Positions 1 through 64,000 of a stretch of DNA of 64,000 bases are shown here, piece after piece. The DNA lies in assembly GCA_012845835.1 (NCBI GenBank), contig JABAKD010000009.1, positions 4,626,904-4,690,903 of the forward strand. The letters run 5' to 3'. Every line of letters starts with the position of its first letter. Position 1 is the stretch's first letter. The notes beneath the pieces are model-generated. The model worked only from the letters and a program-made list of their open reading frames with translations. It did no database searches and had not been told where the DNA came from. Made by a program: the position numbers and the translations under genes. Source of the DNA: Undaria pinnatifida. Taxonomy: Eukaryota > Sar > Phaeophyceae > Laminariales > Alariaceae.

Positions 1-860
1 AAAGCCAGCCTAGGTCGCTATTTTATGTGCCTGGTATCTTTTAGGTGTCCTGTACTACTGCATCTGGTATCTGGCATGCGATTAATCAGAGGTCAGGTAT
101 GGCGCCGCGAGTATGGTATTTACTTCGTACCAGGTACCAGCTATCGCATGCTCAGAGCTATGATACCTGGTACCAGGTAGATTCGCGTACAACCAGCAGC
201 GCACAAGCAGCAAGAGCAGTAGCCTACAATGACCTGGTACGACTCGTACCTCGTATCAAAATAACATTGCCGAAGACAAACTGCTGGTGTACAGCAGTAC
301 AGAACACGAAAAAATAAACCTGGCAGTAAGAAAGCCAGGGTGATATTTAGCTACCGGAGTAAAAACCTCGGGAGTCAATATACCTTTATGTGACCACGGA
401 CTCTAGATTTTTTACAAGAGTTAATGTGAGGAAAAAAAAACAACATACTGAAGTTACCTGTAAGAACAAACCCTCTGCCAAATACGAAGGCCAACCTACT
501 GCTGTAGGTCAGTATTTCCGTGCGTTACGATATACAGCGATACTACAGCAGTACCAGACACCTACCTGTAATATTAAAGGTGCAGTAATAAAAAAGCCAA
601 GTTGATATTTTCGGGAGAAAAAGAAGCTCGGGAGCTGTTATACTGAAGTCACTGTAGAATGGACCCCCTCACAAATAAGAAACCCAGCTTACCGCAGGTA
701 CCAGGTAAGTATGTTTCTTATCTGGTGTCCTGTTGTACTGCTTTACTATGGTACCAGGTACTGCTGTGTAAGATTCGTCCGTACGGCAGCAGGTAACAAA
801 CAGATGTCTACGAAAGAACCACTCACATCCGGCCTTGTGTAGCGTAGGTAAAGGGCTGTA
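1..860. other. Non-genic, repeat-rich stretch
   Basis: No convincing gene is visible. The stretch is rich in variants of GGTACCAGGTA, most dense at 130-180 and 690-760. Two diverged copies of a roughly 110-bp segment sit near 290-400 and 560-660; both contain a 'gccagggtgatattt'-like core followed by 'ctcgggag'. The short ORFs here are dominated by these repeats and lack recognisable domains. It is probably decayed transposon sequence, but no boundaries can be drawn. Confidence 0.4.
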
Positions 861-1494
861 AGGAAACTACCCCACCCGCTTGCTTTCCCTCTTGACGTGC
901 TGGCTTTGACAGAATAGTGCTCGTGATGTCGATGAGTGCTCTGCTGTCAAAGTAGATGAAGTTGCACTTTGTTGTGGTTCGCTCTCCCGAGCGGATCCAT
1001 CACCGCTGCCTCCACCGCTACTTCCATCGCTACCTCCACCGTCACGATCTCCGCCGCTGCTGCTTCCAATGCCCCCACCGCTGCCTCCGCCATCAATACC
1101 CACCTCGTCGCATCGACAGAGATGGCAGGCTCCAAGGAACGAAACACACTACAACCGCTGCTACATGGAAGCGCCTTGGCTCGGGACCACGGAAACGAGC
1201 CCTGTGGTCGTAGGCTAGGAGAGCCGCAATTAGACATACCAGAGCGTACATAGCCGCCACACCAGCATGGTGCTGGGGAGCCGAATGTGGTGTCGGTCGT
1301 CTGGTGTCTGCGCTGCGCGCGGTCCTGCTTGCAGTCTCTATCCTTACAAAAAAATCCGCAGGTATAGACTAGACGCCGTCCCGTACTTCGTGGTCTTTTT
1401 CAAATTGAAATCTGGTTCTGTAGAGTAGGTACACAGGCGTTTTTGGTGTTGGCAGGCTTTTCCTTCCTGCCAATTTTGGCAGATTCCCGGGCGC
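861..1494. other. Low-complexity GC-rich stretch without a supported gene
   Basis: Between about 990 and 1110 the plus strand is an imperfect CCNCCGCTN trinucleotide-like repeat. It creates overlapping open frames on both strands, including Gly/Ser-only peptides on the minus strand. Such frames are expected from the base composition, so none is called as a gene. The remainder to 1494 shows no recognisable feature. Confidence 0.4.
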
Positions 1495-1656
1495 CGGGAA
1501 ATACGGGGTATGGTGGGGTGACAAATGGCACGCTCCGATCAAAGAATCAGCTTTTACAACAGCAGCCACATGCGCATAGCGTTGCAGGCTTTTGATGCTT
1601 AGGGGGCTGGACCGCTGCTGGGCGGCAGGATCGTAGCGTGGTGCCATCAGCGCCTA
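1495..1656 (+). repeat. Direct repeat, copy A
   Basis: A roughly 150-bp segment containing 'ggggtatggtggggtgacaa' and 'ctgctgggcggcaggat' recurs at 2103-2243 in the same orientation with about 80% identity by eye. The two copies flank an AT-rich spacer. They may be diverged ends of a small element, but no terminal motif or target duplication is evident. Confidence 0.5.
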
Positions 1657-2032
1657 GTCTATATCCACTGCTGTTTGCTTTTTATGAGTCAAGCAAAATT
1701 GCGCTGGATTGTTTTGATCGTCGTCCAAATTGAAAACGTCCCCTCGTGGGGACGAAAGCAACTCGCCTCAGCATAGCGAGGACTCGCCACGCGCATGTAC
1801 ACGATGCATCCCACTACTGCTGCTGCACGGTAGCGGTTTATACATAGCGTTGTGCCGTCCTTATGTTTGGTACCTGTCATCTGTGGCGTGAGCAAAATCT
1901 CCGGCACAAAACAATACCCCTTTAGAATGTAGTACGGAAAGTTACTAACTTTTTTAACGTAAATGTAAGGATGGGTTTATATATCAATTAACATTTTAAT
2001 GGTTCCCATAATACTGACAAAATAAACGCGAT

Positions 2033-2082
2033 CTATGGACATGCAATTGAGATGCGTCTATGGACATGCAATTGAGATGCGT
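2033..2082 (+). repeat. Perfect 25-bp tandem duplication
   Basis: Two adjacent, identical 25-bp units, each beginning 'ctatggacatgc'. Perfect identity suggests a recent local duplication. It lies just upstream of the second copy of the 150-bp direct repeat. Confidence 0.85.
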
Positions 2083-2102
2083 CCGAAGCGGCGGCACACC
2101 AG

Positions 2103-2243
2103 AAGTATGGGGTATGGTGGGGTGACAAATGCCGCGGTCCGATAAAAAAATCAGCTTCTAAAACAGTAGCCACACGCGCATACAGTTGCAGGCTGCCGCT
2201 AGGGGGCTAGACTGCTGCTGGGCGGCAGGATTAGCGTGGTGCT
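2103..2243 (+). repeat. Direct repeat, copy B
   Basis: Diverged second copy of the segment at 1495-1656, in the same orientation. Both copies end with the 'gctgctgggcggcagga' block followed by 'gcgtggtgc'. Confidence 0.5.
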
Positions 2244-2324
2244 CTGTGCAAAAATAGGGAAAGAAACGTGTACCCTTTCCGAGAGCAGAAAAGCCGGGTT
2301 TGCCTCTTCCGGGGATTTGTCACC

Positions 2325-2378
2325 GGAATCAGAACCAGAACCAGGACCAGAACCAGAACCAGAACCAAAACGAAAATT
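2325..2378 (+). repeat. Hexanucleotide CCAGAA repeat
   Basis: Imperfect tandem hexamer (ccagaa/ccagga) of about eight units. It opens Glu-Pro and Gly-Ser dipeptide frames on the two strands. The overlapping ORFs of 63-136 residues are carried by this repeat and are not called. From 2384 to 2841 I see no gene. Confidence 0.75.
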
Positions 2379-2843
2379 TGCGAAACGCCGGGGACTTTTC
2401 TTATCCGCCACCGCCGAGAAAAAATAAAATCGAATTTCAAACGCTTGCCACGCGTGACACACTGTACGGATCTCGCTCAAACCTCGCGCAAAGTGACCGC
2501 GGTGATTACATGTGTCGACGCCAGGGCGCGCGCCGGCTAAACGTGCGTGTACGAAGATATATGATCGAAAGCAAAGAAAAATAATCACAGTTATACGTAT
2601 ACATGACATATAAATAGCTCCAGACGATTCCCGCTCAAAATACCAAACGATGGCGAGAGGATGGTCCTTACGTTACTCAACACGAGATATTTGCTCCTTG
2701 ATACGAGAGAGGTATACAACTTCCTGATTAGAGTAATTTAAACTACCAGATTCGTTCGCGACCGATGAATTACCCATTGTTGCACGAACCCCTCTTTGTC
2801 CTTCCCATATCTAAGCTATGTGGAGCCGTCCGTCAGGAGAGTA

Positions 2844-4163
2844 CAGTAGGTGGGCCTATATAGTGCGGGTTATATAGTGCGCCCCTGCCGGTATAGTTCG
2901 GGTGAAATCACTTAACACAAAATTCGGGCCTATATAGTGCGCATGCCGCACAATAGGGGCACAGGTCTATATAATGCGGATTTGGACCACCTCACACCCG
3001 ATATAGTGCGGGTCTGAAGTCACCCCGCCTTAGATCACGGGGTCAAACTGACCACAAACCTGCAGTGCTGCGGTACAGCAGTACAGTACTACAGCTGCAC
3101 AGTACCCCTACCACCCGGCGGACCCTACTGGCAACACGAACCGCAGTGTAGAGACTCACGATGCCGTGTGCAGCATGCGAACTCTGCCATCTTCCCCATC
3201 TGGAGAGTGAGGACGACGACGACGTCGAAGGCGTTCGCACAGAGCCACCGTCGTATGCGGAAGTTCTCCAGCACTTCGCCGCCCTGGAAAACTACGCAGA
3301 AGCGTCCGGCATCATCGAGGCCGGCCATTTGCTCCAGAGGGCACGGATGTTGATGATTGCAGAGAATGCATCGCGGCCATCTCGCCAGACTGATGTCCGG
3401 GGGTATTTTGACACGTGAAACGATTGGCGTTGCTCGTAATTTTTTGGGGGGTGGGTGGGTGGGGCGCGGGTCTACGGAGTGCCTGACTTTCATGTGTGGT
3501 GAAGTGACTCGTACGAAGTACAGTAAGTCAAAGGTTAGGCGCGTTTTACTTGTTCGTGCATTAAAACCAAGCCCAAGGGTATGCGTGGTGTTGCGTTGTT
3601 GCGGATTTTCTCGTAGCCACAAAGGTAGAGCGTACGAGAAGTTCGAGTAGAGACGTATGTTTGCTGTTGTTCCAGTTTCCCGCTTTTTTTCCTGAGAGGA
3701 TGTCACCGTTTGGCACGTTTATGTTTCGTTTGCAGAGCTTGCATTTAGTAGTCAATCCATTCCTCTACGAACTTCATAAATTTCATCTCAACCAACGATG
3801 GGACTTCGCACACACGGACGGGTGGTGCACTCAGACGTGCGAGCGCGTCGTCATGAGCAACCACGCTATACCCGGGTGCAGCAGGCCTATTTAACGCTGC
3901 AACAGGCTGTCCTCTTCTCACCACGTACAGATGCATGTATCGACAGCTTGTTCACCTTCGTACACCTTGCCGTTGGCTTTGTTCTGTGCTTTAAACAAGT
4001 GAAATCGCGAATAGAGCGGTAACCCGCACTTTTGAGTTGAATCTAGTCGCGAATTGTGCGGGTGCCCGCACTATAAAGGCCTGAAATCATATAGTGCGCG
4101 AGGTCGATGTAGTGCGGGTACGGAGCCGTGTCACATACCCGCACTATATAGGCCCACCTACTG
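2844..4163 (+). mobile_element. pogo-like (Tc1/mariner superfamily) DNA transposon relic
   Basis: The ends are perfect inverted repeats of at least 27 bp beginning CAGTAGGTGGGCCTATATAG, directly flanked by TA on both sides (2842-2843 and 4164-4165). A TA target and a CAGT start are typical of the pogo/Tigger/Fot branch. Many inverted copies of 'tatatagtgcggg' lie inside both ends (2860-3020 and 4060-4150), probably transposase-binding subterminal repeats. At 1.32 kb it is too short for a full transposase gene. Only a C-terminal remnant (3161-3418) is found, so this is an internally deleted, non-autonomous copy. Element class is well supported; exact family is inferred. Confidence 0.85.
3161..3418 (+). 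pseudogene. pogo/Tigger-type transposase, C-terminal fragment
   Basis: An 85-codon open stretch. It has a short acidic run (SEDDDDVEG), a segment with PPSYAEVLQHFAALENYAE, and ends RQTDVRGYFDT followed by a stop. Acidic linker, then a 'P(T/S)xxEALxALxxLxxY' helix, then a basic (K/R)QTxxxxFF tail is the usual end of pogo/Tigger/jerky-type DDE transposases. The N-terminal CENP-B-like DNA-binding domain and the DDE catalytic core are absent. It sits inside the TIR-bounded element at 2844-4163, which supports the assignment. The ATG is simply the first in the frame; the natural protein would have started far upstream. Confidence 0.6.
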
Positions 4164-4165
4164 TA

Positions 4166-4599
4166 TAAATTTTGTTGTGTTGTCTAAACCAGATTTTGTG
4201 TGTGGTGTAGACCTCATCAAGTATTGAGCATCGAATAAGCAGGTGCATCTCTGCCGCGCTATTCCTTGATATTAATACCATCCATCAACATCGACTGTAA
4301 TCTTCGCCATGAGTAATACGCATGCTACGACTACGGCGGGTTACATATGATATCCGAAAGCTGTGGTGGCGGGGTTCCTGAAGTAAGGAACTAGCCAGCA
4401 ATTGATTCCCAGGTACCCGGTACGTCAATATTGGAGTATTATTCCATAAAGTGCCGCAAGAGACATCAAAAACTTCGCCTTACAGAACAATTAGCCGCCG
4501 GAATCGCCAATATATAGCAGAGTGTAATCCCGGATCGTTAAACGCCCGCCATCCTAAATTACCTGGAAGAAAAGTAATGAAATAAATCCATATAGAAAC
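4166..4599. other. Intergenic, nothing recognised
   Basis: AT-leaning sequence between the pogo-like element and the next repeat. No ORF above noise and no structural repeat seen. Confidence 0.4.
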
Positions 4600-5346
4600 C
4601 TCTAGCCATCAATGGGGGTCAGGCCATATTGCGGTCAAGCTTGGTAAGAACTTAGTTTGAACTTTGAAGGAAATGGTTATTGCACACCGTTTACTAGACG
4701 GAAATGAAGCTCACAGGGGCTTCACGGGCAATGGCCGGACTCACGCGTCAGGTCAGTTATTTTCGTTCAAAATTGACACGTCAAGAGCGCGTGCTACGTA
4801 CGATCAAGGTAGCACTTTGTGGCTAACTAAAAAATGTTTCATAAATAAAGGGGTCGATGCCCCTTGACGCTTGACCCATAAACAATGGTCGGTATGCTGT
4901 TCTTGTTTTGAAGAAATCTTTGTGTAATACCTGGGCCATACGGTTTTTCGTCCAATACATCTCACTTGTATTATGTCTCCAAATCTCTTTGTGGCGTGGA
5001 ATATAGAGTAGTGTCGGTCACAACGAGAGCCTTTCGAATATATGAGTGCACCTCCACCGTAGCTCGTTGCCGGAGTGGGTCGCCCTGGCCCTACCCAACC
5101 CGACCCGTCTTACCGTGACCCGATCCGATCCGACCTGACCCGACCAGACCGGACCCGAGCCGAGCCGAGCCGAGCCGAGCCGAGCCGAGCCAAGCCAAGC
5201 CGAGCCAAGCCGACCACACCCCATCCGTGAAAGCCCATCCGTGAAAGCCCCTGGAAGAGCCATTATTGCAGGGGCTGAAAAAATGAGGTTTGAGGTCAAG
5301 AGTAAGGTTTGGGGCCAGTGAAGATAATGTTTTGTGGTTCGAGTTG
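4600..5346 (+). repeat. Dispersed repeat family X, copy 1 (left part)
   Basis: Diverged but collinear with 38.1-38.4 kb plus 39.56-39.9 kb. Shared blocks include 'gcgtgctacgtacgat' (4790s and 38,250s), 'acctgggccatacg' (4,930 and 38,390) and 'ctaccgtag'-type sequence (5,055 and 39,625). Copy 1 is interrupted by the DNA transposon 5347-6667 and resumes at 6676. Copy 2 has its own extra 1.1 kb between 38.42 and 39.55 kb. Identity of the family is unknown. Confidence 0.55.
5157..5212 (+). repeat. CCGAG pentanucleotide microsatellite
   Basis: About eleven units of gagcc/aagcc, preceded from 5088 by related degenerate 'gacccgatccgacc' motifs. It gives repetitive Trp/Leu/Gly/Ser-Ala-Arg frames on the minus strand, which account for the overlapping ORFs at 5018-5392. 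Those are not called as genes. Confidence 0.8.
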
Positions 5347-5471
5347 GGCTCGACCCCCATGGTCTTACCTGCCTACCCATAGTACAGGCCAATCAGGAGG
5401 CTCCATTTAGGCCATATTTTTTTTTTCTACACAGTCCCTCCCATTAGTACACCATAGTACAGGCCAATCAG

Positions 5472-5640
5472 CGAGCGACACGGGGGTTGGGCGCGGCGCA
5501 ACTCTTGTAGTACAAGTAGCAGTGCTGCTGTAGTACAGCTGTGGTCGGCTCTGCCCGAGCGACACAGGGGTTGTGCGCGGCGCAACTCTGGTAGTACAAG
5601 TAGTACTGCTGCTGCTGTAGTACTGCTGCGGTCGGCTCTT
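5472..5640 (+). repeat. Two tandem ~84-bp units inside the TIR element
   Basis: Units 5472-5555 and 5556-5640, each starting cgagcgacac, containing 'gcgcggcgcaactct', a 'gtagtacaagtag' block and ending 'ggtcggctct'. They are about 88% identical by eye. They are likely subterminal or promoter repeats of the element. Confidence 0.75.
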
Positions 5641-5888
5641 CGCAAGCGGCGCCCCAGCGGCGGCGGCGTACCTCAAAAGCACAAAAACATGAAGCAAATA
5701 CATGTTGTCCACGCCTGCCGTAGGGCGGTCTTTATGGCGCTGCTGCTATTCGCTCGGGATGGAATTCAGCGTGTGGTCGCTCCTCCTGCCCCTGTCGGAA
5801 GGCCGGCAGGGAAGCAGAATCGAGCGGGTGCGGGCAAGCCAGCAGTTCATCGCAAGCTGCCGGAGCTGATGGTGCTGATGTTAGCGCT

Positions 5889-6146
5889 GTGTCAGGCTCT
5901 TCTTCGGCGGGGGGTGCTAAGCGGCGGAACCAGCACAGCCGTACGTGCGGGCACAAGATGCGAGTCGGAGCCTTCAAACGTCACCACAACCAGTTCTTGT
6001 CATCTCCAGGTCCCATTTGCACCGTGCCAGAGAGTCGACGCCGCGTCAAAGTCAACCCGATTGCCACAAGGTCCATCCGGATGTTCGGTAGCGATTGTCA
6101 CTGCGTCGGGGATGATGCTTACCCGGGGGGGTGCAGCTCGAAGTAG
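5889..6146 (+). CDS. Hypothetical 85-aa ORF within DNA transposon
   Basis: Not recognised. The translation has a basic, Cys/His-containing block (TCGHKMRVGAFKRHH) and a second run (GSDCHCVGDD) that could be zinc-binding. A longer overlapping frame (5689-6171, 160 codons) is Ala/Arg-rich and looks less like a protein, so this frame is preferred on composition only. It lies wholly inside the TIR element 5347-6667. It may be a fragment of a transposase or of a captured host exon. Confidence 0.25.
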   Translation: MSGSSSAGGAKRRNQHSRTCGHKMRVGAFKRHHNQFLSSPGPICTVPESRRRVKVNPIATRSIRMFGSDCHCVGDDAYPGGCSSK

Positions 6147-6675
6147 GTGGACCATAAGTCTACGTCAATGAAAGGGTTCGCGTTTGTTAGCGAGAGCACG
6201 TACCTCGAGGGCAAGGTTGTCTCGGGCAGCTCATTATCGTGCCCACAGGGTAGGCGCGTTGTGCAGGCATGCGTTTATGGATGTAGCTTGAGGGGGCATG
6301 TAGTGGCATACTCTCGGTTGTACTCGGGGCTCTACTTTAATTTTTTTTTCTTGTATTCTTGAAAGAACAAACACATTGACAGATATTTTATTTTCGTTCG
6401 GTCTTGGCTCTCCTCTTGGCCACTGTATTCCACGTCGGTCATTCTACGTGGCATCCCATGGGGTACACGACATCAAGCGCTTCAATCCGATACCCTGTTT
6501 GCCGACGTACTCCCATTTGATCAAAAGTTATGCAACATTTACTGCCTGTAGTAGTTGTGATCTTTTACACGTGCCGTTGACCAAAACCTTCGGCCAAAAA
6601 TAAACTTTCGCGCTTCGCGCGAAAATAATTTAACTATCGGGCCAGGTAAGACCATGGGGGTCGAGCCTCGAGTTG

Positions 6676-6760
6676 GGACCAGAGTTGAGATATGCTACGG
6701 CACAGACACACCAACATGTTTACGAGGTTCCTCGCGAAAGAAAAAGTCTATGATATGTAC
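6676..6760 (+). repeat. Dispersed repeat family X, copy 1 (right part)
   Basis: Continuation of the family-X copy after the inserted transposon. It aligns with 39,800-39,880 through blocks such as 'gacacaccaacatgtttacgaggttc' versus 'gcacaccaaaacgtttttaggggttc' (first 20 bases of each are the informative part). The stretch 6761-7384 beyond it has short ORFs up to 107 codons without domains; no gene is called. Confidence 0.5.
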
Positions 6761-7388
6761 CAAAGCCGAATCGAGAAAACGTACTAGTTACCTGATGAAA
6801 TATCCCATGGCCCACGTATGCACCTTATGTTTTTCCTATGAACTACTGTTGCGGCGGATTGACATGACGTCACATGAAATCCCGTGGCGAAATGCTGCCT
6901 AGGTCCGTATAACGCCGATCAGTCTAAAAAGCGTGCCGCTCACGGCCTCAGTACAAAAACACACAAAACCAAACGAGAGAAAAAGGAACCTGAACTTGAT
7001 CTGACACGAGCGTGAGTGACTGCGAACCGAGCCTGAGTACAGCGATCGTTACCGTGAGGCATTGTTGGAGGTTTAATCTGGAGATCTGTTATAGTGTACG
7101 AGCGCTTGGAAGAGGACTGCGTGAGACGAGACTGGTGTTTGCAGGCAGCTGTTGCAACAAGCAGACGGGAGGAATTAGCCTGAAGATAGACACCCGGAGG
7201 GGAAACGAACTAGAAGCGGTGAGAGAGTTGGGACAAGGGATTGGAGACTTGGGTACGTGTGTCTACAGTAGCTCTTTATCTTTTCGTTACATGGGGCTTC
7301 AGGTGGGATCCGTGTGGGTCGATTGTCTCGCTTGACGCAGGTAGAAGTACGGTCGTAAATGCGCAGGTAGAAGAGCAGCTGCATGTCG

Positions 7389-8039
7389 TGTTAAGAATAA
7401 TGCGCTGTGTCCCAGCAGCAGGTAGATGCCGCTGATGCTCGTAGGCTGTGTGGCCTACCTCAGAGGTATACACTCAGAGAGCAGTCGAACTGCGAGCGAC
7501 TCAGAAACAGAGAAATGAAGATGTTTGATTACTGACTGACTCCCAAGTCAGGTTTTGCTGGTGGTGCCGATGAGGAGTGAGAAGGATGGGCGAGCTAAAG
7601 GATGGGCCACTCTTCTCGAATACGACAAAAATTAGCCAATCACACAAAAGATCCAGAATGATTCCAGAATGATTCTGGAAGGTTTCCTACGTTCTAGAAG
7701 CAGCAACCTCGATCTGGAACGCTTCCAGAAGCTTACAGAAATTCCTGAAGCTTCTAGAAGGCTTCCAGAAGCTACACACGTTCAACGTAAATGTCCCGGT
7801 CAACCTTGACCTATCATGCTTCCGGAATATTTCTAGAACAAGAGAATACATGCTACGGAGCCATAAAGGTGTGCCCGCTAGATTCTTTTCTACTGCTGCG
7901 CAGAAATACTAGTTGCTGCAATCTACGTCTGCGCTAGATATCGCTACTACCGACACACGGCTGTCAAGTTGTCGCAATCGTACACAAAGGTAGAACTGTG
8001 TTCAGCTGTTGACAGATGCACATAGAGACATCCTTGACA
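7389..8039 (-). repeat. copia 3' LTR
   Basis: 651 bp. Read on the minus strand it starts TGTCAAGG and ends CTTAACA. It is a direct repeat of 13829-14479. It contains a dense array of GAA/TTC inverted motifs at 7662-7769 and an ATTGG/CCAAT motif near 7634. No clear TATA box is visible downstream of that array on the minus strand. Confidence 0.96.
7662..7769 (-). promoter_or_regulatory. Heat-shock-element-like array in copia LTR
   Basis: Heat-shock factor binds alternating nGAAn units (GAAnnTTCnnGAA). At 7742-7759 four units are perfectly phased: TTCctGAAgcTTCtaGAA. Further TTCnnGAA pairs lie at 7662-7669, 7673-7680, 7722-7729 and about 7761-7769. The array is within the LTR, upstream of the internal region in the element's orientation, where promoter/enhancer elements lie. 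The second LTR keeps the phased core at 14182-14199. Function is inferred from the motif only. Confidence 0.6.
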
Positions 8040-8051
8040 CAACCCCGCGAA
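8040..8051 (-). other. Candidate polypurine tract
   Basis: Immediately upstream of the 3' LTR on the minus strand is ttcgcggggttg. It is short and interrupted, but position and G-run suit the plus-strand primer of an LTR retrotransposon. Confidence 0.4.
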
Positions 8052-8182
8052 TGGACAACCAGTCGATGTGTTCAACGGAAAAACAACTTTGTCTCGTGCA
8101 ACCCCGCAATTCGCATATGATTGCAACTTCCTAATTCACGAATCCCAAGAAACACTGTACTACAACTGAGTCGACATATATA

Positions 8183-8425
8183 TCATAGATCAACATGTTT
8201 ATTTAGACTAACTACGTAGTCTTTATACGGAGAGAAAAAATGGTACTCGTCCACGCTCCTGTTCGTGAACTCCTTCCTGGTGATTGCTTTCCTGCGTCTG
8301 ATGATGTTCTTGCGCACGTGCACGCATATTCCAAAGTCAAATTTCCCTCCGAAAACGCTGTCCTTCACCCAGCCGTCCACGAATAAATCTCCGACATTCG
8401 GCGACGAAAAAAAACAAACAAACAA
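8183..8425 (-). CDS. Hypothetical 80-aa ORF between pol and 3' LTR
   Basis: An open frame in the minus-strand space between the RNase H stop (8440) and the 3' LTR. The opening residues are encoded partly by a (TTTG)n microsatellite (8409-8436). The body contains DGWVKDSVFGGKFDFG and a basic run IIRRRKAITRKEF. No family is recognised. Some copia-like elements have extra coding here, but it may equally be untranslated 3' sequence. The choice of start is arbitrary. Confidence 0.25.
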   Translation of the reverse strand: MFVCFFSSPNVGDLFVDGWVKDSVFGGKFDFGICVHVRKNIIRRRKAITRKEFTNRSVDEYHFFSPYKDYVVSLNKHVDL

Positions 8426-8439
8426 ACAAACAAACTCCT

Positions 8440-9102
8440 TCAGTGCTTGAAGTTCTGAATTTGCAGGAGGATCGACGTGAAGCGATGCTTGGGCAGATGC
8501 TTGGTCGCGATGTCCGCCAATTGTTTCTCGCTCCGCTTGTGGTGGAGGTTGATCTTGCCCCTAGATTCCAGCTCCCGGATAAAAAAGTAGCGTAGGGCGA
8601 CATGCTTCGTTCTCTGGCTGTGCATGGCATTCCCAGCCACTGTGAGAGCCCCGGTACTATCACTGTGGATTGGCACCGATTCGAAGTTCTTGAACTTCAG
8701 CTCTCCCATGAAGTTGGAGATGTAGACCGCTTCCCTAGCGGCGTAGCTGATTGCCTGGATCTCGGCTTCGACCGTGCTCTGAGCAACAATCGTCTGGCTT
8801 TTTGCCCCGAAGTTAAGCAGTCCGCCTCCCAGGAAGAACAAATAGCCGGTGGTGGATCTTCCGTTGTCCGGGTTTGCCCCGAAGGACGAGTCTGCGTATG
8901 CGGTCAGTCGGAATTGTCCGCGCTTGTAGGTGAGGGGCAGGTCCGGGTTTCGGCGAAGGTATCGCAGTACGTGCTTAGCTGCCCTCAGGTTGACTTGAGC
9001 CGGGTTGTTGCAGGCCTTGGACAGTTGCAGTGCTGCAAAGCAGATGTCGAATCTGGTGCCTTGCGTCAGGTAGAAAATGCAACCCGTCATTTGTTGGAAC
9101 AA
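8440..9102 (-). CDS. copia pol, RNase H domain (third frame segment)
   Basis: A 220-codon segment in the same frame as the gag-integrase ORF. It opens with the RT-RNase H connection (QQMTGCIFYLTQGTRFDICF, the copia 'YxxLxGxLxYLxxxTRPDI' block). Then come RNase H acidic residues: D71 in YADSSFGAN, E112/E114 in STVEAEIQA, and D148 in HSDSTGA. It ends in the copia C-terminal blocks KHVALRYFFIREL and KQLADIATKHLP. It degrades the RNA strand during reverse transcription. A one-base shift near 9,110-9,140 separates it from the RT frame, so the listed ATG is not a real start. Confidence 0.93.
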   Translation of the reverse strand: MFQQMTGCIFYLTQGTRFDICFAALQLSKACNNPAQVNLRAAKHVLRYLRRNPDLPLTYKRGQFRLTAYADSSFGANPDNGRSTTGYLFFLGGGLLNFGAKSQTIVAQSTVEAEIQAISYAAREAVYISNFMGELKFKNFESVPIHSDSTGALTVAGNAMHSQRTKHVALRYFFIRELESRGKINLHHKRSEKQLADIATKHLPKHRFTSILLQIQNFKH

Positions 9103-10151
9103 TCGCTTATCATCGGACCCGAGCAGCTGGTTCGAGGGTGTTCCGTGGAGATCTCCGCTCCGTATCCTGGAGTGCTCACTGGGTTCGCATCCTGCATTCT
9201 GAATCGCTCCAGGATCGTAGCGACGTAGTGTCCTTGCGAGATGGATAGGGTCCCTTGCTCGTAGTCGCGCTTGACCTCGATGCCCAGGATGCGCTTGACT
9301 TCGCCTAGGTCGGTCATCTCGAATCGGTCAATCAGTTCCCGTTTCTTGTTGTTCACCAAGTTTTGGTCTTCTCCGGTCATGAGAAAATCGTCCACGTACA
9401 CCGACAGAATCACTATGGTAGCGCCGTCTGTGTAGGTGTACACGCAGGGGTCAGACTGCGTCCGCTTCCAGCCGAAGGCCGAAAGGGGCGCGTCGAGAGT
9501 GTCGTTCCATTGCGCCGGCGATTGTGGTAGCCCGTAGAGGCTGCGCTTGAGCTTGTAGATCATCGGTTCTCCTGTCTTCGGGTCCTTGTGAGTTTCTCCA
9601 GGAGCGGGCCTGACGTACACGTCCCTGTCGCAGGGAGCGTTCAGGAATGCTCCGACGACGTCCAATTGATGGATGACCCATCCTTGCTCGTTGGCGATGG
9701 CGAGGATCAAGCGAATGCTCTCGATGCGGCACACCGGTGCGTAGCTTCGTCCGTAGTCGTATCCTGCTTTTTGGCGATGTCCACCGACGACCAGACGGGC
9801 CTTGAATCGTCCATCCAGCTTTTTCTTGAATACGAACTTTGTGCTGAGGATCTTGTCCGTTTTGGGTACGCTACTGATCGGGACGAGGGTGTAGACGTTG
9901 TGTTTCTCCAAACTCCCCATCTCGGTAGCGCAAGCTTCTTCCCACTTCTCGCGCTGGGGTGAACTCATGGCTTCCGCGTAGGTGTCCGGGATTTTGAGCA
10001 CTTGACTCGTCTCCTCCAAGAGCCCGTGCGGGGCTTCGCCGCGCGTGGCGTAGATGTAGCCGTAACCGGGGAAGGGATCTTCCGGAAAGTGGGTAAAGTC
10101 CCAGACATCTCCGGGACACGGTTGGGACGATTGAGCTGCGATGGTGCTCAA
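9087..10151 (-). CDS. copia pol, reverse transcriptase (second frame segment)
   Basis: A 354-codon segment carrying the complete copia RT palm and fingers. Visible blocks are KWEEACATEMGSLEKHNVY, KARLVVGGHRQ, the first catalytic Asp in HQLDVVGAFLNA (D164), SLYGLPQSPAQW, and the YVDD box (residues 252-255) in VYVDDFLMTG, then LGIEV. It lies +1 relative to the upstream gag-integrase frame and -1 relative to the RNase H frame. The last ~25 residues are out of frame. In a healthy copia element all are one polyprotein, so the ATG at 10151 is only the first in this frame. Confidence 0.94.
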   Translation of the reverse strand: MSTIAAQSSQPCPGDVWDFTHFPEDPFPGYGYIYATRGEAPHGLLEETSQVLKIPDTYAEAMSSPQREKWEEACATEMGSLEKHNVYTLVPISSVPKTDKILSTKFVFKKKLDGRFKARLVVGGHRQKAGYDYGRSYAPVCRIESIRLILAIANEQGWVIHQLDVVGAFLNAPCDRDVYVRPAPGETHKDPKTGEPMIYKLKRSLYGLPQSPAQWNDTLDAPLSAFGWKRTQSDPCVYTYTDGATIVILSVYVDDFLMTGEDQNLVNNKKRELIDRFEMTDLGEVKRILGIEVKRDYEQGTLSISQGHYVATILERFRMQDANPVSTPGYGAEISTEHPRTSCSGPMISDCSNK

Positions 10152-13100
10152 TTGGTCGAACGCGAGCGCGGTAGGATGGGTGCGCCCAACTGCTAAGCGT
10201 GCCGTTGCCGCGTGCGGTTCCGTCGTCGCTCATGGTCACAGTCAGGGCACCCGGAACTAAGGCAGGGTCCACGGGATCATCGTGGGCCGGTTTGCGACGC
10301 GTGCTGGCGCGAGTGACTTCGAGGCGGCGCATATCTTGACGCGCCGCTCCAGCTGCGCCAGCTCCTCCTGAAGTAGTGCCTCCCCGTGAAGGCGAAGATG
10401 GTCCCGCCGTTCCCGCAGATCCAGCTTCTCCCCCAGCTTCTATACCGCCGTTAGGCTCCACGCCTCCCGTGTCAGCGGCTCCTCCTGGATCAGCGGTGCT
10501 TCCCGGACTAGCAGCTCCCTCCAGCGAAGCTCCTCCTGGTGATGAGGCTCCTCCCGGCGAAGGATCTTCCGGGGAGAATGAGTCTTGGTGGTTGTCCTGC
10601 TGCAGCACCAAGCGTAGCTCCTTCCGATCGAGGTTGTCTTGTTGCATTTGCAAGATTTCTTGGCGGAGGAGTTCGTTCTGCGTTTGGAAGTCCAACCCAC
10701 TGGCAGTGGTGGGGTTTTCGGGCCCCAGGAGGGAAGTGTAGCTCAGGACATCGCTCTCGTAGCCGTGTGCCTCGTCGGAATACTGAAAGGGAACCGAGCG
10801 CGGCGGTGACTCGATGAAGGTTACGTTACGGCCCTCGATCACGGTACAGTTGGACAGATTGAGGATCTGGTACGTCTTGCTGTCTAGTCCGTATCCACAG
10901 AGTTTGCCTTCGAAGGCCCTGTCGTCCAGTTTCTTGCGATAGCGCTCGTGGTGCACAAAGGCGCGAGCTCCGATCGCGCGAAGTCCCGACAGATCCGGAG
11001 ACTTGTGGTGCATCTTCGAGTAGGGAGTAGTACCTCCCAGCGCTGAGTGCGGCGACCGGTTCAGTAGATACGCAGCCGTCATCATGAGTTCGCCCCACAT
11101 ATAGGGCGGAAAGTCACCGTCCTTCAGGAGGCATCGGGACATGGCTAAGAGTGTTTGCCCGTCGCGCTCCGATGTTCCGACCTGTTGAGGCGTGTTGGTG
11201 GCAGCGTATTCGAGTTTGATAGCTGAGCCCTTGCAGTACTCGCGGAATTCAGTCCCGGTGTTTTCACCTCCCTTGTCGCAACGGATGGTTTCGATGCGGT
11301 ACCCGTCGCTGGCGACTCGCATGTTGTCGGCATGGATAGCTTCGGTGGTGTCGGCTTTCTTGCGGAGCAGGTACACTTCCTTCATCTTGGTAAAGTCGTC
11401 GGTGATCTTGCAGGCGTACGGGAACAATCCTCCCTTGGATTTTGCTGGTGGGGTGACGGGTCCCAGATTGTCGATGACCACGATCTCTCCAGGCCGAGAA
11501 AGATCGCGAGTGCTCTTCTTGGGGTGTGGAGACTGCTTGTGTTTCCCCACCTCGCAGATTTCGCAAGGGGAAGGTGTATCCGAGTAATCCACGCCAGTGT
11601 CCGGGTCTTTCCTCAGGATGTCCATGTTGCGAGGGTTGATGTGTCCCAGTCTCCTGTGCCAGGTATCCGCAGCAATTGCTACTGAGCACACTGCTCGTGA
11701 AACCGCTGGTGGTAATGCCTTGTTGACATCTTTGGAGGGCGGCTGGTCAGACGTCTTGCCAGCTTGGGAAGGAGTCGCAGACGTTTCTTGAAACATGACG
11801 TCCAGCGTGCACATTCCTTGGTCCTGAGGGTCCTGACGGAGCGGAATGACTGTCTTCTGTACTGTGAGGTGCGGAGTTTTGTCTTCAACCACGCATCGCA
11901 GCCCTTTCTTCAGCAGTGAAGTTGGCGAAAAAATGTTACGCCCAAGCCCAGGTACAATCAGTCCAGTGAGGCGAGTAGGACGCTGCTTTCCCTCCTTGTC
12001 TGAGATGGTGCAGTGAAGGACACCTGTTGCTGTTCCCTGTAGTTGGCCTTCGCCCGCTATGTCGATGATCTTCGGGAAATTTCGCGCCTTGTAGTCTTGG
12101 ATGCGTTCCTCGGGGATCAGACGGCTGTCGAACATCGTCTCCGACGCTCCTGTGTCCACCAGCAGTCTGACTCCAGTCTCACTGGCCGAGAAATCCCGTC
12201 CCCTGAAGCGGGAGCAGGTGGTGAACATGAATGCATTGTCGAATCCGTCGTCCTCGTCGCGAGTTAAGTCGATCGCTGCTTTCTCTTTGCTCGGTTGTTG
12301 CTTGTCCGGGGATGCCGAACAGTGATGACAGTGAGAGCATGCTGTGAAGGCCTTGCCTCGCTTCCGTGCTTCCGGCTTCTTGGCGCCCTGGTGGTAGCAT
12401 TCCTCGTTGGAGTGAGAGGTGGTGTTGTGTACGGAGCACCACTTCGTTGCTCCAGCCGGCTGTTTCCTTTCTTCCCTGAGCTTGGGGCAGTGCCTTCGGA
12501 TGTGGCCGGGCTCGTTGCATCTGTGGCAGATCAGCGTCGCTGTGGTTGTCATGGCAAACCCGCGACCAGCAATCCGCCCTTTTGATCCCTTACGCGACTG
12601 TGAGTCGAGGAATATGCTTCGCATGGTGGACTGGATCTCGCCAAGCGCGAAGGACGGGTCGCGGAACACCATCATCTTGACGTCGTTGTACTCGTCGGTG
12701 ATTCCGTGGATACATATGTCCTTGAAGCGTCGATCCGTCACATGTTCACCCATCTTGTTCAGCTGAGCGCGCAGGAGGATCTTTTGGTTGAAGTAGTCGT
12801 CGGGGTTCTCACCAGGGTTCATTGGATTATTCTCCATCTCGTCCATCTTTGCCCTGATCACCTCGTCGGTTACTCTGTCGTAGTTGTAGCAGAGCTCCTG
12901 AAAGGCAGCCTGCCCGTCTCCGCTGATTCCAGTGTCGTCCTCGTGCTTCTGTACTGCTAGTGCAGCCGGTAGTTCCACCAGAAGAAACAGGATGGCGTAG
13001 AGATCCTCGTTAGCCCTTGTGTATGACTCGAGTGCGTTGGTGTCTCTAGGGTCTGGCCGCGGTTGTTTCTTCAGTAGTGGTAGAATGTCCTTCCTGGTAG

Positions 13101-13287
13101 CTCCAACCACGACACAGAACTTCTTCATCCATGTCTTGAATTCCGCAGGGTCCTTGCCGTCGAACTTCCTGAGTCCTTTGATCACGGTTACCAGGTTCGT
13201 GGAGTTGTCGCTGGCGAAGGTGCTTCCTCCCGTGTTGCTCGGTGGGATCACTTCTCCTCCCTCCGGCATGATGATTCCTATGATCAT
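9871..13287 (-). CDS. copia gag-protease-integrase polyprotein (first frame segment)
   Basis: An open frame of 1138 codons. Residues ~30-240 are a UBN2/copia-type gag. C254-C257-H262-C267 form a CCHC zinc knuckle. A second CX2HX4HX4C finger (C284-H287-H292-C297) follows. The protease has LLVDTGASE with D378. Integrase has WHRRLGH (H544, H549) and CEIC (C575, C578), then D606, D671 and E707 with the classic D,D-35-E spacing. A Pro/Gly/Ala linker spans ~905-985. The last ~110 residues are read out of frame beyond a one-base shift near 10,190, where the RT frame takes over. The ATG at 13287 lies about 540 nt after the 5' LTR, which is reasonable. Confidence 0.95.
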   Translation of the reverse strand: MIIGIIMPEGGEVIPPSNTGGSTFASDNSTNLVTVIKGLRKFDGKDPAEFKTWMKKFCVVVGATRKDILPLLKKQPRPDPRDTNALESYTRANEDLYAILFLLVELPAALAVQKHEDDTGISGDGQAAFQELCYNYDRVTDEVIRAKMDEMENNPMNPGENPDDYFNQKILLRAQLNKMGEHVTDRRFKDICIHGITDEYNDVKMMVFRDPSFALGEIQSTMRSIFLDSQSRKGSKGRIAGRGFAMTTTATLICHRCNEPGHIRRHCPKLREERKQPAGATKWCSVHNTTSHSNEECYHQGAKKPEARKRGKAFTACSHCHHCSASPDKQQPSKEKAAIDLTRDEDDGFDNAFMFTTCSRFRGRDFSASETGVRLLVDTGASETMFDSRLIPEERIQDYKARNFPKIIDIAGEGQLQGTATGVLHCTISDKEGKQRPTRLTGLIVPGLGRNIFSPTSLLKKGLRCVVEDKTPHLTVQKTVIPLRQDPQDQGMCTLDVMFQETSATPSQAGKTSDQPPSKDVNKALPPAVSRAVCSVAIAADTWHRRLGHINPRNMDILRKDPDTGVDYSDTPSPCEICEVGKHKQSPHPKKSTRDLSRPGEIVVIDNLGPVTPPAKSKGGLFPYACKITDDFTKMKEVYLLRKKADTTEAIHADNMRVASDGYRIETIRCDKGGENTGTEFREYCKGSAIKLEYAATNTPQQVGTSERDGQTLLAMSRCLLKDGDFPPYMWGELMMTAAYLLNRSPHSALGGTTPYSKMHHKSPDLSGLRAIGARAFVHHERYRKKLDDRAFEGKLCGYGLDSKTYQILNLSNCTVIEGRNVTFIESPPRSVPFQYSDEAHGYESDVLSYTSLLGPENPTTASGLDFQTQNELLRQEILQMQQDNLDRKELRLVLQQDNHQDSFSPEDPSPGGASSPGGASLEGAASPGSTADPGGAADTGGVEPNGGIEAGGEAGSAGTAGPSSPSRGGTTSGGAGAAGAARQDMRRLEVTRASTRRKPAHDDPVDPALVPGALTVTMSDDGTARGNGTLSSWAHPSYRARVRPIEHHRSSIVPTVSRRCLGLYPLSGRSLPRLRLHLRHARRSPARALGGDESSAQNPGHLRGSHEFTPAREVGRSLRYRDGEFGETQRLHPRPDQ

Positions 13288-13354
13288 CGTCTTTTACTAG
13301 ATGTCCCTTCTGCCGCAGAATTATTCTTGCTCTAGGTGTCTATGCCCGAGTGTT

Positions 13355-13500
13355 CCCCACCCCGCTCCTGCTTATGATAAAGAGGACTCCGGTTGTGATT
13401 TTTGTTCCTGACCCCGCTCCTGCTGATGATATAGAGGACTCCGGTTGTCTTCCCCACCCCGCTCCTGCTAACGATATAGAGGACTCCGGTTGTGGTTTTT
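13355..13500 (-). repeat. Three ~50-bp tandem units in copia leader
   Basis: Three units, with cores at 13360-13397, 13412-13449 and 13457-13494. Each carries ccccgctcctgct followed by gatatagaggactccggttgt-type sequence. They lie between the 5' LTR and the gag start, in the untranslated leader where packaging or translation signals are usually located. Confidence 0.85.
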
Positions 13501-13814
13501 CCTTGATGATTATACCGCAGTGTTCTTGTCCCGATGTAAAATACTCGAAACTCTTCCGCACAAGTGATTCGCTTCACAACCCACTACTGCTGTTGCAGTA
13601 CTGGGTAGGTGTTGAGATGTACTTGAAGCTCCTCGGTGTAGATGACCGAGGTTGTGCGCTCACGTTTGTTGCCGCTGACCGAGGACGACGTCGCAATCTC
13701 CAAAAATCTCCGAGGTTCCAAGAACTCCGCTCGCTGTCCGCAGAGGCTGTCGAGTATCCCAAGAAGTGTTGACCTCCCCTTGACGTCCGTAGCTCGTAGA
13801 GTGCGTGCGTTAAA

Positions 13815-13828
13815 CGAGGCTCATAACC
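13815..13828 (-). other. Primer-binding site matching a Met-tRNA anticodon arm
   Basis: Directly abutting the 5' LTR. The plus strand reads cgaggctcataacc, that is stem-CTCATAA-stem, the anticodon loop (CAU anticodon) of a methionine tRNA. The minus-strand PBS therefore complements the middle, not the 3' CCA end, of the tRNA. Drosophila copia and yeast Ty5 are primed by such internally cleaved half initiator tRNAs. Which Met tRNA is used is not determinable here. Confidence 0.7.
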
Positions 13829-14479
13829 TGTTAAGAATAATGCGCTGTGTCCCAGCAGCAGGTAGATGCCGCTGATGCTCGTAGGCTGTGTAGCCTACCT
13901 CAGAGGTATACACTCAGAGAGCAGTCAAACTGCGAGCGACTCAGAAACAGAGAAATGAAGATGTTTGATTACTGACTGACTCCCAAGTCAGGTTTTGCTG
14001 GTGGTGCCGATGAGGAGTGAGAAGGATGGGCGAGCTAAAGGCTGGGCCACTCTTCTCGAATACGACAAAAATTAGCCAATCACACAATAGATCCAGAATG
14101 ATTCCAGAATGATTCTGGAAGGTTTCCTACGTTCTATAAGCAGCAACCTCGATCTGGAACGCTTCCAGAAGCTTACAGAAATTCCAGAAGCTTCTAGAAG
14201 GCTTCCAGAAGCTACACACGTTCATCGTAAATGTCCCGGTCAACCTTGACCTATCATGCTTCCGGAATATTTCTAGAACAAGAGAATACATGCTACGGAG
14301 ACATAAAGGTGTGCCCGCTAGATTCTTTCCTACTGCTACGCAGAAATACTAGTTGCTGCAATCTACGTCTGCGATACATATCGCTACTACCGACACACGA
14401 CTGTCAAGTTGTCGCAATCGTACACAAAGGTAGAACTGTGTTCAGCTGTTGACAGATGCACATAGAGACATCCTTGACA
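13829..14479 (-). repeat. copia 5' LTR
   Basis: 651 bp, same length and termini as 7389-8039, with about 13 substitutions and no indels seen. It is followed on the plus side by gtcg, matching the 4 bp before 7389. It would drive transcription leftwards into the element. Confidence 0.96.
14102..14209 (-). promoter_or_regulatory. Heat-shock-element-like array in copia 5' LTR
   Basis: Same array as in the other LTR. The phased core TTCcaGAAgcTTCtaGAA is at 14182-14199; the single difference from the other LTR falls in a spacer base and keeps all four GAA/TTC units. This is the copy positioned to drive the element. Confidence 0.6.
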
Positions 14480-15986
14480 GTCGGCATTTTTTTGTTGTTG
14501 AAATAATGCAAAAAAAGAGTGTGGAAAAAAAGGAGTAGTCAAAAAATGAATGGATTTTACGGGATGTTGAAGAGAATTCCATGGCAGTTCAACTCTATAT
14601 TATCATGTTGAAAATCTCGCTCGTGTAACAAAATCTCGCTTGAAGCAGTATCACGAACCCCACACGCTGCATGATAACTATAGTCAAATACCGCCGAAAT
14701 AGAAGCAGCAGTACAGTAGGCCGTCATGAGAATCGATGGTCGTGATCTCTAGATAGTGGAGGCGAGGATTGAGACGCTTGATAGTTTATACATAATGAGG
14801 AGTGACGCAGTCCATGCTACGCACAGCAGTACATACAGAGAGCAAACGAGATTCTCCCCGCTTTGACTGACTCACTGTTTTTTTTTGTATGCGATGCAGA
14901 CGAAACATTGGTATGCATCAATGGTATGGATTGCTTCGCAAAGCATGCATTTTTTTGCTTTCGTGCTCGTACTCACTCTTGCGACGAGTACTTCTGCATT
15001 GTTGTACCAGGTACTCGTATGTATGCCATCGTGCTGTATACGTGCGTATCATATGTTTTGTATGTCGACTGTGATATGCTCTTGGTATTTTTTTTGTGCT
15101 GCACCAGTTTTGACACCAAACTGACCAGGTATACCTGATTTTGCTTAAAGAAAATGTTTTTGTTTGTTTGAGTATCAGTACGTACTCAATCGATAACGGA
15201 TGCATACAGCAAGCGATGGTACAATGCGATCTCACAACTAACTGGAGTGTATTCTAACTTTTACAATATCTGTAAACCAAAATATTAAAATTTTGAACTG
15301 GGAAAGAGATACATGCATCCCTGCCTGCTAGTAAGCCTCGCCTACATGCAAGTTGGGGCGGTATTATGTAGGCAGGATGGTGAGAAGGGAGTGACATGGA
15401 CTGTTGAGCCAGTAGCATAATGTAGTAATCATTTGCTCATACATATACCTACTACTGCCGTATATATGGTCAAAACAGTGTACGGTTGGGAGTATAGAGT
15501 TTGCGTCTACATGTAGACGTTATTATTAGGGATACTTCTGTTTGTTGTACCTTGTATTGTACAGAATAGTACACAGATTGTTCTTTATACTGCGCGATAT
15601 CGTAATCAATGGGCTGGGTTGTTATGGAAAAATATAGCAAGGAAGGGCTCACTAAGTTGTACAAAACGGTCAGAAGTAGATTAAGGAATACGAGACGAAC
15701 AAGGGGAAGGAGGATCATCATCGCTGATTACGAATAAGTTCGTACGTGGTCACTGAAGAAATGTGCTTACGTTCATTATACGGGTTGAAAATGTGTTCGG
15801 GTTGGTTAATTGATCTACACTTGTTGCACACTGTGAGACGACCACAAGACAGTTTTTTTTTTGCAGGCAATTTGGTTTTGGCCATTGTGATGGGGATTTC
15901 GCGACTTCGCAGGTTGTACAGGCACTGCAAGGTTGTTCTCACAAGTGTTTCAAGGGTAGTGATACTGCAAACTGGTTCTGATTTTT
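14480..15986. other. AT-rich intergenic DNA between the two retrotransposons
   Basis: No recognisable gene. Short overlapping ORFs up to 105 codons occur near 14.86-15.24 kb and 15.47-15.99 kb. They lack domains and are Cys- or Tyr-rich in a way that tracks base composition. Some of this may be the unseen 5' LTR of the gypsy element that follows. Confidence 0.4.
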
Positions 15987-16162
15987 AATTTTGTTCGGGG
16001 AATGTAAGCTTTTCTACAGCTGCCCTTTGTCATGCTAAGAACCTACCGGAATTGGAAACATGGTCTAGGTCCCAGTTATAATTTTGTATGGGGAATGTAA
16101 GCCTTTCTATAGCTGCTCTTTGTTATGCTTAAAACTTACCGGAACTGGAAACATGGTTTAGG
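15987..16162 (+). repeat. Tandem 83-bp duplication upstream of gypsy element
   Basis: Copies at 15987-16069 and 16080-16162, each beginning aattttgt and ending 'gaaacatggtytagg', roughly 85% identical. It lies about 300 bp upstream of the first gypsy-derived reading frame. It could be a U3-type repeat of the 5' LTR, but without a 3' LTR this cannot be tested here. Confidence 0.7.
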
Positions 16163-16737
16163 CACATTACCATATTAGAATGGGAACGGGGGAAGCTCGA
16201 AAAGTACGTTGGAATATTAAGGATTGTAAAGAATAAATTAATATTGATTATTGTTGTGTCTTAGATACCTAAGGGATTCCTTACGTTACTCTGTTAGTGT
16301 AGACTCGAGCTTTCGAAGGGTTACATGTACATTATAATAAGGGGACAACTTTCAACAAACCAGGAAGGTAAATACACATGTACTCGAAACCTTTCACCAC
16401 CCCTTTCCCCCCCCCAACTTGTCCCAAGCCACCGCTTATACCCGTTTGGTGGGGTCAACTTGGTGTTACTAGACTCCATCGATCCCCTGGACTCCACTCG
16501 TCTTCCTAGACTACATCGTTGGATACAATCTTCACCTTATACGACGCAGCTTCGTCGAGTACATCGTGTACCACGCAGCCTCATCGAGTCCGTTGCATAC
16601 TGCACACCTCCTACTGCACAGCTCCATTTGTTGAATACAACACAGCGTCGTCAAGTCCGTCGTGTACTGCACAACTTCGTCGAGTTCATATTACTCTACA
16701 CGACAGTAAAGAGAGGGGTTCGTCAAAGTGAAACGGG

Positions 16738-18472
16738 CGGCGTCCCGGGAAGAGGGGGAGGCATGATTGGAGGAAATAATAAGGCAGGAAGAGGGGGACT
16801 TCTTTGGGGACCTTTTGGTGCACCTTACCCTAGAGGAGGCCGCCCACAGGGAGGCCCGTCACAGAGCGGCCTGGCTGGAGGCCCACCACAGGGCGGCCAG
16901 GTTGGTTGGGGTTCACAGGGAGGTGCAGGACAAGGGGCAGCAGGACCGGGAAATCCTGTAGAAGCGGAAGGCGGGTACAATAAAGATGTCCCCTCCCTCC
17001 TCACCGTCACCCTTCGGAATCGAAGAACAATGGGGTCCACAGGCAGCCCAAAGAGGAGCACCACCGAACCCTAGATCGCGATGGGGACCTCCGACGGCGC
17101 CAAGGCCGCCGCAGCAACAACAAGCAAGGTGTTTTGGCCAACAACAGCCAGCGTTCGCTGTCTAACAAAAGCCAGGGTTTGCTGGCCAACAACCGCCAGG
17201 GTTTGCTGGCCAACAACCGCCAGGGTTCGCTGGCCAGCAGAAGCCAGGGTTTGCTGGTCATCAGCAGCCAGGCTTCGCTGGCCAACAGCATCCAGGGTTC
17301 ATCGGACCAGCGGGAGCTCAGGGATGGCAAGTACCGTGGGGTGGTCAACCCATGATGCGGGGGTGGGGACCCCAGAGAGGACAACCTCTCTTCCCACTAG
17401 GAAGTGGTGGATTACAGATCGGACATTTTAATCCGTTATACGACATTACAGGAGGATCTTCAAAATAAGCCCAACGCATGGTCGACCGCTATGTCAAAGA
17501 AATGGGCCGTGGCAGCGCGGGTGGTTCTGCGACACAAGCGAGCAGCGATGGTCGACCCGAATCGACCATTCTTGGTAGAGGAGAATTTCTTTTGAAAGGT
17601 CCTGTAGGAAACGGATGCTAGCTTACCCGGTCGATATGGGAGAGCTTCTCGACCACACGATGGAGCTGAGGGGAAGAAAGGCGTGTTATATTTTTAACAA
17701 ATTTGTTGAGAAAACTAACATGCGAAGCAGCGACGTTAGCGACCCGAAGGTACCTGCCAAGTCGAAAGCTAGGGGCACGCAAGCCTCGGTTTGTGCATTT
17801 AGTGGTGCGTCAGGCAAACGGTCCTCGAGCAATGAGAGCCGCATGCGGGACATCGTCGGGGTCGGGCACATGCGTGGTTGACACAACTAAACCTCGGAAG
17901 GGCCTGAAACGCGCGCAGCGAGTTGGAGAGAAAAGCAGAATTCCCGGAAACGTAATGGGTCCTTGCCAAGTTATGAGGTGAGAGAACAGCGACCGAAGAT
18001 CGACATTGCCGCACTCGCATCGGAACCGTCGGATGAGGAGGACGTCGCCGACAGCAAAATATGAGATGAGTTTATGCAATGGTTGGCCGCGTATTCTACC
18101 CACCCAGCATCGTTGCCGGGGAAGGGAGGGACTCCTTTCGACCCCACCAGCACGTCGTCGAGACGGCAAGGAACCAAGCCACCCCAGACGACAACCTCAG
18201 CACCAAGGAGGTGGCAGAAAGAGGGTGACGAACGGCGAACAACGAAGGACCCTCTTCCTCTACCGCCCAACACTGCCGCAAAAGACGAAATTGAAGAAGC
18301 GCTAAGGAGTCGCAACATTTGTTTTTTCCACGCGCGAGGCCGGGCCTGTCCTTTTCACGAAACAGGACGTCGCTTCTCTCACGAAGAGGGAGATGCCGCC
18401 CACGGCTTCTATAGAAACACGGTACAGAGGGATATGCGGAACAGACCACAAACCAGACGTCGTACGACATGA
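16738..18472 (+). pseudogene. gypsy gag-like protein with low-complexity repeats and CCCH zinc finger
   Basis: Frames can be followed piecewise. First is a Gly/Pro/Gln/Arg-rich stretch (16,738-16,985; RGG and PQGG motifs). A second frame from ATG 16986 holds about eight PGFAGQQ-type repeats and has in-frame stops at 17163, 17466 and 17619. A third holds a unit near 17,625-17,880. The 18,074-18,472 frame contains CFFHARGRAC and GRRFSHEEGD. These fit a C-x8-C-x6-[C]-x3-H finger in which the third Cys is Arg (one transition from Cys). It would form virus-like particles and bind the element RNA. No standard gag capsid domain is recognised, so the gag label rests on position and the zinc finger. 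Confidence 0.55.
17126..17330 (+). repeat. 24-bp tandem repeat encoding PGFAGQQ units
   Basis: Seven to eight imperfect 24-bp units (ccagggtttgctggccaaca plus four bases), in frame with ATG 16986. They give eight-residue repeats P-G-F-A-G-Q-Q-x, with x being P, Q, K or H. One unit is damaged: GGC CAA has become GTC TAA, producing the stop at 17163. Confidence 0.85.
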
Positions 18473-18627
18473 TTGTTGCATATGATCTCGCTGGAAAAGG
18501 ACCGCCAACGCCGACAAACGACACAGACGATACGGCGAAATGAGGACACACCCCGGGAAGTCCAACATGTCCGGGGGAGCCAGTAGATAGGGAGAAGGCG
18601 ACTGAAAGTTCTTCTCACCAATGAGAA

Positions 18628-19253
18628 TTGGGAGCACTGCAAACTAAGACGTCACAGGTTTGGATTAATGGAAGTTGTGGCAGCCACAGTAGCCCTCGCC
18701 GGCGACTTCCGATCGCGGTGCTGGTGGATACTGGGGCGGGCGGGGGAAGCTACGTGTCGCGGCAGATCATCGAGTCCATCGAAGAAGGGGATTGTTGGGG
18801 AAAGTCGTTGAAAAATTCAACGGGAAAGGGCCTACTCAGCGCAGCAAACCCAAAAAACAGCGCCGTGCCCCCGATGGAAATGGTAGGCTCGTGCTTGCTG
18901 CCACTAGTCTTTGTACCGGTCGATCAAATCTTCCGTGTGAAGTTCAGGTTGGTGAAAGGACTTCCGTATACGATGGTGCTTGGAGCCGCGTTCATCATAG
19001 ATAATCGAAGCATCATCAGGTTTGATGGTGAGGAGGGTTTCCGGCCGACACCATCCTCATCGTGGGTACCATTCGCCCCAAGGAGGTCGGAGAGGTCGCG
19101 GCAGGAGCGATGTGTGCGGAATGGGACCACTATTGCGCGGTGGAACCGTGTACAGACGAGCAAGAACCGGAAAAATTGGAGGAACCGAAGATCCCGGCGG
19201 GGATTATGGAGTTAGGAAGCTCTATTTGGGAGGACGAAGGCACTCTGCACTGA
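18628..19253 (+). pseudogene. gypsy aspartic protease
   Basis: The 195-codon frame from 18628 has AVLVDTGAGGGSYVS, the retropepsin active-site D-T-G (D34), followed about 90 residues later by TMVLGAAFIIDN, the ILG-type flap-distal motif. It shifts frame near 19,060; the coding-like continuation is in the 19062-19253 frame, an acidic linker. The protease processes the polyprotein. It lies directly downstream of the gag finger and upstream of RT, as expected. Confidence 0.75.
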
Positions 19254-19352
19254 AAACTACGCATTGCGAAAGACGTAGCCGTTGAAGGTGGTACCAGTAT
19301 TCAGGTAGACCCTTATGTCAAAGGCCCTCAACCTCAAATACAGAAGCTCGTA

Positions 19353-19748
19353 ATGGTAGAACTAACTAACCGCTTTGATATTAAACTAGGAGTGGATCTA
19401 GGAGTGCCAAGGGGGGCACAGTGGTGGTTCCCGGGTATACCACTTCAATGTAAGTCGTCGAACGTTACCCAGGATAATGTGAAGATCCAGGGGGGACTGG
19501 TGATAGCGACGGTTTACGCTGTTAACAATTACGATCCGGAACGCATGAAATTACTCATGAACCCGGTATCGGAGGAACCGACAAGCCCCAAACAGGAGGA
19601 GGGGATCAAAAAGAAAGACGAAGGGAGACCACCGGAGCAATGCAACAAAGGGGGTGAAATCGCAGAGATTCCGAGCGAAGCCCCCAAGGTGGACCTGGGA
19701 GAGACCAACTTCGGACAGCTCAGTCCGCGAGTGAAAAGGACACATTGA
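19353..19748 (+). pseudogene. gypsy protease-RT connecting region
   Basis: A 131-codon frame beginning VELTNRFDIKLGVDLGV, with a charged C-terminal half (EEPTSPKQEEGIKKKDEG). No domain is recognised. It sits between protease and RT and overlaps the RT frame by 4 nt, consistent with a polyprotein linker split by an indel. Confidence 0.5.
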
Positions 19749-20400
19749 TGGACATTCTCAACAAGTACATCGACGTGTTCGCGGTCATCCCCATAAGCGT
19801 ACCAGCGTGCAGAGGAATGCCCATGCGACTGGAGCTCAAAGATCCCAACGTCAAGTCAAACGTGGCGCCCATTCGACACTACAGCCCGGAACAGCGCGAG
19901 ATGATTAAGACTGAAGTGGTGAAACTCCTGAAGATGGGATCCATTCGGGAATCAACTTCCGAGTGGGCCGCCAATTGTTCGACGGTTCGCAAGAAAAATG
20001 GGACAGTGCGGGTTGTGCAGGATTTTCGAGGTATCAATGCGCTTCTCAAATCACAGAGTGGTGGACTCGGGGACTTGCAGCATATTATGGATGAGATGGA
20101 ACGGTCGAAGTGTTTCTCCAGCATCAATTTAGCGTCAGGATTACTACAGCTCGAAATACATGAGGACAATCGAGAACTTACGGCGTTTCGAGAGGCTGAC
20201 GGGAAGCTGTACGAATACGTTTGCTGCGGCTTCGGGTTGAAGACAATGCCTTCGGCGTTTTGCCAACTACGTTGGAGGGCGACTTTTAACCGTCAAGGAT
20301 AGAGAAATCAAGAACTGGTTGGACGACATCGGCATCCCGTCGAAAACCCTTCAAGATCAATGGGGACTGCTGCTAGAAACGTTAGAGTGTCTACGGCAAG
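19745..20400 (+). pseudogene. gypsy reverse transcriptase
   Basis: The frame from 19745 holds canonical Ty3/gypsy RT blocks. These are IRHYSPEQREMIKTEVVKLL and GSIRES (fingers), VRKKNGTVRVVQDFRGIN, SSINLASGLLQLEIHED (first catalytic Asp replaced by Asn in SxINLxxG), and YEYVCCGFGLKTMPSAFCQL. A frameshift near 20,270 moves to a frame reading IKNWLDDIGIPS at about 20,310-20,345, the position of the Y(L/V)DD box with Tyr replaced by Trp. Two catalytic-motif changes plus frameshifts mean this copy is inactive. Confidence 0.88.
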
Positions 20401-20478
20401 GACGTTTGACCAAAAATCTTCGGTAATCGGATTTCTGTCAGTCGGCCATGGAGTTCGTCGGCACGATCGTGGATAGAC

Positions 20479-21150
20479 ATGGTACCAGGCCGGCCCCTGA
20501 GCAAGATTAATGCTATCACGCAGCTGTCAAGGCCAAACACGGTGGAGGAAGTGCGAGTGTTGCGGGGCATGACAGGGTACTTACGGCAACTCGTACCCCA
20601 GTATAGCACAATGGTGGCGCCTATTTCCGACGTGCTGAGAGATCCAAGGTTCAGAACCAAAAGAGCGAAGAAAGAAAAAGTCTCGTGGGGAGGAGAGCAA
20701 AACAAAGCTTTAAATGCGCTTATCGAAGCCTTGACGTCACCTCTAATCCTAGCCCTGCCGGTGTGGACAGAACCGTTCTCGCTGTCCACCGATGCCAGTG
20801 AGATGGGAGTAGGAGCGGTGCTAACACAATGCATCGAAGGAGTGGATCAGGTGATCGCGTACGGCAGCAAAAGGTGGTCGACAGGACACTCCAAAAGGTC
20901 AGCAACAGACCGTGAATGCATGGCGGTCATGTGGGCAGTGAGCAAATTCCAACTCTATCTTTGGGGTCGACCGTTCACGCTCATCACGGACTGATCAGCG
21001 TTGATTTGGCTCTTCAAATGCCAATCTCTCACACCGATATACCGTCGCTGGGCTCTGAGGTTGATGGAGCACGACATAACCTTGAAGTGGAGGCCGGGAC
21101 ACAACATCAGCTTCCAGACGCCATGTCGCGGTTACAGAAACAAGATCATC
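20479..21150 (+). pseudogene. gypsy RNase H
   Basis: The frame 20479-20994 has the RT thumb block (TVEEVRVLRGMTGYLRQLVP), then RNase H: STDASEMGVGAVLTQ (first Asp), IAYGSKRWSTGHSKRSATDRE (catalytic Glu in the ExE position) and LWGRPFTLITD. A TGA replaces the His codon expected after ITD. Coding-like sequence then continues with SALIWLF, YRRWALRLMEHD and WRPGHN. The expected DALSR ending survives in the next frame as DAMSRLQ near 21,120. Function: removal of template RNA and the polypurine primer. Confidence 0.88.
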
Positions 21151-21375
21151 GTCATCGAAGATTCCGACGACTTTTTACCAGGAGACAAGTCGTTGCCAAA
21201 CGTTTACAAAGGGCCACAGGGGCCAGTGCTCGACGGCGTACACCTCGAAACCTTAGGAGTGGCAGATGTGGACGGATCTAGTGCTCAACGTCTTACAGTA
21301 CTTGCAGCCGTCGCACTCACAGCCGCAGAACCATCAGAGGCAGATACTCAACAGGCCAAGCTTGTCATCGCACCG

Positions 21376-22173
21376 GAGCTTTCAGTGGTGGTCACGCTGG
21401 ACTGTGGGGGGGGAGGCAGCATCCTTGCATCAGAGGGATTGCTGACGGTCAGAGGAGCAGTAGGCCAGGACTGGAAAGCATTGAAATGCAACAGAGCACA
21501 CGGACCGGACAACATTGCGAAGCCACTTAGGGTGACAACAGGGTCGCAGGAATACCTAACCATGTTGAGAGAGGTGACACCAGACGTTGTGGTCGGTGAC
21601 GCCTGCAGGAGGTTTGGAGGGATACGAGAGAAGGAAGGAATATCCGGAGCGATCAGCTTAGCCCAAGCTGCCATCGCCTCAGACGCCGAGTTTTCGTACT
21701 CGAATGATTGGCAACCTTCTGCGAACGACGGAATGAAACGACGAGATTCTCCCCGTTTTGGAACGGGAGTCATACATCGTGGACAAAGCGGAGGTACAAG
21801 CGAGCCAAGTAGGGATTTGTGAAGGAGGAAACGGACATTTGTGGTAGGAATCAAGGAAGGCCTGGCCCCAAAAGGGAAGTTAGCCGTTTGAAAGCGGAGG
21901 TTGGAGCAGGTAAAGCGACAAGTTCAGGAAGTAGGGCGATTTCTGGGACGAAGAGGCGCATACTTTCTGAAGAGAGGTACTGGAGAGCGAGCTATTTATT
22001 CGTTCAGCGAACCCATCATCTCTTTGAACCGTGCTCACATCGTGGGGGAAAAACCAACCGAAGGGTATATCGCACACCCAGCGGATGCAGCACGCCCAGA
22101 AGAATTTGAAGAGTTGCACTTCAAAGACTATGCCAAATTCACCACAGGGCAGGAACAAAACGTGATCCCGTAG
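21376..22173 (+). pseudogene. Cytosine-5 DNA methyltransferase-like domain in gypsy element
   Basis: About 265 codons in three frame pieces. Piece 1 (frame from 21001): VVVTLDCGGGGSILASEG matches motif I (SAM binding), followed by GAVGQDWKALKCNRAH. TPDVVVGDACRRFGGI matches motif IV with the Cys at 21604-21606; the usual PPCQ is altered. A motif VI-like V-L-E remnant lies near 21,695. Piece 2 (21,743-21,825): ILPVLERESYIVDKAEVQAS matches the helix before motif VIII. Piece 3 (21,832-22,173): RTFVVGIKEG (motif VIII tail), RAIYSFSEPIISLNRAHI and DYAKFTTGQEQNVIP resemble motifs IX-X. The enzyme family transfers methyl groups to C5 of cytosine in DNA. LTR elements with such domains are known from dinoflagellates and a charophyte alga. 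This copy is damaged. Confidence 0.7.
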
Positions 22174-22623
22174 ATGGTCAGCATGAGCGCAGCAGGCAAA
22201 CGTCATCGCAGATTTCACGTCTCCTCCAATGCTATGAGCAGTATTAGTTGAACTAGCTGTTCAAGGCTTACTGGGGCAAAACCTGATACCAGAGGTCGAG
22301 GAACTGGAAGGATTGGCCTGCATGGTGTTTGAGGATTACCTCGCAGCGTCAAAAGCCTTTGAGGTGACAAGAACGGTCACGAGATCGCAAGCAAAATCCC
22401 TTTCCGGGAACCGGAGGTTGACTGGGAGGCAGAATCGACATTACCTGAGGAGGAGGAGATGGAGAATACATCGACGCAGACCATATCTATTACTGAACTA
22501 GAAGTGGAAGTTGATCGCCCACGCAAACGCAGAGGGCAGAGAGAGCCCATCTCGAGACCGGAACGGCAACGTGATCCATTGGCGTAATCACTAAAGGACA
22601 CCAGCAGCCGTTAAAGCGGATCA
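22174..22623 (+). other. gypsy spacer between methyltransferase and integrase
   Basis: Coding-like but fragmented. Short pieces such as LEGLACMVFEDYLAASKAFEV and an acidic run encoded near 22,440-22,480 can be read in different frames. No domain is recognised. It could be a linker or a further accessory domain. Confidence 0.35.
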
Positions 22624-23399
22624 GTGGAAGAGACCAAGACAACCCAGCAGTCAAAGCCATCCATGCTGGAAAGGGTGACAGCTATTCTCCAGGATTTGCC
22701 ACAGCTGATGCAGAGGCAGTGCAAAGATACGGTACTGGGCAAGATTGGTAAAGAACTCCAGGAAGCGGGAAACCGAGGAACAGGAGGTGGCGAATATGTG
22801 ATGGATGATAACGGCCTCTTGTAGGTAGCACCTCTGGAAAAGATCCTACGACTTGCAGTTCCCCAATCTCTCGTTCCAGGAATTATGGCGCTGGCGCACA
22901 GCACCTATGGGCATCCGGGGACGGCAAGAACTGCAGCCTTCATTAGTCATCGGTAGTGCTGGCCCACCCTCATTAAGGACGTTAGAGACTACGTCTTCTC
23001 GTGTGGGTGCAGATTCACAAGCGGTCAGCGAGTCAACGGATTACCATGTTACCGTTGAGGTTTCTACGACCCAGGGACGTACTGGAAGTCGACATCCAGC
23101 ACATGGGGGTGAAGTCAGACGCAGGCAACAAAGTTCTACTGGTGATAGTCGACAAAGGCGGCAAGTTCTTGTTCGCCTTACCATTCCCCACGAAAGAAGC
23201 AATCGGAGTAGCGAGGAAACTGCTCGAAGTGATGCTTACTTTTGGGCTACCGCTGTATGTTTGCAGTGATCCGGGATCCAAGTTCACGGCAAAGGTGATG
23301 CAACACTTATGTAAGTGGTTGAACGTGACCATCGCCTATAAGCCTGCCGACCATCCACGTGCACAGGGGACGGTGGAGAGTCTGGGGGGGTGGCTATAA
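22624..23399 (+). pseudogene. gypsy integrase, truncated
   Basis: The frame from 22624 (stops at 22822 and 22954) leads into the H2C2 zinc domain: LAHSTYGHPGTARTAA, then CWPTLIKDVRDYVFSCGC. The catalytic core continues in the 23001-23399 frame with D31 (LEVDIQHMG), D90 (CSDPGSKFT) and E126 (AQGTVESLGG), again D,D-35-E. It ends at WL-stop just after the Glu. The usual GPY/F or chromodomain tail is missing because the element is truncated at the G-run near 23,385. The enzyme inserts element cDNA into host DNA. Confidence 0.88.
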
Positions 23400-23640
23400 C
23401 AGTTTTTCTTCAAAATAATCGTGGCACGCGCCGCGATACAAGTGGCGCGCGTTTTGACCGAAACGGTTTATGAACGATGTGGCTCGTTAGCTCAAACTTC
23501 GTCTTGATTTTTATTTTTTTTGCAGTAGGGTTTGTTGCATAGTTAAAGGTCATGAAGAATTTTTATCTTTGAAAAGTTTGTTCCTCTCCAAGCAAAGTAA
23601 TGGGTGAGGTATAAAGCTCTTCAAGTCTGGAGGTTCAAAA
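23400..23640 (+). repeat. Repeat family R1, short copy
   Basis: It abuts the truncated gypsy integrase. It aligns with 41,570-41,790 through 'cacgcgccgcgat', 'tgcagtagggtt' and 'ggtataaagctcttcaagt' (variant spellings in the second copy). Function unknown. Confidence 0.55.
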
Positions 23641-26240
23641 CCCCTGTTATATAAATATAAATACACTCCAGCTGTGAGATCGAAAAATTGGTCAAAACTT
23701 ATTGTTGCAAGCTGTGCGGTATACTCCGATCGCGCGCATTACGGGTTGTGTGTCCTTACTGAGGATATATGTCGGAGGCTTCCCTTGCAACTACAGTGTA
23801 GATATCAGGGTCAACAGGGTGATGTTCGTCAGTCTGTGCGCGGAAACAATAAAGCCCGTTTTTGAGGGAGACAAAATCTGGCAGCTGTGGAAGGAAGTGC
23901 ATCAGTTTATCAAGTGAATACTCTAAGTCGTACAATCGGTGAAGGGAGGGCGGAGTATTTAAGGACGTGGGGGCCTGGTTAAGATCAAAGGGAGTGGAAG
24001 GAGGGGGAAGAAAGTGGGAGGGATGGACGGGGCAGCTCAATTTGTGCGTGGAAACAATAAATCCTTTAAAGAGATAAATCTGACGATTTTCGACGAATGC
24101 ACCAGTTAATTATGAGGGGGGGAGGGGCGGGACGGGCGGCACAGCTCAATCTGTTTGTGGACACTATACATTCTATATCCTGTAAGTCGTACAACCAATG
24201 AGTACAGCGCGGAGTGTTCAAGGGGGTGGGGGTGGGGTGGGGGGCAGGGGGGGGGGTGGCGAAGGTGGGGAGAAGGAGGGTGGGGGTGCTGGGTCTATGC
24301 GACAGTGCGGGGGGTGAGGAAGGAGGGGACGTTGGGGGCGGGGGGGGGGGGGGGGGGGGGATGAATTGCCGAACCGGCATGGGTGATTCTTCAAAGATAA
24401 CGAGGCAATATCCAGTGCGTGGAAGTGTTTGTTACTCTAGCGAAATTGGATAATAGGTAGGGCATTTGAGCAAGAGAGAGCAGGACAAGATATAGAAAAC
24501 GGGGGGGGGGGGGAATGGTTCTCAAGAAGTTTAGGTCACAAAAATATAAAAATGCTCCAGCTGTGATTTCGAAGATTCAACTCATCTTTGCAAGATTGTG
24601 TGTGATTCTCCGGTCGCGCGTATTAATGATATATGTGGGAGTTTGCTAAATGCGTTGCATGTCAGGTCTAGGCCATCGTGCGGGTGGTGGACAAGGATGG
24701 GGCGTTGGAAGGGGAAAAATGAGTATAAGCTACGTCATGGATGGTTAGAAAGACAATGACGTGATATTATTTGCGTAGGAGTGTTTATTACTGTGGCCGA
24801 CTTCGATTGAAAGTGCGGCGTTCAAACAAGAAGGCTGGGACAAAAAATAATGAGGGAGGGAAGGGGGAGGGGGGGGGGGGGGGGGGAGAAAGGCGGATAT
24901 GAGTTGGAGCTACGGCATGGATAGCTAGAAAGAAACTAATGCGACAAACGCTGGCTGGTAGAGTTTACTACTCTGGTAGAGTTTCATTTTAGGTGGGGCG
25001 TTTGAAGTAGAGTGATCGGGGGGGGGAGGGGGGCTGGCGGGCGGGACATTTCAAACTGTGCGCAAAAACTATAAATAGACGAATCTAACGGTTGTAGCAA
25101 GAAGAATCCATTTATGCCACCTGCCTGGTATTGTATATTTTTCTAGAAGATTTGGTGTTATATGTGGTATGTAACCCAGTCTTTAGGTATGGTAAACAAC
25201 GTGTTGAAGCTTCATAATTTGTTTTCGTACATGGATCGCATAATGGAATAATTAAATCGATAGGTACAACCATGTAGTTTATAATTTTTTCTGACATCGC
25301 TAATTATAAGAAAGAGATACATATAGCCAAGTACCACAGGCGAGATGATGTGGTCATGCAATTGGCAGATACCACAAGCGGGGCGATGTAGTCATGCAAT
25401 GTCCCCGGCATTGAGCACGAGAAGGAGAAGTGCGAATCGTCAGTGTTTTGGACGGAATGCGTGGTGTACCACCGCTCAAATGCGTTACTACATTATTCTT
25501 TTTTCGCTTGGCATAGGTTGGGAGGCGATCATGCAGACGGTAAGAACAAATACTCTACTAAGTACGTTGACAGTGTGGTCTACCGCAATTACAACATATA
25601 TAATCTGCCTGTGCTTTTTTTTTACAGTACTATATTGTCTCGAATGTTCGATTTTAATACCATGGTTTTAACGGGCCGATGTCGGACTCTAGGGTCGCCA
25701 ATTCCAAGACAGAGATACATTCCACGAATACAGCAATCGAGGTGACGTGGGCATTCGATGTCACCACTATTAAACGCGAGGGTGACTGTACTTTGTTAGG
25801 AATATGCTACTGCGTTTGGCAGAGGTTGTCAGACGACAATGCAAACGGCCGGTCGGCACGAAATACCCTGCGTAGTTATTTGATAGTGTGGACTACCGCA
25901 GTGTTAACATATACTTTTGTGCTTTTTCTTCACATTATTATTATTTAGTGTGCGATTATACGCTATGTTGTCTCCCTACTGTCGTCGAACGTGTTGTGGT
26001 CCTGTACTTGTCGCGTCCGTGTCTGGTGATCTTGTTAGTGGTGCTCATGAGAACATGTCCTAGCGTGTACTATATGATCGCTGAGTGGTGTTCCTTTCCT
26101 TTACATCAAGCCAGGTAGTGTATGTCAACGCAACCGGTTGCATAAAAAAGACAAAAAAAAAATCCTCACACTCGACCCAAGGAGACGTGGTCCAAACAAT
26201 AAAGACTATATTGTCTAGTGCACTTCAACCGTGTTTCGCA
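23640..26240 (+). repeat. G-tract repeat arm, plus orientation
   Basis: A decayed repeat about 2.6 kb long. The outer half (23.64-25.1 kb) is several diverged units of about 150-250 bp. Each combines 'gcgtggaaactataaatcc'-like sequence, a 'gtaagtcgtacaaccgatgag' block and a guanine-rich tail including runs of 21 (24340-24360) and 18 G (24869-24886). The inner half (25.11-26.24 kb) has a pair of ~310-bp spaced related blocks. The whole is an inverted counterpart of 27.64-29.17 kb and 32.15-35.45 kb. Confidence 0.65.
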
Positions 26241-27620
26241 CAATTCGCCGATTGCGTTCTGAGGCTCGTAACCTAACCAGCTGTATGACCGTCATCCCAC
26301 ACCCCACGTCGAAGAAAAAGTCAAGTCATGACTGATATACGTTCTCTTGAGCTGGTTGTCCAGAGATTTCAATGGTTGACTGCACATACCCAGGATACGG
26401 CGTCAGGGTTACCCACATGTTGACTGCACTGAGATACGTAAAATAATTATTCTTTAACTGGCATTAAAATATTTCCGTTGCCGTTAAGAAACGGAGGCGC
26501 TCGTGACATAATCTCGCTCTCAGTTCCTGACAGCGGAATAAGTAAAAAAAATGTTCCCTGCTGTAGCTTTACTGTAGTCCACATCGGGTCCAAAGACTTC
26601 GGGTGAAATTCTTCAGGCGCGGAGTCCCGCCACCGAAAACGCTAAAAGGTACAACCCATACAGTAGAAAGAGTACGCGTGTTCGAAGCATGAATATTTTG
26701 TTTTTCGGAGTGTTACCACGTGAGGACCTCTGTACCTCAACTTAACAACCAACATCGGGAAAGCTCAAAGTACGACACCATCAACAGACCCATGGGATAG
26801 GTACACGAAAATATTCGTTTCTTCGAATAATTGGTTCCGACGACCTTAAGGTTGGTGGGCTCCGCCAATATGAAAACGTTGCCCCATGAAGTGAAGTGCT
26901 ATGACGCATGCTACAATAGGCAAGTGCTATGACGCATGCTACGATACAGGTTTACCACTTCTTGTGCTGGGCTTCTCCAGTTTGGGAAAGCTGAAGGCCT
27001 TCCCCGAAACAAGATATGAAAAACCACATGAGCCAGGTACCCAACCAGAATCTTGCAAAAATAATGGCCCCCTCATTTCGAAACCACTGTAACAGCAGGC
27101 GTCGTATGCCTATCTCAGCACGCGACATTTTGCCCAATATGATTGTCTCGTATCTCCTTTAAATAATCGAGGGAGACTGGGTGAATCAGCGATGTTGCGC
27201 GTATTACAAGAGAGGCACATGCTAATTAGACCATGAAACGAGCAACAGGAAAACTGTTAGTGAGACGCATCCGGACATTGCGGTCAGCGACATGAAAGTC
27301 ATGCCATGTGACAACCTCTCATCATGCACGTCCTACGTCCCTGGCATGGGTGCCATGGAAACGGGGACGGCTTTAAGTGACCATGGGGGTGGCCATTCCA
27401 TAAATATGGCACTTGTGCGCGAACAATGAGAATCGTCTCACAATTAAGCCGGTTGGCGCTGTTATTGCGTTTTCCGTTCGACAATGTGCATCGTGAGCTT
27501 AAGAGTTTTATCACAAATAACCGTTGCCACATAAAGCAAAACAAACCAACAAGTAGTCCTCAAAAAGAAGAAGAGTCAACAGTAGTACGTACGAAGTCTC
27601 CTTCCCTCGCGTAGCTAGTT
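26240..27620 (+). repeat. Repeat family R1, long copy 1
   Basis: Collinear with 41,850-43,010. Shared blocks include 'gttctgaggctcgtaa' (26,255 and 41,850), 'ggactgcacatacccag'-like sequence, 'gtagtccacatcgggtccaa' (26,573 versus 42,157) and 'gacaatgtgcatcgtgag' (27,480 versus 42,855). ORFs are short and interrupted in both copies, so no protein is called. It sits between oppositely oriented G-tract arms. Confidence 0.6.
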
Positions 27621-27639
27621 CTGCACCCCACACAAAACA

Positions 27640-29168
27640 ATATACATATTACAGACAGGTATGTTGAAATTGCGGTACACCGCACTACAACCAACTTAAT
27701 ACGTAGGGTATTCCGTACATACCGTTTGCATGAGCGCCTCATAACCTATACCAACCAAAGTATGACTAACGAGGTAACGTAATCGAGCGCGTGTACACTA
27801 AGCGTTCCATTAAACGCACGAACGATTCCCAATTCTCCTTTTCGTTCTTAATGGGGGTAACATTGCATGACCACATCACCTCGCCTGTTGTACTTGGCAG
27901 TACGTATCTCTATCAAATAATTAGCGATGGCAGAAAATATTGGTATCTAAATGATTGTACCTCTAGATAAAAATGCTATATCTTTCGATCAATGTACAAT
28001 AACAAATTATATAACTTTTAACAAGTTGTTTACTATACCCAAGGACTGGATTGCGCACACATCAAACCTTCTACAATTATACACAATTCTCGGCTGGTTA
28101 TATAATACGGTATTTTCTTGGTACAACCGTCAGATTCGTCCCCTTAGAGGGTTTATAGTTTCCGTGCACATATTGGAATGCCCCCCGCCGCCCCCCCACC
28201 CGATCTTTCTGGTTTAAACGCCACACCTCAAATACAAATTTCCCAGTGTAATAAACACTACCAGCCAACTGATATAATCTCACTATCCTTCTAGCCCTCC
28301 ATGCCGTAGCTCAAACCCACCTCCGCCCTCCTCACCCCCCCCCCCCCCCCCCCCACTTCCCCCCCTTTAGATCCCCGCCCAGTTCGTTCAAACGCCCTAC
28401 TTACAGTCCAAATCGGCCAGAGTAATAAACACTTATAAGCAATATATTTCTAGCCATCCATGACGCAGTTTTTATTCATCCCCCCTCCCCCGCTCCAACG
28501 CCTCTTTCTTCCCCTCACCCAGCACCATCGCGTAGACCCAGCACCGCGCGTATAGCAAGCCCCTACAGATATTATTAATACGCGCGGTTGGAAGATCACA
28601 CACATTGTTGCTCAGATCAGTGTCGACAAAATCCCTGAGCTCATAGCTTCAGTGTACCTTATTACTGAGTATTACCTAAAACCCTTCCTGCCCCCCTCCC
28701 CTCCCCCCCCCCTTCCCGCCCCGTTTTTTTTTTTCCTCGCTCTCTCTTGCTCAAACGCCCCACCTAATATCAAAATCCGCCAGAGTAATATACACTTCCA
28801 CGCCCTGGATATCGCCTCACTATCTTTATAGAGCCATCCATGCCGCTGCTGCTATTCTCACCACCTCCCGCCCCCAACGCCCCCACCTTCCCCACCACCC
28901 GCACCATGGCCTAGACCTAGCACCACGCGTATAGCAAACCCCTACATATTTAAAACCTAACCCGCCCCCCCCCCCTCCTCTTCGCCCACAAGTATGATGT
29001 AGAGTTTCCACGCACAAATTTCGCTGCCCTACTCGCTGCCCTACCTGTCCTTCCCCCCTTCCCCCCTTCCCGCCCTCCCCTTTTGATCAAGATCAGGCCC
29101 CCACGTCCTTCAAAACTCCACCCTCCCCTCGCCGGTTATTCGACTTACAGGATATACAGGGGGTTGAA
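27640..29168 (-). repeat. G-tract repeat arm, minus orientation, copy 1
   Basis: Reverse-complement relative of 23.92-26.1 kb. It contains the 'aatacgtagggtatt' block (27,698), 'aaggactggattgc'/'catcaaaccttct' (28,040) and C-rich units, with a run of 20 C at 28335-28354. The outer end at about 29,168 is cut by LINE-derived sequence. Confidence 0.65.
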
Positions 29169-29189
29169 GGAAGATGTTGGAATTCAAAC

Positions 29190-29740
29190 GCATCTGCACG
29201 GCCCAATGGACTACGCGAAAGAGCTTCAACTGCAATTTCCGGTAGACGGGAGGAAGAAAACATGTCTACGAAAGAGTTCCCGCGTAGCACAACACGGGCA
29301 CGACACAGAAATGCTCAGGACTCACACATTAGAAGAATGTGGGAGATATTTTCGGAGAAACGGGATGCGTTAGAGGACGAGATGAGGAAATTTGACGTAC
29401 GTAACATGGAGGTAGAGTGTGACACAATATACGCAGCGTTAAATCGATCGCTAAACTAAGAGCTACATGGTGGTCGAAGACGGTGAAACAAGAAGGGGGT
29501 AGGAAACGCAAAGGGTTTCTATGTAGAATACGGGAAAAGCGAATTGAGCGCCAAAATGTTGGAGGTGTCCCTATTAGGAGTACGAACGGCGTGCTCCGTC
29601 TCGGACGGGGTGCTTGGTCGATGGTGAAATTACCAAGGCAAGCAGCAAATGAGTATGCCCCCGTTACCCGTGATGGGTTTGTTAACTGGGATTGGCGTCG
29701 ATTAGTATCGACGGCTTTGACTATTACGTCTCGCACTACA
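29190..29740 (+). pseudogene. LINE-type non-LTR retrotransposon, 3' end of RT ORF (copy 1)
   Basis: Frames at 29262-29459 (QDSHIRRMWEIFSEKRDALE...EMRKFDVRNME) and 29483-29743 (GFLCRIREKRIERQNVGGVPI) resemble the region after the RT of LINE ORF2. There a Cys/His motif of the type CxC...H...C is followed by an 'EER' helix. The same region is recognisable at 46.7-47.2 kb, where the Cys/His motif is better kept. Both copies then share a further ~0.9 kb (to 30,620 and 48,150), probably the rest of the element's 3' part. Confidence 0.5.
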
Positions 29741-30620
29741 TGAGCTAGACAACCAGCGTACCGTCATTAGTTGTCGTTTTAATGCTTTTCCGGTATCCGA
29801 GATGGGGATCGCGTCTCATCACGTGCGACCTAGAGAACCCAGGCTCAGCGCAGGGGTGTTGGTACCACGTAATGGGCGTATGGTAAGACACCCGCGAGGC
29901 AGCTACATGGTATTCTTTTCACGTTGGGAAAAAGTCACATCACAAGACGAATTAATTTATTCGAAGACGACATCCGTACGGAATACGGTACAGAAAGTTT
30001 GCCGAAGTCCGCCTGACAAGTGGTTGTGAATGGGATGGAGCCCGCCCTTCATGTGGTTGGTGCAACACCTCACTGATCATTGCGCTTGGTGAACCCAAGT
30101 TCTGCCTCGTTAGTGAAAACCCGATTCGCTGCATACCAGCGTTTAAGGGGTGAGCGGCGATATGGTCATATATCCATAGCTGAGTAAGAAAAGAGTGCCC
30201 CACGCCGTACACCTGTAGCGGGTATCATACGAGCCAAATGAATGCACACCTAAAATATTCTCAAGTCCGATGTATTCGAACACGCTACTATTTGTATCAT
30301 AGCTTACGAAAACGATGCATACAAATGTTTTCGCAGTCATTTTTGTTAGCAATGCTGTCGTCGGAACTACTTCGACGTTATGCCGCCCCTATTGTATTGC
30401 GATGGGTATCAGCTTTTTCCATGACGATGGCCGACCTCAGCTATTTTCAAGAAAATGGCCAAACATCCAGGGTTCAGAACTGGGACGGTACCTACCTAAT
30501 GGCAGAACACGCCTGCTACGATAAACGTAGAACTTCTAGGCTGAGACGTTGTCTGACTGACGCCATGATTGGTCCCAAAACCGGCAAAATTCCAATTTTG
30601 ATGTACACCCCCCTTGCTTT
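29740..30620 (+). repeat. LINE-associated 3' repeat, copy 1
   Basis: Collinear with 47,260-48,150. Shared short protein-like blocks are HITRR and a SPPxxW motif near 29,940-30,030, and FFHDDGRPQLFSRKW/FHNDGRPQLISRK near 30,410-30,450 versus 47,960-48,000. The frame is preserved in short stretches only. Family unknown; it could be a second coding segment of the LINE or an old DNA-transposon fragment. Confidence 0.45.
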
Positions 30621-31140
30621 TGTAGCGGCTTTATCTAGATATGGGGCTGTTCATCGGGGAGCACTTTATCATTCTCCGATTGATTTTCGTCGTGGAGTCA
30701 AGAAAATCTTATATCAGAAGATCTACTATACAAGACGAGGTATGCAACCGAACAGCTGTGGTATGCGCCGGAGCCCAATTACTTATATTTTTTGTCAACG
30801 GAGACCGTGGGTACGGGAGGACCCGGGGGAGGTACCTTCATTTGATGCACATCTAGGACCTATGACCTCCGCACCCGTATGATCTCGCGACAGAGAACGT
30901 TGAGGTTTCACCGATCAGTCAGAGATGGCGTGCATTATTGGCCTTCGTCCATTATATTCTTTACCATTATTGGCCGGTTCGACGAACGCATGCGAGCAGG
31001 CGTGCGTACGGATGACGGTAAACACTACGAAAGGCATGACGCCACTCAGGGATTGTAGCAATAATGTGTACTGTCGCCGCTTCTTCGCAATATATTTTCC
31101 ATCGCACAGCGATGTATTCTGTTCCGCTAGGTTTCGGTGA
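30620..31140. other. Unassigned decayed sequence
   Basis: A 214-codon frame (30238-30882) runs across this stretch. The better-conserved frame in the paralogous copy is a different one, so the long ORF is judged fortuitous. Nothing else recognised. Confidence 0.35.
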
Positions 31141-31473
31141 GGACCCAGATTGTTTAAAGACTTGGTGCACCTCGAGGAGGACTTCGGGGAGGGCAGGTTG
31201 AAAGTTTATCCACTGGCATATTTACGGAGGCCAGTCCGGGGTTTGCTGTACGCCGACGGTACTAGCCCTTACCCCCAACAAGCTCCCCAAACATCACCCT
31301 CTGTGGAAGACGCTCCTCCCCAATACGTGCTACGAATCCTGCAAACAATATCCTCCGTTTTCGCACTATCGCCTCTATGCTTTCGGAAGCCGTCTTGGCA
31401 AGCATGTCATCGTACGATAGAAGGCTTCAACCCTAGCCTCGCTCAGTATCTGGATTCAACTCACACCGTTTAG
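31141..31473 (+). pseudogene. LINE reverse transcriptase fragment with YADD-box remnant
   Basis: The 107-codon frame contains LVHLEEDFGEG, then YLRRPVRGLLYADGTSP. In jockey/CR1-like LINE RTs the corresponding block reads as a '...RxxxGxxYADDxxI' palm motif; here the second catalytic Asp is Gly. It then reads SVFALSPLCFRKPSW, which resembles the 'FGLTVSxxKT' block with damage. Only the palm region survives. It is a separate insertion from the LINE 3' end at 29.2 kb, because the order is reversed. Confidence 0.5.
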
Positions 31474-32150
31474 CAAAACAATACATGCACACATAGTCAA
31501 ACTATGAACAGAAACGTTACTATAAGTGTATTATGATACCGGTATAACCCACGGTTGTCGAATTTAGTTATTGCACGTTTGTCTTTAGGGATAAATATTC
31601 ATCTAACCATACTTGACAAAAGCCGTATTAGGGAACGTTGATATGACTAAACGACCCTCGCAACTTCGTTCTTAGCCGCCCGAAGATGTTTTCTCGGCGT
31701 AGATAAATACGTTTTACAGATATGCACAAGAGCTCTCCCCCCCAAACCACTTTTGACCAACGTATTCGAAACCACCACGGTAAAACAATACAAAAACGAA
31801 GTCTAAAACATCAACCAAAACATTAAAGTGTAGCACCAACCACGGGGACACAAAATTATTAAATATGCATGTCCGCACACGAAAACCACATGTACGTTCA
31901 CATACGAAACCCAGTTAAAAGATGGGACCCAAAAAAACTGGGATCCAAATAAATATAGGTCCCTACGAGTAAGAAACATCACATAGTCTACACATAGTCT
32001 TTACACAAACCTCTAGTCTGATGCGTCAAAACTGCTCGTTGCCAAATAAAGGTTCGTCAAGAACATCGGAACAAAGCGAACGAGAGACGGGGTAATCAAA
32101 GCAGCGCAAATCATTATAGCATTTGCCCACCACATCACCTTCTGTTCAAA
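31474..32150. other. AT-rich intergenic sequence
   Basis: No open frame of note and no recognisable repeat. Stop codons are dense in all frames. Confidence 0.4.
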
Positions 32151-35100
32151 AGGTTTAGAGCATCAGCGAACTGGGTCCAACGCATGCCGTTAGAAGGAGT
32201 GAGTAGCGGTAGTACAAAATCAAGTGCGCTGCTCGATAACGTGTTCCTGACCGTCCGTATACTGAACAACGTTCGGGCCGCGTCTTCTCTGTATCATGTG
32301 TGTGAGGCGTTTGTTTTGTCGTTTTCAAGCAAGCGGTTGCGTTGATATATACTATCTGGCCTGATGAAATGAAAAACAAAACAACTCAGCGATAATCTAC
32401 TACACAATACAGCATGTTTTCATGAGCACCACTAAGACGAGCACCAGACATGGACGCGACATCTACAGGACCACAACATCTTCGACGACAGTGGGGAGAA
32501 AACAGGGCGTATAATCGTACACTAGAAAATAAATAACGTTGAAAAGAAGGACAGACAAATATGTCAACACTGCGTTAAACCACAATACCAACCTATTACG
32601 TAGGGTATTTCGTGCCTACCAGCCGTTGACATGATCGCCTGACAGCCTCTACCAAGCATTTGCCTAACGAAGTAAATTCACCCTCTTGTTTAATGAGGGT
32701 AACATTGCATGCCCACATCACCTCCCTTGTTGTATTTGTACGATGGGTTTCTGTCTCAAAATTTGCGACCTCGGAGCCTCACATTGGCACAGTAGTATAC
32801 GTTGTGGGCGTACAATCGTACATTTGTGTAAGAAAATACTGTAAAATGGAAGTACAGGCAGATGCGTTGAAATTGAGGTAGACCATACTACCAACCTAAT
32901 ACGTAGGGTATTTCGTACTTGACGTCTGCATGATCGTCTCCGAACCTATATAAAACGAAGTATGACTAACGATGTAACGAAATTGGGCGCCGGTACACCA
33001 AGCGCTCCTTTCAAAACACTGACGATTCGCACTTCTCCCTCTCGTGCGCAATGGTGGTGGTGCCTTTGCATGACCACATCTCCTCGCCTGTTTTGATTGG
33101 CAATGCGTGGACTATTCGAGTATCTTCCATACTATTAGCCATGTCAAAACCTAATGGTAACTACACGGTTGCACCTATCGATTGAGATATTCTTTTTTTC
33201 GATCCATGTACAATAAGAATTTTTGAAGCTGTTAAAACGTTGATTACTACACCTAAGAACTGGGTTGCATACTACATGTAACATCAAACCTTCTAGAATA
33301 ATAAACATTACCAGGCTGATGATATAAAGGCATGTCGTCTCGCTACAACCGTCCAGATATGTCCCATTTTAAGATTAATAGTTTCTGCGCACATATTGAA
33401 GTGTCCCGCCGCCCCCCCTCATCCCCGCCCGATCCCTCTTGTCCTAACGCCCCACCAAAGTCAAAATCTGCCAGAGCAGTTTACACTACCAGCCAGTTGA
33501 TATCACCTCATTATCTTTCTAGCCATCCATGCCGTAACTCCAACTCCTTTCCGCCCCCCTCTCGTCTACTTTGTTTTTCGCACCCTATTGTTCAAACGCT
33601 CCACCTACAATCGAAATCGGCCAGAGTAATAAACAGCTCTTCTTCACGTCATTATCTTTCTAGCCATCCATGGCGTGGGTTTCATTCACCCACCCCCCCG
33701 CTTCCCCAACCCTCCCTCCTTCCCTACCACCTGCACGATCGCCTAGACGTAGCACCACGAATATAGCAAGCCGCTACGAGCTGGACCAGCCTTAAAACTC
33801 GTTTTCACTGAAAAGGGGTTTCCCTATCGTTTACAAGTATGTCGACCACAGATTATGCAGCTGTGCGTCTGGGTCTGTACCGCGTTAATTGGCGTTGGAA
33901 TTCTTTCAATCCGAGTTTTTTCGTCGAGAAATTACAAATCGAATAAATCGCGTCACTCCCGAAGGTGTATCGATACTAAAGTCTATACGAAAGCCTAAAA
34001 ATGTTGTACTGCGTATGCCGCTGAAGCTGGGTGTGAGTGTTCTCTGAGGCATCAGAAAACGATCGATACCCGTCTCATCGTGTTATTTCCTTTTCTGTCG
34101 AGAGATATGGCGCGCAGAAGATCCCAATCCAATTTCAAGAACTACGGTGCGAGATACAAAATATGTATTGCGCAGCGCAGTTTTGCGATTTTCGACCTGA
34201 ATTTTTGACACGTGATTCGAATGTGTTTGTCTAAGCCTTCAAGCGGGAACCCCCCAAAAAAGATTTTTTTACTGTACTTTTCGGTCAATTTCTAGGTGGG
34301 CGTTTCACTCAAACGGTAAATATTTACCTCATCGACTTTTTTTTTGGGTTCCAGCTTAAACGCCTCGACACAAGCGCTGCGAATCACGTGTCAAAATTTC
34401 AGGGCAAAAATGGCAAAACTGCGCTGCGCAAATCCATTCAACTGTCCTGACTGGCCCTAAGCCAGACCAGCTCGTACATATATGCGAAACACGGGCGATC
34501 GGAGTATCACACACAAGCTTGCAAAGATGAGTTTCGACCAAATCTTCGATCTCACAGCTGCTGGAGAATGTTTTTATATTATATATGACCTAAACCTCTT
34601 CAAAACCCTCCATCCCCCGCACTCCTGTTTTTTCATTTTGTCGTCCGGCTCCCTCTTGCTCAAACGCCCCACCTAATATCGAAATCCGCCACAGTAATAA
34701 AACACGTCCGCGCACTTTACATCATCTCATTATCTCTCTAGAGCCATCCATGCCGGTGCTGCAATTCACGCCCCGCCCCCACTCCTAACGCCCCCTCCTT
34801 CGCCACCACCCACATCATCGCCTAGACCTAGAACCACGCGTATAATGAACCCCATTCCATGCGATCTATAGATGTCCAAAAAACCTTTTCGCCCCCCTCC
34901 CTCTCTCCCCCACCCCCTCGAAAGCTCCGCCCTCTCCTCATCGTTTGTACGACATACAGGATACACATGATAAACTAGTGCATTCATTTCAGGAACGTCA
35001 GATGTATCTCCTTAAAGATTTTTAGTTTCTACGCACAGATTAAGCCGCCCCGCCCGTTTCACCCTACCCCCCCCCCCCCCCCCCCCCCCGCTCCGTCTTG

Positions 35101-35445
35101 ACCAAGCCAAGCCCCCCACGTCCTTTAAAGATTTGCCCTCCCCTCACCGACTATTCGACGTACAGAAGTCACTTGATAAACGGGTGCATTTCCTTCCACA
35201 GCTGTCAGATTTTGTCCCCCTAAAACACGAGGTTTAAAGTTTCCGCGCACAGACTGAACAACATTACGCCGTTGACCCTGATAATAATACCGTTGTGGCA
35301 AAAGGAGTCAACGACTTATACAATTAATGAGTAAACCCAACCCGTAATAAGCGCGATCGGAGTATCATACACAGCTTGCGAAGATGAGTTTCGACAGAAT
35401 ATTCTATCTCACAGCTGGAGTGTATCTATATTATTTTTGAAATAT
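32150..35445 (-). repeat. G-tract repeat arm, minus orientation, copy 2
   Basis: A second reverse-complement copy of the 23.64-26.24 kb arm, the most complete of the minus copies. 32,400-32,540 matches the reverse of 25,930-26,060. The 'aacctattacgtagggtatt' block occurs twice (32,594 and 32,897), an internal duplication of about 300 bp. From 33,410 come C-rich units, with a run of 23 C at 35067-35089. A foldback element (34168-34431) sits inside. Confidence 0.65.
34168..34431. mobile_element. Foldback / MITE-like palindromic insertion
   Basis: Left arm from 34168 (ttgcgcagcgcagttttgc) and right arm ending at 34431 (reverse complement starts ttgcgcagcgcagttttgcc) are inverted repeats of about 90-95 bp with ~80% identity. 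The arms enclose a ~75-bp loop. Both contain gacacgtgattcg-type blocks and end inward in opposing runs of T/A. No flanking target duplication is clear. Small size and symmetry suggest a foldback MITE inserted into the G-tract repeat. Confidence 0.65.
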
Positions 35446-37200
35446 GCAGCAAAACCTTTGAAAACATAGGAAACCAAAGTGAAGAACTATTCTCAGTCAA
35501 GTAATGCCGTTGCGGAGAAACTCCGCGTGGTACCCGAAGATAGCTATTTTACCGAAACGGGTGTACCCTAAATATTACCTAAGCCAAAAAGAGAAGGGCC
35601 GGCCCACGTTTGACATGCGTTGCGGGGCATTCAGGTGCGCACGTGAAGGAGTCGGCATTGAGCTGGAAAAACACCGCCGACGTTCCTAGCAGTGTTTGAC
35701 GCAATACCTTTGTGGATGGTCGACTTTCAACTGTCAGCGGTAAACTGTCAAGCCATTTCAAGCGGTTGCGAATATCCGATGGACTACTCACTCGTGATAT
35801 GGATGGGGACGTTCAGGGTTTTGTGTGACGTCGCCGAAAGGGCGAGAAAATGAGCTACCAGGTAGTTAAATTCAATGGTGATCGATGAGCAGTGGGAAAC
35901 CTGGAACCACAGTTCGAAAATAGAATGGGAAGGTTCTGAGGAGGGGATGGGTCGACACGCGTGCGACCACGGCTCGCCTACAATACAGGGAAAAAAGGGC
36001 GAGGGACGAACGAAGCGCATATCAAATGTTTCACACATCAACAGCAATGCACAAAACACGATGAAGCCATGTAACACGCGCTTCAACATGGGTGAGTAGC
36101 ACGTACATCTTCACATAAAGACCTCTACGCGTATATCTCATCCATTTTATGACTTTCCGGTGCTAAGATTGCACATATTGGCTATCGAACAACATCGAAC
36201 CACTGATTACTAGAAACAGGAAAGTGCAGCCTTATCAACAATCCAACGGACTACTGCAAGTCAGTACCAAGCACGGCATCATATCAGAATCGAGCAGTTT
36301 CTCAGTTATACCCAGTGCATTGATTACTTCAACATCACCGTGGAGGTCAACACGCGTTACCTGGAGGATCCTCACTGGAGGAGGTCTGTCCCGCACCCAG
36401 AAACGGATTTACATCAAAATGATAGTGGGATCCGAAGGGTGCGCCAGCTAGCGTTGGGCTGCGACAGCAACTGAGTTAAATTGACACACGACGCGTATGA
36501 AAAAACGTGGAAGTGTGGTGAGCTAACGCTTTATTTTTTCCCATTCGCCGGAGGATAAAAAAAACAAAAATAGTGCGGCCCGATGACATTCGCCAAGGCG
36601 TAGGATATACCCAAAACGAAATAATGTGAAAAAATATAAGGTTCGGACGATTGGGGTTGAAGATAGAAACCAGTCATTGAGAGAGAAAATTAGGCCATAA
36701 ATGCTACCCCTACCAACGTAGCACGTGTCCCAGTTCCAAGGCGGTACTAGTCGTGTAGCGTGCCCACCACCGACACTCTTACAAGCTACCGAAAGGTATG
36801 CAAACATGGAATCCTTGATTAATGAAATGGTTTGCTTGGGGCTCATCACCAACGGTAATATGTGTCACGGCAGCCAGTCATCACGCAGTTGAATATATCC
36901 GTACCTAAAACGAATGACGAGATGGAGAAAAAGACACCTAAGAACAAACAGAAAGCCTGGCCCGCGGGCTACGCTTCCTTTACGGGAGAGGACGGTGCGC
37001 AATATACATAAAAAGTACACAGGCTCTCGATTGTTCCGATTCTCTGACATCAGTAACCTGGCTTCCCTTTTACTTTGTTTTTTGTGGGGCGCTAATGACG
37101 GCTGTACCGGCAAATACTTTGTTTAGGGAGGGCGGTGTATACTAACGTCGGTATAAGGCCTCCCGATCACTTTGGGTTGAGGCGCCCCTCGCGTCAAATC
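35446..37200. other. Unassigned repeats and short open frames
   Basis: Short frames at 35504-35689 (SQKEKGRPTFDMRCGAFRC), 35875-36099 and around 36,250-36,450 look partly protein-like but are broken and unrecognised. 36.5-37.1 kb contains no supported feature. Confidence 0.35.
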
Positions 37201-37560
37201 ATAACACACGAATATAGTGCTAACTTTATGGCATCATTCGCTCCTTATGTGGCTTGAACACGTGTATCGCAAGTTTATGCGTACGGGTTGTCAGCCTCGG
37301 ATCTCACTCAGTCTTTAAAGTTCCTGAACTTGAAATGAAGCGAATGAGAAAGTCTAGGGACAGATTCCGCCCCCACCTTAGCATGCGTCGCGGTTTCTAT
37401 AGGCTATAGGCTATAGGCTTGCCAACTGTGTGGCGGTTTGATACTCGTCACTTGAGGACCTCTGTACATCTCACTCACGGCAGAAACAATGTTTTTAGTA
37501 GATGTTGATTGCGCAATTTGCCGAACAAACCCATGCCGTAGGCATGAAGCCAACGGTTTG
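37200..37560 (+). repeat. Repeat family R1, fragment
   Basis: Shares 'gaggacctctgtac' and neighbouring blocks with 26,640-26,760 (long copy 1). It includes a perfect triple of 'tataggc'-type heptamers at 37,396-37,420. Diverged and partial. Confidence 0.4.
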
Positions 37561-38109
37561 GGCTTTGCTCTGGCTGCTCACGCTCTACCCTGATAGGGAC
37601 ACATACACTTGAAGAAGCGCAAAATCTCCGATCGTAAATCGAATACAATGTGGGGATAGCCCATTTGCGGTTGCATCTATCAATTGCCTTGGAAGAGTGA
37701 GGGAGGAGGGCATGCTACGTAACCGGGATTCGAGACACTGCTGGGAGGTATCGCGAGAGTAGTGCGAAGAACATAGATCAGGTGAAGGAGGTAGCCCCGC
37801 CCCATCCTTTCTATAACAAAAAAGACGGTTTCAAAACCAGCTCCCTGTCGCATCTCCTGAAACACAGTGTCCCCGAACACCCCGACGTCATCGATCGATA
37901 GACCTTTGCACTCAAGAAAATACCTGGTATATAGGTAATTCTCGTTCAATAGTATCCCCCCCTGTGTCGAGCAGCCATGGAACGTTCGTTACACTTAATT
38001 GCTGGTTTTTTGTTAGAGCTGTCGCAGCATCAGCCCAAGAAGAAAAAAAGAATGGAGGTTGTCCAACCGTCAACGGGTGTCGTGACGTAGTTCGGGTTAG
38101 GCTTACAAC

Positions 38110-39900
38110 TTCCTATGGCATTTTCGAGGAAAAGGCGGTAGATCCAAACTAATGTGGAGACAGAGGGGAACATCTCCAGGGGTCTTTGCTGGTGGTACCC
38201 CGACCCGGGGGTCGGGTCAGGTTTTTTCTTCCAGTCTCACAGGTCGAGAGTGCGTGCTACGTACGATCGGGGTGGCAGTTTGTCGCTTATATGTACAAGG
38301 TGCAGTCTTATGAATGACGAGGTTTCTGAACACTCAACTCTTGACTGTCAGAATCATGCCTTGTTTTGAAAAAGGCCTTGTGGTATAACCTGGGCCATAC
38401 GATTAATCGTCGGACACCGTAACAATGGGACCCACCCCCCACCGCTCCATGTGGAGCTGGGATATTGCAGGAGAAAATAAGGCCGGGAGCGTTGACTGCG
38501 ATACCGGAGCGGTTTCTGAAACAAGATTTCAAGGCTTTTGGCCCCCCAGGGCAGCACGAAAAAGAAAGTGAAAACACACACACACCTCTAACACGCGGAG
38601 CAAAAAACAAACATAGGGGAAAGCCCACTCATCACACACGCACACAGCTATAGCGGGGCCGCAGCAGGTGTTGGTCATAGGGAACTAATCGCGACTGATC
38701 GTAACGTGAACTCAAAATATGATAACACCCGCGACTGAGAGGATGACGTAGGGGCTGGTGGCGGTGCCAGCGACGAAGCCATCAAGTTGTCGCGATGTGT
38801 GTTTGCGGCGCAACTTTTTTATGTTAAACACGGGGGATACAGGGGTGGTGGTGAGGGGTGGGAATGCTCATGGTTTGCGCGCTAAAACCGATTGATTCCG
38901 GGCAGCAGTACCGACAGATTGAAAATAATATCATGTTGTAGCCATATTGTTTTTTTATACTCGGAGTATATGTTTGATTCACGACTGAATGTTTGCCTCA
39001 CATGTGCACCGGTAATCACGGCTGTGTCTTTCCTTGTCATCAAGAGGCGAGCCCATCGTCGTCCCATACACACCAGCACGAGCTGTAAATAAAAATCACG
39101 CCCCAATGCATGCCTCCACGATAGTCGTTCAACTGGCTGGGTGACAAATATGTGATAAAGACGGAACGTCCACAACATGTTTGGTTCTATGTCCGCGTCT
39201 GCCCTTGTCTGTTTCGCTGTTTTGTTGTGCAAAATATTACCAACCCACACCCCAGGCATGGAGTTAGTCCCCTATGAAATACATGCTTTTGCCTGCTTCG
39301 GAAACAGCTCCATCTCTCACACACTACAATGGCATTCAAGCTCGGACGCGGGACGTTTCCCCAAAAAAATGATAGGGGGTGGCTTTTACTGTGAGGTCTG
39401 AGGGTTTTCCGCATTTGGTTTCGTTTTCACAGCGGGCGTTTACTCCGTATCTTACCCGTTGTCGTCAAAAAATAGCGCCCTGTGGCGGGGCGTATATCAC
39501 GAGGGACTGTTCACCCACGTTCGTACGGTATGTAGGATATTCTAGTTTTTTCCAACCGGTTTGTGGTCTAGGGTTAAATGTGGTTGGTCATACGAGGGGC
39601 CTTCCAAACATAAAGATGCGCCTCTACCGTAGGAAATTGCCGGGATGGGTCATCGCCACTCCTACCCTTACCCTCATGAGACACGACCGGACCCGACCAA
39701 AGCAGTAAACACCCCTGAAAGAGCCAACGACCGCAGTGGCTGACTACGTGAGGTTTATGATATGCAACCGGTGCAGGTTAAGGCTACTGCAAAAAAAACA
39801 ATTGGGTTGGAGTTAAGACCAGGGTGGACGTTTGCAAACGGTACGGGCACACCAAAACGTTTTTAGGGGTTCTCACAAGTGAAGCTATATAACCTACCTC
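38110..39900 (+). repeat. Dispersed repeat family X, copy 2
   Basis: 38,110-38,415 aligns with 4,660-4,950, and 39,560-39,900 aligns with 5,000-5,346 joined to 6,676-6,760. The join point of the transposon at 5347-6667 falls in continuous sequence here (about 39,805), so this copy acts as the empty site. A 1.1-kb segment (38.42-39.55 kb) absent from copy 1 may itself be an insertion; its ends are not clear. Confidence 0.55.
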
Positions 39901-41560
39901 AAAACCAGGTTCAGAGGAAAAACAATTTTGCACTCCGATGAAACATTCCACGGGCTAGATATGCATCAAAGAATATCGCAAATTGAAGATGGATGTTTTC
40001 CGACGATTTCGTGTTAACGTCGTCACTCAAAGCCCGTCGCCCAGAAGACAGATGCCGCAGAAGGCATCAGAGGTAGCGTTATGTCTTGGCTCAGCGCTAG
40101 GGGTTAGGCCTTTTAAATGGAGAGGACAAAAAAGTGTGTGACGGCTAGTTGCTTGACCGCATGATTACCTATGTACTCCCGATACTTGAGCCAACACGAT
40201 GGGCAATGAGAGTGAGTCACGGCAGAAAAAGGCACGAGGATGACCCACGCACGACTCGGATATGCATGCCTTCCAAAATCGGGTCTTTGATGAAGAGCGG
40301 ACTATGATATGTCACATCCGGGGACAGACGCATATAGCGTATGAATCCTCTTCAGGGCATACATCAAGTCCGCAGGGTCTGGGTCGGGCTTTCGATTGGG
40401 AAAAAGCGAAAAAAGAGTAATTTGCGCCGTGAACCCGCAATCAAAAGTACCAGCGACGACAAAAACAACTTACACCGAGATGTAGACACAGAGACTGAGA
40501 TCGTGTGTCAGGTTGGTGTAAATGCGCGGAACGCCCAAGAGTCGTGGATCGTGCGGAATATCTCATCATGATTTCTTCTTTTCATATTTCATTTTTTGGG
40601 AGCATTTCTATAGCAGGGGCTGCACGATAGGGGTAGCCAGTTTGCTCTATAATGTGCTCCTGAATGACGAGGGTCTCTCTCAACCAACGGACACGAAAAT
40701 GGTCGAAATTAACTTTAACTGATGCCAAAAATTTATGCAACGTTTGGTTCGTGCGAAACATTGCATTTTGGGCTTCATTAACCATGGAAGAAACTAATAC
40801 ATAGATTGACCCGGTAGTACTTGCTTTGTTCAGAAAATCCATGTCGACGACGTGTTGCTCAACTCAAATGTGCGTGTACCCTCATCGAATCAAGCGTTGA
40901 CACGTGACCATTCTCTCAGATGCCTAGTTTTCCGTCTATGCCTGGACATATCAACTCTTATCGAACTCTATTCAGCGGAGGTCGCCATCGTTTGTTGTCG
41001 GTCTAAGATGTCGAATGACGACAATGAAACGACATCTACTGATTATGCTTGGGGTGACGACTGTCCTCAACAAGAACCTCGGCACAGAAATATCATTTCC
41101 ATAAATAGCTTACCTCCGTCATATGCCGCGATGTTGTTATTGAAGAATGTGGTTCCTTGGAGGTCGACGGTAGAATAGACCACCGCGAAGACGGCACCTG
41201 CGTAGCGCCGACGGAAGCTCAAGTAAGCTTTCGCAGATGCAGTCTACTATGAAAGTGCATCACATGTATTATACGGTTCCTAACATGAGGAGGCCAATGC
41301 CTGACGAACAACCTGATATTTGGAGAAGTCCAATTGTGCCACTTGATTTGTAACCCCTTGGCCTGGGCACATAAAGCTGAATAGCTCGCACAACAAGATG
41401 GAAGCTACGACCACTTTAGGGCTAAGGAGACCTGTCATCCAGAAGCCGTTTCACGCAGAAGGTGCTACCCTTCCCAATTCACGCATCCTCAGCCCACCTA
41501 CCACCAAAAGCGCCACGACGTTGGCACGTCCGCTACTACTGTTGATACCGCTCTAGACGC
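39900..41560. other. Unassigned intergenic sequence
   Basis: No supported gene. Short ORFs up to 108 codons without domains. 41,340-41,480 is weakly similar to 61,320-61,400, indicating another dispersed repeat fragment. Confidence 0.35.
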
Positions 41561-43240
41561 GTGATACTGTATGAGCACGCGCCGCGATCGATGTGTCACC
41601 ATTTCACCAGAACGGGCTCTGAATTACGTGATTCCTTAGCTCACAACTCGTCTGCATGGGTTTTCTTGCTTTGCAGTAAGTAGGGTTCGCTGTATAGCTA
41701 GAGGGCATGGAGATTGCTCTTCTGCCAAAAGTATGTTTTGTCCGAGCCAATTGTTGGGGTAGGCGTAAAGCTCTTCAAGTAAGAAGTTACCAAACACACA
41801 TATGTATATATGGTACACGTCCACCGTGTTACCTAGCATGCGTCCATAACGTTCTGAGGCTCGTAATCACCGACGAGCTGTATGACCTACATCAACCAAC
41901 CCCTCTCCAAAGCAAAACACATGCCATGACCCAGAGACGTTCTCGTGGGCTGGTTGTCAGAAGTTATGTCACAGTGGACTGCACATACCCAAGCGAAGGT
42001 GGGAGGGTTACCCACGAGTATACTACCGAGTTACGAATGATACCTAACTCAAAAAAGGCTCCAAACTTGTTTTTGTTGCCGCTGAGAAAACGAACGCCTT
42101 GCTTCATGAGTCCCTGACAGCAGAATAACGAATGGAATACCCGTCCGTAGCCCTAATGTAGTCCGCATCGGGTCCGAAGTCATTAGGTATTCCCTCAGCC
42201 GCGGATCCCCGCCATCGAAAACGCTAATGCGTGCAACTCCTGCAGTCGAGTACGCGTGTTCGACCCATGACTATTTGTTTTTCCGGGTCTTGTCACGTGA
42301 GCAGCCCTATACCCCAACCCAAAATTGAATATCGGTAGAGCTGAGAGTACAACCCAATCAACAGAGAGACTAATGGGCTATAATGAAGCACGGCAAAAAT
42401 ATTATTTTAAATAAGATTTCCGACTATGTTGAGTTTTGGTAAGCTCCGCCACTCAGAAATCGATATTCTATATGAAGTGATATGCCGATATCAGAACGCG
42501 TCGTTTTACCCGATGCGATTGTCACGTGTATCTTCATATGCTTCGAAGTAGATCAGGTGGATTGGCTTTCATTGCGTGAATTATATCAGTAGACGCATGC
42601 TAGATAGACCTTTCAACGCGCAAACGTTGGTGGGACGCTACAGAACATTGCAGATGGCTACATGGAGACCATGCCATCTGCAAACATGTCACTATGCATC
42701 TCCTACGTCCCCGGCATTATTGACATGGAAAGAGGCATAGATTTCGACGACCATGGAGTTGGTCCAATCCATAGATGTGGTGCTTGGGGTCAGGCAATAG
42801 GAAACGTCACACATTTCGGCTGGGTGGCGATATTGTTGAGTTCACGGTCGGATAATGTGCATCGTGAGCGTCAGCGTTTGACCACTAATGAACGTTGCCA
42901 CAAAGAGCAGAAGAAACCCACAGAAAATCCTTAAAAATGGGAGAGCCTTTAGAAGTACGCACCATGTCTCCCTCCCACTTCTACCTAATTCGGGTTACAA
43001 ACTGCTCTAAACAGTTCAGCTGCCAATTTTTCTCCACATTTGCATTTCGCCACACGCATGCTCACCTACCGTCTACACTATCGTTTAACCGCATCATGGA
43101 TTTCCGTTAGTGGCTTGAACTATCGCTATATTGCACATGCTACATAATAGGTTCGCCTTTTTGATTTTGTGGCTCCTTACATGACGATTCTGTACCCCAC
43201 CCAAAGCAGCCTTAGCCTTTTATATCAGAACAAACTCCAA
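41560..43240 (+). repeat. Repeat family R1, long copy 2
   Basis: Combines, in continuous order, sequences found separately at 23,400-23,640 and 26,240-27,620. This is probably the less rearranged copy of the family. An open stretch at 42,662-42,934 (FDDHGVGPIHRCGAWGQ) is the best-preserved frame, but the other copy is interrupted by a stop at the same place. No protein family recognised. Confidence 0.6.
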
Positions 43241-43272
43241 GTGAATCGCCTCGTTACGTCTCTGGCCAAGCA

Positions 43273-43440
43273 TTACGCCTCTTGCAGCTTTTCTACGGCA
43301 GTTAGAATAGGTTTCTGCTTGTAAATAATGACAGGCTTCATGACTTCCTTCCCGCCTTTGTAGAACCGGAACGCCGGTAGCGCTTGAATTTCCGCATTCG
43401 CCGAAAGTTCAGACAAGGATTCCTCTAAATCACAATGATG
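43273..43440 (-). pseudogene. Thioredoxin-like C-terminal fragment
   Basis: Reading the minus strand leftwards from about 43,440 to a stop at 43273-43275, the translation contains DLEESLSELSANAEIQALPA, then FRFYKGGKEV and ends AVEKLQEA. This matches the second half of thioredoxins: an acidic 'DVDE..ELA' strand, the cis-Pro region (A-(M/L)-P-x-F), the F-x-F-Y-K-x-G-K-x-V hairpin, and the C-terminal helix. The active-site WCGPC half is not found upstream within about 1 kb, and a stop lies just before this segment. It is either one exon of a split gene or a captured fragment. Thioredoxins reduce protein disulphides. Confidence 0.5.
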
Positions 43441-43689
43441 TACCAGGTATTATATTAGAGTGAACTAAAATATATCGCTTTTGGATGACCAACTCCACGG
43501 CCGAGGTGGTGGCAATATGGATATTGCGAAGAAAGAACGATATTCCGACGTTATTGTTTAGTAAAAGAGCCCCGGCATCCACAACACGCTTATGGCCCCA
43601 ATAGCCATTATTTATCGCAGCCAGCGTGATAACGTGTGTCGGCACACCCATAAGGTAAAAGCGATGGTAGATAAGAAGAAGAAGAAGAA

Positions 43690-43960
43690 GATAAAGAAGC
43701 AGAAGCGCTACTATGATGTACAGAAAGGTTATGACACAGCATGGACTGGGTTGTAGAAAAGGATGTGGGAAATATATATCGGAGGAAAGAGGTTGGAAAT
43801 GAGTAAGAATATGACCGAGTGTGCGAGGTGTGCTGTCATGCTGACGGGGAAATATCCCAACGCAGTTCTTGTTGGTATTTTACCAAGGGTTGCACAAGGA
43901 TGTACACTATCACCCAACATATTACGCTATGTATATAAAGGACATGATTGCGTGGTACAT
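43690..43960 (+). pseudogene. LINE reverse transcriptase fragment (fingers/palm)
   Basis: Coding-like sequence reads QKGYDTAW near 43,725, comparable to the 'QKAYDxVW' first catalytic-Asp block. It is followed by MWEIYIGGKR, NMTECARCAVMLTGKYP and VAQGCTLSPNIL near 43,885-43,925. The last is the conserved 'GVxQGxxLSPxLF' motif B of non-LTR RTs. Downstream, the YADD region is not recognisable (43,960-44,140 contains a GTT repeat). Several stops interrupt the frame. Confidence 0.6.
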
Positions 43961-44830
43961 ATATGTTTCGCTAATAGTCTATACAGTAGGGGCGCAAAAT
44001 ATTACGTAAGGTCGTTCGCGCGTGTTATGTACTTCATCCTCATGAAAGGTTGTTGCTGTTGTTGTTGTTGTTCTCACATTAACTCGCATAATCAAGTCCG
44101 TCCGTGGTTACAGGACAGGCTCCAGTCACTCTGAAGCTGAGGAATATCCCAGGGAAACACACACACAACCCAAGGTGGTACACGCATATATCACAGTTGA
44201 CGCAATTCATGCCTCCACCAGAAACATATTAAAGTGAAGTCGGGAGTCAGTCTACGATGTGCCAGGTCCAGGCCGGTGCATACGTCTCACTACTCACGCC
44301 TGGAGAAACCAACTATTCCGATTGCCACCCAAGGAAAACTACCACGTATACATTATTACACGTAGTATCTCTCACTACGCATACCCACGACAGGCGTAAG
44401 TCAAATGGAGAAAAAGAAAGGTTGGTCGGTGACTCCCCTGGATGTTGTCAGCGTCCGACGGACCATTTCATATACCTGGTTACAATCAATATGTTCACTG
44501 ATAATACAGTGATCAACAACTTTTTATATATGATATGGTCAGTATAGAGGGCGAAGGTTACAATAAGTGTTATACTATCACTTGTTATGAACGATGGGCG
44601 GGTTTAAATTCTCTTTGAAGGTGTATTATTGTACAGCCACTCTGCCTACCCACCGTAAACTGTTATGATCCAAGTACAGGGGCATGAAGGAAGAAAGATT
44701 TTGTTTAAAAGCACAGAATAACGACAGTCAGAGTGCCATTATCTTCTATTGCTTTTAAGTACATGTACAAGAAAAAAATTACACCCCATCAGTGCGATTG
44801 AAGATATTGTTGAAATTCACTCTTTTCGCC
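43961..44830. other. Intergenic, nothing recognised
   Basis: Contains a (GTT)n stretch near 44,050-44,070 and dispersed short frames. No feature supported. Confidence 0.4.
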
Positions 44831-45740
44831 AGCTGCGTGTGATATATTACATAAATTGAAAATACCTTTTAGCTGTGAGGTCGAAAATTTTGTCGAAATT
44901 CACCTTTGCAAGCTGTGTGTGATACTCCAACCGCGCGTATTACGGGTTGTGTGTTCTCTTTAAGGATATAGGCCGGCGACTCCCCTTGCAACTACAAGTG
45001 TAGCTATCACGGTCAACAGGGTCATGTTAGGCAGTCTGCGCGCGGAAACTATAAGAACCGTTTCTGAGGGGGACAAAATATGACAGCTGAGGAAGTAAAT
45101 GCATCAGTTTGGCAAGTGAACTCTGAAAGTCAAATAACCGATGAGGGGAGGGCGGAGTTTTTAATGACGTGGGGCCCTGAATTTGATCAAAAGTGGCGAG
45201 GGCAGAGGATAGGAAGGGGAGGGGACATGTGGGGCAGCTCAATTTGCGCGTGAAAATTATAAATCCTTCAATGGAGAAATCTGACGGTTTTGGAAAGAAT
45301 GCTCAAGATTATCATGGGCGGGGGGGGGCTGGACGGGCGGGGCAGCTTATTTTTTTGCGTGGAAACTATTCATCCTTTATGGCGATAGATGTGACGGTTT
45401 TGGAAAAAATGCACCAGTTTTGTCACGTGTATCCTGTAAGTCGAATAAACAGTGAGAAGAGGGCGGAGTGTTCCAGGGGGTGGGGATTGGGTGGGTAGGT
45501 GGGGAGGTGATGGGGTTGGGGGGGGAGGCTTCAAGTCACGTAGACGTAAGGGTTTGCTATACGCGTGGTGCTGGATCTATGCTATGGCGCAGGTGGTGGG
45601 GAAGGAGGGGGCGTTGGGGGCGGGGGTGTGGCGGTTATTGCAGCAGCGGCATGGATGGCTCTGAGAAAATATTGAGGTGATATCCAGGGCGTGGAAGTGT
45701 TTATTACTCGGTCGGATTTCTATACATTGTGGGGCGTGTG
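44830..45740 (+). repeat. G-tract repeat arm, plus orientation, partial copy
   Basis: Aligns with 23,660-24,360. Shared blocks include 'gcgtattacgggttgtgtg', 'gcgcggaaactataag', 'agggcggagtttttaa' and a guanine-rich unit with 'tgctatacgcgtggtgctgg'. The inner (25.1-26.2 kb-like) half is absent. Confidence 0.6.
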
Positions 45741-46700
45741 ATATATATAAATATATCTCTATGATTCAGTAATACACATTGGTATTACATACTCACACCC
45801 AGTAGTTTAGGAACTACTACTATTCATGGCATCTGTGATAGTCTTTTGTTGTTGTCATGACGTACACGTATAATTGGGGTTGATTATGTGTCTGGTATTA
45901 AACACCGGAAGGATTGCAGAAACAGATTGAGGAGGCACTTGAGTCCACGAAGAAAAAAATGATGAGTGGCAGCCAAAGTGAAAAAATGCGCAGTATTTTT
46001 ACGTAACGAAGATAAGGTTAATGTGACACATTTCGAATGGAAGTGTGGAAAATGATGAATTGCCGATCATAGACCAGTAGACGTACGTTCGCGTAGAGGT
46101 CTTGAAGGATAGCCCTTGGTATACACCCAAAAAGAATGCAATCGAAAACGGTTAATCACAAATAGGCAAGATGGATGCGATGCTAACAGACCCGGACGAT
46201 ACCACTCAGTTTGAAATATGCATTCGATTGATTGTGATCGTACCAGAAATGAGAGCATGCAGAACAAGTATGGGAAGGGAACTCGAAATTCGTAGACAAC
46301 TGGATACAGAGCAGATGGCACCAGGCATATGCTAGGATGATCAAGTACGACGAGTGGTATACTATTAGGACCATAACAAGGGATGTACATATTTTGAAGA
46401 AAAAATGGAGATGTGAGAATGTTGATTTTTTTTTTGAAAGTATAGAATATGCCAGAAACAAGGTTATCCGCCATGGTTGATAGAGCTTTGTAGAAGTAAG
46501 TAGCAAAAGGGTCGACACGAACAAAGCTGCATAACGTGGTAATGAAGATACAGAAGGTTTAAGGAAGAGACTACGAAGATGTACTATGTATAAACAAGGT
46601 TGACGGGTACACAACTGAACTACAAAAGATAATAGTAAAAGAAACGCTGACGCTAATAAAGGCGGTGGAAGAAGAGCAGCACATAAATATTTTCAGGCCG
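45740..46700 (+). other. Probable decayed LINE body
   Basis: AT-rich sequence directly upstream of a LINE RT-ORF 3' end. Short plus-strand frames (for example an ILKKKWRCENVDFFFESIEYA-like piece near 46,380-46,450) could be remnants, but no RT motif survives. Minus-strand ORFs at 46067-46614 are unsupported. Confidence 0.3.
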
Positions 46701-46719
46701 TTGAGGGGAAGAACTTTGA

Positions 46720-47105
46720 TTGCGAAAGTATCGGCACTGCCCAAGGGTCACAACGAAAAAGCTGAAAATGCGATTTTCTGTAATGGACTTGGACTTGCCA
46801 GAACGAAGAATTAAATATTCCAGTCGTCGGAAGGAGGAGAACATGCCTACGATGATGTGCCCGTGTGGCCCACAACTAGATAGTAGGACTCACATAGTAA
46901 GGGGATGTAAAATATACAAAGAAGAATAGAATGTGTTAATCGAAGGCATGACGAAATTGGACGTATGTGACATTTGAAAAGTTTCGAAGACTAGAGAGAA
47001 GCAAGGAAGCGATCGCAATCCTTAGAGATATATTGTGGACGCGGACGGCGAAACAGGACGAGTATGTGATAAGCAAACAGGTTGTGTAGTTTACGAAGGA
47101 ATCGT
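46720..47105 (+). pseudogene. LINE-type non-LTR retrotransposon, 3' end of RT ORF (copy 2)
   Basis: The frame from 46720 contains MCPCGPQLDSRTHIVRGCKI: C47, C49, H58, C63, the CxC-x8-H-x4-C motif that follows the RT in many LINE ORF2 proteins. It then reads YKEE before a stop. In the next frame, FEKFRRLERSKEAIAILRDI and WTRTAKQDE (46,970-47,080) continue the typical C-terminal tail. The paralogous region is 29.19-29.74 kb. Stops and frameshifts show it is dead. Confidence 0.6.
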
Positions 47106-47259
47106 AATGAGCGCCCAAAATTTAGAGGTATTTTCTATAAAGAATATAGGAAGAAAGGGATGCGTGGTCAATGGTAACCGACTAGGCAAGTAACAAATAA
47201 GCACGCCCCCGAGCCCCATACTAGGTTTTTTCCTATTCTCTGGTGTTGGTGCCGTTTGT

Positions 47260-48150
47260 CAACGACGATGAAAATTTCGTTTCGCACTACGTAAGCTAGA
47301 CAATCAGCGAACTGTCTTTGATTGTCGACTTATTATCTTTGCGGTAACCGAAATGGCGATCGAGTTTCATCGAGTATGACGTGGACAATCTTGGCGCGGC
47401 GCAGGAGCGTTAGTATCGCGAAATGTGCATGGGGTAAACCACTCGCGAGGCAGATAAATGCTATTCGATTGCCTGGTAAAAATAATCACATCACAAGACG
47501 GTTGGAAATATTAGAAAGTGGTTTCCTTACGAAGGAAGGTTCACACAGGATGCCCCAGTCCGCCTGAAGAGTGGCTTTTAGTAGGACGGAGCCCACCCAT
47601 CATGCGGGTCACCGAACATCTCACTGAGGTTCGCGCTTGGTGAACGCGATGTCGGCTTTGTTAGAGATGACTCAATGCGCGCAATCCCAGCGTTTAAAAG
47701 GTACCGGGCTATATGATCCTATGGCCGTGGCTGGGAACGGAAATAGTGCCCAAATATACCGGGTATAATACGAGCTGAATAAGTGGACACCTACAACAAT
47801 CTGAAGACAGTAGTATCAGAGCACACAAAAATTGGTATCATAGTATGCGAAGAACGATGCCTACATGCGTTCTCGCAGTCGGTTTTTTGAGCAATGCTGT
47901 CAATGGAAATACTTCGACGATATTCGCTCCTTTTGGATCGCGATGGGGTTCGTCTTGCTTCCATAATGACGGTCGACCTCAGTTAATTTCAAGGAAACGG
48001 GCAAACATCCCAGGTTCAGCACTGGCACGGTACCTACTGGCAGAAGACGCGCGCTACCATAGAGGTAGAACTACTAGGCTGAGGCGTTTTGCGACTGACG
48101 CTGTGGTTGGTCCCAAATACATCGGAATTCCCATTTTTTTATGAAGAATC
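47260..48150 (+). repeat. LINE-associated 3' repeat, copy 2
   Basis: Collinear with 29,740-30,620. The best frame is 47845-48144 (GFLSNAV, FHNDGRPQLISRK, GSALARYLLAEDARY), with a counterpart at 30,315-30,520. The last 'cccaaa..atcggaattcc' block ends the similarity in both. Confidence 0.5.
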
Positions 48151-48955
48151 CGTTTGTTTCTATAGCTATTTTTCGACGTGGGTTTGCTTATCAGGTAGAA
48201 CTGTATTAGTTTACACTGGAGGTTCTTGGTGTGGTCGAGATACCCACTAGTGAGGAGATGGGGTAAAAAAAGCGTTGCAACCGTACTGTGGTCATCGCCA
48301 GAGGCTAAATATTTATTTTTAGCAATGCAGACCTTTCGCTGGGCGTGGGAGAGGCGCACACATTTGGGGCATGGCCGTAATCCTGTGAGACCTATGACCC
48401 CTCGCACCTTTTGGATGGCGCGACAGAGCACGTGAGGAGGTTTCCCTGACCAGTTGAACATCGAGTGCACCCAGCGCAAAGCGCTGTTCGGCAAACCGCG
48501 GAAGGGAAGAGCCGCATGCTACCAACAACCACTCGTGAGGCGAACTTCCGCGCCTTGTGCGATCGATCTCTCATGCATAGGCGAAGGAAGTTTTTGATTG
48601 GGGTGACTCGTTTTTTTTTGTAAACACGTGCAGAGACAGCAACGGGTATCTTTTTTAGGCCCACGTATTTCCACGACTTTGAGACGTTCCAACGAAGCGA
48701 CATTCGCCTTGCTTGAGCGCTTCTTGGTTTCAGGAAGAGCTTTTTCACGAAAGATTGAAAATGCTTTTCATGTTACGTCAGCAAGTAAACAATATGTTTT
48801 CGTCAAACTTTTACAAACGCATCAGCCGTTCGTACGATAACCTTAACGGTCATATTTTGCCGGAGTATGGGTGGTCTAAGTTCGGCAGTTGAAGTGGAGG
48901 TCCGATTCGCAAATACCGTACGTAGTCTCCCTATCTTGTTGTAATACCTTCACTA
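48150..48955. other. Unassigned sequence
   Basis: Short overlapping ORFs on both strands up to 146 codons. None has recognisable domains or a conserved counterpart. No gene called. Confidence 0.35.
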
Positions 48956-48959
48956 TATC

Positions 48960-49154
48960 CTCTTGGACTCTATGAATATATGGTCCTCAAACTGCTTGCC
49001 CCTGTGTTGCGATTGATGGAGTACAATATTTCGGGGGGAGTGTGTTTTGAAGAAGAGGTGGATATTTTGATAGAATACGTTGTGCTTCAATGTCAGATTA
49101 TCCACGATAACCGTACGTCCATCACTCGCAAAGGACGTCAGATACTCGTTTCAA
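48960..49154 (+). repeat. Repeat family E (left of hAT-like element)
   Basis: Contains the 'caatatttcggggggag' and 'cgtttcaacaggg' blocks that recur beyond the hAT-like element at 52.49-54.06 kb. The transposon therefore lies within this repeat field. Confidence 0.45.
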
Positions 49155-49774
49155 CAGGGCGTGATGTGTACGGAGTAAGATCCGCACCGCGGTGCGGATT
49201 TTTTATTTTTAGAATCTGACGGAGCGGAGCGGAGCGGATATTCGCTCTAGCAAAAAGTTGCGGATTGTCACGGTGCGGATTTCTGTCCAAAAAAAATCCA
49301 CGGATTACGACATGGCGGATATCCGTTATGTTCATGGTGGTCACGGAGCGGAGCGGATTTTTTAATTTGTCACGGAGCGGAGCGGAGCGGATATTCGCTC
49401 ACAGAAAAAAGTCACGGATTTTTACGGAGCGGATATCCGGCATCGAGATTTGTGCGGATTGTTGCGGAGCGGATATCCGTCAGACGGATTTTTTCACGGA
49501 GCGGATTGTCCACTCCGTCGAGCAAACCGTACAAATCCGCTGCGTTTATCCACGCAAAACCGTATCAAGGAATCCGTAATATTGGACGGTTATCCGCGGA
49601 TGTTGACCGGATTTCTCCTGATATCAGAAACTAACTACGGATAGACACGTTGTTCTCGGAGTTATACATGGCGGAGAGGGGTGGCGAGCATGGAAAGAAT
49701 CTCGCGCCCGCACGCGTCGAGTCCCCTTCATAAAAAAATAAAAAAAAAGGATGTCTGAAAGAACACTTGGATTA

Positions 49775-49912
49775 GACCTACTATTATGGCGAATATTTTC
49801 ATCGATTATTTCTCTCTTTAAGCGGGATCTCCGACGCCAAAAATAAAAACCTTCCACTATGGGACCAGAAATCATCGTTATTTCTGGGTTCAGAAATAAT
49901 CGAGGCCAGAAA
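49775..49912 (+). repeat. Element 5' end, copy 1
   Basis: 138 bp from the TIR to 'gaggccagaaa'. A near-identical copy is at 50862-51000, with a one-base insertion and about four substitutions. Confidence 0.85.
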
Positions 49913-50270
49913 GCGTATTATTATCGAGGCACGAGAAAATAAGGGTTTTGTATGTACGGAAGAAGTTTGGGGTTACTGCACGTTGACCAATGAGATCAAC
50001 GCGGGTGGTTACTTGTACTTGTCCTGGTATAGCAAAGGGAACCTTGGATCAGTTTGTCGTGTTGCTGATTAGCAAGCGAAGCACGCAGAGAAGAGAGGAG
50101 CATCGTCAGCAAGACAAGGTCAAGGTGTGATAGACTGGCTGATTTCTGGCTGATTGCTTGCTGCGACTGCTGCTGCGGTGAGACTTCGCTGGTACTGCCG
50201 TGGTGACTGCCGTGGCAATAATTCGTTGTGACTACTGCTGTGGCGAGTGCTGCGGGCTGTCTCTGTGACG

Positions 50271-50861
50271 ATGGGGGATTCGCCGGATGCTGTGGCCCCT
50301 GCTGCCGCCAGCGCTAAGGTGGAGGATAATTTGGGTGCCCGGGCCGCCGCAGCTCTCGCGAGCTCGGGGGCTTCCTCTGGGGCGCAACCGGCCGGTGCGG
50401 CCTCGCCTTCGGGTGACTGGGCCACTTGGGCCCGACAGGTCGAAGCCGAATTCGCGCGGGTCCATAAGCGCCTCGACGACAATTATGCCGAGTTATCGGC
50501 ACTCGCCTCTTCCACCCGCGAAGCAGCGGATACATGTACTGATCAGGTTGCTAATCTCGACATCATGGTCAGGCAGTTCATGGAAAACAACTCCGGTCGG
50601 GTAGCCTCCCGAGACGACGGCGACGCTCAGGAGCGCCAGCGTCAAAAAGCCCAGCTTGCCACCGAACTAACAACGTGGAATAAAGTGAACACAGCCAGGA
50701 AGCTGTGGATCATTCGAGGGCGTATCCCCCCGAACCTCGGGGACTCTCCCGCTGACCTGCAGTCTTTTGTGGGGGAGGCCATCCACGTGACCGCCAGCGT
50801 AGCGTCCCAGCTTCGGTCGTTTAGTTCCTTCGACGTCGGGGCTTACGGGCCCCGTGTCTAA
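50271..50861 (+). CDS. Captured coding segment, coiled-coil/gag-like N-terminus
   Basis: 196 codons open from ATG 50271; an in-frame ATG at 50247 also exists. It has an Ala/Ser/Gly-rich N-terminus (~50 aa), then WATWARQVEAEFARVHKRLD and following heptad-like residues that look like a coiled coil. A basic segment TWNKVNTARKLWIIRGRIPP follows. Clean GC-rich codon use differs from the AT-rich flanks. The ORF ends exactly where the second copy of the transposon end begins (50862), so it is a truncated fragment whose stop comes from the junction. It resembles a gag N-terminus of an LTR element, but no family is certain. Confidence 0.45.
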   Translation: MGDSPDAVAPAAASAKVEDNLGARAAAALASSGASSGAQPAGAASPSGDWATWARQVEAEFARVHKRLDDNYAELSALASSTREAADTCTDQVANLDIMVRQFMENNSGRVASRDDGDAQERQRQKAQLATELTTWNKVNTARKLWIIRGRIPPNLGDSPADLQSFVGEAIHVTASVASQLRSFSSFDVGAYGPRV

Positions 50862-51000
50862 GACCTACTATTATGGGCGAATATTTTCATCGATTATTTC
50901 TCTCTTTAACCGGGATCTCCGATGACAAAAATAAAAACCTTCCACTATGGGACCAGAAATCATCGTTATTTCTGGGTTCAGAAATAATCGAGGCCAGAAA
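50862..51000 (+). repeat. Element 5' end, copy 2
   Basis: Second copy of 49775-49912. It is preceded by taa rather than tta, so only the outermost pair of ends has a matching target duplication. Confidence 0.85.
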
Positions 51001-51562
51001 TCAGCGGATCTGGTGATTTCTGAGCCCAGAAATAACAGCTCTTCCAACCTCTCAGAACTGGGATTATTTGACTTTTGGATACTACCTCGTACCAAGTATC
51101 ACATGTCACCACTGCTTATACTGTACCTGGTATGATACTTGTCTGCTGTACACGTCACGCATCACCCACAACAAAGAATCACAAACACACCTACGACAGC
51201 ATACTGCGCTTGTTGTGTGCGAGACAGAGCTTCATCCTCACACAAACGCGACAGCAGCAGCACCACCACCATCGAAACCACCACAGGCACACCACACCAG
51301 CACCACAGCAGCAGCGCAGCAGAAGAGACCGCAGCAGAGGCAGTGGTGACCTAACGTCGCCGGCGACAGTGTACGTGCCAGATTTCAAAAATAAAGGCAA
51401 ACGGCAAAACAAGACCTACCAATTCAAAATAAAACCACTTTCCAAAAATCAGAAGCCATAATGGACGCTCCTTATTTCTGATGCAGTTATTTCTGGAGCC
51501 TCAAAACTACAAAAATAATCGCCAGAAATAATCGCTCAAAATTTTCCATAATAGTAGGTCTT

Positions 51563-51874
51563 AAGAGAAGGGTGAAAAAGAAATACTCCGAGTAGAACAA
51601 TGGTGTTCTCGGCTGGAGTTGTGGATGTGTTCTCTGCTGGAGTTGTGGATGATGTGTTCTCGGCTGGAGTTGTGGATGCCCGCACAGCAGCAGTACTAGT
51701 TGGATCCTCCGGTGTCGGAGAGGGACAAGAAGGAGCAGGAGGCTCGGTTGAAGGCGAGGATTGCTGCAGCTCAGCCGCTGCATCGCCAGAAGAATCCATG
51801 ACATCTGGCATCCTATGCGTGCGTACCGCGGCTGCGCTGCTGCGTTGCAGTGTTTGTGTGTTCGTACCACTCAC
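51563..51874 (-). pseudogene. Hypothetical ORF remnant of the hAT-like element
   Basis: On the minus strand from 51874 a Ser/Thr/Pro-rich frame runs (SPSTEPPAPSCPSPTPEDP) and passes through three PAENTSTT-type repeats, encoded by ~30-bp tandem DNA units at 51,600-51,690. It then runs into the inserted TTA element. It may be the start of a lost transposase gene, but low-complexity content makes this uncertain. Confidence 0.3.
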
Positions 51875-52486
51875 GAGTAGTGTCCGCGTTTTGTGTGCGG
51901 AGCAGGACGTCGGCCAACCGCGGTGTGTATGGCTGATAGCAGCACAAATTTATACGATAATTTTAAAATTTCAGAACCGTATCTGGAGAGTCCTGGCCAA
52001 GAACGGTATTTGTATAAGTTATCCGCTATTCAGAACAATTGTTGAAGGCTCAAAACCCGTGACCTTCACACGGTTTAATCCGCCACTGTCTACGGATTGG
52101 TCACGGATCATCTACGGAGCAGACCAATCCGCTCCGTAAATTATCCGTTACTTACGGATCTGGCCACTGGAGAAAAACATCATACGGAGCGGTGCGGATT
52201 TTATTTTGTCGTGACGGAGCGGAGCGGAGCGGATATCCGCGCTCTTTTCAAATCACGGATTTTTGCGGAGCGGATTTTTGTCCTTGAAAACGTTTCACGG
52301 AGCGGAGCGGATTTCCACCATGCGTCACGGAGCAAAGCGGAGCGGATATCCGCCCTTGACCTACTTCACGGATTTGGACGGATCGGTTATCCGTTGCCTG
52401 GTTTTGTCACGGAGCGGTGCGGTTTGTCAATCCGCTCCGTAAAAACCCTAACTCGCGGTGCGGATCTTACTCCGTACACATCCCTG

Positions 52487-54062
52487 TATATCACCCTTGA
52501 TATGCACATGGCTTATAAGCTGGCTGTAGTTCAAGAGTTCAAGGGAATGATAATTATTAATCGTCAAGCGTTTTCAAGTAAAGAAGTTTTTTGGGAGGGG
52601 GGGCGGGAGGCGTGTATCAACCTTGATGTAAGTACCTATGTCACTCATGGTATGTTACTTTCCTTAATAGCTGGAGTCAAGCGTTTCAGGCGTTGTTATA
52701 GCAACATTGGAACAGATATATGGCACATCAGCGAGGCTGCCGTCAAGAGTGTTAGTGGGTAAGTGTAATTAGTGGGTAGTTCGAATAGTCAAGCGTTTCA
52801 TGGTGGGGGGGGGGATAGAGTAGTGAAGCGGGGTGAAGGATATGGTACCCTTTCTATAGCGCCTATTATATTTAAAAATGACGCTCAGATTGTGGTTTAC
52901 GAAACAGTCGTTTCTATTTTAGATTTGATTCAAGTGTTTGGGCAAGCCATGATACCCTCGCCATATTTGTGTGGTATATCAACGGGATATTGTCGTGCGT
53001 TCTTTTTGGTTGTTTTACTCAACAAACGTTTATTATTACGCATTTGGTTATATCACCCTTGATGTATATATTTATAAAATCAACGAGCAAATGTGAAGCG
53101 GTATATTGAGTAGATTTTTACGTTGAGTGGGTTGAATGGGCAAGCGTTTCAGGGAGGGGAAGATAACAATATTTCAGGGGGGGGTATAACCCTTTATGTA
53201 GTAATTTTACCCCTGTTGTTGAAAAATGTATCAACTTTGATGTAGTACCTATCATACCGTCCGTATCATACCCATGTACAACATTGACTATCGCTAAAAA
53301 CGTTTCCCGCAGAAGTTGGTCTCAAATGCTGCAGGGAGGGATATAACAATCCTAATGTATTATCGACTATATTACCCTCGATATAATACCTGCATAATCC
53401 GTTGAGTGGTACCTACGTGATAATCAATCGGTCAAAGGAAATCCTCGTAACAGTTAGTGTCAAGGGGTCAACATGATACGGTGTATCGGGTGGCAGGGGG
53501 GCGGGGGGCTGCATCACCCTCGATACCGGGGTGTTGTGGAGGCTACCTTATCCCTTGTACGGTGTATAAGGGGTGGTGGGGCTGTATCACCGTTGACAAC
53601 AAAGAAGAGGGATATATTTCGCCCTAGAATTACGTAATTATCCGGCCGTTAAAGTTAGCGGACGGCTATATTTTGCATTGGGGCTTATCTCCCCAAAGGG
53701 GGGGGTGCTATTTTTCTAGAAGGTCAGGATATTGTAGGGTGGTTGGTACTTTGAAGGTGGGGGCGATATATTTTAGAGGGGGTTGATATGCCTCAAGGGC
53801 ACCACATCATATATATATCATCGGGGGGGATGATGTTTTTTCAGGGGGATGAATATTTTTTGGAGGAGATGGTAATTGGAATTGGGGTATAACCCGTGAT
53901 ACAGTGTCGCCGTTTATTCAGTGTGTCGGGAGGGGGGGGGTGGCCTTTTAAGAAGTCAAAAAGTTTATCAGGATAGGGGCTACATTAAATGCAAAATTCA
54001 GACGGGGGGGGGGGGGGGGGGGGGTTAACCCTTGCACAGTGTATCGCCGGAAAGATGCGGGG
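52487..54062 (+). repeat. Repeat family E, G-rich degenerate tandem units
   Basis: Units of roughly 140-300 bp share 'tatcacccttgatgta', 'tcaagcgtttca' and a guanine run of 6-21, for example 54004-54024 (21 G). Unit boundaries decay and cannot be phased by eye. Small ORFs up to 96 codons are carried by the repeat. It resumes after the SINE candidate at about 54,440-54,640. Confidence 0.5.
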
Positions 54063-54072
54063 TGTATATCAT

Positions 54073-54432
54073 TGTAGCCGGTCGCCCCGGTGGCGTATCA
54101 GGTTATCCTCGAGCCTGGTATAGGTCGGTTCCGTGAGTTCGAGCCCCGCCGAGTGCATACTCGTAAACATTCATTGGGACTTTTGCTTGTGCACGAATTG
54201 ACTTGCGCAAAGCGCGAGAGCGTGAGTTAGCAACACTCGATGAAAAATCGACGAGCAGTGGGATTGCTGAACCCCATGCGCAAAAAACAATTGAAGGCAA
54301 GAACCGGGGGCGAGAAGGGTCGACCCCTGTAACCACGGCTTGTCCAGAAGCTAGAAAGTGAAAAGAGTGAGAAAAACAAAAAAAACATTGCTGACAACAC
54401 ACAAGGGGGCCAAAAACCACCTTCGAACCCTA
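54073..54432 (+). mobile_element. tRNA-derived SINE candidate
   Basis: The head reads gtcgccccggtggcgtatca. It has a pol III A-box-like tggcgtatcagg (54091-54102) and, about 35 bp on, a B-box-like gttcgagcc (54137-54145) within 'tgagttcgagccccgccga'. Spacing and order match internal promoters of tRNA genes and tRNA-derived SINEs. The preceding and following sequence is G-rich family E, so this is an insertion. It cannot be folded as an intact tRNA (no anticodon arm is evident), so a SINE is preferred. The unrelated body extends to about 54,430. Confidence 0.55.
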
Positions 54433-54639
54433 GGTAATAAGGCCCCTGTTTGAGTGCATGTGGGGAGGGGGGGAAATTTGTATGGAACGAAATTTTCCAC
54501 CGTGGGGCGATTTTGTCAAAGGGGGGTGACCCGGTATTTCAAGGGGGGTGATATTTTGATGTTCCGATCGATATATTTCAGGGGAGGGTAATGTGCTCCA
54601 GAGTTTGCTATAAATAGAGGGGGTGGATACGATAATGGA

Positions 54640-55267
54640 TTATACCTGCAATCAAAATGCAGATACCTAGTATTATCGAAGGCACATGTACGTACGTACA
54701 CATTGTATATTCCACACCTACAGGTAGTACGGCAATAAACACGGGTGGGTGTAGCCGTCCTAAACATAATTTAACTGTGGCCAGAATTATACTTTGGACG
54801 TGCGGCAGTGCGCTAGCGCACGCGTTTCGCTAATTCCTCTTCGCGCATCACACCCGGAGTCAATGTACGGCTTGCGGCACCCCAGGTTTTTCTGTGCCGC
54901 ACCTTTTTCCGACAAAGGAAAAAACGCTCGTGACGATCCCTTTTCGCCGTAAACATCATTTTTGACTCGGCGAACTCGTAGTCGAAAGGTTTTTTCCTAC
55001 ATTCGAGATATGTGAGGATATTTATGGTTCGTTTCGCCGTAGCCGAACTCTTTCTTGGGCCGTTTACTCATCGGCGAAAACTTGTTTAACCTGTTTTCCG
55101 ACGCGGAAGCATTTTCAACGGTTTAATGTCCTGACGTAACGTCTTTGTCAGACCAGTTCAATCTCGTAAAGCACCGTGTTTCCCATACATATTCCCGACG
55201 CTTGCCACGCTGACTGCAGAGTCCAACCAGTCATCATTCATTGGGTATATATAGCAAAGGGTCAAAC
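54640..55267. other. Possible promoter/LTR-like region
   Basis: Repeated 'ttcgccgta'/'cggcgaa' motifs occur between 54,940 and 55,090. A TATA-like 'gtatatatagc' lies at about 55,243-55,253. No gene. It could be a solo LTR or a promoter, but boundaries are not visible. Confidence 0.3.
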
Positions 55268-55366
55268 ATGGGGCATGGGAGTTGGATGCTTCGAGGGTGC
55301 TACAAACTGCTGGCACTGGTGTTGCTTAGCATCGCGCAAAGCGTGTTAGCGTTTCTCTTGTTCTGA
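55268..55366 (+). CDS. Hypothetical 32-aa peptide with signal-like sequence
   Basis: ATG 15-20 nt after a TATA-like motif opens a 32-codon frame. It has a basic start and a hydrophobic core (YKLLALVLLSIAQSVLA), resembling a signal peptide. It stops immediately, so it would be either the first exon of a split gene or a chance frame. Confidence 0.15.
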   Translation: MGHGSWMLRGCYKLLALVLLSIAQSVLAFLLF

Positions 55367-55671
55367 CTCTACCGCCTTGATTATCTTTCAACGTTTCTCT
55401 CAAGACAGCTGCGCTTGTCTTTTACTTGTTTATCGGATAAATACGCTTGGCTGCTTGAGCTATGCTCGCCCGGACCGAAGTCCTCATCCACGACCATTTC
55501 ACTGTGGGGGAAGATTTTCTTTCATTTGCCGTTATCCGTTTTGTAGTTGTCTTTGTACAAGATATACTTTTCGCAAATATACTAAAGCGTTTCTATACAC
55601 AAAAAACACTCGGATGCCCGCCTACAACCAGAGCGCAGAATGAACGAGTACGACCATCATTTTGAGTATTT

Positions 55672-56124
55672 TTGGGCACTACTTACGCATATAGTATCAA
55701 ATATTGGACTGGTTGCATAATGCAAGGTCACACAACTTGCCGGAAGCGTAAGTTTAATCCTGGTGTCGGTGCTGTTACTTCTTACCGCGAGATATATACA
55801 AAAAGAGGGAAAGCACTAAGCAGTATCTGTTTGTATGGCGGGACTCCTTATCCATCTCTAACGAGTAACTTCAAACGCAAAGAGGGAAAATGGAGATCTA
55901 TATTAAATTGTATCCAACCACTTCCTGTGCCCGGAAATAGGACAATGATGCGACCACAGAGGGCCAGCACGCTAAAAAATCTCATCTCGAGCCACAAAGC
56001 AAAGTTGGCTCATACCGTGCAGCGTCGACAATCAAACCTTGCCGTATCTCAAGCCATGAACAAGGCCGAAAAGGTTTGGTCAAGTTCGCCACGGCCTACG
56101 GTCTACCGGGTGTGCCGACAGTGA
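55672..56124 (+). CDS. Hypothetical 150-aa ORF
   Basis: A basic, Ser/Arg/Lys-rich translation (for example TLKNLISSHKAKLAHTVQRR) with no recognised domain and no paralogue in the window. Length alone is weak evidence here. It may be fortuitous or an exon. Confidence 0.2.
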   Translation: MGTTYAYSIKYWTGCIMQGHTTCRKRKFNPGVGAVTSYREIYTKRGKALSSICLYGGTPYPSLTSNFKRKEGKWRSILNCIQPLPVPGNRTMMRPQRASTLKNLISSHKAKLAHTVQRRQSNLAVSQAMNKAEKVWSSSPRPTVYRVCRQ

Positions 56125-56465
56125 ATAATTAAGTTTTTCAGGTGCCGCAGCGTCACCTACGTGCCTTCAACCTAACCAAACACCACGCGCCACGATTTCA
56201 ATTTCACATGCACCCTTGCCGAAACCCGGACCACAAACGGAAGGTTCATTAAAGTACAATCGCCACCCGTAAAAAGTTAGCATGAATCCCGAACAAAATC
56301 CGTCTAAACACGGGTTCGGCGACGAACCGCCAGCTGTGGCTGCGTCATACCCCATCAACGACCTACGCAGGAACTCCAGGTCAGAAAGGCTACAAATTCA
56401 GAACTAAGGAAAAAACTCAAAATATGTATCTCAAAATCACGGACCCCCCCCAAACCAAGACATGA

Positions 56466-57074
56466 TCACAAACGTAAAAAATACCACTGCATGAATCCGC
56501 TTTTCCTCGCCCGACCTTCAACCGCAGGGCCTTGAATTATTTCGGTGCTCGCCCATCTGGGTACAGGAACACGCCCGACACGGGTTCCCAGGTGCTCTCC
56601 GTCTCTTCCAACCCGTTCCAGACCAGGTTCGACGACGATCGTCGTCGTCAACGGGCGGCGGTTGCGGCGCAACACTGCCGCATTCCACCGTAGGCGAGTA
56701 GTGTCGGATGAGGGATTTCCCTGCACCACCCTTGCACTGTGTTGTAGACAAACGATCAGGTGCTCCACGCGTGCAGATGAGTCGTGCTGAATCGCAAGAT
56801 GGAATACTTCATGTTGCTTGCGACAAACAATATCGCGCGACATCTTGGCACATTTCGCTGGGAGACCATGGTCGACAGCGTCATCGATCAACACCTCAAA
56901 CACGCCCACATGATACTGTAAGCTCATGGGTGGTTGAGACCGCAACGTCAGCGTGACGTCATCATCCACCTCACCTGGAGCATCGACGCCCGGGCCGAAC
57001 GTCGTGATAGCAACCACCACCTGCAGCACAGCACCAGAAATAGGCTCACCCAAACAATGAGCTGTAACGTCCAC
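56466..57074 (-). pseudogene. Unrecognised coding fragment, downstream piece
   Basis: An open frame of 202 codons on the minus strand (AHCLGEPISGAVLQVVVAIT, HHVGVFEVLI-like, then Arg-rich). It lies downstream of a DSGSS-containing piece on the same strand and could be its continuation after frameshifts. The Arg-rich second half looks less protein-like and may be out of frame. Confidence 0.3.
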
Positions 57075-57237
57075 CCCAACTCCACCTTGACGTCTATACG
57101 CCTTCCGTACAGATGCCGCGAGCTGCGTCGCGACGTCGACGTCGCGTTTTGTCTCCCATATGCCTCTACTACCTGATGATTATCACATCGCTTCCCCGGG
57201 CGGAGGTGATCCGGAGCACGGTAAACGGTTACGGTCC

Positions 57238-57429
57238 CTAATGAGTATCGTTGGTACTGTACAGTGGACACGAAAGCGTCTGAATATCACCTTCATGGAT
57301 CAATGGCTTCAGCGCACACGCTTGCCCCACGAACGCCTTTGTTAACGCGGATTTCGTCACTCTCAGCTGACCCCGCACACCCTCTACCCTTTCTTCGGCC
57401 AATGTTGTAATACTTGAACCAGAATCCAT
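57238..57429 (-). pseudogene. Possible retropepsin-like fragment
   Basis: A 63-codon piece starting MDSGSSITTLAEERV, which resembles the D-S/T-G-(A/S) active-site strand of retroviral-type aspartic proteases. QLRVTKSALTKAFV and LSCPLY follow. No flap-distal ILG motif has been identified. If correct, this minus-strand region would be a decayed retroelement polyprotein; alternatives are a non-enzymatic host protein. Confidence 0.3.
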
Positions 57430-58110
57430 ACCCCATGACCTCAGCAGCCGCGGAAGTACCAGGATCCGTGCGAGACCAACGGGATATGCTGCGTCCGTTA
57501 GTCCAAATGCTGTTCGTTCTCCATCACATCCGACTTTGTGTCACCAGATCCGACAGGTTATACGACCTGGACACGCGCAGGAGAAATGGTGTTGAAATCT
57601 CCACACCTGCCACGCCGTTCCCTGTGGCTGAACCGGAACGATATGAAGAACTGGCGTCGAATTCTGTGGCCAGGACCGTTTGAAAGCCTGGTGCTGCACC
57701 ATGTTGGTGATCCAGGTATCAAGTCGCGCCCCTCTCTCCAGCAGGACGTGCGAATGTGCGCGGAGTTGGCATGCTTCTGTGATTGCTTCAGGCGCACCAG
57801 ATTCGGTCTTCGTGGTAACTACCGCTGCAGACGGCGGTCTTGTTCCCTCTAGCTCTATTAATGGTATATACAGGGCTCATCCCGGTCATCTAGCTCTGGG
57901 CATGCTAAGTGGGGCTGCTTGTATACTGCTGCTGCTCCTTGGTCGTCTGGCCGTGGCCCTGGCCGTAGACGTCATTGTTTCTCTTACCCTGCCGGCATTA
58001 GTGGCGATTCCCGTTTGCTTTTTAACTTGCATGCGACAAACGAAACACTCGTTTTCGACTTGTTAACGTTTCCGCTCTGCTTTTACGCCAGCGTCCTTGG
58101 CACTCTCGAC

Positions 58111-58784
58111 TTAGTCATTACATCTAGCAGCACTTCCCTGCGGCTTCGTGTCCGGAGCAGCCACTGACTTAGCGTCACGACGCTTTGCGGCTTGCCGCCG
58201 AGTCGCATCGTTGGCCTCAGTTACAACTTGGCCCCGTTGCTGTTTGGCAATCATGGTTAACAGTGCTCCATGATCATGCGTTTCGACATCAAATTGCATC
58301 TTCATGTCCGTCGTGGGGGCGCAACGTCAGTGGCTCAGTTAAGCCTGTACTGTCGACCTTCGTGATATACCATTTCTGTAGGCTCGTTTTCAGCAAGGTA
58401 TTTCCGCAACGCAATGTTTTTAATCAGCACCTTGACGTGTAAGGTGACCGCTCGCATCCATTATTTCAGCACATGGACTACCAAGCGGCAAAATACCTCA
58501 TCACTCGTCAGCAAGACATGAACGGCAGCAAACGGTTTAAGCGCTTTCGTCAGCTCCTCGCCTGAGAGATCGACGGTAGTTTTGTCATCATAGACCTCAT
58601 CAGCCACCATCACATGAGTCTCCGAGTCTAAGAGCTCTCGATTTCCCGCCAGCATCATGTCTCCTCCATATTCGAAAATGATACCCATCTGCTGCTCGTT
58701 ATCCGGGACGGGCAAGAATAATTTGTCGATATTGCTGAAAGGCATTAACACCACAAAACACCTTAGGCGATCTAGCTTCCCCAA
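58111..58784 (-). pseudogene. Unrecognised coding region, middle pieces
   Basis: Two minus-strand frames connect with one stop and one shift. 58784-58461 (PVPDNEQQMGIIFEYGGDMM, VADEVYDDKTTVDLSGEELT) continues past its stop as VKVLIKNIALRKYLAENEPT. 58305-58111 follows (FDVETHDHGALLTMIAKQQR, then a Lys/Arg/Ala-rich tail). Composition and acidic/hydrophobic patterning look like a genuine protein, but no family is recognised. Together with flanking pieces it suggests one decayed gene from about 59,345 to 56,466. Confidence 0.4.
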
Positions 58785-58925
58785 TCGTTACATTGACCTC
58801 TGGTGTCAATCGGCAACGGGATTGGCCTCCACCTCTGTGGTTACCCCAACATTCAGAATAGACCCCGCCACCGCCCTGCGATCATGCTCCTATTGCTCTT
58901 GTAGAGTCTCCTTGCCAATATTTTT

Positions 58926-59345
58926 TTAAAATGTATCGACTCGTGACTGCGGGCCCGGCTGTGCCAGATCCGATAGCCTCTCCTCGTAGGCTGGGAGTGC
59001 GTTTGTCCACCACGCAAAAGTTCGTTGGTCATCACATGGGGAAATGCCACACCGTCGGCCAATTGACCTCCCCGTCCATTTCTTTAAAGTCACTAGAAAC
59101 ATTGAGAGGAAATTGCACTCCCTAACACATTGCATCCAAACTTGTCTACGATCGGCATTATGTGTAATATTGTGGCCACATCGATTCACAAGTGTGAGAG
59201 GCTTGGAGGCCAGCGCCAAACAAGCATTTATGCGTGCTATTAATCGACGACATGTTGCCGTGAGTAGTGCGAAATCCTCGTGATTAAATGGGAGTTGTAG
59301 ATATGCATAAGCAAAATATAGGCGGTCTGAGTGTTCTCCGTCCAC
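58926..59345 (-). pseudogene. Unrecognised coding region, upstream piece
   Basis: A 139-codon minus-strand frame beginning at ATG 59345 (LYFAYAYLQLPFNHEDFALL, CRRLIARINACLALASKPLT, FAWWTNALPAYEERLSDLAQ). Amino-acid use is balanced with Trp, Cys and His, as in real proteins. It probably continues through frameshifts into 58784-58111. No domain recognised. Confidence 0.4.
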
Positions 59346-61930
59346 TCTCTGATACGCGCATGTAGCAGGCTGTATGTCTCGCTAACATCTAGTTTTCCTA
59401 TCATTGATAACCAGTAGAGGTCCCTCAGTAGTACAGGTTAAAACGTGTCGGTTGCCCGTCCCAGTACATGTGAAGTCGATCGGCATACATGGAAGCATCG
59501 AGTAGTGCCAACAGTCTGAGTAGCGCAGGTGGCCGGTATACGCCAGCATTTTTGGCTTGCACATGCTGGCACTACCGAGGGGACACTACGGCGATACGCC
59601 CATGACATCTCTCTCAAATAACATCCAGCGCATAATTTACGTCTTCAATTTGTTTCCCATGCAAACAATGTGCACAAGGGTGCTTTTTTTTCTCGAGGTG
59701 ACCAATGAGCGCATTGCCAATACGTGTCGCAATAGAATGTGCTGGACCTAAACCACGGCCCTCATCAAAATCTGGCGCTTAGAAGTGACGCACTATATCT
59801 GTGCGTCGCCTATTCCTTCAACATGTTCGTGGTGGAAACCGTTCGGCGTTGCTGCCGAACCATACCCTGACATATATTTGCGTGCAACGCTTCCCAGTTC
59901 TCGGGCGGACGTCAAATCGTTTTTGATTTTTTTACTACGAGTACCGGGGACGTCCGATGAGGTTCCAAGGCGTGCTTCAAGCACTAAAACACCACACGTT
60001 ATCTACGCAATCGAAACTATGGTTTGGCGGCCGCGTTCTATTTTGTAATATACCTCAAAAATACACATTCGATAAAAAATTATACAGCAATGATATTTTT
60101 GTCTGTCGTTGTAGCGTCCAAACCTACCCGCAACCCTAGCTACTGTTGATGGTCACCCAACATGCGTTGGCTACCGGACGACGGCTGCGGTGGAGGTGGG
60201 CTTTCTTATATTTTTATTTCGAAGCTTGCCAGAGCCATTAACGCGAATAGCTACAACAATAACCGTATTAGAGGCGGTTTCGCGACACACACACGCGTCT
60301 CACGCATTCATACGGTGCTGGGCCAAAAAGTATAGTCTATATTGTTAGTCGTTTTGACGGTGCAAAGGCGGTGGTGAAAACGAGAGAACATCCAATTTTA
60401 ATACTGTACCATCGCCATTATAGAACACCCAGCCTCAACAATAATGTGTGATCTTCTAGAGGGCGCACGTTAATATTGCCTCCGTCGTACATGACGATTT
60501 TGGTCAAAAATTATTTTTTTCAGTCGCCATAAAAAGAACGGCTGAAAAAAACGGATATGGCACATGCTAGGCAGGTAGGGGGGGGGTACTCAGGTTATGC
60601 ACCGTCTTAGTCATATCACATTACACCCTCGCATGCCTACTATGCTGAGACGGAGCGCATCGGGGTTTTACCAACCAACCAGGCATAGCTAGCTCCTAAC
60701 GCAAAGCCCCGTGACGTGTTAGGCCAGTCGTATGTCGTGTGAACCGTATCCTTCCTAGACCTGCTCGTAAGATGGACTTCAGCTGCTTATTCCTACGATC
60801 TTGCTAATGGACGACAGCGCCAAATGTTTGCGTGTTCATCCATTCAAGAGACAGCAACGGGGATTCCGTTGCATATGCCTCTTTGGTGCCTTGCCATATT
60901 TGCACTACGCAATGAGATCATTCCATCCGTGGGGATATAGGGTTTCCACCCCGCATATTTGCTCTAACTCGATGACCATCATGGTTACCGTTCAAAATGA
61001 AAAACGAAAATATACCGGTACAAGTTCTGTTTAGCTTACGCAGTGGTTGGCATGTTCTACAGCGTCGTTGGCAACCAACGCCGTCTCAATACACATTTTC
61101 CTGTTAATAGCGTCAGTGCCCACCGTGGCCAGCGCGAGGGGTTACAGAAATATTGTTACTCACACCTTCGTCTGTCAAGCAGGTAGACGTTTTGTCTTTT
61201 TCACCTCCTTACATCAGGATTATATGTTGTACCTCACCAAAGCATAACTGGTGGTACACTCCGATCACCGACCTCATGGCCTCTGTGTTAATAGTATTCG
61301 TACAGCCCTACTAGAATGACACTTCAACTAGTTTGGGGTTTGAGAAGGCCCGTCGTTCAGAGAATAGCTTTGCTCAAAAGCGTTACCTCTAGCGTATGAC
61401 AGGTCTAATTCAATTATATGTTTTCTATTCCAACAAACAAAAATGATCAAAAGGAACCGAAGATCAACAAAGCTCACTGATATTTTACCCCTCCTGTAAA
61501 CACTAATGAAATGACCAATAACAAAAATGATTTCATGTCGGTCGAGCTAAACTGTGTGAATATATTAACATCATGTTAGACGAAGGGTTTGCACAATTCC
61601 GAGGAGTGGTATATTAGAAATCATCCGGCATATTAATAGGCACTGCACCCGCACCCGATTAAGTGAACGGTTGTGCGTTCATGCATGAACTCAATTTCCT
61701 AAAACTTATGATAAATAGGTATTTGCTCTATACGAAAAACAGCATTGAACCTTTTTACCCTCAAAGTTCATTGAACAGTAGTACGGCAGTAACACTGAAA
61801 GATTCATAGATAATATATTAACGGTAGCACCAGGCCTACCAAATATGATAGGTCCTACGTTGAACAAACTATAAGCGGGAAAGAAGGGAGGGGGGGATGT
61901 ATGGCATAATGTGTCCATAATAACACGTCC
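59346..61930. other. Intergenic sequence with no supported gene
   Basis: Short ORFs to 87 codons only. 61,320-61,400 is weakly similar to 41,370-41,470. 60,575-60,590 has a short G-run. Nothing else recognised. Confidence 0.35.
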
Positions 61931-62325
61931 TAGATGACGAGGGTGAGCAGGTTGCGAACCCTGTATCTCTCAATAAAGAACAAAGAGTGCAAACAGTGCA
62001 TTTTCTGGATATGGAGATTCTTCAAAGAACGCCTGGAGTGTCGCGATTCCGAATGCATTATAAACGGGACCACATGGAGACACTGAAGCAGTACCGTAGA
62101 TACCCCCAACAGTGAAACACGATTGTCAAAAAGTATTTGTATGCGACCCGCCATTGCCAACTTTGTCGATTTCCAACTAGGTGCTCGGAAATTCATTTCT
62201 TCCTGGTAGCAGCAGCTAAGTTGATGATGGACATAATTCGACATGGTTATGCCAAAGATCGTGTGCGGAGACAACTGATAAGATACGGCCTGGAAAGGCC
62301 TGTAGGTATCCGAATTTGAGATCAT
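61930..62325 (-). pseudogene. Possible LINE RT-ORF fragment
   Basis: A 131-codon minus-strand frame contains SWKSTKLAMAGRIQILFDNR and a hydrophobic VSLLGVSTVLLQ stretch. Plant-type L1 RT ORFs have a 'WKxxxLSxAGRxxLIxSVLxxIPxYxM' block after the palm, which this resembles. It is a single weak match, and the frame overlaps the start of the direct repeat at 62280. Confidence 0.3.
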
Positions 62326-62544
62326 TTGGATAGGTTTCGTATGATAAGGTTGGCGGTTTATATTAGGGGAAGTTAGGAATTAGATCGGAGGCATGCGCCT
62401 CTAATCTCAGAAGCTATCCCGGGCTTTGGTGGAAACAAATAAAGCTACATCTCTACGAAGGAACGAAAGTGAGTACTCTCCGAAGACCTGCTCAATTGGC
62501 AGACCTGCAGGGGGCACTCTGTGTCCCCCACCTTGAATTTAACA
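62280..62544 (+). repeat. 265-bp direct repeat, copy 1 (possible miniature LTR)
   Basis: About 93% identical by eye to 62654-62918. The part from TGTAGG (62301) to TTTAACA (62544) is 244 bp in both copies with TG...CA ends. It is followed by tg and then TGGCTTCGACGGCAGG (62547 on), whose complement ends ...CCA and could be a tRNA 3' end. This would make a TRIM (terminal-repeat retrotransposon in miniature). However, similarity extends about 21 bp upstream of the TG in both copies, and no target duplication is seen, so a plain tandem duplication is possible. Confidence 0.6.
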
Positions 62545-62546
62545 TG

Positions 62547-62564
62547 TGGCTTCGACGGCAGGAT
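62547..62564 (+). other. Candidate primer-binding site of miniature LTR element
   Basis: TGGCTTCGACGGCAGGAT. The reverse complement (ATCCTGCCGTCGAAGCCA) looks like the T-stem plus acceptor end of a tRNA with CCA. The host tRNA set is needed to confirm. Confidence 0.35.
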
Positions 62565-62653
62565 CTTCGACTCATGGTCTAGTTCGTAGAACCGGGGTTT
62601 TCCCGAATCTCCCATATTTCTGCATATGCGACTCATCAGGGTGGGCTAGTGTT

Positions 62654-62918
62654 AAGATACATCCTCGAAAGGCCTGTAGGTATCCGAATTTGAGATCATT
62701 TGGATGGGTTTCGTATAATATGGTTGGCGGTTTATATTCGGAAAAGTTGGGAATTGGATCGGAGGCACGCGCCTCCGATCTCAGAAGCTATCCCGGGCTT
62801 AGGTGGAAACGAATAAAGCTACATCTCTACGAAGGAACGAAAGTGAGTACTCTCCGAGGACCTGCTCAATTGGCAGACCTGCAGGGGGCACTCTGTGTCC
62901 CCCACCTTTAATTTAACA
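62654..62918 (+). repeat. 265-bp direct repeat, copy 2 (possible miniature LTR)
   Basis: Second copy. It contains a perfect 10-bp-arm hairpin gatcggaggc...gcctccgatc (62757-62780), whose counterpart in copy 1 has lost two pairs. It also has a 'gggggcac tct gtgtccccc' stem-loop near 62,885-62,904 present in both copies. Small ORFs across it are not called. Confidence 0.6.
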
Positions 62919-62987
62919 CAACCTCAAAATTTCGTGTTTTTTTTTTCAACTCACCGATAAAGCCGACTATAAATAGATATAGCGTAC

Positions 62988-63260
62988 ATGGCCCGGTTGC
63001 ACGTGACAAGTATTGGTGGTTGGTCACTGATGGAGGTTGGAGATGTATCGATAGGGAAGGTCAATCACCCTGGCATTAGAGACTGCTGGTTGATGAGTGG
63101 GTACGTCGTTGTACGTCACCTGATGTGTAGGAATGATCGATTGAATTTCAGAAGTTTTACCTTACGTATGGGAATGAATGGCCACTTCGCGTGTCCCTCA
63201 AACTTGTATTGTTACAAAGTGTCATATAAACAAATAAACAACCGCCTTCTATGGGAATAG
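62988..63260 (+). CDS. Hypothetical 90-aa ORF
   Basis: Open from an ATG 10 bp after a TATA-like 'ctataaatag' (62,968-62,977), too close for a normal transcription start. Translation has no recognised domain. Listed only because the stretch holds nothing else. Confidence 0.15.
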   Translation: MARLHVTSIGGWSLMEVGDVSIGKVNHPGIRDCWLMSGYVVVRHLMCRNDRLNFRSFTLRMGMNGHFACPSNLYCYKVSYKQINNRLLWE

Positions 63261-63467
63261 ACAGATACTAGAGTGTGTGGGGGGGTATTTGCGTGGATAA
63301 GTGGAAACGTAGTCACGTAGGCATAGATGTAGACATAATAGTATGGGAGTGCAATTCATCGTCGTACCCGAGTAAACAATGTGTGTGGGTCTGTTGAGAT
63401 AGGCGGTACGTGTGTGTAATGTGATGCCATGGACTCGTGGATTCGAGTTAAACAATAAAGGAGAGGG

Positions 63468-63806
63468 TTATGACCGTCGGGAACCGAAGGCGGCGTAACC
63501 CGTGGTTTGTTTGGACGCGAAAAAAATTAGGGTTGTTGTTCCATGCTCTGGCAGCGGTCCACCACACGGTAGTTGGTGGCCATCACTCTTCGGTTGACTG
63601 GCGCAGCTAGGTAAGCCCGCACGTTGAAAGGCAAGGGACGGTACCGTGTAGGCTGTGCGACCAGAGAAGAGGCAAGTGTTAGTAGCCGGCCAGCGACCCA
63701 GCATTAGGTCGGCTCTCGTGATATTTCGGCTCTCGTGATATTTCTGTCGTTTTTGTCTATTTCTCCGGACGTGCTTGACGAGAATCTGGTTTTGGTTGTC
63801 GGCCAC
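63468..63806 (-). CDS. Hypothetical 112-aa ORF
   Basis: Minus-strand frame with a basic N-terminus (VKHVRRNRQKRQKYH) and no recognised domain. A 17-bp direct repeat (ggctctcgtgatatttc twice, 63,711-63,745) lies inside it. Probably fortuitous. Confidence 0.2.
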   Translation of the reverse strand: MADNQNQILVKHVRRNRQKRQKYHESRNITRADLMLGRWPATNTCLFSGRTAYTVPSLAFQRAGLPSCASQPKSDGHQLPCGGPLPEHGTTTLIFFASKQTTGYAAFGSRRS

Positions 63807-64000
63807 ATCCCAGGGACAAACCGAAAGGAGTGGGCTAAAAAATATTATTACGCAGACAGTATATAGCGCCCTGGTCCTGCAGGTGACAAGCCAAATAGGT
63901 AAGAAATACCGAATGTCTACCTAAACGATAAATGTGTGTGAAAAACGTACGCTACGTTTGGTTGTTCGTGCGTTGGGAAGTAGGTGGGTATGAGTATCGA

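Follow-up and report, generated by a model that had tools for sequence, protein, structure and literature searches.

A probable, strongly diverged C5-cytosine-methyltransferase domain in the Pol frame of a Ty3/gypsy retrotransposon of Undaria pinnatifida

We found that a family of Ty3/gypsy retrotransposons in the brown alga Undaria pinnatifida carries, between RNase H and integrase, what is very probably a whole, though strongly diverged, C5-cytosine-methyltransferase (C5-MTase) domain that is a maintained part of Pol. The domain was followed in the window, the whole stretch of 64,000 nucleotides that was analysed (C61:4626904–4690903), and through the genome, of which 511,146,479 bases in 68 contigs were searched.

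Results

The window holds a decayed copy of the element

The copy in the window is a dead, truncated and duplicated relic. An initial annotation, made from the letters of the window, had placed a C5-MTase-derived domain at 21376–22173, between RNase H and integrase of a Ty3/gypsy element. Pfam, profile–profile comparison and relatives support the identity, the host element and the position, and every motif that had been named is present on the plus strand and in the right order. The location is correct, but the domain continues slightly beyond the end first given, to about 22240. In the window the motifs are distributed across three frames:

About 21361–22240, plus strand: C5-MTase-derived domain, frameshifted; homologous to residues 646–965 of P0033 (tblastn)
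21397–21426, plus strand: motif I, LDCGGGGSIL; GxGG glycines kept in comparison with 10 C5-MTases
21457–21474, plus strand: motif II
21583–21615, plus strand: motif IV, DVVVGDACRRF; catalytic-position Cys, aligned with the Cys of PCQ
21690–21704, plus strand: motif VI, VFVLE, with catalytic-position Glu; shifted frame
21746–21814, plus strand: approach to motif VIII
21823–21861, plus strand: motif VIII with RxR
21892–22047, plus strand: target-recognition part
22066–22140, plus strand: motif IX (A4 alignment)
22202–22234, plus strand: motif X, VIADFTSPPML; other frame (A4 alignment)

When we compared 21139–23076 with P0033, an uninterrupted relative, tblastn gave 66% identity and placed several frameshifts and stops in the window copy. 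The decay that had been described is real: frameshifts and stops are present, and integrase is cut at 23396. The reverse transcriptase (RT) motifs had also been called damaged; IDLASG does read INLASG here, but the WLDD box is found in other family members too. Around the domain, the element and its neighbours are laid out as follows:

6846–7388, plus strand: 5' LTR of the MTase element, unless it is a solo LTR from the same family, with about 100 bp of leader; 91–94% to the LTRs of L033, L024 and L025
8440–13293, minus strand: nested Ty1/copia-like element, foreign to the MTase element, whose LTR it separates from the body; flanked by the LTR and leader matches; long open frames
14490–14709, plus strand: 5' leader piece of the MTase element; 86% to L033:1583–1801, close after the 5' LTR of L033
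15539–17620, plus strand: putative gag-side region; matches L025 and L024 in their upstream parts at 78–90%
17345–24927, plus strand: segment with a second copy elsewhere on this chromosome, L034 (C61, about 2.07 Mb), 98.2% identical over 7584 columns
18625–19215, plus strand: protease region with VDTGAGG; open frame, homologous to frame P0034 in L025
19422–20504, plus strand: RT, broken across frames (tblastn of P0033 in frames 3, 2, 3)
20410–20994, plus strand: RNase H; RT_RNaseH_2 E 1.3e-27, RT_RNaseH E 7.8e-22 (Pfam)
22857–23396, plus strand: integrase with its H2C2 region and DDE core, cut off at 23396 (tblastn of P0033; H2C2 in intact relatives)

Pfam matched RVT_1 weakly in the window frames (E 0.0016, 19658–20302) and found the integrase core, rve, at 22986–23399 (E 4.3e-8). 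The protease region had no Pfam match; we take its VDTGAGG to be an aspartic-protease motif. The minus-strand insertion at 8440–13293 has Gag with a zinc knuckle and integrase, RT and RNase H motifs, and is presumably Ty1/copia-like. Because the 98.2% identity to L034 includes flank beyond the truncation, the duplication came after the truncation. Beside the truncated end of the element, the plus strand of 24200–25080 contains G runs of up to 21, and GC skew is 0.34 at 24001–26000.

Uninterrupted relatives carry the domain in one Pol frame

We sampled the family through 20 loci cut at about 3.4 kb, 20 places taken with 9.9 kb each and another ten short stretches. Genome-wide, the first half of the domain is matched at least 152 times (150 of 284 candidates scored); some copies match twice, so this is not a copy count. 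The initial annotation had proposed a search for intact copies with the order RT, RNase H, MTase, integrase, and uninterrupted copies do exist. One of them, L025, has a natural frame of 1694 codons that reads RVT_1, RNase H, the MTase domain, H2C2 and rve and ends in a weak Tudor-like tail. The Ty3/gypsy order of RT, RNase H, H2C2 and DDE integrase is present in P0033 by Pfam, and residues 1654–1680 of P0033, at the C-terminal end of the integrase-side frame, give a weak Tudor-like match (PF21743, E 0.0028, under the cut-off), possibly a chromatin-reading tail. Five copies (L024, L025, L033, L038 and L040) have a lone stop codon between two long frames that lie in the same reading frame.

Among the 20 stretches of 9.9 kb, the sole LTR pair was found at L033, which has LTRs at both ends (1048–1480 and 8405–8848) and is without the gag side. 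These two LTRs differ by 3 mismatches and 11 gap positions over 444 columns, and therefore the family moved recently. An exact target-site duplication was looked for at L033 and not found. On C22, near 388, 413 and 438 kb (L028, L027 and L044), near-identical copies lie about 25 kb apart in what appears to be a duplicated array.

A search of 5.8 billion proteins with the window frame returned 32 at E ≤ 0.001; one of these, P0031, is 41% identical and matches by its RNase H side. With a profile of the domain, at least 47 proteins were found at E ≤ 1 among the matches listed (7997 candidates scored); each shares 53–100% identity with L025 where the two match, and none of them is therefore a canonical methyltransferase. 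Residues 640–970 of the long frame gave 0 matches at E ≤ 0.001 among 6743 candidates, and 0 of 37 pattern matches in viral contigs were confirmed as relatives.

We also sampled one copy of a second gypsy element, a relative whose MTase domain is homologous (L048, L087 and L088; C26:6864800–6869500). Its domain is 41% identical over 163 residues and reads GHACRS; RT and RNase H lie upstream in the same order, and a proline-rich linker comes after. Its motif VI Glu is replaced by Gln and the second Arg of motif VIII by Met, changes from which little is drawn because this copy has a stop. Against Pfam, the L048 domain gave no PF00145 match and only one match at all, which is unrelated and sub-threshold.

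Comparisons across the family point to C5-MTase homology

In the window, none of the three open frames across the domain matches PF00145, which, taken literally, is the result that the initial annotation had named as speaking against it; the relatives do match, and 12 copies go past the Pfam cut-off. Within the A2 alignment, 8 of 11 members match PF00145 at E ≤ 10 (best E 1.1e-4), and the NCBIfam model dcm (TIGR00675) is the top match for 4 of 7 proteins, with every score far under the cut-off of the model. Genome-wide, the 12 element copies that pass the gathering score of 22 bits have E values of 0.003–0.022, one of them passing only with its neighbours, and P0021 (21.8 bits), P0033 and P0035 lie below it; single-copy scores fall around the cut-off.

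Profile–profile comparison with known C5-MTases scored 37.6, against at most 23.5 in 200 column-permuted controls, and with a second reference set the score was above all 100 column-permuted controls. Sequence searches of the PDB with P0021 or A2 returned nothing relevant. AF2 reached a pLDDT of only 33 with the family rows alone. When C5-MTase rows were added (24 of 38 rows), the model had a pTM of 0.70 and a mean pLDDT of 61.6, with 120 of 331 residues below 50, and it matches C5-MTase folds; since AF2 failed without the C5-MTase rows, the better model leans on them.

Cytosine-activating residues are kept and cofactor-side residues are changed

Catalytic residues align with those of C5-MTases without guidance. 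The motif IV Cys is present in 11 of 11 family rows in A4 and in 19 of 20 genomic copies, the motif VI Glu in 22 of 23 copies, and the two Arg of motif VIII in 23 and 22 of 24. The nucleophile Cys of C5-MTases stands in the context PC(Q/N). This context is absent here: Ala stands in front of the Cys and Arg behind it, each in 18 of 20 copies, and none of the 11 rows has Pro. ENV has also lost its N and V, and PQ its Q (ENV reads ECL, and PQ.R.R reads PWRRKR), the motif III Asp is changed and the motif X GN reads AD, while the motif I glycines are kept. As far as aligned residues can tell, the cytosine-activating set (Cys, Glu and Arg-x-Arg) is kept and several cofactor-side and structural residues are changed.

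The altered PPCQ box had been taken as a sign that the window copy is inactivated. We reject this, as ACR is the usual sequence family-wide and the nucleophile Cys is kept. Since ACR is found both in the family and in the 41% identical L048 domain, it seems to be older than their split.

The domain was kept while the element multiplied

For the analysis of selection we left out six entries as duplicates or members of near-identical arrays: L003 (the same place as L037), L017, L028, L034, L035 and L044, with the window's own pair among them. Variants found in at least two copies (shared) were compared with singletons, which separates change during multiplication from decay after insertion; for the MTase domain 24 copies were compared. 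The values below give pooled pN/pS in open copies (number of copies), then N/S for shared and for singleton variants.

RT: 0.35 (11); shared 16/28, singleton 108/47, p 7.2e-5
RNase H: 0.44 (17); shared 25/19, singleton 122/49, p 0.050
MTase domain: 0.53 (11); shared 39/48, singleton 242/121, p 1.5e-4
MTase, motif I–VIII half: 0.69; shared 28/26, singleton 123/67, p 0.060
MTase, target recognition to motif X: 0.39; shared 11/22, singleton 119/54, p 1.5e-4
Linker: 0.51 (16); shared 21/21, singleton 110/42, p 0.006
Integrase: 0.47 (12); shared 10/17, singleton 109/58, p 0.005
C-terminal part: 0.47 (6)

The MTase domain as a whole is under purifying selection and was kept while the element multiplied. 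Its overall constraint is weaker than that of RT and about equal to that of the linker. No stop codon in the domain is shared between copies, and with duplicates removed there are 11 copies in which it is open. For the catalytic half (motif I–VIII), constraint is suggestive only. This half is less constrained than the half with motifs IX and X, which speaks for loss of catalysis; the two halves were compared over 11 open copies and, in total, 24 copies.

The copies have no CpG mutational footprint

CpG observed/expected is 1.00 in the window, 0.95 in its element and 0.91–0.94 in four 9.9-kb stretches that hold copies. We then counted C/T differences in 18 copies (the 20 long stretches minus L028 and L034) and found, per site, 0.066 at CG, 0.050 at CA, 0.071 at CT and 0.070 at CC, these being values over copy pairs, which are not independent. 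C/T differences at CpG are no commoner than at CT or CC, so the copies bear no sign of heritable CpG methylation. Self-methylation of element copies, which the initial annotation had suggested, does not find support in its heritable CpG form: the 18 copies are without the footprint, and the host lineage is reported to be without DNMTs except DNMT2.

Discussion

The C5-MTase domain would have been captured once, before the family split from its 41% identical relative. It would act in cis, released or within the Pol complex, on the element's own nucleic acid, and probably during or just after reverse transcription. There it might place transient cytosine methylation on cDNA (or RNA) that leaves no heritable mark; alternatively, catalysis may have been lost and the domain may bind nucleic acid or play an architectural part within the integration complex.

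For loss of catalysis we see roughly an even chance. The maintained Pol module would then be a catalytically dead domain, a C5-MTase scaffold that has lost methyl transfer and is kept in the integration complex to bind nucleic acid or for its architecture. Other gypsy integrases have extra tethering domains, which hold a comparable place to the MTase domain. The stronger constraint from target recognition to motif X (pN/pS 0.39 against 0.69; p 1.5e-4 against 0.060) argues for a dead domain, as do the changed cofactor-side motifs and the lack of a methylation footprint. However, the four cytosine-activating residues are kept in most copies, and once catalysis is gone, drift would be expected to remove them; the contrast between the halves also comes from the small numbers of copies given above.

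Retained catalysis, to which we give somewhat less than an even chance, would make the module a transient methylase of the element's own cDNA (or RNA), and methylated cDNA might be masked from host sensors or might steer the chromatin of the insertion site. Cys, Glu and RxR are kept in nearly all copies and the domain lies in one frame with RT and integrase, both of which fit an active enzyme, and there is a precedent, as SymbioDIRS-Dnmt3 domains can methylate CG de novo (PMC5890265). Against it stand the change of PCQ to ACR, the lost motif III Asp and motif X Asn, the weaker constraint on the catalytic half and the copies without CpG footprint; and brown algae are reported to be without DNMTs except DNMT2 (PMC13076208), so that a mark would not be maintained. 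Other roles share the small probability that is left beside a transient methylase and a dead scaffold.

It is improbable that a captured methyltransferase is merely carried without use. Constraint on the domain does resemble that on the linker (pN/pS 0.53 against 0.51), but the contrast between shared and singleton variants is strong (p 1.5e-4), no stop codon is shared, the domain is open in 11 copies and it is also found in the 41% identical relative. That the region is an ordinary RNase H–integrase linker resembling a methyltransferase by chance was rejected by the permutation controls and is highly improbable: single-copy scores are sub-threshold and one L048 copy has no PF00145 match, but the controls were exceeded, 12 genomic copies are over the curated cut-off, the catalytic residues align unguided and the fold matches, though with C5-MTase rows added.

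Retrotransposons that bear DNMTs are already known; what is new here is a far more diverged domain in another host group. PMC5890265 describes cytosine-methyltransferase retrotransposons in Symbiodinium and Klebsormidium, the latter in Gypsy Pol, and proposes methylation of self-cDNA for those of Symbiodinium. KnitGypsy-Dnmt3 of Klebsormidium nitens is, like the Undaria element, an LTR Gypsy whose Pol frame includes a DNMT domain, and it too has several copies and purifying selection on that domain; it belongs to a Dnmt3-related clade, its key residues are described as conserved and its host has a plant-like methylome (PMC5890265). In contrast, the Undaria domain has the ACR, ECL and W substitutions, matches PF00145 only around the cut-off and resides in a lineage reported to be without DNMTs except DNMT2.

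SymbioDIRS-Dnmt3 and SymbioLINE-Dnmt are likewise retrotransposons with a cytosine methyltransferase, which in SymbioDIRS lies in the RT frame; the former is a DIRS element with tyrosine recombinase and the latter a LINE, and the key residues are described as conserved. SymbioDIRS domains methylate CG, whereas the SymbioLINE domain that was tested in yeast did not (PMC5890265). DIRS elements with Dam-like methyltransferases also encode a DNA methylase, but an adenine one that is structurally unrelated (PMC5890265 and PMC6338049).

With M.HhaI, Dcm, DNMT1 and DNMT2, the Undaria domain shares the motif order I, II, IV, VI, VIII, IX, X, the Cys, Glu and Arg-x-Arg, and, in the model built with added C5-MTase rows, the fold; it differs from them in ACR for PCQ, ECL for ENV, PWRRKR for PQ.R.R and a changed motif III Asp and motif X GN. 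The element appears to be one more case, in a stramenopile, of a retroelement that captured a DNMT independently; element type and divergence suggest the independence. In a review (PMC6338049), stramenopiles are listed with other groups whose retrotransposons encode Dam or DCM, and brown algae are not named there; the review also supposes an antiviral role for transposon methylases. In the largely open-access literature that was searched, we found no description of an MTase retrotransposon in brown algae.

Brown algae including Undaria are reported to have no DNMT except DNMT2, from blastp, an orthology screen and a PF00145 gene tree (PMC13076208), and an older review likewise reports no DNMT except DNMT2 in Ectocarpus (PMC3145265). 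Against a clean loss in the lineage, early-branching brown algae are said to encode DNMT1 orthologues (PMC12344493). In the kelp Saccharina, 5mC is reported to be low at 1.4% and is ascribed to DNMT2, the only DNMT there (PMC6916402). A multicopy C5-MTase-type domain near or below the usual cut-offs bears both on the reported loss of DNMTs and on the 5mC of Saccharina that is ascribed to DNMT2, and in a host without maintenance methylation one may ask what the domain does for its element, host silencing set aside.

We consider it rather unlikely that brown algae harbour an active, retroelement-specific cytosine methyltransferase with a non-canonical ACR box at the edge of standard detection. 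If they do, kelps, whose DNMTs except DNMT2 are said to be lost, keep a cytosine-modifying enzyme inside mobile elements, and reverse-transcription products would receive transient marks that the genome is unable to maintain.

Among the 35 PF00145 places in the genome we recognised no host DNMT2, although a six-frame search may miss short exons. One of these places, C31:7037420, is over the cut-off and has no partner among the domain matches listed. The strongest two, L042 and L043 (C33:9582800–9585600 and 9593800–9595800), score 65.8 and 34.1 bits; they are broken C5-MTase pieces about 11 kb apart, have a motif X of the GNSV/GNAI type and are separate from the element. By their motifs they resemble what is left of a viral or otherwise foreign insertion rather than DNMT2.
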